38,192 nt of DNA from Candidatus Saccharimonadota bacterium (GTDB lineage Bacteria; Patescibacteriota; Saccharimonadia; Saccharimonadales; UBA4665), in assembly GCA_014377525.1 (NCBI GenBank), contig JACMPL010000030.1, forward strand, positions 1 through 38,192. Reading direction: 5' to 3'. The notes under the pieces are model-generated. The model was given only the letters and a program-made list of their open reading frames with translations, did no database searches and was not told the origin of the DNA. Below, piece by piece: positions 1 through 38,192 of this stretch (position 1 is the stretch's first letter; the number at the start of each line of letters is the position of its first letter). Both the position numbers and the translations under genes were made by a program.

Positions 1-423
1 GATCTCTACAAGAACGGTACCAACCTTGGTGCTGCAGTCGGTAGTGTCTACGGCAAAGATGCTGAAACTACTTTCAACACCGTTTGGAAGCTTCACCTTG
101 ACCAGTTTGTTGCCTACGCAGTAGCTGGAAGCAAGGGCGACGAGGCCGGCAAGAAAGCCGCTCTTCAGAGCATTGACGCCAATTACACCAAGCCACTGGC
201 TGCCTACCTAGCCAAGGCTAACCCAAACTTGCCACAGGACGCACTCTACTCGGGTCTTTCTGAGCACGTTACGATGACCGCCCAGATGATCGATGATCAG
301 GTTAAGGGTGACTACCCTGCTGCACAAGCACTTCGTGCACAAGGTGTCCAACACTTAGACGGCCTATTCAGCACACTTGCTGAAGGTATCGTTAAGCAAT
401 TCCCAGACAAGTTTACAAACTAG
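1..423 (+). CDS. Unknown alpha-helical protein, 3' end only
   Basis: The reading frame is open from base 1 to the stop at 421-423, giving 140 C-terminal residues. An internal ATG at 229 exists, but the frame upstream of it is equally protein-like, so the gene begins outside the window. The residues predict several amphipathic helices with no membrane segment visible. Three helices each carry a histidine (H32, H89, H118 of the visible part), and a Trp-x-x-His motif sits near residue 29. A helical-bundle protein, possibly metal-binding or exported, is conceivable, since a ferric-reductase-like gene lies 105 bases downstream, but this is only inference. I do not recognise the family. The gene ends in a strong terminator, so the downstream gene is probably a separate unit. 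Confidence 0.75.
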   Translation, partial: DLYKNGTNLGAAVGSVYGKDAETTFNTVWKLHLDQFVAYAVAGSKGDEAGKKAALQSIDANYTKPLAAYLAKANPNLPQDALYSGLSEHVTMTAQMIDDQVKGDYPAAQALRAQGVQHLDGLFSTLAEGIVKQFPDKFTN

Positions 424-429
424 TCAGCT

Positions 430-447
430 AGCGCTCGCAAGAGCGCT
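430..447 (+). other. Small hairpin with GCAA tetraloop
   Basis: The arms AGCGCTC (430-436) and GAGCGCT (441-447) pair perfectly around a GCAA loop, which is a GNRA-type tetraloop. It sits directly after the stop codon of the first gene and just before a rho-independent terminator. It may stabilise the 3' end of that mRNA. It has no U-tract of its own. Confidence 0.5.
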
Positions 448-457
448 ATGGAATACT

Positions 458-489
458 AAGGCGAGTCGACCAAGGTTGACTCGCCTTTT
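458..489 (+). terminator. Rho-independent terminator after the first gene
   Basis: A long, near-perfect inverted repeat starts AAGGCGAGTC (458-467) and closes GACTCGCCTT (478-487). The inner bases extend the stem through one G-T pair to a very short loop near 472. The T residues after the stem and the A-rich flank suit termination in the forward direction. It separates the first gene from the ferric-reductase-like gene. Confidence 0.85.
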
Positions 490-528
490 AAAAAAATTAT
501 CACATGCAACAGCAATAAGGAGAGATAT

Positions 529-1899
529 ATGGGTGCTATGAAGACGACGCTGCTGAGTAGTAAGGTTAGCTTACCGCAGGGGCTACTATTAGGCGCCTGG
601 TATCTTAATCTTCTCGTCGTAATACTTTTATGGGCCAAAACTGCTGCCCCGCTTATCACTAGCGGAAGTCTCTCGAACGTTTTACTTGCTGCCGGCCAAA
701 TACTCGGTATCCTCGCCGCCGTCTTTGCCCTGACACAGTTTCTGCTGATGGGCCGAATCACCTGGATCGAAAAGCATTTTGGGCTGGATCGATTAGCAGC
801 CTACCACCGATTTAACGGCTACGCCGCAATTATACTTATAATTCTACACCCCATTTTCATCGTAGCTAGCTATACGCTTGCAGCAAAATCAAACTATATC
901 ACCCAGTACATTTCAACTATAAAGAACTACCAAGACGTAATCCTTGCACTTGTCGGGCAGATCTTATTTATTACTGTGGTAATCAGCTCGATTTATATTG
1001 TCCGTAAGCGTCTTAAGTTCGAAAATTGGTATTACGTACACTTAGCCGTTTACGCGGCGATTGTATTGGCGTTTTTGCACCAGATTGCTGTCGGTAGTAC
1101 TTTCCTGAGCGATCATTCAGCGCGGATTTACTGGCTTATTGTCTATGGATTTGTTGGTCTCAGTGTTGCCTACTGGCGATTCATTACCCCGGTACTCAAA
1201 TTATCTCGCCATGGCTTTGCTGTTGCTAAAGTTGTTGCCGAGTCTCCAACCACAACGTCTATATATATTTCTGGCAAAAAACTCGAAAAACTCAATATTC
1301 TGCCTGGTCAGTTCGTTATGATTCGAGTGCTAAGCCGTAAGTATATATTCGAAGAACATCCTTTCTCGGTTTCGGCTATACCCAAAAACGGCCAATTCCG
1401 GCTGACAATTCGCAAGTCTGGCGATTATACCTCGAAAATTGCTCAACTAGTCGCTGGCACATCAATACTCGTATCTGGACCGTACGGTCGATTCGTCGAT
1501 GCTATTGCGGTGACGCAAAAGCGATTGTTTATTGCTGGTGGTGTCGGCATTACGCCACTTGGCACGTTGGCTCGCAGTGCGATAATCGCTAAAAAAGATT
1601 CAGCCCTGATTTATGGTAACCGGACACCCGATGATGTTGCGCTCAAGTCAGAAATTGATAATTTGGCCGATCATGGTCTCAAGACAACCTACGTTTACAG
1701 CGATGCCACTACCGGTTTCAAAGGCGAAAAGGGTTATGTTACCGCCGATCTCGTCGAGCGGCTAACGCCCGATTACCTAACGCGCGATATTTTCATCTGT
1801 GGCCCACCGGTCATGATGGAAAGCATTGTCAAAGGCCTGCTAGAAAAGAAGTTTCCAACCGATCAACTTCATTATGAGCAGTTTAGCTTACACAGCTAA
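529..1899 (+). CDS. Ferric-reductase-like transmembrane flavocytochrome (NOX/FRE type)
   Basis: This is predicted to be a membrane oxidoreductase passing electrons from NAD(P)H through FAD to membrane haem and on to an acceptor such as Fe3+ or O2. The N-terminal half (about residues 15-220) has six hydrophobic segments with candidate haem-ligand histidines H93 and H107 on one helix and H171 and H184 on another, matching the ferric-reductase transmembrane fold. Residues 228-330 form a ferredoxin-reductase-type FAD domain with HPFS at 277-280. The NAD(P) domain follows with GGVGITPL (337-344) and the C-terminal CGPPVM (424-429). The 456-residue length is normal for bacterial members. AAGGAG at 517-522 supports the ATG at 529 over the one at 538. 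The acceptor is not deducible. Confidence 0.85.
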   Translation: MGAMKTTLLSSKVSLPQGLLLGAWYLNLLVVILLWAKTAAPLITSGSLSNVLLAAGQILGILAAVFALTQFLLMGRITWIEKHFGLDRLAAYHRFNGYAAIILIILHPIFIVASYTLAAKSNYITQYISTIKNYQDVILALVGQILFITVVISSIYIVRKRLKFENWYYVHLAVYAAIVLAFLHQIAVGSTFLSDHSARIYWLIVYGFVGLSVAYWRFITPVLKLSRHGFAVAKVVAESPTTTSIYISGKKLEKLNILPGQFVMIRVLSRKYIFEEHPFSVSAIPKNGQFRLTIRKSGDYTSKIAQLVAGTSILVSGPYGRFVDAIAVTQKRLFIAGGVGITPLGTLARSAIIAKKDSALIYGNRTPDDVALKSEIDNLADHGLKTTYVYSDATTGFKGEKGYVTADLVERLTPDYLTRDIFICGPPVMMESIVKGLLEKKFPTDQLHYEQFSLHS

Positions 1900-1913
1900 C
1901 CTGGGTTACCAAG

Positions 1914-1919
1914 TATGCT
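1914..1919 (+). promoter_or_regulatory. -10 hexamer 6 nt before the lipid kinase start
   Basis: TATGCT lies exactly 6 nt upstream of the ATG at 1926, with no Shine-Dalgarno sequence and no clear -35. The predicted transcript start coincides with the start codon, as at several other genes in this window. The hexamer itself matches the sigma-70 consensus only partly. Confidence 0.4.
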
Positions 1920-1925
1920 GAGGCT

Positions 1926-2813
1926 ATGCCAGTAACTACTCCGTTCAAAAATGTTCATATAATTTTTAATCCCAACAGCACTAGCGACAGCCTGGCGATG
2001 GCCAAACAGTTTTCTAAGGGCGCTACAGCAGCTTTTCCGGAAGTTCCTGTAACATTGATCGAAACCCAGCATGCTGGCCATGCCGAGGAACTAGCCTACG
2101 CCATAACCCGCGACAACATCGCGCCGTTGATCGTATCGGTTAGCGGCGATGGCGGCTACCACGAGCTTGTTAACGGCGCTCTCCATGCCACGGATGAGGG
2201 CCTCGGCCAGCCGTTCTGCGGCGTTCTGCCGGGCGGGAACGCTAACGATCACTATAGGCACGTTTATAAACGGCCGCTGCTAGTGGCGCTCGAGGACGCC
2301 CAGCCGACAGCACTCGATGTCTTAGCGATCACCAACGGCCAGACAGTCCGGTACGCCCATTCGTACGCTGGACTCGGTATCACACCGCAAGTTGCCATGG
2401 AACTGAATAAGCACTCCCTGTCGACGTACCGCGAAATTATTTTATGCATTCAATCGTTTCGAAAGTTTCGACCGTTTGAACTACTGCACCAAAATAAAAC
2501 CCAGAAACTTGATAGCCTGATTGTTTCGAATATCGAGGCGATGGCCAAAGTCATTACGCTCGACGAAACTAGCGACCCAACCGATGGTTTATTCGAGCTT
2601 ATAATCTGGCCGCATGGTAGTAAACTCCAATTGCTGAAAATACTATTGCAATCGGCTCTTGGCAAGCCACCCCGCCCCGAGAAGTCAAAACTACTCGAAT
2701 TCAGAACGACCAAGCCGCTCCCCATGCAGTTAGACGGTGAAATTATTCAGCTGAGTGCTGACACCGACGTCGTAATAAAGTTAGCGCCTGCCAAGTTAGT
2801 CACGTTTTTATAA
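1926..2813 (+). CDS. Diacylglycerol kinase catalytic-domain family lipid kinase
   Basis: The protein belongs to the DAGK/YegS/BmrU family, which phosphorylates membrane lipids such as diacylglycerol or undecaprenol using ATP. The N-terminal strand with IIFNP (residues 10-14), the nucleotide-binding GDGGYHELVNG motif around residue 75, and PGGNAND around residue 100 are the family signatures. In the first motif a Gly-Tyr replaces the usual Gly-Thr-Xaa, a mild variation. The 295-residue length is typical, with the beta-sandwich second domain at about 140-295. It begins 26 nt after the ferric-reductase-like gene and could be read from that transcript or from its own leaderless start. The exact lipid substrate cannot be told from sequence. 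Confidence 0.85.
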   Translation: MPVTTPFKNVHIIFNPNSTSDSLAMAKQFSKGATAAFPEVPVTLIETQHAGHAEELAYAITRDNIAPLIVSVSGDGGYHELVNGALHATDEGLGQPFCGVLPGGNANDHYRHVYKRPLLVALEDAQPTALDVLAITNGQTVRYAHSYAGLGITPQVAMELNKHSLSTYREIILCIQSFRKFRPFELLHQNKTQKLDSLIVSNIEAMAKVITLDETSDPTDGLFELIIWPHGSKLQLLKILLQSALGKPPRPEKSKLLEFRTTKPLPMQLDGEIIQLSADTDVVIKLAPAKLVTFL

Positions 2814-2825
2814 TATTTCCCCAGA

Positions 2826-4196
2826 TTATTCGGTTCTGAGCGCTTCGATTGGATCGAGCCGTGATGCTTTGCGAGCTGGCAATAGCCCCGCCAAGATAGC
2901 CACAAAAACAAGCCCAACGATGAGTAAGCCAATTTGAGTCGGTTTGAATTCCAATAGCCTGACGTCACCAAGTGCCAATTGCCTAGATATTACCGGGTTA
3001 AGTAGCGTACCGGCAACGACGGCAACGACAGAACCAAGCGTGCCACCTAGCAGACCAAGTAGGGCTGCCTCGATTCTAAACAATCGTTTAACATCCTTTT
3101 TATGCATGCCGAGCGCTTTCATGAGCCCGATTTCCCTAGTGCGTTGCAGCACCGATATATACATCGTGTTGACGACTCCGAACACTGAAGCGACTACCGC
3201 GATCAGCCCAAAAACGGCGACGATGCCTTGGAGTACCGTGATAACTTGGGTAATAGTTTTCTGGGTATCCAGGACGCTTTGGGCACCGTAACCTTCTTTT
3301 TTGACGCTAGCTTGCACGCTGTTGAGTTTCGTAGTATTACCGCCGTTAGCAACTTTTACATAGGCCGATAAGTACTTATGGTAGCTGGCCGTGCCTTTTG
3401 TCGTGTAATCGTTCAGTTTAACGAGCTCCTGTTCGTTTACGAACAGATTGAGCGCCGAACCAGGCTGAATCAGCGTCGAAGGTTTCTTAGTTACTGCCGT
3501 AACCGTAAAATTTTGTTCGTTAGCTGTCGGGGCAGTCTTAAGTGAAGTCGTGAGTGCCGAAGTATCGCCGCTGAGCAGCGACGATATCGCCGCCGATTGA
3601 TCGAATTGCTTTCTGACTGATAGCCGAACCGTCTTGCCGATCGCATCCTGCGGCGAACTAAAACCAAGCGACGGCACAAAGCCCTCTGGTAAGACGATGG
3701 TCTTGTCCGGTAGGTTACTTGGGATAGACCCGGCTAGTAAGGTAGGTTGTTTGTAAGCACTATACGACTGAACATTCCCGACATATTTTTTCTGGCCGTC
3801 ACGGGTGATATATTGCAGACTAACCGAAAGAGCCGGACGAACCGATTCTACGCCGCTGACCTGCGCCAGTCTGGTCAAATCGCTATCGCTCAGCATGCGA
3901 ATTTGGCGCGATGTGCCGCCGGCACTCGTCACGCTGCCAAAGTTTTGATCGTATACTTTCGGCTTAGATTCATCGGTCGTACTAAAAATCGCATCGTCAT
4001 TGGTGACGATTAGCTCGGTCGGGTCAAAATTATCTTTGATGATAACGTTGGTATAGCTTTGAGCACCGTTGCTCGCCCCAAGCGTTAGCGTCAGTGCAAA
4101 AGCGCCGACGGCAATCGCAAACGCGGTTAGGATTGTCCGTGTTTTGGCGCTCAGCAAGCTACGAATCGAGCGCCGCAGTATATCAATAATGAACAT
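2826..4196 (-). CDS. ABC transporter permease, MacB/FtsX family
   Basis: This is the membrane subunit of the ABC transporter encoded with the ATPase immediately upstream. An N-terminal membrane helix (about 17-40) is followed by a large extracytoplasmic MacB-type domain (about 45-315), then three C-terminal helices (about 320-350, 370-400, 420-448) typical of FtsX. The cytosolic loop with RTREIGLMKALG is the family's conserved coupling segment. The start codon overlaps the ATPase stop by one base (TAATG), implying translational coupling. Members export or mechanically transmit signals to periplasmic partners rather than import solutes. The neighbouring SGNH hydrolase may be its client or partner. 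It ends 12 nt from the convergent lipid kinase. Confidence 0.88.
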   Translation of the reverse strand: MFIIDILRRSIRSLLSAKTRTILTAFAIAVGAFALTLTLGASNGAQSYTNVIIKDNFDPTELIVTNDDAIFSTTDESKPKVYDQNFGSVTSAGGTSRQIRMLSDSDLTRLAQVSGVESVRPALSVSLQYITRDGQKKYVGNVQSYSAYKQPTLLAGSIPSNLPDKTIVLPEGFVPSLGFSSPQDAIGKTVRLSVRKQFDQSAAISSLLSGDTSALTTSLKTAPTANEQNFTVTAVTKKPSTLIQPGSALNLFVNEQELVKLNDYTTKGTASYHKYLSAYVKVANGGNTTKLNSVQASVKKEGYGAQSVLDTQKTITQVITVLQGIVAVFGLIAVVASVFGVVNTMYISVLQRTREIGLMKALGMHKKDVKRLFRIEAALLGLLGGTLGSVVAVVAGTLLNPVISRQLALGDVRLLEFKPTQIGLLIVGLVFVAILAGLLPARKASRLDPIEALRTE

Positions 4197-4894
4197 TACT
4201 GCTGCCCTTTTTTAGCAGGAACAGTTTCGACTGACGCAACACGGCCATCTTTGAGACTGATCCGCATGCCGCACTGCCGAGCCAGGTCTGCATCGTGCGT
4301 CACTAGAATCAGAGTACAGCCGAGTCGTTTGTTCAGGTCAAACAATATACTCATTATTTTTTCACCGGTCGTACTATCGAGATTCCCGGTCGGCTCGTCA
4401 GCAAAAAGAATGCTTGGTTTATTGACGATCGCTCGTGCTATTGCCAGCCGCTGTTTCTGTCCACCGGATAGACTACCGGCTAAGTTTGAGGCCTTTTCAC
4501 CTAGCTCTACTGCCTCTAAAGCTTCCATAACTAATTTGCGACGCTTCGTGAGCGGAACTTTGGCAATTTCCAGCGGTAGCATCACATTTTGGTGGCAAGT
4601 TTGGTTAGCCTCCACAAAGAATGACTGAAAGATAAAACTCATCTGACTCGCCCGGAAATTATCCATCACAGCCGGTTTCATAGTAAATAAATCGACACCG
4701 TTCACAACGACTGTTCCGGTCGATGGATGGTCTAGCCCGCTCATAATGTGCATCAACGTTGATTTCCCGGAGCCACTCTTGCCGATTATCGACACCGTAC
4801 TGCTATCGGCGATGGTGAATGTCACGTCGCTCAAAGCCGTGAATTCAGCATCTTTCTTACCATAGTTCTTCGACAGGTTGGTGATGGTTATCAT
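4196..4894 (-). CDS. ABC transporter ATP-binding protein, LolD/MacB type
   Basis: This is a 232-residue single-domain ATPase. It has Walker A GKSGSGKST (38-46), Q-loop Q90, signature LSGGQ (142-146), Walker B ILFADEP (162-168) and switch His200. The DEPTGNLD sequence after Walker B is characteristic of the LolD/MacB/FtsE subfamily, which pairs with FtsX-like permeases. It lies between the SGNH hydrolase (4-nt ATGA overlap) and the permease (1-nt overlap), so all three are almost certainly one mRNA. An ATP-driven envelope function is expected. The substrate is unknown. Confidence 0.93.
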   Translation of the reverse strand: MITITNLSKNYGKKDAEFTALSDVTFTIADSSTVSIIGKSGSGKSTLMHIMSGLDHPSTGTVVVNGVDLFTMKPAVMDNFRASQMSFIFQSFFVEANQTCHQNVMLPLEIAKVPLTKRRKLVMEALEAVELGEKASNLAGSLSGGQKQRLAIARAIVNKPSILFADEPTGNLDSTTGEKIMSILFDLNKRLGCTLILVTHDADLARQCGMRISLKDGRVASVETVPAKKGQQ

Positions 4895-5757
4895 TTGTTT
4901 GCGGTTCCGGTGATTACCTGCGCTACTTGTCGGGCGATAGCGGCTTGCCCAGCTTCGGTTGGGTGGTATGGCTGCTTGTCGCTGATACCTTGCACCCAGG
5001 AATCGCTACTGCAGAGCTCGTGCCCCGTAAAATCAAGCGGCACATATTTAGCGAACGAAAAATCTTTGGCAGCGCTTTCTATCGTTGTTCCAATGGCTGC
5101 TTGCTGTTGCCGGCCCCAGGTAAGTTCCGACTGGTCAATGCCTTTAAGGTCGGTGCAAGTCGCGCTGGCTACTGGAAAGACTTGGTAATAACCAGTCAGA
5201 AGTACTGTCGGCGGATTATTTTTATAATGGTCTTTAACGCTAGTTAAAAACTTCTGAATATTTACCGTGACGGTTGCTAGCTTATCGTTGACGGCCACAG
5301 TGTCGGCGTCACTACCACATGTACTGGTATAACACTTCGCAATAATATTCGTCCACTGGGCATCGTTTGCACCAATCGTGACTGATATGACATTGGGCTG
5401 TGCCAGCGCAAATAACTGATCAATTTGCGGTGTTACCAGTAGCTGATTAACGTCTTGCTTACCGAGGATTCCTTCGTTCAGTGTCGCACCACTACAGGCA
5501 AGATTCTTGACAGAATAATTAAGGCTTTTCGCTGTTACAACCGGATATGACTGATTGGTGCGGTTACAAGCGCTGGAGTCACTGTCGGTTTTGAGGCCAA
5601 CACCGGCGGCAACTGAATCGCCTAGCGCGATGTAGCTTTTCGTCGGTACACTAGAGGTTATAACGGTGTTCTTACCGCTGCCGATCGAAGTAGCAGCAAA
5701 CGCAAGTCCAACTATACCAAGTAAGGCAATGCCTATTAATATTCCACGTTTTTTCAT
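4891..5757 (-). CDS. Secreted SGNH/GDSL-type hydrolase
   Basis: This is predicted to be an exported esterase or lipase-like hydrolase. It opens with a basic N-terminus and a hydrophobic stretch (about 5-22) that could be a signal peptide or anchor. The SGNH blocks are visible: GDS at 46-48 with nucleophile Ser48, block II Gly90 in CSGA, block III GAND (129-132) and the terminal YHP with catalytic His265. Six cysteines (64, 88, 142, 147, 201, 249) are spaced as three plausible disulfides, as in actinobacterial secreted SGNH esterases, supporting an extracytoplasmic location. It is the first gene of the operon with the ABC ATPase and permease, overlapping the ATPase by 4 nt. The substrate could be a lipid, acetylated polysaccharide or peptidoglycan. 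Confidence 0.85.
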   Translation of the reverse strand: MKKRGILIGIALLGIVGLAFAATSIGSGKNTVITSSVPTKSYIALGDSVAAGVGLKTDSDSSACNRTNQSYPVVTAKSLNYSVKNLACSGATLNEGILGKQDVNQLLVTPQIDQLFALAQPNVISVTIGANDAQWTNIIAKCYTSTCGSDADTVAVNDKLATVTVNIQKFLTSVKDHYKNNPPTVLLTGYYQVFPVASATCTDLKGIDQSELTWGRQQQAAIGTTIESAAKDFSFAKYVPLDFTGHELCSSDSWVQGISDKQPYHPTEAGQAAIARQVAQVITGTANK

Positions 5758-5767
5758 AACTTTACTT

Positions 5768-5776
5768 AGTATAGCA
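5768..5776 (-). promoter_or_regulatory. Extended -10 promoter of the SGNH-ABC operon
   Basis: On the minus strand TGC-TATACT (hexamer 5773 to 5768) lies 10 nt before the ATG at 5757. The TGn extension can compensate for the lack of a clear -35. The predicted untranslated leader is only about 3-4 nt, too short for a Shine-Dalgarno sequence. Confidence 0.5.
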
Positions 5777-6458
5777 ATGCCAACTTACTAAACATAGTTC
5801 AGACGCGTTGATTACGCATCAAATCACCAGTTTAGCCAAGTGGTCACGCGCTAGTCTGTGCACTTAGATCACCTGCTATATAGTTATGATATCTTGCGTA
5901 AGTTGATCCTTTTGTTGCAGCAGCGGTACCTCCGGCGGTAAGAAAAATGTTCAGTTTGTAAGTGAGCCAAAAATGGGTTAGTTAATTTTTAGGTCCTAAG
6001 GCGGCTGGCGTAGTGACGAAGACTGATAGAAATGTCTCCCCCGGTTCTAAGATAATGATGCGAGGGGTGTTGCCGAGCGCGCTCGGCATTGCTGCGCCAA
6101 AGTTAATCGCGCAATCTTCGCCTTTTTCTATCAAGACTAACTGCTACTCAAGATTGCGCCGGCATGGACTAAAGGCGAATGACCCTAAACAGAGCGGTGC
6201 TGTTACACATACTCTCTCTGCACCAAGCCGAAGATACCAGGTCCTCTTTTATAGCTGTTCTCGATTTTCTAAAGTCTGGCAGATCTATTTGTTCATTTGA
6301 TAAGTTCGCCGCAGGGATACCAGGTTAATAATGCTAGCTAAGAGTAAAAATTGTGATGCTGATTCAAGTGCCCTTATTGACCCGCTCCCCCCACCTGTGC
6401 TTATATAAGCATAACCGTTGAAATAATCGTCGTAATAAGCATAACGAAAGCATAACAA
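5774..6458. other. Gene-free stretch with several inverted repeats
   Basis: I see no convincing gene here. A GTG-started frame at 6013-6300 has no ribosome site and no recognisable motif. The DNA contains an 18-bp perfect palindrome TGCCGAGCGCGCTCGGCA (6071-6088), a 10-bp inverted repeat GCGCAATCTT (6109-6118) with AAGATTGCGC (6150-6159), a direct repeat of ATACCAGGT near 6233 and 6316, and the palindrome GCTTATATAAGC (6399-6410). AAGCATAAC occurs three times (6407, 6437, 6448) just before the glycoside hydrolase start. The structure could belong to a regulatory leader or a non-coding RNA. No known RNA family was recognised. Confidence 0.4.
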
Positions 6459-8045
6459 ATGGAAACCACACCCGCTATGAAACCCCAATCGCTATTTAGT
6501 CGCCTAATACCCGTTCGCTACGTTAAACCAGCCCTGTTCGTACTCGCCTTTGCCCTAATCGGTACTATTACGATCATACTAACTCATGCAGCGACACCAC
6601 CCACTGGCCCAATCAACCGGGTAGCCGGAAGCTGTTTAGATAACAGCTACAACCGTCTCCATGACGGTAACACTATCTGGCTGTATCAGTGCAACCAAAC
6701 AGCTGCCCAGCAATGGGCAATACTGGATGACGGCAGCATCCGTAACCAAGGATACTGCCTAGACGTCAAGTACTCTGGAACGACTGCTGGTACGCCCGTC
6801 TGGCTGTACTCATGCAATAATACTGCAGCCCAAAAATGGACTGTCTTAGCTAACGGTGAATTAGTTAATCCTCATTCCGGCATGTGTCTCGATGTCCGAG
6901 CTAATAATCCCGCTGATCAGGCCCAAATCTGGATCTGGCAATGTAATGCCACTGGAGCCCAGATTTGGAAAGTGCCGGTTGGTGCTGTTGTTGCCGCTTC
7001 GCAGCCAACCCCGACTCCAACCCCGACTCCAACCCCAACTCCGACTCCAACCCCGACTCCAACTCCAACCCCAACTGTCAGCAATGCTGGGTATGGATTT
7101 TTTGCAGATATCCAATACCAGAACAGTAGTCAGATTGCTGCAACTCTCAGCAATTGGAAAAACAATGGTGCAACATGGGCTCGTTTCCAGTTTAAGTGGT
7201 CTTCCATTCAGAATGGCGGGCCATCGTCTTATGATTGGTCGCAATATGATATGGTGGTTTCTTCCATAATTTCAGCTGGTATGAAGCCATTGCCTGTGGT
7301 GGGAGATACCCCATCTTGGGCTTATCCAAGTAACTGTACGAATAGTGAAACTTGCGCTCCCGCTCCCCAATACTACGGTGCATTCGGTGATTTTCTAAAA
7401 AATGCTGCTGCTCGATACAATGGTCGAATAAATTACTGGGAAATATGGAACGAGGCTAACAATCCTCAATTTTGGGCGCCAGCGCCAAATGCATCGGCTT
7501 ACACTGGCCTGTTAAAATCAGCATACTTCGGTATACACAGTTCCGTACCAGGCGCTACTGTTATAAGCAGTGGTTTGGCACCTGCTAGTGACACGCAGGG
7601 AGGTGGTTGGATCAGCCCGCTTACTTTCCTGAATGGAATATATAGCAATGGAGGCAGGTCCAGCTTTGATGCTATTGCTTGGCACCCGTATACTTGGCCA
7701 GCTGATCCTTCGACAAATGATCCCGGGCTATCGTGGTATCAGATGAGCAATAATGTCCGTAGTTTAATGAATAATAATGGTGATGGTGCCAAAAAAATAT
7801 GGGCGACTGAGTTCGGTAGCCCTACATGCAGCCAAAATAGTCGTTGCGTCTCAGCAACTGCGCAGGCCAGCCAGATGCAGTCAGCAGTTACGCTTTGGAA
7901 GTCCTATAGTTGGGCCGGTCCATTCATAGCGTACACGTACCAAGACACCTGCAGCGATCAGACAAATCCTGAATGTTATTTCGGAGTTGTTACGCAATCT
8001 GGCGCCAACAAACCGGCTCTAGCTGTCCTTAAGAGTGCCTTCTAA
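6459..8045 (+). CDS. Secreted ricin-type lectin plus clan GH-A glycoside hydrolase
   Basis: This 528-residue exported enzyme probably binds and cleaves polysaccharide. A membrane/signal segment spans about 24-45. A ricin B beta-trefoil (about 50-175) carries three QxW repeats at 84-86, 125-127 and 168-170. A (Thr-Pro)n linker fills 183-206, then a TIM-barrel domain resembling GH39/GH5-type clan A enzymes runs to the end. Glu332 in IWNEAN is the expected acid/base and Glu451 in ATEFG the expected nucleophile. Cysteine pairs such as 293/299, 457/463 and 498/506 suggest disulfides. ATG at 6477 is an alternative start that would shorten the N-terminus by six residues. No Shine-Dalgarno sequence is evident for either. 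The substrate is unknown. In an epibiont it might attack host surface glycans, which is speculation. Confidence 0.85.
   Translation: METTPAMKPQSLFSRLIPVRYVKPALFVLAFALIGTITIILTHAATPPTGPINRVAGSCLDNSYNRLHDGNTIWLYQCNQTAAQQWAILDDGSIRNQGYCLDVKYSGTTAGTPVWLYSCNNTAAQKWTVLANGELVNPHSGMCLDVRANNPADQAQIWIWQCNATGAQIWKVPVGAVVAASQPTPTPTPTPTPTPTPTPTPTPTPTVSNAGYGFFADIQYQNSSQIAATLSNWKNNGATWARFQFKWSSIQNGGPSSYDWSQYDMVVSSIISAGMKPLPVVGDTPSWAYPSNCTNSETCAPAPQYYGAFGDFLKNAAARYNGRINYWEIWNEANNPQFWAPAPNASAYTGLLKSAYFGIHSSVPGATVISSGLAPASDTQGGGWISPLTFLNGIYSNGGRSSFDAIAWHPYTWPADPSTNDPGLSWYQMSNNVRSLMNNNGDGAKKIWATEFGSPTCSQNSRCVSATAQASQMQSAVTLWKSYSWAGPFIAYTYQDTCSDQTNPECYFGVVTQSGANKPALAVLKSAF
7009..7077 (+). repeat. Short tandem repeat encoding a Thr-Pro linker
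   Basis: Repeats of ACTCCAACCCC(G/A) run through the codons for residues 183-206 and encode alternating Thr and Pro. The low-complexity DNA separates the lectin and catalytic domains and is likely to vary in length between strains by slippage, in multiples of six bases when the frame is kept. Confidence 0.8.
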
Positions 8046-8530
8046 CAGCAGAAAACCATAACTCAAGCGATTCACGCTCGTTCGACATAGAACAGCTAAG
8101 GCAGGGTTACATCTAACTGAAAAGTAAATTAGCAAACCGCTGATATTCGGCATCTTCTACTCGAAGAAGTAAGAACCAAACAGCAGACAATAACGGCATA
8201 AAACCGTAATGAGGATGCTGTTTGGTTAACGGCTGAGATTTGCTAAGATGGCACTCAAGATTTCAGCCAATCCAGTACTTAAAATAGTTAGCACTTAGAT
8301 TGCTGGCTCAACAAATACCTATATAGCGCAGATGTGAGTCCGTTACTATATTGTTACGAAGCGACTACATGGCTCACGGAATTTACTCTTTACACCAAAA
8401 TTATTACTAAAGTTTGATGCTCCTCGCCTGTATTCTGTTCTGGATTAAAGTTTAGCAACAATAAATAAAAAGATTTTTTTAGTAACTATGCTTGGTATAG
8501 TCTACATTCGAATGTTCCAACTATTTTTGA
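8046..8530. other. Non-coding stretch with two adjacent long hairpins
   Basis: I see no gene in these 485 bases. Two inverted repeats stand next to each other: AACCAAACAGCA (8174-8185) pairs perfectly with TGCTGTTTGGTT (8216-8227), with a small ACGG/CCGT stem inside its loop. GGCTGAGATTT (8231-8241) pairs with AGATTTCAGCC (8258-8268) using two G-T pairs. Neither is followed by a U-tract, so they are not ordinary terminators. They could be a structured RNA, or the processed 3' end of the glycoside hydrolase mRNA. The rest to 8530 is AT-rich and featureless. Confidence 0.45.
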
Positions 8531-8968
8531 TCGGTTTATGCCCAAGATCCCAATTCGGCAATTATAGCCAGTGGTTATTACATAAAGACTCAGGCGAACG
8601 ACATTCAGTTAAATACGATTGACGAAGCATACGTACTGCTACAATATGAAAACGAGTTAAGAAAGAAATATTACGTGTCACAACCAGAATCTATGCAAAA
8701 ATCAGAATTTCCAGCAGTGATACCTATGATTGGAGTTATAGCTTATAATTTCGGCAAATAACACCATTTCGCTAACGCGGTCGTCAACGACCCCAGCAAA
8801 GATAACAACCAGTGGCTTTCGAACATAAAAGCGTTTTACGGCGAAGAATCCGTACTTACCGGTAATGCTTATGACGAAAAAACTGAAACAGCATCAGGTA
8901 TCACGAGCTTTTTTGGAATATACGTAACAAAACAAGCTTTCGATAAAATGAATGAAAATAACGAGTAG
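8531..8968 (+). pseudogene. Decayed gene, frame preserved but start lost and stop inserted
   Basis: One reading frame runs from 8531 to the TAG at 8966-8968 and is interrupted only by a TAA at 8759-8761. It encodes 76 protein-like residues, then the stop, then 68 more, with a hydrophilic Lys/Asn/Gln-rich composition and a short hydrophobic run (VIPMIGVIAYNFG) just before the internal stop. No usable start codon with a ribosome site precedes it, and a TGA lies immediately upstream at 8528-8530. The intact frame on both sides of one stop, and a terminator right after the final TAG, point to a recently inactivated gene rather than chance. The family is unrecognised. A sequencing error at 8759 would be an alternative explanation. 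Confidence 0.55.
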
Positions 8969-8990
8969 AAGTCTAATCTCATACAATTTT

Positions 8991-9019
8991 AAAAGAGCGC
9001 TCATTATGAGTGCTCTTTT
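8991..9019. terminator. Bidirectional terminator between pseudogene and tRNA-Arg
   Basis: AAAAGAGCGCTCA (8991-9003) pairs with TGAGTGCTCTTTT (9007-9019) over 13 bp with one G-T pair and a TTA loop. A-tract and T-tract flanks allow it to work for the plus-strand pseudogene and for the minus-strand tRNA-Arg transcript. Confidence 0.85.
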
Positions 9020-9066
9020 AGGTAAGCGCCAATCTATGAAAACAAACGACTAATGATTCTTATGCT

Positions 9067-9143
9067 TGGTGTACCCGGCAAGATTCGAACCTGCGACCTT
9101 TGGCTCCGCAAGCCAACGCTCTATCCAGCTGAGCTACGGGTAC
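9067..9143 (-). tRNA. tRNA-Arg, anticodon GCG
   Basis: All arms fold: acceptor GTACCCG/CGGGTAC, D-arm GCTC...GAGC with A20 (an Arg identity base), anticodon stem TTGGC/GCCAA with loop TTGCGGA, T-arm GCAGG-TTCGAAT-CTTGC (one G-T pair), discriminator A and encoded CCA. The anticodon is GCG, reading CGC and CGU. Most bacteria use an A34 (inosine) tRNA for this box, so G34 is unusual. The body closely resembles ordinary bacterial tRNA-Arg. Confidence 0.95.
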
Positions 9144-9267
9144 ATATTAGTTTTTTAAATTACAGAAGCAATGGTACCAGATATAACGGCCTTTGGCTAC
9201 TCTCTTTTACGACATACAATTACGGCTAATCTGATAGAATAACCTAAGTCGATATATCGTAGTATCT

Positions 9268-9357
9268 GGAGAGGTGCAAGAGCGGTTGAATTGGCTTGTC
9301 TCGAAAACAAGTGTGCCTTTACGGGTACCGAGGGTTCGAATCCCTCCCTCTCCACCA
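9268..9357 (+). tRNA. tRNA-Ser, anticodon CGA
   Basis: The acceptor GGAGAGG pairs with CCTCTCC. The anticodon stem CTTGT/ACAAG encloses CTCGAAA, giving anticodon CGA for UCG codons. A long class II variable arm and T-arm GAGGG-TTCGAAT-CCCTC follow, and CCA is encoded. The discriminator is A rather than the G usual in bacterial tRNA-Ser. Antisense reading of this gene yields well-known spurious peptides, which I discarded. Confidence 0.96.
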
Positions 9358-10001
9358 GAGTCTTTTCAGTAGGTTTTGTACATTGCAATAATATTTGGGT
9401 ATGATGCTGTCCCTAACACTCTTAGCTGTTGTCACGACATTACGGTAAATTACGACATATGACCCCTCGTCGCTAGTTAACAACAAGACCTGCTCAATAG
9501 AATTGCAGAGCCAACCAATATACGCTTCGTTACCGCGCATTCGGAGCTCTACTACCCCGTTTCTAGTTCTGGCTATTGAATTAGCCATTGTTAACATCCA
9601 GCAACCCGAACGCGGTCGGAACAAAGCGTCAGACACGGGTACTATCAGCGCCAGCTAACTTATTAATTCCCTCGAACCAGTTCATAGTATATCCATTGCC
9701 TGTACCGCCACTGTCTTATGGAGTATCAACGATTTTTTGTAGGGTTATTTCTAGTGGTCGTGTCAAGGCTGGTGTAGTCGTTTCCGGGCTGCCATATGCG
9801 GGTGCTCGGCAGTCCAGCGAGTAATAGGTCGACTACCGCAAAAGACTACAAAATTACTGATTGCCAGATATCATAAATGGATGCTTCGCATAGTTTTGCG
9901 ATATTTGTCCGCTGACTCGTGGCGCAAGCCTAAGCGACCCATAAATGGGAAGATTTAAGAATAATTTAATAATTGCTCGCAAATTAGTCTTCTAATCGGT
10001 T
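9358..10001. other. Gene-poor stretch after tRNA-Ser with possible gene remains
   Basis: No intact gene is supported. On the minus strand one frame from about 9815 down to the TGA at 9629-9631 reads as protein-like residues (Pro/Thr-rich, then a segment containing MNWFEGINKLAGAD) broken by a TAA at 9716-9718, suggesting a decayed coding remnant. A second minus frame covering about 9319-9636 runs into the tRNA-Ser gene and is not credible as a gene. Integration next to a tRNA gene followed by decay would explain such debris, but no integrase gene or duplicated tRNA end was found in the window. Confidence 0.35.
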
Positions 10002-10029
10002 TTGACTACCCTATTTAGTTAGCTATACT
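10002..10029 (+). promoter_or_regulatory. Sigma-70 promoter of the HIT gene, leaderless
   Basis: TTGACT (10002-10007) and TATACT (10024-10029) are separated by 16 nt. The -10 ends 6 nt before the ATG at 10036, so transcription should begin at the start codon. No Shine-Dalgarno sequence is present. It is the best-formed promoter of the leaderless set. Confidence 0.75.
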
Positions 10030-10035
10030 CACGAT

Positions 10036-10431
10036 ATGCAGGACAGTATTTTTACGAAAATCGTGAAGGGTGAAATCCCCTGTTATAAAATCTATGAAGA
10101 CAAGTTAACACTGGCCTTTTTGGACATTCATCCAGCGCAGCCGGGCCACACGCTGGTTATCCCTAAACGGCAGATCGAGTTCTTGTGGGACTTGCCCGAC
10201 GAAGATTACGCCGCAGTCCAAGCGACTACCAAAAAAGTTGCTTTGCGCCTTCGTGAAGTGACACGCAAGGCGTGCATCGGTGTAAAAGTCAAAGGGCTCG
10301 ACGTGCCACATGCCCATATTCACCTGATTCCATTTGATAACGTCGATGAAGAATTTTATGCAGTCCCCGATATGCTAGCCGAACCAGACCACCCTGCCCT
10401 CGCCAAATTAGCTAAAACGTTAGCATTTTAG
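10036..10431 (+). CDS. HIT-family nucleotide hydrolase/transferase
   Basis: This is a 131-residue histidine-triad protein of the HINT/bacterial Hit type, which typically cleaves AMP from phosphoramidates or acyl/aminoacyl adenylates. The N-terminal FxKIVxGEIP signature, the core strand with GHTLVIPKR (about 37-45) and the catalytic PHAHIHLIPF triad (about 94-103) are all present. The zinc-binding cysteines seen in some relatives are lacking. It is expected to be cytosolic and homodimeric. Its own promoter predicts a leaderless mRNA. The next gene, a 59-residue membrane protein, begins 13 nt later. Confidence 0.93.
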   Translation: MQDSIFTKIVKGEIPCYKIYEDKLTLAFLDIHPAQPGHTLVIPKRQIEFLWDLPDEDYAAVQATTKKVALRLREVTRKACIGVKVKGLDVPHAHIHLIPFDNVDEEFYAVPDMLAEPDHPALAKLAKTLAF

Positions 10432-10444
10432 TACACTAAGGCCA

Positions 10445-10624
10445 ATGTCACCATTTCTTATCTCTTTCATCTTAGCATCTGGAGCGGGAGCTTTCGCCTA
10501 CTCTAAGCTCGGCAAACGAGTTGGCTACGGCAATTCGGCCGGCGTTTGGCAATTAGTCGGTATTTTCTTTGTGCTCACGTTCATCGTTGTCTTTATTCTA
10601 CTCAAATACATCATTCGTATTTAA
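10445..10624 (+). CDS. Small two-helix membrane protein, 59 residues
   Basis: ATG at 10445 opens a 59-codon frame ending TAA at 10622-10624. It predicts a hydrophobic segment at about 2-19, a short basic/polar loop with KLGKRVGYGNS, and a second strongly hydrophobic segment at about 33-55 followed by KYIIRI. TACACT (10432-10437) sits 7 nt before the ATG, echoing the leaderless pattern. AAGG at 10438-10441 is too close to be a good ribosome site. I do not recognise a family. The clear two-helix hydropathy and the otherwise empty gap make it a likely real gene. Confidence 0.65.
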   Translation: MSPFLISFILASGAGAFAYSKLGKRVGYGNSAGVWQLVGIFFVLTFIVVFILLKYIIRI

Positions 10625-10669
10625 TCTAGCCGTTTAATACTCTAAAGTCTGTTATATCGCCGCGATAAC

Positions 10670-10678
10670 TGGTATTAT
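10670..10678 (+). promoter_or_regulatory. Extended -10 promoter of the XRE-HAD gene
   Basis: TGG-TATTAT (hexamer 10673-10678) is an extended -10 element. It overlaps the first possible ATG at 10679 and lies exactly 6 nt before the ATG at 10685. This favours 10685 as the real, leaderless start. Confidence 0.55.
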
Positions 10679-10684
10679 ATGGCT

Positions 10685-11557
10685 ATGGACGAGAAAGGGT
10701 TGGGAGCTCAATTGCAGTCGGCGCGTGTTGCCGCCGGTCTGACGCAGCAAGCGCTGTGTCATAAAGCCAATCTAAGCTACTCGACTCTGGCTAAAATTGA
10801 ACGCGGCGCGATCCGCTCACCGTCAATATTCACGATTCAAGCGATTGCCGACGCTCTCGATCTTGGACTGGATGCGCTCATAGGCAACTCCCCTGCTCTA
10901 TCTCGAGTAAATCGAGTGCTTAAGCGTAGTAAAAATGGTGTAAGTTTTATATATTTTGATGTAAATGGTTGCTTGATCCGGTTTTATGAGCGGGCTTTTG
11001 TTAGGATTTCAGCGGATCTTGACATCCCCACCGACCAAATAGAAGCCGCTTTCTGGCGATATAACGGTGACGTTTGCCGGGGCATACTTAGCCTACAGGA
11101 TTTTAATGAAACAGTAGCCAAGCGTCTGCAGGTAGCAACATTCAATTGGCAGAAGTATTATCTCGAAGAAGCTGAGGCTATCACAGCCATGCACGACCTG
11201 GTCAAATGGACGGCGACGCAGTACAGGGTTGGCCTGCTCACGAATATCATGCCGGGACTGCTCAGTGATCTTAAGCGGCTTGGCAAAGTCCCTGATATTA
11301 CCTACGATTCAGTCATAGATTCGTCGGAAATCGGCTTCGTTAAGCCCGAAGCCGGCATTTTTAAAGTGGCTACCGACAGAGCCGGTGTGCCAGCTTCGGA
11401 GATTTTGCTCATCGATGATACCCCCGGCAATTTAACGGCCGCCGAGCAAGCTGGCTGGCATGTCACCTGGTTCGACTACGCCCGCCCCGAAGAGCTAGTC
11501 GCCTCAATTCGTAAAGATCTCGAGCCGGCTGATGGTCCGAACGTACAAGCTAGTTAG
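10685..11557 (+). CDS. XRE-type helix-turn-helix fused to a HAD-like domain
   Basis: A 290-residue fusion if started at 10685; the in-frame ATG at 10679 would add two residues but overlaps the -10 box. Residues about 5-68 form a Cro/C1-type DNA-binding domain with the LTQQALCHKANLSYSTLAKIE pattern split over its two core helices. Residues about 85-280 are a haloacid-dehalogenase-like fold: motif I FDVNG (nucleophile Asp92), motif II LLTN (Thr186), motif III Lys220 in VKPEAG, and motif IV DD244-245. The second acidic residue of motif I is Asn94 instead of Asp, so phosphatase activity may be altered or lost. A metabolite-sensing regulator is a reasonable guess. The 3' end overlaps convergent valS by 8 nt. 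Confidence 0.85.
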   Translation: MDEKGLGAQLQSARVAAGLTQQALCHKANLSYSTLAKIERGAIRSPSIFTIQAIADALDLGLDALIGNSPALSRVNRVLKRSKNGVSFIYFDVNGCLIRFYERAFVRISADLDIPTDQIEAAFWRYNGDVCRGILSLQDFNETVAKRLQVATFNWQKYYLEEAEAITAMHDLVKWTATQYRVGLLTNIMPGLLSDLKRLGKVPDITYDSVIDSSEIGFVKPEAGIFKVATDRAGVPASEILLIDDTPGNLTAAEQAGWHVTWFDYARPEELVASIRKDLEPADGPNVQAS

Positions 11558-14186
11558 TAAAACGCTCAGTTTCTTTTTGTAAACTTACCAGAAGGTCACG
11601 GGCTGTTTGGAGTTGTGATCTCGTCTGTTCGACCACCGTTTTTGGCGCTTGATTGACGTAATCGCTGTTAGCTAACCGGGCTTCTAACTTACCGATTACA
11701 ACTTGTTGCTGCTGTTGCTTGGCCGCCAGTTCACCGAGATAGGCTTGCGCAGTACCCTGATCGATATCAAGCCAGCAAGTAACCGTAGTCGATGTTAGAT
11801 ATAATCCGGTACCATCGGTGACACTGACGACGTCTCGTAGCTTGGTGAGATGAGTAATGGTGGCGGCGTTAGCGCCAACAAAACCGGTATCGTTATGGTA
11901 CAACGTGACATTCTCGGCTTTAAGGGCATTCAAAATAAATCGTGTCTCGGTGACAATGTTTTGGATTTGCACGAATTCATCGGCTTTCGCCTGGTCGCTG
12001 CTCATAACTTTAGAAATTTGTCGGCCGGCTAGAATAGAGTCATTCTCCCAACGCAACGTCTGCCAAATAGTCTCAGTGACAAATGGTGCGAATGGATGAA
12101 CCAAAATGAGTATGGACTCTAGAACGTAGCCTAGGATTGCCTTATTCGGAGTAGCTTTACTGGCTTCGAGGTACCAATCGGCGTAGTCGTCCCATACGAA
12201 ATGATAGAGCTTATCGTAGGCTTCACTAAATTTATATTGAGCCAAATCAGCAATAACGCCTTGTTGAGTCTGTTGTAATTTATGCAATATCCAGTGGTCA
12301 GCAACGCTGGTTGGCTTGGCGTCTTCTGCTAGTGGCGAGTCGCCAACGACGGTTTCGACGTAGCGGGCTATATTCCAGAGCTTGTTACAGAAATTGCGAT
12401 TCGCGGTAATTTTTGTGAGCCCAACTCGCTGATCGTTACCGGGTGACATACCTTGGATGAGCGCTAGACGCAGAGCATCAGTGCCATATTTAGGGATTAT
12501 TGTCAGTGGATCGATAACTGTTTCCGGACTACTTTTACTCATTTTGCGGCCATCTTCAGTCCGGATAAGACCGTGCAAGTAGACGGTCTTGAACGGAACA
12601 TTGCTGGTGACGTAGGTAGTGGTTAAAATCATGCGGGCCACCCAAAAGAACAAGATATCCCAACCGGTTTCTAGCACCGTTGTTGGATGGTAGGCCTGAT
12701 AATCGGGACTTTGCCGTAATAAATCTTCTAGTGATAACGAGTAGTCGCTTGCTAGTTTAGGGTCAATGAGTGTGCTCCACGTCCAGAGCGCCGAACTAAA
12801 CCAAGTGTCGAGGGTGTCAGGGTCTTGTTGCCACTCACGCCAGCCTTCGCTCTCATCGGTTGGTGGTAAAACGCCCACGAACGTCTCTTGCCTACCGTCG
12901 AGGTCTTGGCGGTACCAAACCGGTATCCGGTGTCCCCACCAGATTTGACGGCTGATGCACCAATCGCGCAGATTATCGATCCAACTGAAGTAGGTTTTTT
13001 GGAAACGCTCGGGAATAATATCGATATCACCCTCGCGCACGACGCTTTGTAGAACTTCCTTGAGAGAGCAGTGCCGCCCCTTCCAATTAACGACCTGTTT
13101 ATTAACGTCTATGAACCATTGCAGACGTATTTGTGGTTCAATGACTTCCCCACCCCGGCTGTTGACGGCGACCGAATGAACGTACTTCTCATCGACATTT
13201 ACGAGCAAACCTTTGTTACGCAGTTTTTCGACTATCTTTGGCCGGGCTTCCTCAATTTTCATACCGGTAAACTCAGCCGCTATCGGCAGCAATTTACCAT
13301 GAAAATCTATCACCTGCTCTTTTGGCAAATCATGCCGTTCGGCGATTTCGAAGTCGGTGTGGTCATGCCACGGTGTGATGGTCATAACACCGGTACCGAA
13401 GGCTGGATCGACGGCTGAATCCTTAATCACGGTAGCCGTCACGTTGCCGTTAATCCACTCGGCTTCAAAGTTGTCACCATGTTTATAATCTTTGTAGCGG
13501 TCGTCATCGGGGTGCATGACGACGTACTTGTCGCCAAATTTGGTCTCAGGACGAGCGGTACTGATTTGGAACGGCCCATACTGGAACGTGTAGAATTTGG
13601 TGGTCTCTTCCCTCCGTTCAACTTCGTCATCGGATACATTTGTCTCAAGTTTCGGATCCCAGTTGACGATTCGATGACCCCGGTAAATAAGACCGTCATT
13701 GTACATTTTTGTAAAAACCTCGTTGACGCTTCGGTTGAGTGAATCGTCGAGCGTATAACGAGCCCGACTCCAATCAACGCTTGCCCCCATCGCTCTGACC
13801 TGTGTGTTGATTATGCCGCGACTACCAGCTACAAACGCTCGAGTTCGTCGCATAAATTCATCTCGACCGATGTCATGCTTGGTAGTTCCCTCTTCAGCGA
13901 GTTGTTTTTCAACAAGACTGTTGGTAGCCAGCCCGGCGTGATCGGTGCCTGGTAGCCATAAAACGTCCTTGCCGAGTTGGCGGGCATGACGCGCTAAAAT
14001 ATCCTGAAGCGTTATGAATATCGCATGGCCGATGTGGAGCGTTCCCGTCTCATTTGGCGGCGGCATGCTGATGGAATAATGCTCCTTGTGGCTAGCTGGA
14101 TCGGCGGTAAATAGACCACTTTTCTCCCATAAAGCTGAAATATTATCTTCATAATTGTTTGGTTCGTAAATTTTTGGTAAATTCAT
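11550..14186 (-). CDS. valS: Valyl-tRNA synthetase
   Basis: This class I synthetase charges tRNA-Val with valine. HIGH is perfect at 51-54 within the family PPPNETGTLHIGH context, and KMSKS stands at 548-552. The connective editing domain occupies about 200-350. The WFSSALWTWS stretch follows, and the C-terminal Val-tRNA arm is a coiled coil rich in Gln and Leu (about 815-878). At 878 residues it is full length. It lies 124 nt downstream of tsaD in the same direction, but GATAAT 6 nt before its ATG, or TGG-TATGAT 9 nt before, gives it a possible promoter of its own. Confidence 0.98.
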   Translation of the reverse strand: MNLPKIYEPNNYEDNISALWEKSGLFTADPASHKEHYSISMPPPNETGTLHIGHAIFITLQDILARHARQLGKDVLWLPGTDHAGLATNSLVEKQLAEEGTTKHDIGRDEFMRRTRAFVAGSRGIINTQVRAMGASVDWSRARYTLDDSLNRSVNEVFTKMYNDGLIYRGHRIVNWDPKLETNVSDDEVERREETTKFYTFQYGPFQISTARPETKFGDKYVVMHPDDDRYKDYKHGDNFEAEWINGNVTATVIKDSAVDPAFGTGVMTITPWHDHTDFEIAERHDLPKEQVIDFHGKLLPIAAEFTGMKIEEARPKIVEKLRNKGLLVNVDEKYVHSVAVNSRGGEVIEPQIRLQWFIDVNKQVVNWKGRHCSLKEVLQSVVREGDIDIIPERFQKTYFSWIDNLRDWCISRQIWWGHRIPVWYRQDLDGRQETFVGVLPPTDESEGWREWQQDPDTLDTWFSSALWTWSTLIDPKLASDYSLSLEDLLRQSPDYQAYHPTTVLETGWDILFFWVARMILTTTYVTSNVPFKTVYLHGLIRTEDGRKMSKSSPETVIDPLTIIPKYGTDALRLALIQGMSPGNDQRVGLTKITANRNFCNKLWNIARYVETVVGDSPLAEDAKPTSVADHWILHKLQQTQQGVIADLAQYKFSEAYDKLYHFVWDDYADWYLEASKATPNKAILGYVLESILILVHPFAPFVTETIWQTLRWENDSILAGRQISKVMSSDQAKADEFVQIQNIVTETRFILNALKAENVTLYHNDTGFVGANAATITHLTKLRDVVSVTDGTGLYLTSTTVTCWLDIDQGTAQAYLGELAAKQQQQQVVIGKLEARLANSDYVNQAPKTVVEQTRSQLQTARDLLVSLQKETERFTN

Positions 14187-14192
14187 AATAAT

Positions 14193-14198
14193 ATTATC
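14193..14198 (-). promoter_or_regulatory. Candidate -10 of valS
   Basis: On the minus strand GATAAT ends 6 nt before the ATG at 14186. The overlapping TGG-TATGAT, 9 nt before the ATG, is an extended -10 alternative. There is no Shine-Dalgarno sequence. Confidence 0.4.
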
Positions 14199-14310
14199 AT
14201 ACCACCTCTGTAAAATAACGACTTATAAAATCTTGAGAATGAACAGAAAGCGAACGAGTTGTTTAAAAACATCCACATGAATTATTGACTTTTAAGTAAC
14301 TTTTCCTTAA

Positions 14311-15366
14311 TTACATCGACAAATTCGGCATGATAGCCAATCGATACGGATCGGCCGTCGTTTCTTTGGTAGCTAAGTAGCAGCCTAGCGTGGCAATCAT
14401 TGCGGCATTGTCGGTGCAGAGCTTGGTATCAGGATAGGCCAGGGGAATCGGTAAGTTTGCGCTTAGCTGCTCGCGTAGTTCGAGATTTGCCGCGACGCCT
14501 CCGGCCAGAACAACGCTGCCAGGACCGTATTCGTCATAAGCTCGCATTACCTTCGTAACGATCGTTTTGGCGGCCGTATACTGGAAACTAGCAGCAATAT
14601 CGTTTTTCTGAGCCTCTGTTAGGCGCTCAGACAGCTTAAACGAAGGGAAGTCATATCCGACACCTATCTGGGCTTGGGCTAGTCGCAGAACAGCCGTCTT
14701 AAGGCCTGAGAAGCTAAAGTCGTAGCCCGCAACTTGGGCTAAAGGTAATTTATAAGCTAGCGGATTGCCGAAGCGGGCTGCCGCAGCGATACTCGGGCCG
14801 CCAGGGTAGGGCAGGCCGAGAATTTTGGCGACCTTATCGAACGCTTCGCCGATAGCATCGTCGCGAGTTTGGCCGAGTAATTGGTACGCTAAATGATCCG
14901 TAAAAAGAGCTAGTTGACTATGGCCACCGGAGACAATAACGGCTAACATCGGGAACTTAGGCTGCACCAGTGGCATAGCCAGGCCGGGCAGGGTAGTACT
15001 CGTCAAAAAATTTGCGTAGACGTGTCCAAGTACGTGGTTAGCGGCATACAACGGCTTCTTATGGATGATTGCTAGCGTTCGTGCCGTCAGCACTCCGACC
15101 AACAGACTTCCTCCTAGGCCGGCACCGTATGTCACGGCGATACCGTCAATGTCATCCCAGTCGCAGTTGGCTGCTTGGAGCGCTTGGTGAATCACCGGCA
15201 GGACGACATCGATGTGGCTGCGAGCCGCTATCTCCGGTACGACACCACCGTACTGCACATGCAAGTCCATGCTACTAGCAACGATGTTGCTCATTAAATG
15301 GTGACCATCCTGAACAACGGCCGCGGCTGTCTCATCACAACTGCTCTCAATTCCCAAAATCTTCAT
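14311..15366 (-). CDS. tsaD: tRNA N6-threonylcarbamoyladenosine transferase TsaD
   Basis: TsaD transfers the threonylcarbamoyl group to A37 of tRNAs reading ANN codons, working with TsaB and TsaE. The ASKHA-fold start MKILGIESSCDET, metal-binding H111 and H115 in HVLGH, the VSGGH motif at 145-149 and the later FSFSGLK and AGGVAAN motifs are all present. At 351 residues the length is normal. TGG-TAAGCT lies 6 nt before the ATG on the minus strand, so the mRNA is predicted to be leaderless. It is divergent from the murE-like gene with only 80 nt between the two start codons. Confidence 0.97.
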   Translation of the reverse strand: MKILGIESSCDETAAAVVQDGHHLMSNIVASSMDLHVQYGGVVPEIAARSHIDVVLPVIHQALQAANCDWDDIDGIAVTYGAGLGGSLLVGVLTARTLAIIHKKPLYAANHVLGHVYANFLTSTTLPGLAMPLVQPKFPMLAVIVSGGHSQLALFTDHLAYQLLGQTRDDAIGEAFDKVAKILGLPYPGGPSIAAAARFGNPLAYKLPLAQVAGYDFSFSGLKTAVLRLAQAQIGVGYDFPSFKLSERLTEAQKNDIAASFQYTAAKTIVTKVMRAYDEYGPGSVVLAGGVAANLELREQLSANLPIPLAYPDTKLCTDNAAMIATLGCYLATKETTADPYRLAIMPNLSM

Positions 15367-15372
15367 TTTTCC

Positions 15373-15381
15373 AGCTTACCA
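15373..15381 (-). promoter_or_regulatory. Extended -10 promoter of tsaD
   Basis: Minus-strand TGG-TAAGCT has its hexamer at 15378 to 15373, exactly 6 nt before the ATG at 15366. The bases between read GGAAAA, too close to serve as a Shine-Dalgarno sequence. Confidence 0.5.
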
Positions 15382-15431
15382 CGTAATAAAACTGGCCATA
15401 GTATTCGGCTTACCGACAAACGGCCAACGGT

Positions 15432-15440
15432 TGCTATACT
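15432..15440 (+). promoter_or_regulatory. Extended -10 promoter of the MurE-like gene
   Basis: TGC-TATACT (hexamer 15435-15440) ends 6 nt before the ATG at 15447. The predicted transcript starts at the start codon and no ribosome site is present. Confidence 0.6.
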
Positions 15441-15446
15441 AAACGT

Positions 15447-16745
15447 ATGAATCCACGCAAAATCGTCAAAAAAATCGTTCCAAAAGGCTTATTTCCAGCT
15501 ATTGAACCTTACGGCCACCTCGTGGAATCCATGGCCTACAACGTTCTCAACGGATTTCCAGCAAAAGGCATGAACGTCATCGGCATCACCGGGACAAATG
15601 GTAAGACAACGACCTGTTTTCTTGTCCATCGCATGCTCTGCGAGGCTGGCTATAAAGTTGGTATTATGACAACAGTTGGCTACGGTATCGGCGACGACAT
15701 CAAACCACAGGTACACCACATGACGAATGTCGGTCCTAAGGAGTTAATGCGCCGACTGACATGGATGAAGTCTCAAAATATCGATTGGCTAGTTTTAGAA
15801 ACAACCAGTCACGCGCTCGCCCAGAACAGGGTATTCGGTGTGCCATATTCGGTTGCGGTCATGACGAATGTCACACACGAACATCTTGATTATCACCGAA
15901 CATTCGAGCGTTACCGTGACGCTAAACGAAAACTATTTAAACTGACAAACAAATACAAAAAAGGGCTTCGTGTCGGTGTGATCAACGCCGACGACCCTAG
16001 CGCTCAATTGTTCGCCGGTGACATCAAAAACGCCATGCTCTACGGTATTAATAATGGTGACATCAAAGCAACAAACGTAAAACTTTCCCCAACGGGCGTG
16101 TCGTACCGCACTGTTATCGCCGAGCAGTCATACGATATTCACTGCAATATCCCCGGTAGTTTTAATGTCGCCAATTCGTTAGCTGCCGCCTGTGTTGGTA
16201 ATGCCCTCGGTATGACTAAACAACAGATCCAGCAGGGCATTGCGGCCCTTCCTGGCGTCGAGGGTCGTATGACCAGGATCGACGAAGGCCAGGCCTTCGA
16301 TGTGATCGTCGATTTTGCACACACGCCCGATAGCTTCGAGAAACTATTTAAAGACCTTAGGCCGGTCGTTAAAGGCAAGCTAATTGTTATGTTTGGCTCG
16401 GCCGGACAGCGGGACGAGACAAAGCGGGCCGTACAGGGCGAGTTAGCCGGCAAATACTGCGATGAAGTGATTATCACTGAAGAGGATGACCGTGACGCCG
16501 ATGGCCACCAGATTCTCGATCAAATCGCAGCCGGGGCAGAGCAGCAGGCTAAAGTTCGCGGTAAAGATCTCTTCCTAGTGCTCGATCGGACCGATGCTAT
16601 CACCTTCACGTTAGCTCGTGCACGGGAGGGCGACACGGTGTTATTACTTGGCAAAGGTCACGAAAAAACTATCGAACGCGCTAATGGCGAAAACCCGTGG
16701 GATGAAATTGGCACAACCCGAGCAGCGCTTAAGCTTCTTGGTTGA
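15447..16745 (+). CDS. murE: MurE-like Mur ligase lacking the N-terminal domain
   Basis: This predicted peptidoglycan ligase adds the third residue to UDP-MurNAc-L-Ala-D-Glu. The ATP-binding GITGTNGKTT (46-55), the ETTSHAL segment, the THEHLDYH metal/ATP region and the C-terminal LLGKGHEK motif all belong to MurE. At 432 residues it lacks most of the UDP-binding N-terminal domain (the catalytic domain starts about 45 residues in, against about 110 in E. coli). At the amino-acid specificity loop, where DAP enzymes have DNPR, this protein has DDRD (347-350). The third residue it adds is therefore uncertain, and a MurE paralogue of related function remains possible. Confidence 0.85.
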   Translation: MNPRKIVKKIVPKGLFPAIEPYGHLVESMAYNVLNGFPAKGMNVIGITGTNGKTTTCFLVHRMLCEAGYKVGIMTTVGYGIGDDIKPQVHHMTNVGPKELMRRLTWMKSQNIDWLVLETTSHALAQNRVFGVPYSVAVMTNVTHEHLDYHRTFERYRDAKRKLFKLTNKYKKGLRVGVINADDPSAQLFAGDIKNAMLYGINNGDIKATNVKLSPTGVSYRTVIAEQSYDIHCNIPGSFNVANSLAAACVGNALGMTKQQIQQGIAALPGVEGRMTRIDEGQAFDVIVDFAHTPDSFEKLFKDLRPVVKGKLIVMFGSAGQRDETKRAVQGELAGKYCDEVIITEEDDRDADGHQILDQIAAGAEQQAKVRGKDLFLVLDRTDAITFTLARAREGDTVLLLGKGHEKTIERANGENPWDEIGTTRAALKLLG

Positions 16746-16855
16746 GCTCAGTTGAGAGCGCCCGGAGTGCTGCCGTGCTACGGCTTGCAGGCTTAGCGCA
16801 AATCCTGGATCTAAACTTCACTTGGTATACAAACAAGCGTGGCGCGGTGGACGCG

Positions 16856-17710
16856 TCACGACAACGTCAGGGTCGTGCAGCGAATATAGCCACCACCCTT
16901 GGCGAGTTCGGAGACGGCCGGGGTGATTGTCTTGAGTCCATGCGCCTCGATGGCTGCCTGGAGTAGCGGAGCTGTCGAACTCATAATAACTGTTTCGCCA
17001 GTTGATATAAGGTTGCAAGCAAATGACTGGACGGCTTCCTCTAAGCTGACTTCGATTTTATCGATAGGTAGTGCGCGCATGATCTGTTGGCTCTCGGGAA
17101 CGAAGGCATCGGGGCACCAGGCAATAAGATCTGGTTTGAGCACGGAGATGGCCAGGTCGATGTCGTAAAAGAAGCTGTCTGGCCAACCACTGGAGGCGTT
17201 GATCACGGCAAGGCCTTCGCTGTCGAGCTGTGGCATGGTCTGAAGGCCTATTAGCTCATAATCGAGCTCTTTTGCCAGATATGAGTGTACGGCGGCGTCA
17301 GTGCGGTACTGCGGGCCGCACAAGAGGTATTTGCCGCAGGGTAGGGCATCGCCCTGGCCGCTAAACCGTAATGAGTCAGGAACTTTAATGATTGTTAAGC
17401 CTTGAGCTTGTAAAACTTCTTCGGCATACGCTTCCTCAGCTTTGCGGGCGTTTGGTAGCATGGACATGATTGCTTTTTCGCCGACGACGAGCGCCCAGTT
17501 GGCGGTGTAGACGCCATCTTGGCAATCAATAGGTGCAGAAACTTCTATGACTTCTATACCCGCTTGAACTAAGGCTGTTTTAATTGCCCTGTGTTCATGT
17601 TCTGCGATCGCTCGATTAACGGGTACAGCAGCATCCATGTATGGGTTAATCGGCTTGGAATCATCAAAATATTTAGGGCTGGACATGAGGACGCGGTTGT
17701 TCATAAGCAT
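16856..17710 (-). CDS. Amidinotransferase/arginine-deiminase-fold protein
   Basis: This is a member of the guanidine-modifying enzyme superfamily (DDAH, arginine deiminase, amidinotransferases). The N-terminal half carries FSGQGDAL (116-123), followed by CGPQYRTD with a conserved Arg-Thr-Asp. The C-terminal GGGYIRCTTL places the nucleophile at Cys278. Where relatives usually show a Tyr-His-Leu-Asp pattern with the catalytic His, this protein reads Tyr182-Asp183-Ile-Asp, so the His seems replaced. It may hydrolyse a different substrate or be catalytically changed. TACACT lies 6 nt before the ATG at 17710, supporting this start over the ATG two codons later. It is convergent with the murE-like gene. 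Confidence 0.8.
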   Translation of the reverse strand: MLMNNRVLMSSPKYFDDSKPINPYMDAAVPVNRAIAEHEHRAIKTALVQAGIEVIEVSAPIDCQDGVYTANWALVVGEKAIMSMLPNARKAEEAYAEEVLQAQGLTIIKVPDSLRFSGQGDALPCGKYLLCGPQYRTDAAVHSYLAKELDYELIGLQTMPQLDSEGLAVINASSGWPDSFFYDIDLAISVLKPDLIAWCPDAFVPESQQIMRALPIDKIEVSLEEAVQSFACNLISTGETVIMSSTAPLLQAAIEAHGLKTITPAVSELAKGGGYIRCTTLTLS

Positions 17711-17716
17711 GGCTTT

Positions 17717-17722
17717 AGTGTA
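17717..17722 (-). promoter_or_regulatory. -10 hexamer of the deiminase-fold gene
   Basis: Minus-strand TACACT ends 6 nt before the ATG at 17710. No ribosome site is present, again predicting a leaderless mRNA. Confidence 0.4.
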
Positions 17723-17759
17723 GCGAATAATCGGAAAAGTTTATATATTCTTAACTCAT

Positions 17760-17789
17760 TTGACAGGGTGATTGGCACTTGGGTATTAT
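17760..17789 (+). promoter_or_regulatory. Sigma-70 promoter of groESL
   Basis: A perfect -35 TTGACA (17760-17765) and a -10 TATTAT (17784-17789) are 18 nt apart. The -10 lies inside the spacer of the first CIRCE operator, so bound HrcA would block it. Transcription should begin near 17796, giving a leader of about 53 nt that carries AAAGGAGG before groES. Confidence 0.9.
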
Positions 17790-17798
17790 GAGTGCTGA
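17772..17798 (+). promoter_or_regulatory. CIRCE operator 1 (HrcA site)
   Basis: The arms TTGGCACTT (17772-17780) and GAGTGCTGA (17790-17798) flank exactly 9 nt. They match the CIRCE consensus arms TTAGCACTC and GAGTGCTAA at 7 and 8 of 9 positions. The promoter's -10 is inside the spacer. Confidence 0.85.
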
Positions 17799-17802
17799 TG
17801 CA

Positions 17803-17829
17803 TTAGCACTCTCACGTGCTCAGTGCCAG
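17803..17829 (+). promoter_or_regulatory. CIRCE operator 2 (HrcA site)
   Basis: The left arm TTAGCACTC (17803-17811) is perfect, followed by 9 nt and a weaker right arm CAGTGCCAG (17821-17829; 6 of 9 matches). Its centre is 31 bp from that of operator 1, about three helical turns, so two HrcA dimers would sit on the same face. Confidence 0.75.
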
Positions 17830-17848
17830 TAACTAAAGGAGGAGTACC

Positions 17849-18121
17849 ATGAGCACGCCATTACAACCGTTAGGCGAATATGTCGTCGCCCAAGCTGAAC
17901 TAGCTGAAACCAAGACGGCCAGCGGTCTCTATCTGCCTCAAAACGCTGCTGAGAAGCCGAAGATCGCTAAAGTTTTGGCTGTCGGAGTCGACACTAAAAT
18001 CGTGAAAATTGGCGACAGAATCGTGTTTAAGGAGTATAGTTCGACACCGGCAAAAGTTGCTGGCGAAGAATACATTCTGGTTAAAGAAGAAGATATTTTA
18101 GCAACCGTTAACAGCAATTAG
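17849..18121 (+). CDS. groES: Co-chaperonin GroES
   Basis: GroES is the 10-kDa heptameric lid of the GroEL chamber. The 90-residue protein has the PLGEYVVAQ start, a mobile-loop region (about 18-32, with the hydrophobic GLYLP segment) and the GDRIVFKEY signature (about 55-63). AAAGGAGG ends a few bases before the ATG at 17849, a strong ribosome site. It is the first gene of the HrcA/CIRCE-controlled operon, with groEL 8 nt downstream. Confidence 0.98.
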   Translation: MSTPLQPLGEYVVAQAELAETKTASGLYLPQNAAEKPKIAKVLAVGVDTKIVKIGDRIVFKEYSSTPAKVAGEEYILVKEEDILATVNSN

Positions 18122-18129
18122 GAGTTCAC

Positions 18130-19782
18130 ATGGCCAAAAAAGTTTTTTATGATGATGATGCCCGCCGCCGAGTCCTAGCCGGTGCAGAAATTTTATATAA
18201 TGCAGTCAAGACGACAATGGGGCCAAAAGGCCGTAACGTGGTCATCAGTAAAAGTTTCGGCAATCCAACGGTTACGCATGACGGCGTGACCGTTGCTAAG
18301 GGCGTCGAGCTGGCTGACGTCGACGACGAAACGCTCGGTTACAAAGTCGGTGCGGAACTCATCAAGCAGGCTGCTAGCAAAATGAACGATGTCGCCGGTG
18401 ACGGTACTACCACCGTTACTGTGCTGACGTACCACATCCTTAACGAAGCCAACAAGCTGGTCGCGGCTGGCCATAACCCGATGCAACTCCGCAAGGGCTT
18501 AGAAGCTGCCGCTCACGATGTCATATCGCAGCTTGAGACACTCTCCGAAGATATTCGTGGCAACAAAAGCCGGGTTGCCGAAGTCGCAACGATCAGTGCT
18601 GGCGATGCTGAAATTGGTGAGTTGATCGCTGGTATCATCGATGCTGTTGGCCAAGATGGTGTCGTGACGGTCGAAGAGGGCCAGGGGCTAAGTCTCGAGG
18701 CTGAGGTTGTTGAAGGCTTTACGTTCGATCGAGGATTTATTAGCCCATACATGGTTACTGATACCTCGCGTATGGAAGCGGTTTATGACAAGCCAGCTAT
18801 CGTCATCACCGACAAGAAAATCTCGAGTATTCAGGAATTTTTACCGGTCCTCGAAAAATTAGCCCAAGCTGGCAAAAAAGACTTGGTGCTAATCGCTGAC
18901 GATGTCGATGGTGAAGCACTCGGCACATTGGTGTTAAACCGCCTTAAAGGTGTCTTTAATACCATTGCAATCAAAGCTCCAGCCTTTGGTGATCGCCGCA
19001 AAGAAATTTTGAATGACATCGCAACGCTAACCGGCGCCGAAGTTATCACTGAAGACCGTGGTATGACATTCGAAAACGTCGGTCTTGATGTTGTTGGTAC
19101 GGCTCGCCGAGTAATCGTTCGTAAAGATGAAACTACGATTATCGAGGGCGGTGGTAATAGTACGGCGGTTGACGCCCGCGCATCTCAGATTGCTGAGCAG
19201 GCCGATAATGCCACGAGTTCATACGACAAGGAACACTTAGAAAAGCGCCGCGCTAGCTTGAGTGGTAAAGTTGCCGTCATAAAAGTTGGTGGTGCAACCG
19301 AAACCGAAATTGAGGAAAAGAAATATCGTGTCGACGATGCTGTCGCGGCCGTCAAAGCGGCGCTTGCCGAAGGAATTGTCCCTGGTGGTGGCGTCACGCT
19401 AATCCACTTAGCGACTACTATCGATACCAGTGGAAACGATGCATTTGCGGCCGGTAAGCAGCTCCTCAAGAATGCGCTCGAACAGCCATTCCGAATCCTA
19501 CTTGGTAATGCTGGATTGAACGCTGACGAATGGTTGCCGCAGGTCCGCGCCGGTAACGGCCAGCAGGGTGTCGACGTTAACGACGGCACGAAACTAGTTG
19601 AGCTCAAGTCGGCTGGTGTGATTGATCCGGCTCGCGTCACCAAAGAGGCTATCCAAAACGCTGCTTCGATAGCGGGTACGGCCATTACCATGGGCGCTTT
19701 GATCGTCGATGTGCCAGAGCCTAAGTCGGAGTCAGCTGGCGGCGGCATGCCGGGTATGGGCGGCATGGGTGGCATGATGTAG
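18130..19782 (+). CDS. groEL: Chaperonin GroEL
   Basis: This is the 60-kDa chaperonin that folds proteins in an ATP-driven double ring. The 550-residue protein is full length. The ATP-binding [10 protein letters not shown] (about 87-96) is present, as are the conserved equatorial AAVEEG-equivalent region (here [12 protein letters not shown]) and the flexible Gly-Met-rich C-terminal tail [19 protein letters not shown] precedes the ATG, 8 nt after groES. Expression should follow groES through the two CIRCE operators, and it ends at twin terminators. Confidence 0.99.
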
Positions 19783-19790
19783 CGATGTTA

Positions 19791-19830
19791 AAAATAAAAT
19801 ATCCGGAACTGTTTCCGGATATTTTATTTT
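19791..19830. terminator. Perfect 18-bp terminator after groEL
   Basis: The left arm 19791-19808 (AAAATAAAATATCCGGAA) is the exact reverse complement of 19813-19830, with a CTGT loop. A- and T-tracts on both sides make it bidirectional, serving groEL and possibly the convergent gene at 19878-20336. Confidence 0.93.
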
Positions 19831-19834
19831 GCAG

Positions 19835-19862
19835 TAAAAAGACCACTTTCGTGGTCTTTTTA
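19835..19862. terminator. Second bidirectional terminator, 12-bp stem
   Basis: TAAAAAGACCAC (19835-19846) pairs perfectly with GTGGTCTTTTTA (19851-19862) around a TTTC loop. It lies 4 nt beyond the first terminator and 16 nt before the stop of the convergent gene, so it can terminate both strands. Confidence 0.93.
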
Positions 19863-19877
19863 TTTGTTAATAGTCAG

Positions 19878-20336
19878 TTAGGCAGGTTGTTGGGTGAAGT
19901 AATTGATCTCGTTGACGATGTCGAGTAGGGCTTGGGCTTTGGCTTTTTCGTCCGGAATTGCCTGAGCTGCAGCATAGGCATCTTTGACTAAGTCTCGGTT
20001 GTCACTGGCTTGAATCATCATCATAGTTGTTCGGAACTTTTCTTCGGGAGATTGCTCAAGATGGCTAATTAAAGGACTGAGCTCGGTTAGCGCTTGTTGC
20101 TTGATACTCAGAAGATCGTCAGCTGTCGCCGGGTTGTAATCGGCCGGAGCTGGAGCCGATACGTCTTGGGCGGGCAATGGCACGCTTGATGGCTGGCTGG
20201 GGTCACTTCTGTCGCCAAATGTAGTACCAGGGTTCGGCAGAGCAGGGTTGAAGTCTTGCTGCGGCGGACTAAGAACGACATCATTAATTGGTTGTTCCTG
20301 AGCCTCAGAATCTTGATTGTTATTTTGGCCAAACAT
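19878..20336 (-). CDS. Hypothetical protein: disordered N-terminus, helical C-terminus
   Basis: This 152-residue protein has no signal peptide or membrane segment. Residues 1-70 are rich in Pro, Gln, Asn and Asp and are probably disordered. Residues 73-148 predict three or four helices (LLSIKQQALTEL, EEKFRTTMMMI, KDAYAAAQAI, KAQALLDIVNEI). A GGGGGGAA run just before the ATG acts as a ribosome site. The family is not recognised. The long Pro/Gln leader is a style shared with the protein at 25822-26418 and suggests a lineage-specific protein, possibly with a scaffold or regulatory role. Confidence 0.75.
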   Translation of the reverse strand: MFGQNNNQDSEAQEQPINDVVLSPPQQDFNPALPNPGTTFGDRSDPSQPSSVPLPAQDVSAPAPADYNPATADDLLSIKQQALTELSPLISHLEQSPEEKFRTTMMMIQASDNRDLVKDAYAAAQAIPDEKAKAQALLDIVNEINYFTQQPA

Positions 20337-20507
20337 GGTTTCCCCCCGAGTTATGCTGTTTTTGAATCAGTCTACTTAACATTGTCAACGTATGCCTTCT
20401 ATCATAACAAATTGCCTGCATAAGCTCTAGCTTTTTGCGCCTGATTCGGGCTATATTGGAAAAAAATTTGGTAATCTATAGACATACCCGTAACGATTGG
20501 AGCCAGC

Positions 20508-20942
20508 ATGGACGATGTACCAAAGTATGATGCAAAAGATTTTAGTATTGATAGTTATGTTAAACGAATTGATAAGCCATGGGGTTATGAACTTCACTGG
20601 GCGCCCGATTCGGCCCCGTACATGGGCAAAATAATTCATATCAACGCTGGTGCCCGGCTTAGTTTACAAGTTCATGACGCCAAGCAGGAAAGTTGGTTGC
20701 TGATTAGCGGTGAAGCGGCGGTGATCTGGGAAGATATAACCGGTGATCTTGTAGAAACTATCTTAGAAATGGGCAAAGGCTATAGTACGAAAATAGGCCA
20801 AAAACACCGGTTAATGGGTGTTACTGATTGCGATATCGTCGAAGTGTCAACACCGGAACTGGGAACGACCTGGCGCCTCGATGACGATTATGCCCGCCCA
20901 CATGAAACTCCACAGCAACGGGGGATTGAGCGTTCGAACTAA
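20508..20942 (+). CDS. Cupin-domain protein resembling sugar-phosphate isomerase C-terminus
   Basis: This is a 144-residue single cupin. The KPWGYE start (about 23-28), the SLQVHDAKQESWLLISG stretch (cupin motif 1, with His and Glu metal ligands) and the GQKHRLMGVTD stretch (motif 2, with a His) match the C-terminal domain of type II mannose-6-phosphate isomerase/mannose-1-phosphate guanylyltransferase. It lacks the nucleotidyltransferase domain, so it may be an isomerase-like or sugar-nucleotide-modifying enzyme. GGAG at about 20498 supports the ATG at 20508, and TGG-TAATCT upstream may be its -10. Confidence 0.8.
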   Translation: MDDVPKYDAKDFSIDSYVKRIDKPWGYELHWAPDSAPYMGKIIHINAGARLSLQVHDAKQESWLLISGEAAVIWEDITGDLVETILEMGKGYSTKIGQKHRLMGVTDCDIVEVSTPELGTTWRLDDDYARPHETPQQRGIERSN

Positions 20943-20980
20943 GTATTGTGTCGGGTTTGAGCATTAGTAGTGCAACTTAT

Positions 20981-20989
20981 TGGTATACT
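20981..20989 (+). promoter_or_regulatory. Extended -10 promoter of the DUF1361 gene
   Basis: TGG-TATACT (hexamer 20984-20989) lies 10 nt before the ATG at 21000, giving a leader of about 4 nt. The GTG at 20970 lies upstream of this promoter, so it is unlikely to be the start if this promoter is the one used. Confidence 0.55.
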
Positions 20990-20999
20990 AGCAACAGAT

Positions 21000-21686
21000 A
21001 TGGCTACAAACCGAGCCTTGCGAAGGCAATTCATACTCGCATTCGTGCTAGCCTCTATCGCAAGTACCGGGCTCTTCTTCTACGGTGCGTGGTTAGAGGG
21101 AAGCTTCAAATACAATTATTTGTTGTGGAATCTTTTCCTAGCTTATTTACCGTTAGTTTTTACCATCTGGCTTTTGCGGATTCTTGAGCGAAAACTTTGG
21201 TCATCATGGGAAGCCTTGCTGGCGACGTCAGCTTGGCTACTCTTCTTGCCGAATAGCTTCTATATGATCAGTGATTTTATTCACTTACAAGAAGTTCCGG
21301 CTAAGAACGCCTTGTATGACAGCTTGTTGCTGACTTCTTTTATATACACTGCAGTAGTACTTGGATTCAGCTCACTTTATCTGGTGCATCTGCGGCTCAA
21401 GCAGCGTGTCAGTCCCCGGACGGCGGCAGTTATGATCGCCGTTATTCTGTTTCTGTGCAGCTTTGCCATATATATCGGCCGCGATCTTCGTTGGAACAGC
21501 TGGGACGTCGTCACAAATCCCGGCGGGCTACTGTTTGATGTGTCTGACAGATTAATGAGCTTGAGTAGCTATCCACAAATGCTACTTATTACGGGGGGGT
21601 TCTTGGTGTTGCTCGGTTCGATGTACGGCCTTGTTTGGCGTGGCAGCCAATTGCTCCAGTCGTTCGGCCGGCACGATCTGTTATAA
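21000..21686 (+). CDS. DUF1361 family integral membrane protein
   Basis: This is a 228-residue membrane protein with about seven hydrophobic segments. The conserved DUF1361 signatures are visible: the LFLPNSFYMISDFIHL segment in the middle and RDLRWNSWDV in the later loop. Function is unknown for the family. GTG at 20970 would add ten residues, but the promoter position favours ATG at 21000, which also gives a normal basic N-terminus (MATNRALRRQF) before the first helix. Its stop lies within the argS promoter, 9 nt before the argS start. Confidence 0.85.
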   Translation: MATNRALRRQFILAFVLASIASTGLFFYGAWLEGSFKYNYLLWNLFLAYLPLVFTIWLLRILERKLWSSWEALLATSAWLLFLPNSFYMISDFIHLQEVPAKNALYDSLLLTSFIYTAVVLGFSSLYLVHLRLKQRVSPRTAAVMIAVILFLCSFAIYIGRDLRWNSWDVVTNPGGLLFDVSDRLMSLSSYPQMLLITGGFLVLLGSMYGLVWRGSQLLQSFGRHDLL

Positions 21687-21687
21687 T
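21679..21687 (+). promoter_or_regulatory. Extended -10 promoter of argS
   Basis: TGT-TATAAT (hexamer 21682-21687), a perfect -10 with TGn extension, spans the stop codon of the DUF1361 gene. It ends 8 nt before the argS ATG, leaving a leader of at most 2 nt. Confidence 0.65.
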
Positions 21688-21695
21688 TTCTCGAT

Positions 21696-23363
21696 ATGAA
21701 ACAGCAACTTGAACTCGAAATCGCCGCTCTTGTCAGCCGCTTATTCAGCGCCGATACAGTTGTCGAGCTAACTCGTCCCGACGAAAAGTTTGGTGACTTT
21801 GCAACCAATGTAGCGTTGCAACTGGCTACTGCCGCGAATATGAATCCTCGAGCGGTTGCTACGCAATTGGCAGCTGAAATTGAGTCACATCCGGCGATAG
21901 CGAGCGCGACGGTTGCTGGCCCTGGTTTCATTAATCTCACGTTGACTGCTGCCGCGCTTGTCTCAATGCTTCAGGCTGATCTTACCGCCGTGAACCATGG
22001 CAAGCGGGTTCTGTTGGAATTCTCCTGTCCGAATGCCTTTAAGGAGCTGCATACTGGCCACCTGTACCAGACTATCGCGGGCGATGCTATTGGTCGAATC
22101 CTGGAGGCAACCGGTGTCACCGTGTTTCGAGCTAACTTTGGTGGTGATGTTGGTCTACACGTCGCCAAATGCCTCTACGGTATTCTCGAAGAAATCGGCG
22201 GTGAGACGGAGTATACAAAAATATTCGTCATAGACCAGGCAGCCCGACCGGAGTGGTTGAGCTCGCAGTACGTCCGCGGCGCGGCAGCCTACGAGCGGGA
22301 CGAAACGATTAAGGCCCAAATTGCTGCTATTAATTCCCGGGTTTACGCGCTACAGGCCGAACAGGATCATGACAGCGATTTGGCTAAAATATATTGGGAG
22401 TGCCGCGACTGGAGTTACGACTACTTCAAGCAATTTTACGATGATATTTCGGTTCAGCCGTTCGATAAATACTACCCGGAAAGTACTACAACAGAGGCAG
22501 GTCTAGCGATCGTACGGGCTAATACGCCGCAAACGTTCCAAGAGAGTGAGGGCGCAGTCGTTTTCAAGGGTGAATCAGTCGGTTTGCACACCAGTGTCTT
22601 TATAACCTCTAAAGGCCTCCCGACGTATCAGACGAAAGATCTTGGTGTCATCATGGCCGAAGTCCAAGATTTTCCCTATGACCAGCGCGTCATTATGACC
22701 GGTAACGACCAGACCGAGTACATGCGCGTCATATTCGCGGCGCTGGCGAGCTTCGACCCTGAACTTGCCGCCAAACAGCTGCATCATCCGAATGGAACGG
22801 TTAAATTCAGCAGTGGCCAGAAGATGAGCTCACGACTCGGCAATGTCACCCGCGCGGTCGACGTACTTTGCGTAGTATCTGAGGCAGTTGCTGCGAACGA
22901 CTTGCAAACTAGGAATGACATTAGCCTAGGAGCTATCAAGTACTCATTTCTCAAGCACCGCATCGGTGGCGATATCGCCTTTGACTTGAATGAATCGATC
23001 CGCCTAGAGGGTAATAGCGGGCCGTATTTACAATACGCCCACACCCGGGCAGCCAGTATCCTCAAAAAATCTAATGAGGTGAGTACTGAATCACTGGACG
23101 CTATCAAAGCTGACGAACGCAGTTTGACCCGTAAACTAGCAGAATACAACGAAGTTATCATCAAAGCAGCCGAAGAGCTTATGCCGCATTTGATTTGTAC
23201 CTATTTGTACGAATTGGCGCAGGCGTTTAATCGCTTTTATGAGAATAACCGGGTTATTGGCGACGATCGCCAGGCTATACGATTAACGTTAGTAAAAATT
23301 TACGCTGATACGCTCAAATCTGGTCTCGTGTTGCTTGGCGTGCCTGTCCCCGAAGAAATGTAG
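21696..23363 (+). CDS. argS: Arginyl-tRNA synthetase
   Basis: ArgRS charges tRNA-Arg and needs the tRNA to activate arginine. An N-terminal Arg-tRNA-synt-N domain (about 1-85) precedes the class I core with HTGH at 119-122. The KMSKS counterpart is KMSSR at 376-380. The C-terminal DALR anticodon-binding domain (about 435-555) ends in ...SGLVLLGVPVPEEM, a typical family end. The length of 555 is normal. One tRNA substrate is the unusual tRNA-Arg(GCG) at 9067-9143. Confidence 0.98.
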   Translation: MKQQLELEIAALVSRLFSADTVVELTRPDEKFGDFATNVALQLATAANMNPRAVATQLAAEIESHPAIASATVAGPGFINLTLTAAALVSMLQADLTAVNHGKRVLLEFSCPNAFKELHTGHLYQTIAGDAIGRILEATGVTVFRANFGGDVGLHVAKCLYGILEEIGGETEYTKIFVIDQAARPEWLSSQYVRGAAAYERDETIKAQIAAINSRVYALQAEQDHDSDLAKIYWECRDWSYDYFKQFYDDISVQPFDKYYPESTTTEAGLAIVRANTPQTFQESEGAVVFKGESVGLHTSVFITSKGLPTYQTKDLGVIMAEVQDFPYDQRVIMTGNDQTEYMRVIFAALASFDPELAAKQLHHPNGTVKFSSGQKMSSRLGNVTRAVDVLCVVSEAVAANDLQTRNDISLGAIKYSFLKHRIGGDIAFDLNESIRLEGNSGPYLQYAHTRAASILKKSNEVSTESLDAIKADERSLTRKLAEYNEVIIKAAEELMPHLICTYLYELAQAFNRFYENNRVIGDDRQAIRLTLVKIYADTLKSGLVLLGVPVPEEM

Positions 23364-23443
23364 CTTTTTGCATTGCTTGTGAAATATTATATTCAGTTAC
23401 GTAGCTAAATTGGCTAAACTATCTGCATAACCAAAGGAAGATT

Positions 23444-23836
23444 ATGCCTGTACAACTGACTGAAGACGAGTGGAAAGCAAAATTAACCCCTGAACAGTAC
23501 CGCGTACTTCGCGAAAAGGGAACGGAAGCACCTGGAACAGGCGCATTGCTTAATAACCACGACACCGGCGACTACACCTGCGGCGCTTGCGGAGCTGTCG
23601 TGTTCACGAGTGAGACGAAGTTCGAAAGTGGCAGCGGCTGGCCAAGTTTTTACAACGTCGCTAACACCGAGGCAGTCAAGCTTATCGATGATAGTACGCA
23701 CGGTATGCAACGAATCGAAGCGACCTGCGCAAACTGCGGTAGCCATTTAGGCCATGTTTTTAACGATGCTTTTGACCAACCAACCGGCATGCGGTTCTGC
23801 ATTAATTCGGCCTCGCTCGACTTTTCTAAGAAGTAA
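23444..23836 (+). CDS. msrB: Peptide methionine-R-sulfoxide reductase MsrB
   Basis: MsrB reduces methionine-R-sulfoxide in oxidised proteins. The 130-residue protein has two zinc-binding CxxC pairs (CGAC and CANC), the substrate-pocket [11 protein letters not shown] motif and the catalytic cysteine in [18 protein letters not shown] precedes the ATG with good spacing. It is convergent with the HxlR gene, overlapping its 3' end by 11 nt. Together with the redox-linked neighbours it suggests an oxidative-stress cluster. Confidence 0.97.
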
Positions 23837-24176
23837 CGGGCGGTTCTGGGTGCTCGAAATGCTTGGTACCCCACTCGGCCATAGCGTACAAGATAGGTAG
23901 TAAATCTTCGCCTTTTTCGGTCAGCGTATATTCGACGCGGGGTGGAGTCTGTGAAAAGCATTCTTTACTGATAATATCGTTTGCTTCTAAGTCATCGAGC
24001 CGTTGACTGAGGGTTCGTGGATTGATGCCGCCGACACTGCGTTCTAATTCGCAAAACCGCTTCGACCCACTGAATAGGTCACGTAAAATAAGGGCAGTCC
24101 ATTTATTCCCAATGATACCCATCGCGCTAGCGATGCAGCCAATTCTTGATTCGATTATTACGTCTATAGTGCACAT
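23826..24176 (-). CDS. HxlR-family transcriptional regulator
   Basis: This is a 116-residue winged-helix regulator of the HxlR/YodB type. The hallmarks are the [15 protein letters not shown] helix near residue 25, [23 protein letters not shown] (recognition region) and [10 protein letters not shown] in the wing. Relatives sense quinones, aldehydes or oxidants through an N-terminal cysteine. Cys2 and Cys14 are candidates here. It is transcribed divergently from the FMN reductase, and the shared 82-nt region holds repeated TATAGT-type sequences, making that gene its probable target. Autoregulation is likely. Confidence 0.92.
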
Positions 24177-24236
24177 AGCTTTACAAAGTATAGTACAAAC
24201 AGTGTCCTAGTGCTATACTTAATTCACTATACAAAA
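24166..24236. promoter_or_regulatory. Divergent promoter and likely HxlR operator
   Basis: Four variants of a (G)TATAGT(R)CA motif occur here: TATAGTGCA near 24165 and GTATAGTAC near 24188 on the plus strand, and two reverse copies at 24213-24220 (CTATACTT) and around 24226 (CACTATAC). AAGTATAG (24186-24193) and CTATACTT (24213-24220) form an exact inverted repeat. These arms contain the TATACT -10 boxes of the two divergent genes, so a bound dimer could silence both. Confidence 0.6.
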
Positions 24237-24258
24237 TATACCATACGAGGAGCTAACT

Positions 24259-24849
24259 ATGAAACTACAGATAATCGTTGGGTCTACTCGCCCCGGTCGT
24301 GCAACAAACTTACTCGCAAAGTGGGTCGCCTTGGAAGCTGCCAATTTGGAAGCAACTGAAGTCGAAGTTGTCGACCTTGCTGACTATGATCTACCTTTTT
24401 TTAACGAAGCAGTCAGCCCTCGTTACAACCCAAACCGTCAACCAGACGCAGAGGTTCAAAAATGGCTCGATAAAATCGCCGAGGGCGACGCCTACGTTTA
24501 CGTGACGCCGGAGTACAATCACTCAATACCTGGTGTCCTTAAAAATGCAATTGATTTCCTGACGAATGAAATGGCTCAGAAGCCAGCTACGGTTGTTGCG
24601 CACGGCAGCGTTGGCGGTGCCCGCGCTACGATGCACCTCAAAGAGATTTTGAGTGAATCGCAGGCTGTCATCGTGCCCGCAGCGGTAGCTTTTGGATATT
24701 CAGTTGCCACAGGCGGCGTCTTCGATGAAAATGGTAATCTGCTCGACGAATCTGTTAAAGCCAATCCTTATGGCCCGCAAGCAGCTCTCAAAAAAGCCTT
24801 AACCGATCTTACCTGGTTTGGTAATGCCCTCAAGGTCGCTCGCGGCTAG
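24259..24849 (+). CDS. NADPH-dependent FMN reductase family protein
   Basis: This 196-residue flavodoxin-like reductase would reduce FMN, quinones or azo compounds with NADPH. The FMN phosphate loop GSTRPGR (residues 8-14), the LPFFNEA segment, and the TPEYNHSIPGVLKNAIDFL stretch around residue 80 are characteristic. GAGGAG before the ATG at 24259 is a strong ribosome site. Divergence from an HxlR regulator is the classical arrangement of oxidant- or quinone-inducible reductases. A terminator follows the stop. Confidence 0.94.
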   Translation: MKLQIIVGSTRPGRATNLLAKWVALEAANLEATEVEVVDLADYDLPFFNEAVSPRYNPNRQPDAEVQKWLDKIAEGDAYVYVTPEYNHSIPGVLKNAIDFLTNEMAQKPATVVAHGSVGGARATMHLKEILSESQAVIVPAAVAFGYSVATGGVFDENGNLLDESVKANPYGPQAALKKALTDLTWFGNALKVARG

Positions 24850-24876
24850 TACTGGCAAATACTAGGCTAACGTATC

Positions 24877-24909
24877 AAAAACTCCGCTGCAACCCGTAGT
24901 GGAGTTTTT
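24877..24909 (+). terminator. Terminator of the FMN reductase gene
   Basis: AAAAACTCCGCT (24877-24888) pairs with AGTGGAGTTTTT (24898-24909) over 12 bp with one G-T pair and a 9-nt loop, ending in a T-run. Confidence 0.88.
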
Positions 24910-24927
24910 AAATTGTCGTTCAAAGGC

Positions 24928-24933
24928 TATAAT
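24928..24933 (+). promoter_or_regulatory. -10 hexamer of orn
   Basis: A consensus TATAAT ends 8 nt before the ATG at 24942. The leader would be 0-2 nt, with no ribosome site. Confidence 0.55.
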
Positions 24934-24941
24934 AGCCATAC

Positions 24942-25502
24942 ATGAGTAATAAACACGACGTGCCAACGAAGCTACTTTGGGTTGATCTCGAAATGACCGG
25001 ACTGGACGCCCAGAACGATGTCATTTTAGAAGTCGCTGCCGAAATCACTGATTTTGATTTCAAAACGTTGGCTAGCTACGAGGCGTGTATTCGCCAGCCG
25101 CATGACCAAGTCGTCGATAGAATGCAGAAAAACACCTGGTGGCAATCCTACCCTGCTAACCGCGATGAGTTTATTCGCAAGCTCGAGCAGGGGACTGACA
25201 GCGCCCAAGTCGAGAATGATCTCATTGCACTTCTCGAACAGCAGTTTGGAAGCGAGCCAGCCATCCTCGCCGGTAATTCAATTCACAATGATCGCAATTT
25301 TATTAAACAGTGGTGGCCGGCACTTGATCTCAAGCTGCATTATCGAATGTTAGACGTCAGTAGTCTCAAAATAATCATGCAAGGCAAGTACGGTGAGCAA
25401 TTCGAAAAACGCGAGGTTCACCGCGCGTTCGATGATATTCAAGCTAGTATTGCCGAACTACAACATTATCTCGAATGGTTTAAAACTGGCGAGCAGAAAT
25501 AA
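24942..25502 (+). CDS. orn: Oligoribonuclease
   Basis: Orn is a DEDDh 3'-5' exonuclease that finishes RNA decay by degrading di- to pentanucleotides. ExoI WVDLEMTGLD (Asp and Glu ligands, about 13-22), ExoII with GNSIHNDRNF (about 109-118) and ExoIII HRAFDDI (catalytic His and Asp, about 161-167) are all intact. At 186 residues it is full length. The YjbR-like gene starts 1 nt after its stop, so they form an operon. Confidence 0.97.
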   Translation: MSNKHDVPTKLLWVDLEMTGLDAQNDVILEVAAEITDFDFKTLASYEACIRQPHDQVVDRMQKNTWWQSYPANRDEFIRKLEQGTDSAQVENDLIALLEQQFGSEPAILAGNSIHNDRNFIKQWWPALDLKLHYRMLDVSSLKIIMQGKYGEQFEKREVHRAFDDIQASIAELQHYLEWFKTGEQK

Positions 25503-25503
25503 T

Positions 25504-25821
25504 ATGACACGTACAGAAGTCGAAGAGTACGTTCTGAGCATGCCAAACGCTCAGCTCGATTACCCATTTGGTAAAGACGTTGCTGTTTACAAAGTTGCCG
25601 ACAAAATGTTTGCATTAATATCCGAAGATAAGCAACCCCTGCAGATTAGTCTCAAGTGCGCTCCAGAATTATCAGACGTGTTACGAGAGCGTTACGACGT
25701 AGTAATGCCGGGCTACCACCTCAACAAGAAGCATTGGAACACTATTTTACTGACCGGTCAGCTTCCGTGGACCGAGGTTCAAGACCTGATTCGGCTATCG
25801 TATAATCTTGTCCAAGAATAA
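25504..25821 (+). CDS. MmcQ/YjbR family protein
   Basis: This 105-residue protein has the YjbR/CyaY-like fold. The N-terminal helix EEYVLSMPNAQLDYPFGKD, the KMFALI strand and the LSLKC-like LQISLKCAPE segment are followed by the signature GYHLNKKHWNTI and a C-terminal helix. Members are often called DNA-binding, though evidence is limited. The frame is open 111 nt further upstream inside orn, but ATG at 25504, one base after the orn stop, is the natural coupled start. It meets the convergent gene with zero spacing. Confidence 0.9.
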   Translation: MTRTEVEEYVLSMPNAQLDYPFGKDVAVYKVADKMFALISEDKQPLQISLKCAPELSDVLRERYDVVMPGYHLNKKHWNTILLTGQLPWTEVQDLIRLSYNLVQE

Positions 25822-26418
25822 TTATCTTTTAGCGAGTTGCTTGTTAAGTAAAATTGAACTAGCGTAAGTGTTCTTGAGTAATTCGCGTCCAATTGTGCCA
25901 GTCGTCTTGTCGTATGTTTGAGCAAGGGCAGTTTGGTAAGCGTCAAGTCGACTCTGCAATATTTCCTTTAGCGTCGGTTCGTAAGTGCTGACTTCCTTGG
26001 CCTGCTTAAGTTTTGCAGTGGTTGAAACCGTTGAATAGGCGCCGATATCTTTCGGTCCAACTTTGAAACCTTGTGAACTCAAATAACTCAACAGTGCTTT
26101 TTGCTCACTCTGCAGGGCTAAGTTTGTAGTTATAACGGCGCTCTGCGTCTCGATTGACAGGTCTCGGGTATTATTCTGTTGGCTAGTGATAAAGATTAGT
26201 TCTTGTTGCCGCGCAACGAGGTTAGCGATCGAAGGTAAATTAGTCGTCGGAGTGAGTAAGCCTTTGACAACCACAAAAATAATGAGTAGTAGTACCAGCC
26301 CGCCGCCAACGACGACGATTCTTTTCACCATGCCACCACCGAACCCTTTGACGGACCGACGTTGTGGCTGCTGTGGATTAATAATAAAGTCGAATTGATT
26401 TGGATTCTGCGGCTGCAT
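25822..26418 (-). CDS. Hypothetical single-span membrane protein
   Basis: In this 198-residue protein a Gln/Asn/Pro-rich cytoplasmic stretch (1-28) is followed by one hydrophobic helix (about 33-53). An extracytoplasmic region rich in Gln, Thr and Ser (55-198) then predicts long helices (SIANLVARQQELIF, LKQAKE, LKEILQSRLDAYQTALAQ). No family was recognised. The topology suggests an anchored envelope protein. It is the second gene after 26856-26449 on the same strand, 30 nt apart, and is convergent with the YjbR-like gene with no bases between the stops. Confidence 0.7.
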   Translation of the reverse strand: MQPQNPNQFDFIINPQQPQRRSVKGFGGGMVKRIVVVGGGLVLLLIIFVVVKGLLTPTTNLPSIANLVARQQELIFITSQQNNTRDLSIETQSAVITTNLALQSEQKALLSYLSSQGFKVGPKDIGAYSTVSTTAKLKQAKEVSTYEPTLKEILQSRLDAYQTALAQTYDKTTGTIGRELLKNTYASSILLNKQLAKR

Positions 26419-26448
26419 ACTTACTATTTAAACATAAGCATCGAAGAA

Positions 26449-26856
26449 TTAGAACGACGGTATCAGTACGCAGACGATTGCGGTGGCCGCGGCTATACCG
26501 GCTGCCTGCAAATTCATCTGTTGAGCGCGCTGCTTATCTTTACTGACGGCAGCCTTATCGGCGACTACACTCGCTTTGGCACTTCCTTCGGAAGCATTCT
26601 GTTGTCCGGCTGCACCGTACCCGACGCAGAATCGGTTCCTGGCTTGTAGGAATCCGATTGCTGCTAAGAATGCCGGTACGAATAAGGCTAGCCGCGCATA
26701 GCGATTGATACCAAGTGTCAACATAACGGCCAGGATGACAACAAAGATCGCGATTCCAAGATAGCCAGCTTTTTTTCGATAGGCGATTTCGGCATGGTTG
26801 ATATTGCAGACGCCTGGAATATAGGCATCTGTTTTTGAGGCTGTAGATGTGTTCAT
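26449..26856 (-). CDS. Hypothetical protein with paired membrane helices
   Basis: This is 135 residues if started at 26856; an upstream in-frame ATG at 26904 would add 16. I prefer 26856 because TATTAT lies exactly 6 nt before it. Two hydrophobic helices (about 33-51 and 56-72) precede an Ala/Ser/Lys-rich segment and a final hydrophobic helix (about 114-132). Conserved-looking cysteines are at GVCN and RFCVG. No family was recognised. Similar small multi-helix proteins are common in this group of bacteria. Confidence 0.65.
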   Translation of the reverse strand: MNTSTASKTDAYIPGVCNINHAEIAYRKKAGYLGIAIFVVILAVMLTLGINRYARLALFVPAFLAAIGFLQARNRFCVGYGAAGQQNASEGSAKASVVADKAAVSKDKQRAQQMNLQAAGIAAATAIVCVLIPSF

Positions 26857-26862
26857 ATAATC

Positions 26863-26868
26863 ATAATA
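26863..26868 (-). promoter_or_regulatory. -10 hexamer of the hypothetical membrane gene
   Basis: Minus-strand TATTAT is separated by 6 nt from the ATG at 26856. It fits the leaderless pattern and argues against the ATG at 26904, which would lie upstream of the promoter. Confidence 0.5.
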
Positions 26869-26983
26869 CAACATTTGTTTAAGTAAATTAACTAAATAGT
26901 TCACAATCTTTGAAATATATGAAATTTCATCAAAATTTTAGCTGGAACGCCATGCAAAACTATACCAGGGCTCATAAACGCGG

Positions 26984-26989
26984 TACGCT
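26984..26989 (+). promoter_or_regulatory. Possible -10 hexamer of dnaG
   Basis: TACGCT ends 6 nt before the ATG at 26996. It keeps only the T-A...T positions of the -10 consensus, so support comes mostly from spacing. TATAAC (26989-26994) overlaps it. Confidence 0.3.
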
Positions 26990-26995
26990 ATAACT

Positions 26996-28825
26996 ATGGA
27001 CGCTGTTGAAGAAGTAAAAAACCGGCTGAGCATCGAGGATGTTATTGGCGAGTATGTTCAACTGCGGCGAGCCGGCCGGAACTTCAAGGGGCTGAGCCCA
27101 TTCGCCGACGAACGGACACCAAGTTTTGTCGTTAGTCCCGAAAAACAGATCTGGCATGATTTTAGTTCCGGTAAGGGTGGTAATATTTATAGCTTTATTA
27201 TGGAAGTCGAAGGGCTCGACTTCAAGGGCGCTCTCGAGCTACTGGCCCGCAAGGCTGGTGTCGACCTAGAGCAGTTTCGTGGCAAAAATACGGCGGGAGG
27301 CAACCGCGGTCCGAGTAAGGAACGACTGTATGATCTATTGGAGTTAGCCACCAAGTTTTACCAGGTTCAGTTCAGCCAAAATCAAATCGCTCTCGAATAT
27401 ATTTTTAAAAAGCGACAATTTACCAAAGAAACAGCCTTAGAGTGGCGGCTTGGCTACTCTCCTAACAACGGTGACGCACTAATTATTTTTGCAAAGAGTA
27501 AGGGCTTCTCCGAAGAGGAGATCAAGCAAGCCGGGCTGTCATCACAACGGTACAACGGCGGCATCGGTGATATGTTCCGCGGGCGCTTAATGATTCCACT
27601 GCAAGATCAACAGGGCAGAGTCATCGGTTTTACCGCCCGGCAACTCGACGATAACCCGAACGCACCGAAGTACATCAATACACCGCAAACGGTGCTTTAC
27701 GATAAAAGTCGGCATATCTACGGACTCCATCTTGCCAAAGAAACTATTCGCAAAAGCCAGTTCGTGGTCATTACCGAGGGAAATCTCGACGTCATCATGA
27801 GCCACCAGGCTGGTGTTCGCCAAGTGATTGCAACGGCTGGAACTGCGCTCACCGAGCCGCATCTCAAAGCGCTCAGCCGGTTTACCGGCGATATCAGGCT
27901 TAGTTTCGACGCCGATAAAGCCGGTGTTGCCGCCACCGAGCGGGCGATTCCCATCGCGTCTCGCGTCAAAGTTTCGCTCAGCATGATAACAATACCGAGC
28001 GGTAAGGACCCGGATGAACTTATCAAGCAGGACGCCGATATCTGGCGAGCGGTTATTTCGAAAAACCAGTACGCGCTCGACTGGTTGATTGAGCGCTATC
28101 AAACCTTACTCGATATCACTTCGGCCGAAGGCAAACGAAAATTTAGCGACGAATTGCTGCCGGTTGTTAAAAGCTTGGCCGACGCTGTCGAGCGCGACCA
28201 TTACATGAATACTATTGCCGGCATCATTGGCGTTAGCCGCGATGCCCTTGAGCAAAAAATGGTTACTACGACCGAGCAAACCGGTCCCAAAATTCAGAAA
28301 ACCGTCAAAACGACTACCGTTGTTGACCGTGGATCGGTAGAACTAGAACGGCAGCAAGATACCTTTCTTTGTTTGATGTTAGTCAGGCCGACGCTGCGAG
28401 AATTCCTTACCATAATGGAGCCAGAAATGTTCCACACCGTGCAGGCCAGTGCACTATTCATTTTTCTAAAGGAAAACCCTGATTTCTATGATAAACCCGA
28501 ACAGCTAGCCAAGCTCTGGTCGAAAGAACAGGCGACTGCGACGACCGATGAGGAACGGCAGCTCACCGTGCAAGTCTTGCAAGATTATGTTAAAATACAG
28601 TCATTACTCTATGAGGAACTCTACCAGGGTCTCGAGCTCAACGAACTTCATTACGAAGCCGCTCGATTGCAGGCACGGCTGGTAGAACAATTTGTAAAAA
28701 TTCAGAAACAAGCGCTTGTCAGTAAATTTGATACATCAGACGAGGAAATGACTCGTGCCTTGCTGGGCCAAGTGAAACAGTATGACCAATTATTAAATCA
28801 ATTGAAGGGGAACGCCCGTGGCTAA
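26996..28825 (+). CDS. dnaG: DNA primase DnaG with degenerate zinc-binding domain
   Basis: Primase makes RNA primers at the replication fork. The N-terminal CHC2-type domain is recognisable ([20 protein letters not shown]), but its four zinc ligands are replaced by Ser34, Ala37, Asp55 and Ser58, at exactly the 2-17-2 spacing of the usual Cys/His set. The catalytic TOPRIM domain looks intact, with EGNLDV and SFDADKAG carrying the acidic residues. The C-terminal part (about 430-609) is the helicase-interacting region. At 609 residues it is full length. rpoD overlaps its last 8 bases. Loss of zinc probably changes template recognition but not catalysis. Confidence 0.96.
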
Positions 28826-29957
28826 AGCTAAAGCAACCAAAGCAAATAAAGATCGTAAAGAGATTTTAACGCAAGAACAAAAGAAGCAGCTCATTATCGA
28901 AACTGCTAAAAAGGAAGGGGTGATTGATCAAAAAGCAATCTTTGCACTCATCCCAGAATCGGCCGAAAACGCCGAAGTTCTTGACCTTATTTATACTGAA
29001 TTAGCCGATGCTAGCATCGAAATCACCACGACTGGTCCTAACGTTGATTCATTCACTGATGAGTGGGTCGAAGAGGCCGAAGAGGAAGAAGCTCCGACCA
29101 ACACTGCTGTCTATCTTGACGATGATGTTGCTGACGACTCCGTACGTCTATATCTCCGCGAAATCGGCAAAATTCCGTTGCTATCATCCGAAGAGGAGCT
29201 AGCTCTGGCGCATCGAGTTGTTGCCGGTGAAAAGGACGCTAAAGATAAGATGGCTGAAGCTAACATGCGACTCGTCGTCTCCATAGCGAAACGCTATGTG
29301 GGTCGCGGCCTCGATTTGCTCGATCTGATTCAAGAAGGTAATACTGGGCTGCTACGGGCTGTTGAGAAGTTCGATCCAGACAAGGGCTTTAAATTTAGTA
29401 CCTACGCTACGTGGTGGATTCGACAGGCGATTACTCGAGCGATCGCCGACCAAGCTCGCACTATCCGTATTCCGGTGCACATGGTCGAAACCATCAACAA
29501 GTTACTCCGCACACAGCGTCGCCTAACCCAAGAATTGAACCGCGAACCATCGAACGAAGAAATTGCTAAAGAAATGGAAATTGAAGTCGACAAAGTCGAA
29601 CACATCATGAAAATTAAGCAAGACATTTCCAGTCTTGATGCTAGCATCCGTGACGATGAAGAAGATTCCGTTCTAGCCGACTTCATTGAAGACGAAGATA
29701 CTGTTTCGCCAGAAGAGTCAGCCACCGGTCAACTTCTCAAAGAGCAAGTTAGAGATATGCTGAGCGCCTTAACTGAACGTGAACAAAAAATCTTAAAACT
29801 ACGATTCGGTCTCGAAGACGGCAAAAGCCACACACTCGAAGAAGTCGGCCAAGAATTTAGTGTTACCCGTGAACGTATTCGTCAGGTCGAAGCTAAAGCA
29901 CTCGCTAAGCTTCGCAAGCACAGAGACGCCAAAAAACTGCACGACTACATTAAATAG
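28818..29957 (+). CDS. rpoD: Primary sigma factor RpoD (sigma-70/SigA)
   Basis: This is the housekeeping sigma factor. After a Lys- and Glu-rich N-terminal part (region 1.1-like, about 1-95) it has region 1.2 ([16 protein letters not shown]), a perfect region 2 with [18 protein letters not shown] and the [15 protein letters not shown] -10-recognition helix, region 3, and region 4 with the [15 protein letters not shown] and [14 protein letters not shown] helices. The start codon is GTG at 28818, overlapping dnaG by 8 nt, with GAAGGGGA upstream as ribosome site. The dnaG-rpoD order matches the classical macromolecular synthesis operon. Confidence 0.98.
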
Positions 29958-29982
29958 TACATAGTATGTGATAATTAGTTTA

Positions 29983-29991
29983 TAGTATACT
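29983..29991 (+). promoter_or_regulatory. Candidate -10 region before the small ORF/second sigma gene
   Basis: Overlapping TAGTAT (29983-29988, 6 nt before ATG 29995) and TATACT (29986-29991, 3 nt before) stand between rpoD and the small ORF. No terminator is visible after rpoD, so read-through is also possible. Confidence 0.4.
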
Positions 29992-29994
29992 TTC

Positions 29995-30225
29995 ATGTCT
30001 GACGTAGAACATCCCTACAACCTTAGCCACGTCCAGCAGCATATATTGCCGGATCGCACGAGTGCTGTTTACGGGCATGACGGCCAGCTAGGTAACGGTG
30101 ACGCTGAAATACTTGTTGGAGATAATGTTGCATTAAATATTCTGGGGCGGTATGCCGTCGTAAAAGGCGATGTTGAAGAGCCAGGTCAGCAATCTTGTCT
30201 ACACAAGTACCTGAACACGGCATAA
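29995..30225 (+). CDS. Small protein overlapping the second sigma gene
   Basis: This 76-residue frame is acidic, with no membrane segment. The second half looks folded (DAEILVGDNVALNILGRYAVVKGDVEEP). It overlaps the next gene by 31 nt in another frame. A -10-like box 6 nt before the ATG supports expression, but no homology was recognised. It might be a regulatory or anti-sigma partner of the downstream sigma factor, or merely an uncoding leader frame. Its tight overlap with a non-ATG start favours translational coupling. Confidence 0.45.
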   Translation: MSDVEHPYNLSHVQQHILPDRTSAVYGHDGQLGNGDAEILVGDNVALNILGRYAVVKGDVEEPGQQSCLHKYLNTA

Positions 30226-31355
30226 AATTAGATCGGGAAATGCGACGCTCAGCAGACCAGGAGGCTAACAGCACCGTAAACTTAGTAACAAATAAATGTG
30301 ATCTTACTGCCCCGAAAGAACGGAAAATTGTTGGCGATACCGTCAGTAAAACATATTATGGGAGAGCTCTTTATTTGAAAAAATTGCTTGAATATCCGAT
30401 GTTTGATCCAGAAGATCGCAATCAAAAGATGACTGATCTCAGCGCTGTATTACAAAAAGGGCTAGCTGCTAAACGTTTCCTGCACGAGGATAGCGAGTCG
30501 GGTAGGCAGCTAAATGATACGCGTACTGCTGAGCTATTAGCTGATGCTAAACTAGGTGATCACGCAAAACAAACTATGGTGTTAGCTAATCTAAGATTAG
30601 CCGTATATTACGCTAAACGCTTTAATATCCCATCGAAATCTAGCCTAACATTCGATGATTTAATCCAAGAAATGAATCAGTACTTCATCGAGCGGGCTGA
30701 GAAATGGAACCCAAAGCTAACAACATTTGCTACTTTTGCTGGAACGTATGCTGTTAGACGCTTAGTCCTGGCCAGCGACTATCAAGCTAATATGATAAGA
30801 CTCCCTCATAATATGGCAGCTGAACTTAGAGCTCAGAATAAATACATTGTGCAACGAGAAGCTGAACTTGGTCGAAGTCTTAGTAATCGAGAAAAATTAT
30901 CTATTCAAGAAAAAAGAAGAAAAAAGAGTAAGAAAAAAAGTACTGGCCCTTATTTATTGCAAAGTGCTCGCCGAGCACAAGTTGTAAATGAGTTAGAACT
31001 TAGCAACAATCTGAGCCCAGCTGTCGAGGAGCTAACTGATACCGATAATGATACAGCTAAACGCCGTCCAAAACGTACAGAAATTAGAATTGCTGAAGAC
31101 GCTATCATTGCTTACGGGTCACAGGATCTCGGAGAAATACTAGAGATTGCACTGTTGGCGTTATCCGCGCGTGAAGCCAGTATTTTGCGCCTTCGTTTCG
31201 GCCTTGTTGACGGCAAACCTAAGAATCTTAATGAGATTGGAATAGTTTACGGCTTATCGGGCCAGCGTATTGGTCAAATTCAAGCCAAAGCTCTGTCGAC
31301 GTTACGCCACTCGCAGCGGTTACGGCCATTACGGATGTTCCTTGACTGTATGTAG
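30195..31355 (+). CDS. Divergent second sigma-70-like factor
   Basis: This 386-residue sigma-70-like protein starts at a TTG codon at 30195. ATG at 30240 is an alternative. Region 2 is present (VLANLRLAVYYAKRF, LTFDDLIQEMNQYF), but the helix aligned with rpoD's [12 protein letters not shown] reads TFAGTYAVRRLV, so the two Trp residues and the Gln/Thr -10 contacts are missing. A Lys/Arg-rich insertion (RRKKSKKK) separates it from region 4, which keeps LSAREASILRLRFGL and the GLSGQRIGQIQAKAL helix. Its place right after rpoD suggests a duplicated and diverged alternative sigma factor with different promoter preference. Codon use and AT content are somewhat higher in A/T than in rpoD. Confidence 0.85.
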   Translation: MSTQVPEHGIKLDREMRRSADQEANSTVNLVTNKCDLTAPKERKIVGDTVSKTYYGRALYLKKLLEYPMFDPEDRNQKMTDLSAVLQKGLAAKRFLHEDSESGRQLNDTRTAELLADAKLGDHAKQTMVLANLRLAVYYAKRFNIPSKSSLTFDDLIQEMNQYFIERAEKWNPKLTTFATFAGTYAVRRLVLASDYQANMIRLPHNMAAELRAQNKYIVQREAELGRSLSNREKLSIQEKRRKKSKKKSTGPYLLQSARRAQVVNELELSNNLSPAVEELTDTDNDTAKRRPKRTEIRIAEDAIIAYGSQDLGEILEIALLALSAREASILRLRFGLVDGKPKNLNEIGIVYGLSGQRIGQIQAKALSTLRHSQRLRPLRMFLDCM

Positions 31356-31381
31356 AGGTAGCCTAAATTTGCTTATCGAGC

Positions 31382-31387
31382 TACAAT
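31382..31387 (+). promoter_or_regulatory. -10 hexamer of the P-loop kinase gene
   Basis: TACAAT lies 7 nt before the ATG at 31395, with no ribosome site. This is close to the leaderless spacing seen elsewhere. Confidence 0.45.
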
Positions 31388-31394
31388 AAAACAT

Positions 31395-31973
31395 ATGGAA
31401 ATCATCGGACTGAGCGGTACAAATGGTTCCGGCAAAGACTTTGTCGGCGAACTGCTAGCCCGTGAGTATAATTTTATGTTCATTTCTGTTACCGACTTGC
31501 TGCGGGCTGAGGCAACACTGAGGCGCGAACCGGTCGAACGGGAAGTGCTGCGCTCTATAAGCGCCGAATGGCGCCGAGAATCCGGCCTTGGAGTGCTAGT
31601 TGAAAAAGCGCATCAAGAGTATCTTAAAGTCGCTGATAAATACGACGGTGTCGTAATTGGAAGCATGCGTAACCCGGGCGAAGCCGACGCTATCCACGAA
31701 CTTGGGGGTGTGATGGTCTGGCTCGACGCCGATGCGCGTATCCGCTACGACCGTATCCAGGTTAATGTGGTAGCTCGCAACCGCGCCGAAGAAGACAATA
31801 AAACTTTCGAACAATTTATAGCCGAAGAAGAGGCCGAAATGCACCTACCTGAGGGCGGTGATATTGCCCAGCTCGACGGCCAAGCTGTTAAGGATCGCTG
31901 TGATGTTTTTATCGTAAACGATGGTAGCGAGGCGGATAGTATACGTGCTGCTATCGCTGAACTTCTTAGCTAA
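31395..31973 (+). CDS. P-loop nucleoside/nucleotide kinase-like protein
   Basis: In this 192-residue protein GTNGSGKD (residues 8-15) is the Walker A loop. A DLLRAEA helix and an ESGLGVLVE segment follow, with an IGSMRNPGEAD motif around residue 95 and a basic lid with RIQVNVVARNR. The pattern resembles adenylate-kinase-like NTPases of the UPF0200/dephospho-CoA kinase group. The substrate is not clear, and Asp replaces the usual Ser/Thr after the Walker lysine. Its 3' end overlaps the earliest possible start of the next small gene. Confidence 0.75.
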   Translation: MEIIGLSGTNGSGKDFVGELLAREYNFMFISVTDLLRAEATLRREPVEREVLRSISAEWRRESGLGVLVEKAHQEYLKVADKYDGVVIGSMRNPGEADAIHELGGVMVWLDADARIRYDRIQVNVVARNRAEEDNKTFEQFIAEEEAEMHLPEGGDIAQLDGQAVKDRCDVFIVNDGSEADSIRAAIAELLS

Positions 31974-32193
31974 ATATCACGAAGCACACGGCGAGAGCCG
32001 TACTTTGAATCATTTCTCGGTGACGTATCGAGCAGTCTCCAAACCTTCGCAAATGCTTTGCAAGGGGAGAACGGATGAGGACGGTTCCGAGTACGTTATT
32101 GAAGCAGATGGTAGCGAGTGGCTAATCTATAGTCCATCGAGCTATCTCCAGTATAACGGTCCCGATGACTACGTAGGCTTTTACCGCGAATAG
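31921..32193 (+). CDS. Small acidic hypothetical protein, start uncertain
   Basis: The frame is open from ATG 31921 to the stop at 32191-32193, 90 codons. The first ~17 codons overlap the kinase gene, so a start at TTG 32002-32004 or GTG 32020-32022 may be real. The C-terminal half (GSEYVIEADGSEWLIYSPSS) has a clear alternating beta pattern and acidic charge, which argues for a genuine product. No family was recognised. Its stop abuts that of the convergent P-type ATPase with no spacer. Confidence 0.5.
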   Translation: MVARRIVYVLLSLNFLAKYHEAHGESRTLNHFSVTYRAVSKPSQMLCKGRTDEDGSEYVIEADGSEWLIYSPSSYLQYNGPDDYVGFYRE

Positions 32194-34980
32194 CTAGCCG
32201 CGTAGTTCGGTGTGGAGCGCCACGACCGCTCGCCGGCTGTGCTTGCGGGTATGTCTCTGGGTGACGCGGACAGCGAAGTAGGTTACGGCGCAAATGAGGG
32301 CTGTCAGCCAGTCGGTCCAGCTCAAGCTCCCAGTGCGAAAATAACTTTGTAGGGCAGGGATGTAGATGATTGAGCCAATCAGCCCAAATGATATTGCAAA
32401 GGCACCGAGTAGCTTTTTGTTGCTCCACAGGTAGCTTGTGAAGAACTTTTCATGGCTGTCGGCGCGTTCAAACAATAAATAGACGTATAAGCAGAGCACA
32501 AGCGTCACGTACGTGAGCGTCGTGGCTTGTTGATACTGCGGGTTAGCGATGTCGAGGTAGGCAGGGCTCAAATTGGCTCTAACGAAGAAAAACAAGTAGT
32601 TACCGTAACTCAGCATGGCAGCTAGCGCACCGAATCCAAGGAACCCTCCGACGGCTTGTTTGTTAATAATGTGCTCCGTCCGGTTACGCGGTTTTTCGCG
32701 CATGATGCGGGCCCGAGCGCTATCCCAACCAAGTGCAGTGATCGGCAAAATCTGCGCGACGACGTCGATCGCTAGAATTTGAATGGCTGAGATTGCTGGC
32801 GGGACGTGCAGTAAACTCAGGCCAATTAATCCAAAAATCACGACTAATAGCTCACTAGCATTAGCTGTTAGGGCGCACCGAGCGGCCTTACGTATGTTTT
32901 TGAACGTCAGGCGGCCTTCTTTAACGGCGCCGATTAGGGTATTAAAGCTATCATCTAAAAGAACGATTTCGGCAGCATCTTTTGCGACATCGGTACCGGT
33001 GCGGCCCATCGCAACGCCGATATCCGCTCGTTTGAGGGCGGGAGCGTCATTGATGCCATCGCCAGTTACGGCCACGACGCGGCCACTCTGCTTGACGATC
33101 TCGACGATGCGTAGCTTATCCTCGGGTGCAACTCTCGAGAATATGGCACCTCCTTTTTCGACCAGACGCATTATTTGTGAGTCGGCTAAACTTGGCAAAT
33201 CAGCGCCTTCGACGATGACGATATCTTTAGCGAGCCCGGCTTTGCAGGCGATCGCTTTGGCGGTTACCGGTGAGTCACCGGTGATAATCGATACTTTGAT
33301 ATGGGCATTATTGGCTGAGCGCATTGCGGCCGGAACATCGTCACGCAAAGGGTCGACCATGCTGACTATGCCGAGGAAGGTTAAGTTTTTCTCAACCTCG
33401 TTCATCTTGAGGTTTTTGAGATCGGTAGTGGCTGGTAGGGTGCGGAAGGCGTAAGCAAGATTCCGCTTGGCATCGTGGGCCAGCTCTTGGTTGTAGGTCG
33501 TGTAAAATGCGCGGTCGCTCGGCGTTAATTTGCGGTTATGACCGTGATCCCACAGAGAGTTACTTCGCCCTAAAACTGATTCCGGCGCGCCTTTGGTAAA
33601 TGCGACTATCTGGTTTCCGCGCTGCCGCACGGAGCTGAGTAACTTACGGGCGGAATCAAATTGGAATTCTTTGATTTCAGGATTATCAGCTTCCCATTCA
33701 TCTGGGTTGATGCCGGCTTTGCGGGCAAGGGTTATCAGGGCGCCTTCGGTGGGATCACCGAGAACGTGCCAAAGTGCGTGTTCGGCGTCAGGAGGATTAA
33801 CTTTGGCGTTGCTGGCCAAAGCTCCGGCCGCAAAAAATAGTTCGAGCTCTTTGAGCTGTTTTTGGCCGATGTGTTTGCCGTGTTCGCTCAGAATTTCGCC
33901 GTTGGCCTCGTAGCCAGTGCCGCTGACGGCGTAGCTAGTGCGGCCAATAAGTAGTTGTTGTACGGTCATTTCGTTCTTTGTCAGTGTTCCGGTTTTATCA
34001 GTTAGGATGACATTGGTGGCGCCCAATGTTTCGACGGCAGATAGTTTTTTGACGAGCGCCCGGGCCCGGGCTAGCCGAGCAGCCGTCTGAGCCAGAGTGA
34101 TGTTAACTTCGGCGACGAGGCCGCTTGGAATCATCGCCGCACCAATGCCCACCCCGAACAATATGGCGGCTTGCAGCGTAATATCGCTCTGGTAAGCGAT
34201 GTAGGTCAGGAGAACGCTCAATATAATGGTGCCTTGGGCTAATCGCGTCGAAAGATTGCTCATTTCTTTTTGCAGGGGCGAGGCGGGAGTATGGGCAACT
34301 TGGCTTAATCCGGCGATACGGCCGAGTTCGGTTCGCATACCGGTAGCAATTACGACGCCGTAGGCGGTTCCGGTGGCGATGGTCGTGCTCATAAATAATA
34401 GATTTCCGCGATTACCAATGGTGGCGCTAGCGCCGATGGCGTGAACAAATTTTCGCGATGGGTTACTTTCTCCTGTCAGCGCAAAATCGTTACTGCTCAG
34501 TTCGTCTTCTTCGATAACTCGCAGATCGGCTGGAACACTGTCGCCCGATTCAACGTAGACGATGTCGCCCATAACGAGTTCAGCCGAATCAATCTGGGCC
34601 AGTTTACCTGAGCGCAGTACCTTGGACTGTGGAACGAGTAGTTTTTCGAGCCCACCCAGTAGGGAACTAGCTTTGTATTCCTGAAAAAAACCGACGGCCG
34701 TATTCATAAGTGCGATAGCGAGCAATATACTAGCCGTTTTACCGTCATGTAAGTAGAGCGCCAGCCCAGCGCTGATTAGCAGCATGACGACGAGTAAGTT
34801 TTTGACCTGCCGGAAGGCGATAGTTAGGGCCGAATCATGCTTGGCGCGGTTAAGTTTGTTCGGGCCGGATTGCTCAATGCGCTTACGAGCTTCTTTTGTT
34901 GTCAAGCCCGAGCGAGTCGACCCTAGTTCCTTGAGTACCTGCTCGGCAGTTAAGCGATAATAATTTAGCGATGTACTCAT
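32194..34980 (-). CDS. P-type cation-transporting ATPase, P2 (Na/K- or Ca-type-like)
   Basis: This 928-residue ion pump has an N-terminal cation-ATPase domain, TGES (169-172) in the actuator domain, the phosphorylated Asp328 in DKTGT, KGAPE (463-467) for nucleotide binding, TGD (568-570) and the hinge GDGINDAP (640-647). Ten hydrophobic segments are predicted. The M6-M7 region (Asp739, then a IMREKPRNR loop) resembles eukaryotic Na,K-ATPase more than SERCA. In M4 the usual PEGL is PSGL (Ser286), and in M6 the second acidic residue is Gln743, while Asn707 and Glu710 of M5 are kept. The transported ion is uncertain. TATAAT lies 8 nt before the ATG. Confidence 0.92.
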   Translation of the reverse strand: MSTSLNYYRLTAEQVLKELGSTRSGLTTKEARKRIEQSGPNKLNRAKHDSALTIAFRQVKNLLVVMLLISAGLALYLHDGKTASILLAIALMNTAVGFFQEYKASSLLGGLEKLLVPQSKVLRSGKLAQIDSAELVMGDIVYVESGDSVPADLRVIEEDELSSNDFALTGESNPSRKFVHAIGASATIGNRGNLLFMSTTIATGTAYGVVIATGMRTELGRIAGLSQVAHTPASPLQKEMSNLSTRLAQGTIILSVLLTYIAYQSDITLQAAILFGVGIGAAMIPSGLVAEVNITLAQTAARLARARALVKKLSAVETLGATNVILTDKTGTLTKNEMTVQQLLIGRTSYAVSGTGYEANGEILSEHGKHIGQKQLKELELFFAAGALASNAKVNPPDAEHALWHVLGDPTEGALITLARKAGINPDEWEADNPEIKEFQFDSARKLLSSVRQRGNQIVAFTKGAPESVLGRSNSLWDHGHNRKLTPSDRAFYTTYNQELAHDAKRNLAYAFRTLPATTDLKNLKMNEVEKNLTFLGIVSMVDPLRDDVPAAMRSANNAHIKVSIITGDSPVTAKAIACKAGLAKDIVIVEGADLPSLADSQIMRLVEKGGAIFSRVAPEDKLRIVEIVKQSGRVVAVTGDGINDAPALKRADIGVAMGRTGTDVAKDAAEIVLLDDSFNTLIGAVKEGRLTFKNIRKAARCALTANASELLVVIFGLIGLSLLHVPPAISAIQILAIDVVAQILPITALGWDSARARIMREKPRNRTEHIINKQAVGGFLGFGALAAMLSYGNYLFFFVRANLSPAYLDIANPQYQQATTLTYVTLVLCLYVYLLFERADSHEKFFTSYLWSNKKLLGAFAISFGLIGSIIYIPALQSYFRTGSLSWTDWLTALICAVTYFAVRVTQRHTRKHSRRAVVALHTELRG

Positions 34981-34988
34981 ACATAAGC

Positions 34989-34994
34989 ATTATA
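34989..34994 (-). promoter_or_regulatory. -10 hexamer of the P-type ATPase gene
   Basis: Minus-strand TATAAT, a perfect -10, ends 8 nt before the ATG at 34980. The leader would be 0-2 nt. Confidence 0.55.
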
Positions 34995-35084
34995 CCTCTT
35001 CGGTGGCATATTGCGGACGACGAGTCGGAATCGTGTGTTTATTAAACTATTGTTAAATCACTGCCTACCGCTACTACTTACCTG

Positions 35085-35090
35085 TATACT
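35085..35090 (+). promoter_or_regulatory. -10 hexamer of polA
   Basis: TATACT ends 6 nt before the ATG at 35097, with a TG just upstream. No ribosome site is present, so a leaderless mRNA is predicted. Confidence 0.6.
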
Positions 35091-35096
35091 TGTTGG

Positions 35097-37775
35097 ATGA
35101 CAGAGGTGACGTCCAATAAAAAACGACTAGTGGTGATAGACGGCAAAAGCGTGTTCTACCGTGGCTACTACGCCATGCCGAACCTGACGACTAAGGATGG
35201 TCTGCCAACTGGTGGCGTTTTTGGCTTTGCGACGATGGCCTTAGAAGTTATTCGTCAGCTTAAGCCCGATTACGTCGCTGTCGCTTGGGATAAACCGAAG
35301 ACGAACATTCGCCGTCGCCTAGAATTGTACCCAGCCTATAAAGCCGGGCGTAAGCCAGCTCCAGCTGATTTTAAAGAACAAATTCCGATACTCCATGAGC
35401 TACTCGATGCATTCGGCTGGCCATTGTACGAAATGGACGACTACGAGGCCGACGACATTATGGGTGCATTCGCTGTCCAAGCTAGAGTAAAGGGTATCGA
35501 AACGCTGCTTGTGACCTCCGATATGGACATGTTGCAGCTCGTGAACGACGACGTACATGTTTTTGCCCTCAAAAAGGGCCTCAGCAATATCGAATTGTAT
35601 TCACCCGAAAGTTTCGAAGCTAAATACGACATCCGGGTCGATCAGTTCCTAGATCTAAAATCACTCAAGGGTGATAGCTCCGATAACATTCCGGGCGTGC
35701 CGGGAATTGGCGAAAAGGGAGCGGTTGAACTCCTAAAACAATACGAAACACTCGATAATATTTACGATAATCTATCACTACTCAAGGATTCGATGAGCAA
35801 GAAGCTGATTGCCGGCAAAGAACTGGCCTATCTCAGCAAGGAACTGGCCCGTATCTGGACCGATGCGCCGATAGAGCTTGATCTGAGCTTAGTCGATGGT
35901 AGTAAGGCCGATCCGGCCAAGATTATCGAGCAATTGCAGCGCTTGGAATTCCGGACGTTGGCGCGGCAGCTTCCCGATATAATGCAAGTTCCGGCGCAGA
36001 GCCTGCCGAATACCAGTGGTGTTCAGCTAGCAATTGGCAAAAACATCATCGTAGATACGGCCGAAAAACTGGCCGCACTCGATTTATCAGCCCCAAAAAT
36101 GTTTGCCTACTCTCGGGCCGCCGGTAAACATGGTCGTAAGCCGCAGTTTATTAGCCTGAGCGTCGACGCCGCTACGACGCATACCATCGATCTAACAAAA
36201 TTACTGACGACCATGTCGTCATCCGATATTTCCGCTAAATTGGCTGAGATACCAGCGCTCATCGGTCATGACCTTAAAAACACGCTCAAGGTACTTTTGA
36301 GTGTTGGGAGCGCCGATACTGCTCGGGTCAAACTCCCGGGCGTTCATCACGACACCTTTGTGGGAGCTTTCGTACTTGATAGTTTGCGCCGCGAACAGAC
36401 ATTGACCGAACTTGCCGTCAGCGAGCTCAGCTACTTAGGCTCCTCTTTCGAGGATCTTGATACCGACGAAGCAATTACTCGCGTGCCAGAAATAATGGCT
36501 GTCATCAAGGAGCTGTACGATCGTCAGGCAAAAGAACTAGTTGCTGTGCCGCTTTTTCCCAAGCTCGTTCGTGATATTGAATGGCCAGTCATTCCAGTAT
36601 TAGCCGATATGGAATTTCGTGGTATCGAACTCGACACTGATTACCTAGCTCGCTTCGCGGTCGAAATTAATGATGCAATGTCGGACTATGAGCAACAAAT
36701 ATATGGCCACGCCGAACAGGAGTTTAACATCGGCAGCCCAAGCCAATTAGCCGAAATATTGTTCACGGGTATCGGCTTACCGACACAGGGAATCAAAAAA
36801 GGTAAAACCGGATACTCCACCGACGCGAAACAGCTCGATAAACTCCGTGACAAGCACCCGATCATCGACCTCATCACGCAGTACCGCGAGGTCGCCAAGC
36901 TCAAAAATACCTATGTCGATACGCTACCCAAGCTAGTTGATGAGAATTCGCGGGTCCATACCACATTCAATTTGACGATCGCACAAACCGGTCGTCTCAG
37001 CAGTACCGATCCGAATTTGCAGAATATTCCAACTCGAACCGACCTCGGTCGCCATATTCGAACTGCCTTTATTGCGGGCAAGGGCAATAAACTGGTCAGC
37101 GCCGATTACTCACAATTCGAGCTCCGTTTAGCAGCAATTTTAGCGAACGATACCGAACTTATCGAAATGTTCAATCGGGGAGCCGATATTCACCAAACGA
37201 CTGCCGCCCAAGTCTATGGGCGTAACATCGAAGATGTCACTAAACAGATGCGCCGTGCTGCCAAGGTCATTAACTTCGGCATTTTATACGGCATGAGCCC
37301 GCATGGTCTGAGTATTGCAGCTAATATGACCCGCGAGCAAGCGGTTACCTTTATAGATCGCTATAAGGATTTACGCCGGCCGCTATTCGACTACATGGAC
37401 CGGTTGCTGGTTCAGGCCCGCGAAGACGGCTACGTCGAGACATTATTCGGCCGTCGTCGGCCAATGCCGGACATTCTTTCCAGTAATTTTATGGTGCGGC
37501 AGGGGGCTGAGCGGGCGGCGATCAACATGCCGATCCAAGGTACGGAAGCCGACTTAATGAAGCTAGCCATGATCAATGTCGAAAAATCATTACAGGACGA
37601 GTATCCACAGTCTAAAATGCTGCTGCAAATCCACGATTCGATTCTCATTGAGTGCCCAGCTGCCGATGCTGATGCCGTTGCTAAGCTGCTAAAGGACGAA
37701 ATGGAGCAGGTCTATAATCTGCCCGTACGTCTCGACGTCGATGTTACGATTGCCGACAATTGGGGAGCGTTATAG
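35097..37775 (+). CDS. polA: DNA polymerase I
   Basis: PolA handles gap filling and Okazaki-fragment maturation. The 5'-3' exonuclease domain fills residues 1-290 (MDDYEADDIMG acidic cluster, GDSSDNIPGVPGIGEKGA helix-hairpin-helix). The middle domain (about 310-480) lacks the Asp-x-Glu proofreading signature, so 3'-5' exonuclease is probably inactive. The polymerase domain carries TGRLSSTDPNLQNIP, motif A DYSQFELR (670-677, Phe instead of the usual Ile), motif B RRAAKVINFGILYG and motif C with HDS (846-848) where HDE is usual. Catalytic Asp670 and Asp847 are present. The 892-residue length is normal. Confidence 0.97.
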   Translation: MTEVTSNKKRLVVIDGKSVFYRGYYAMPNLTTKDGLPTGGVFGFATMALEVIRQLKPDYVAVAWDKPKTNIRRRLELYPAYKAGRKPAPADFKEQIPILHELLDAFGWPLYEMDDYEADDIMGAFAVQARVKGIETLLVTSDMDMLQLVNDDVHVFALKKGLSNIELYSPESFEAKYDIRVDQFLDLKSLKGDSSDNIPGVPGIGEKGAVELLKQYETLDNIYDNLSLLKDSMSKKLIAGKELAYLSKELARIWTDAPIELDLSLVDGSKADPAKIIEQLQRLEFRTLARQLPDIMQVPAQSLPNTSGVQLAIGKNIIVDTAEKLAALDLSAPKMFAYSRAAGKHGRKPQFISLSVDAATTHTIDLTKLLTTMSSSDISAKLAEIPALIGHDLKNTLKVLLSVGSADTARVKLPGVHHDTFVGAFVLDSLRREQTLTELAVSELSYLGSSFEDLDTDEAITRVPEIMAVIKELYDRQAKELVAVPLFPKLVRDIEWPVIPVLADMEFRGIELDTDYLARFAVEINDAMSDYEQQIYGHAEQEFNIGSPSQLAEILFTGIGLPTQGIKKGKTGYSTDAKQLDKLRDKHPIIDLITQYREVAKLKNTYVDTLPKLVDENSRVHTTFNLTIAQTGRLSSTDPNLQNIPTRTDLGRHIRTAFIAGKGNKLVSADYSQFELRLAAILANDTELIEMFNRGADIHQTTAAQVYGRNIEDVTKQMRRAAKVINFGILYGMSPHGLSIAANMTREQAVTFIDRYKDLRRPLFDYMDRLLVQAREDGYVETLFGRRRPMPDILSSNFMVRQGAERAAINMPIQGTEADLMKLAMINVEKSLQDEYPQSKMLLQIHDSILIECPAADADAVAKLLKDEMEQVYNLPVRLDVDVTIADNWGAL

Positions 37776-37776
37776 T

Positions 37777-38040
37777 ATGGACGATATTCTTGCCCAACAA
37801 ATACTCAAGCAACTAAAGTTTCTTAATCGCTGGATAAAATTCATGACATTTGTCTTCGTCGTAACGATTGTTATAGCCGGTGTCGTCGTATACAAAGCTG
37901 TTATTTTTGCTCATGGCGCCGTAAATAAGGTTAATAATCTACAACAGCAGGCTAGCCAGACGTTGAATGTAAAACAGCAGCTCTGCAGCAACAGTGGTAC
38001 CGGTGCGCTCCTCAAAAAAGATAGCACCTACTGTAACTAA
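37777..38040 (+). CDS. Small membrane protein downstream of polA
   Basis: This 87-residue protein starts at ATG 37777, 1 nt after the polA stop, with GGGGAG 10 nt upstream inside the polA end as ribosome site. A strongly hydrophobic helix (about 22-46) follows a basic N-terminus, then a Gln/Asn-rich extracytoplasmic tail with two cysteines (LCSNSG and TYCN). The tail could be disulfide-linked. The longer frame from 37741 is inside polA and less likely. No family was recognised. Confidence 0.7.
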   Translation: MDDILAQQILKQLKFLNRWIKFMTFVFVVTIVIAGVVVYKAVIFAHGAVNKVNNLQQQASQTLNVKQQLCSNSGTGALLKKDSTYCN

Positions 38041-38048
38041 CCCGGCAG

Positions 38049-38192
38049 TTAGCGCTTACTAATGGGGTTATGCCGGCTTCGCGGTTTCGATTTAACGGGC
38101 GAGCGAACAATACGGCCCCCCTTGGATTTACTAAGTCGGTAAGCCAAGACGATTACCCAAATTGCCAGCGCTATATCAAAAATACTCGTGAA
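38049..38192 (-). CDS. 3' end of a membrane protein gene
   Basis: Reading the minus strand from 38192, the frame is open for 47 residues to the TAA at 38049-38051. It begins inside a hydrophobic helix (IFDIALAIWVIVLAYRL) and ends in a very basic tail (SKSKGGRIVRSPVKSKPRSR). The gene starts beyond the window. The family cannot be named from this short end. It is convergent with the small membrane protein at 37777-38040, 8 nt apart. Confidence 0.6.
   Translation of the reverse strand, partial: FTSIFDIALAIWVIVLAYRLSKSKGGRIVRSPVKSKPRSRHNPISKR

Follow-up and report, generated by a model that had tools for sequence, protein, structure and literature searches.

The sigma factors closest in sequence and fold to the protein described here are the actinobacterial group-1/2 factors (M. 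tuberculosis SigA and SigB, Streptomyces HrdB). In sigma-70 the tryptophan dyad acts as a wedge; residues W433, W434, Y425 and Y430 are important in separating the strands (PMC4496690). The melting residues of group-3 sigmas are not conserved, the Trp dyad is missing from most ECF sigmas, which probably open DNA in another way, and both kinds are active without the pair (PMC6411747). Literature searches on sigma factors of Saccharibacteria or Patescibacteria returned nothing specific.

The window, a stretch of 38,192 nucleotides from a Candidatus Saccharimonadota bacterium (GCA_014377525.1, JACMPL010000030.1), encodes a second sigma factor close to rpoD (Table 1). It shares with the actinobacterial group-1/2 factors a GLxA spacer that separates region 1.2 from region 2.1, as well as the C-terminal end LRH-----LR-fL, but is at most about a third identical to them, has a sigma-3 domain that is hardly recognisable and lacks the Trp pair, Q437, T440, H455, E458, R584, E585 and R588 (residues numbered as in E. 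coli RpoD, from NC_000913.3). Absence of the Trp dyad is shared with group-3/ECF sigmas such as M. tuberculosis SigH, which nevertheless open promoters (PMC6411747); the second sigma is longer than these, of apparent primary-sigma descent, and not closest to them in sequence. Saccharimonad auxiliary sigmas encoded near polA, for which the name sg2 is coined here, have the same neighbourhood and spacer type, but their polA-linked members lie directly before polA.

Table 1. Features of the rpoD-polA neighbourhood and of the second sigma, in window coordinates.
Feature	Position	Strand	Basis
rpoD, primary sigma, Firmicute-like type	28818-29957	+	profile and PDB matches
76-aa ORF between rpoD and the second sigma gene, overlapping the start of the latter	29995-30222		
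Second sigma gene, divergent auxiliary sigma-70, 386 aa	30195-31355	+	ORF, Pfam, AF2 model
Predicted helix 48-64, aligns with region 1.2 (YYGRALYLKKLLE)	30336-30386	+	AF2
Spacer between regions 1.2 and 2.1 (KGLAAKRFL...), aligns with the EAGLYA spacer found in actinobacterial SigA and in Saccharimonad auxiliary sigmas; lacking in own rpoD	30408-30587	+	alignment
Region 2.2 helix, beta' clamp-binding motif DLIQE-N intact (D403, I405, Q406, E407, N409)	30651-30704	+	alignment, AF2
Region 2.3/2.4 helix, Trp pair replaced by Thr-Tyr, plus Q437R, T440V, R441L	30726-30785	+	alignment
Region 3.0 helix, H455N and E458A, R451 retained	30795-30869	+	alignment, AF2
Basic tract RRKKSKKK, sigma-3 domain	30915-30938	+	AF2, sequence
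Low-confidence linker at region 3.2 position, no recognisable sigma finger	30942-31067	+	AF2
Region 4, scaffold and flap-facing residues retained, R584/E585/R588 replaced by G/Q/G	31074-31349	+	Pfam, alignment
Nucleotide-kinase-like gene, directly 3′ of rpoD in many relatives, here split off by the second sigma gene	31395-31973	+	
P-type ATPase-polA slot, empty in the window; holds a WW-bearing auxiliary sigma in the same-genus genomes G003, G004 and G005	34981-35096	.	

Pfam matched the second sigma with Sigma70_r4 (2.9e-11) and Sigma70_r2 (1.2e-6), both above cut-off, and gave no match for regions 1.1, 1.2 and 3, although AF2 predicts helices at the region 1.2 and region 3 positions. Regions 1.1, 1.2, 2, 3 and 4 are all matched in the adjacent rpoD. 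With regions 2 and 4 in order and a sigma fold, the second sigma belongs to the sigma-70 family, and across the genome (97% complete, 0.89 Mb) the Pfam region 4 model recovered only rpoD and the second sigma. It is not an ECF (group 4) factor, a class with regions 2 and 4 only in about 200 residues, since its 386 residues include a region 1.2-like helix, the spacer and sigma-3 helices. The AF2 model (mean pLDDT 75, pTM 0.49, built from 29 sequences, with domain placement uncertain) matched solved SigA structures in the PDB, the best 18 all being mycobacterial (E 6e-15 to 2e-13). The start codon is TTG, with no clear Shine-Dalgarno sequence before it; the first in-frame ATG is at 30240, and the exact start is unsure because residues 1-47 are disordered in the model. 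Near the gene, seven weak promoter-like sites were found, little more than the 3.7 expected from shuffles.

At this composition a run of 386 open codons would arise by chance with a probability of about 1e-11, and this figure, together with the predicted fold like that of sigma structures, led to the rejection of a chance ORF. An old pseudogene was rejected on the same open-frame arithmetic and on a drift simulation, in which almost every run of neutral change had lost the open 386-codon frame once 0.1-0.2 substitutions per site were reached. Extending the N-terminus through the 76-residue frame was also discarded, that frame having no homolog in the fetched loci and no Pfam match. TATAGT and TATACT lie directly 5′ of its ATG, so a leaderless transcript of this frame is possible.

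The best PDB sequence match of the second sigma was M. tuberculosis SigA (105 bits, the alignment starting at residue 60, at the end of region 1.2), followed by HrdB and Thermus SigA (about 90), Bacillus (80) and E. coli (76); its own rpoD scored 67.5 bits. Group profiles ranked actinobacteria first (123.9 bits), then auxiliary sigmas (112.0), Firmicutes (86.8) and Saccharimonad rpoD (76.9), and the ranking held for either half as well as for the full-length protein. The neighbouring rpoD gave 372-381 bits to its three best SigA chains and 298 to M. tuberculosis SigA, with PRK09210 as its best NCBIfam match. The spacer of the second sigma has 76 residues, compared with 65-69 in actinobacterial sigmas and 38 in its own type of rpoD, and is of the actinobacterial GLxA kind missing from the rpoD of these genomes; spacers of similar length occur in other phyla too, so spacer length alone is no proof. 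A 49-row tree with many long branches could not place the second sigma (branch length 6.9, or about 7 changes per site) and did not reject its grouping with rpoD (p-AU 0.33), whereas a 30-row tree reduced by the other long branches separated it, together with the auxiliary and actinobacterial sigmas, from the remaining rows by a branch with support 100/99 and rejected its grouping with rpoD (p-AU 0.024, to which the spacer columns may contribute). The M. tuberculosis SigA row in both trees was taken from a printed alignment. Duplication of the resident rpoD was rejected on the lower profile scores, the lack of the spacer in rpoD and the result of the 30-row tree, with the 49-row value standing beside them. 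Descent from an actinobacterial-type (SigA/SigB/HrdB) group-2 lineage rather than from the neighbouring rpoD, a point which the earlier note had missed, is thus the best-supported reading of the profile scores, spacer and 30-row tree, with the 49-row tree not resolving the placement.

The gene order found in relatives is dnaG, rpoD, kinase, P-type ATPase (on the opposite strand), auxiliary sigma and polA. The second sigma gene is not upstream of polA, as in sg2, but flanked by rpoD and the kinase gene; in genome G108 the same slot holds another auxiliary sigma, with TNW for TWW. In many related genomes an auxiliary sigma gene closely precedes polA, by 13-21 bp in eight loci and by 48-107 bp in four more, a spacing that suggests co-transcription and a probable operon of sigma and DNA polymerase I. 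Auxiliary sigmas are gained and lost from one genome to the next. In the same genus, those of G005 and G003 are 52-54% identical to that of G004, whereas the rpoDs of the three genomes are 88-89% identical to the one in the window; the auxiliary family therefore evolves fast. GC3 of the second sigma gene is 0.34 against 0.49-0.57 in its neighbours, and auxiliary sigma genes likewise fall below their neighbours in most loci. No ortholog of the second sigma was found in searches of the genus, the family (93 genomes), the order (393 genomes) and the genome contigs. The auxiliary sigmas of G048 and G102 (L075:3616-5319 and L068:7475-8584) nest inside actinobacterial SigA/HrdB in the 30-row tree (100/99), a placement in these sequences that suggests gene transfer from Actinobacteria. 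Actinobacteria are the phylum that hosts the cultured Saccharibacteria. Actinobacterial-type sigmas appear to have been acquired, relocated and lost in the vicinity of rpoD and polA; many members have at least one altered promoter-reading surface, and the family offers a natural series for studying the divergence of sigma specificity.

The second sigma aligns with rpoD without gaps from F427 onward, where it reads FATFAGTYAVRRLVLASDYQANMIRLPHNM (a shorter gap-free stretch facing rpoD from the same residue is FATFAGTYAVRRLVL), and a small gap falls in the loop just before F427. Its stretch facing the -10 helix of rpoD reads AGTYAVRRLVL. The earlier note had reported Thr-Tyr at the Trp-Trp of rpoD and Arg/Val at its base-contacting Gln/Thr, and both are seen in this alignment (W433T and W434Y; Q437R and T440V), together with Y430F, T432G, R436V and R441L. 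The group 1/2 set Y430/W433/W434/Q437/T440 is therefore F/T/Y/R/V in this protein. Both extended -10 readers are changed as well (Table 1), while F427, T429 and R451 persist, as do N383 and L386 of the -7 pocket. In region 4 the statement that this region is better kept holds for the scaffold, in which 18 of 21 near-invariant non-DNA residues are retained (among them R554, E555, R562-L565, L573, E575, G577, R586, I587, I590, L598 and R599), and does not hold for the DNA contacts, of which two of seven remain (Fisher p 0.009). The further suggestion that -35 contacts may persist is contradicted, since the group 1/2 reading set is wholly replaced (R584G, E585Q, R588G), with T583S beside it.

Conservation was compared over 103 near-invariant columns from E. 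coli residue 375 on, defined across 13 group-1 sigmas. The second sigma keeps 5/22 DNA contacts (22.7%) and 42/81 other residues (51.9%; Fisher p 0.017, uncorrected, with a contact list chosen by the author from knowledge of the literature). This is the largest DNA-contact deficit relative to other conserved residues among 44 auxiliary sigmas, that is, the second sigma and 43 others from related genomes. Twenty-five of the 43 keep WW, 18 have lost at least one Trp and nine have lost both; only two of these nine also lack all of R584, E585 and R588, a set kept in 17 of the 43. Loss of the Trp pair alone is not unusual and does not imply odd DNA opening, because it is normal in group-3/ECF sigmas and common among auxiliary sigmas in related genomes. 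At the level of sequence, a loss focused on DNA contacts with the clamp motif kept is a pattern unlike uniform decay.

The basic tract had been described as lying between regions 3 and 4, but its residues, 241-248 of the second sigma, fall inside the predicted sigma-3 helix 231-249, and the disordered low-confidence linker (residues 250-291) comes after it. At the DNA level RRKKSKKK corresponds to three adenine runs at 30910-30939 (A6, A6 and A7). Counted from IRxP to RFGL, the second sigma exceeds rpoD by about 20 residues.

These observations are probably best explained by a functional alternative sigma of actinobacterial-type group-2 descent with altered promoter specificity, an extreme member of the fast-evolving auxiliary family of the rpoD-kinase-P-ATPase-polA neighbourhood. 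The kept core-facing residues and the fold predict holoenzyme formation, in which the clamp motif of region 2.2 and the flap-facing scaffold of region 4 would make the contacts with core RNA polymerase. From the changed -10, extended -10 and -35 readers, promoters differing from those of RpoD are predicted; the new residues may send polymerase to a small promoter set unlike that of RpoD, where DNA would probably be opened less efficiently than by RpoD. Of the earlier proposal of an alternative sigma with unusual promoter opening, the first part, with changed promoter reading, is best supported, whereas unusual opening does not follow from a Trp loss that also occurs in group-3/ECF sigmas and in 18/43 auxiliary sigmas. 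The lack of an ortholog, the low GC3, the very long branch, the p-AU of the 49-row tree and the unrecognisable sigma finger count against the alternative-sigma reading.

That unrecognisable finger, together with changes on all three DNA-reading surfaces beside kept core-facing residues in region 2.2 and a kept region 4 scaffold, would also suit a sigma-derived regulator that binds core without opening promoters, competing with RpoD or using a separate DNA-binding partner; the basic tract in sigma-3 could then bind DNA non-specifically. Such a regulator is considered unlikely, although it is the strongest competitor: F427, T429, R451, N383 and L386 are retained, a pure competitor kept by a minimal genome would be unusual, and group-3/ECF sigmas work without the Trp pair (PMC6411747). 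Somewhat less likely still is a protein of actinobacterial-type sigma origin that gave up promoter reading, kept core binding and may act as a regulator on its own polymerase or on that of a partner. Known relatives of this reduced-genome bacterium live on Actinobacteria.

An acquired group-2 sigma under relaxed selection and on its way out would fit the low GC3, the TTG without a clear Shine-Dalgarno sequence, the very long branch, the missing ortholog and the gain and loss of auxiliary sigmas between genomes. This outcome is improbable because simulated drift closes the frame in nearly all runs while the 386-codon frame is intact, and the losses are concentrated at DNA contacts rather than uniform. 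Delivery by a phage or plasmid is very improbable, for although the gene is AT-rich relative to its neighbours and sigma genes are present on phage and viral contigs, the second sigma's own patterns found no close relative in viral contigs (a search on which phage origin was rejected), the phage and plasmid matches were weak (mostly 54-62 bits; the best, a Nonomuraea megareplicon, 121 bits over two pieces) and the flanking genes form a conserved chromosomal run.

Auxiliary sigma genes 13-21 bp 5′ of polA on the same strand are at L032:6542-7693, L033:6309-7328, L034:8776-10488, L035:6744-8807, L045:1425-2552, L047:2755-4011, L067:9456-10940 and L068:7475-8584. Very long auxiliary sigma ORFs (765-938 aa) are present in L042, L043, L044, L046 and L049, and that at L042:7001-9298 looks like a helicase fused to sigma region 4. 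The sigma-like ORF L054:7407-8597 is on a contig labelled Woesearchaeota, possibly by misbinning or transfer. The 347-aa product of L210:1645-2688, 3′ of a topoisomerase-I-like ORF, carries an N-terminal HTH resembling sigma region 4 and a C-terminal portion that may be HARE-HTH-like; it does not amount to a full sigma. Many related genomes likewise have frames of about 350 aa with a short match to region 4.
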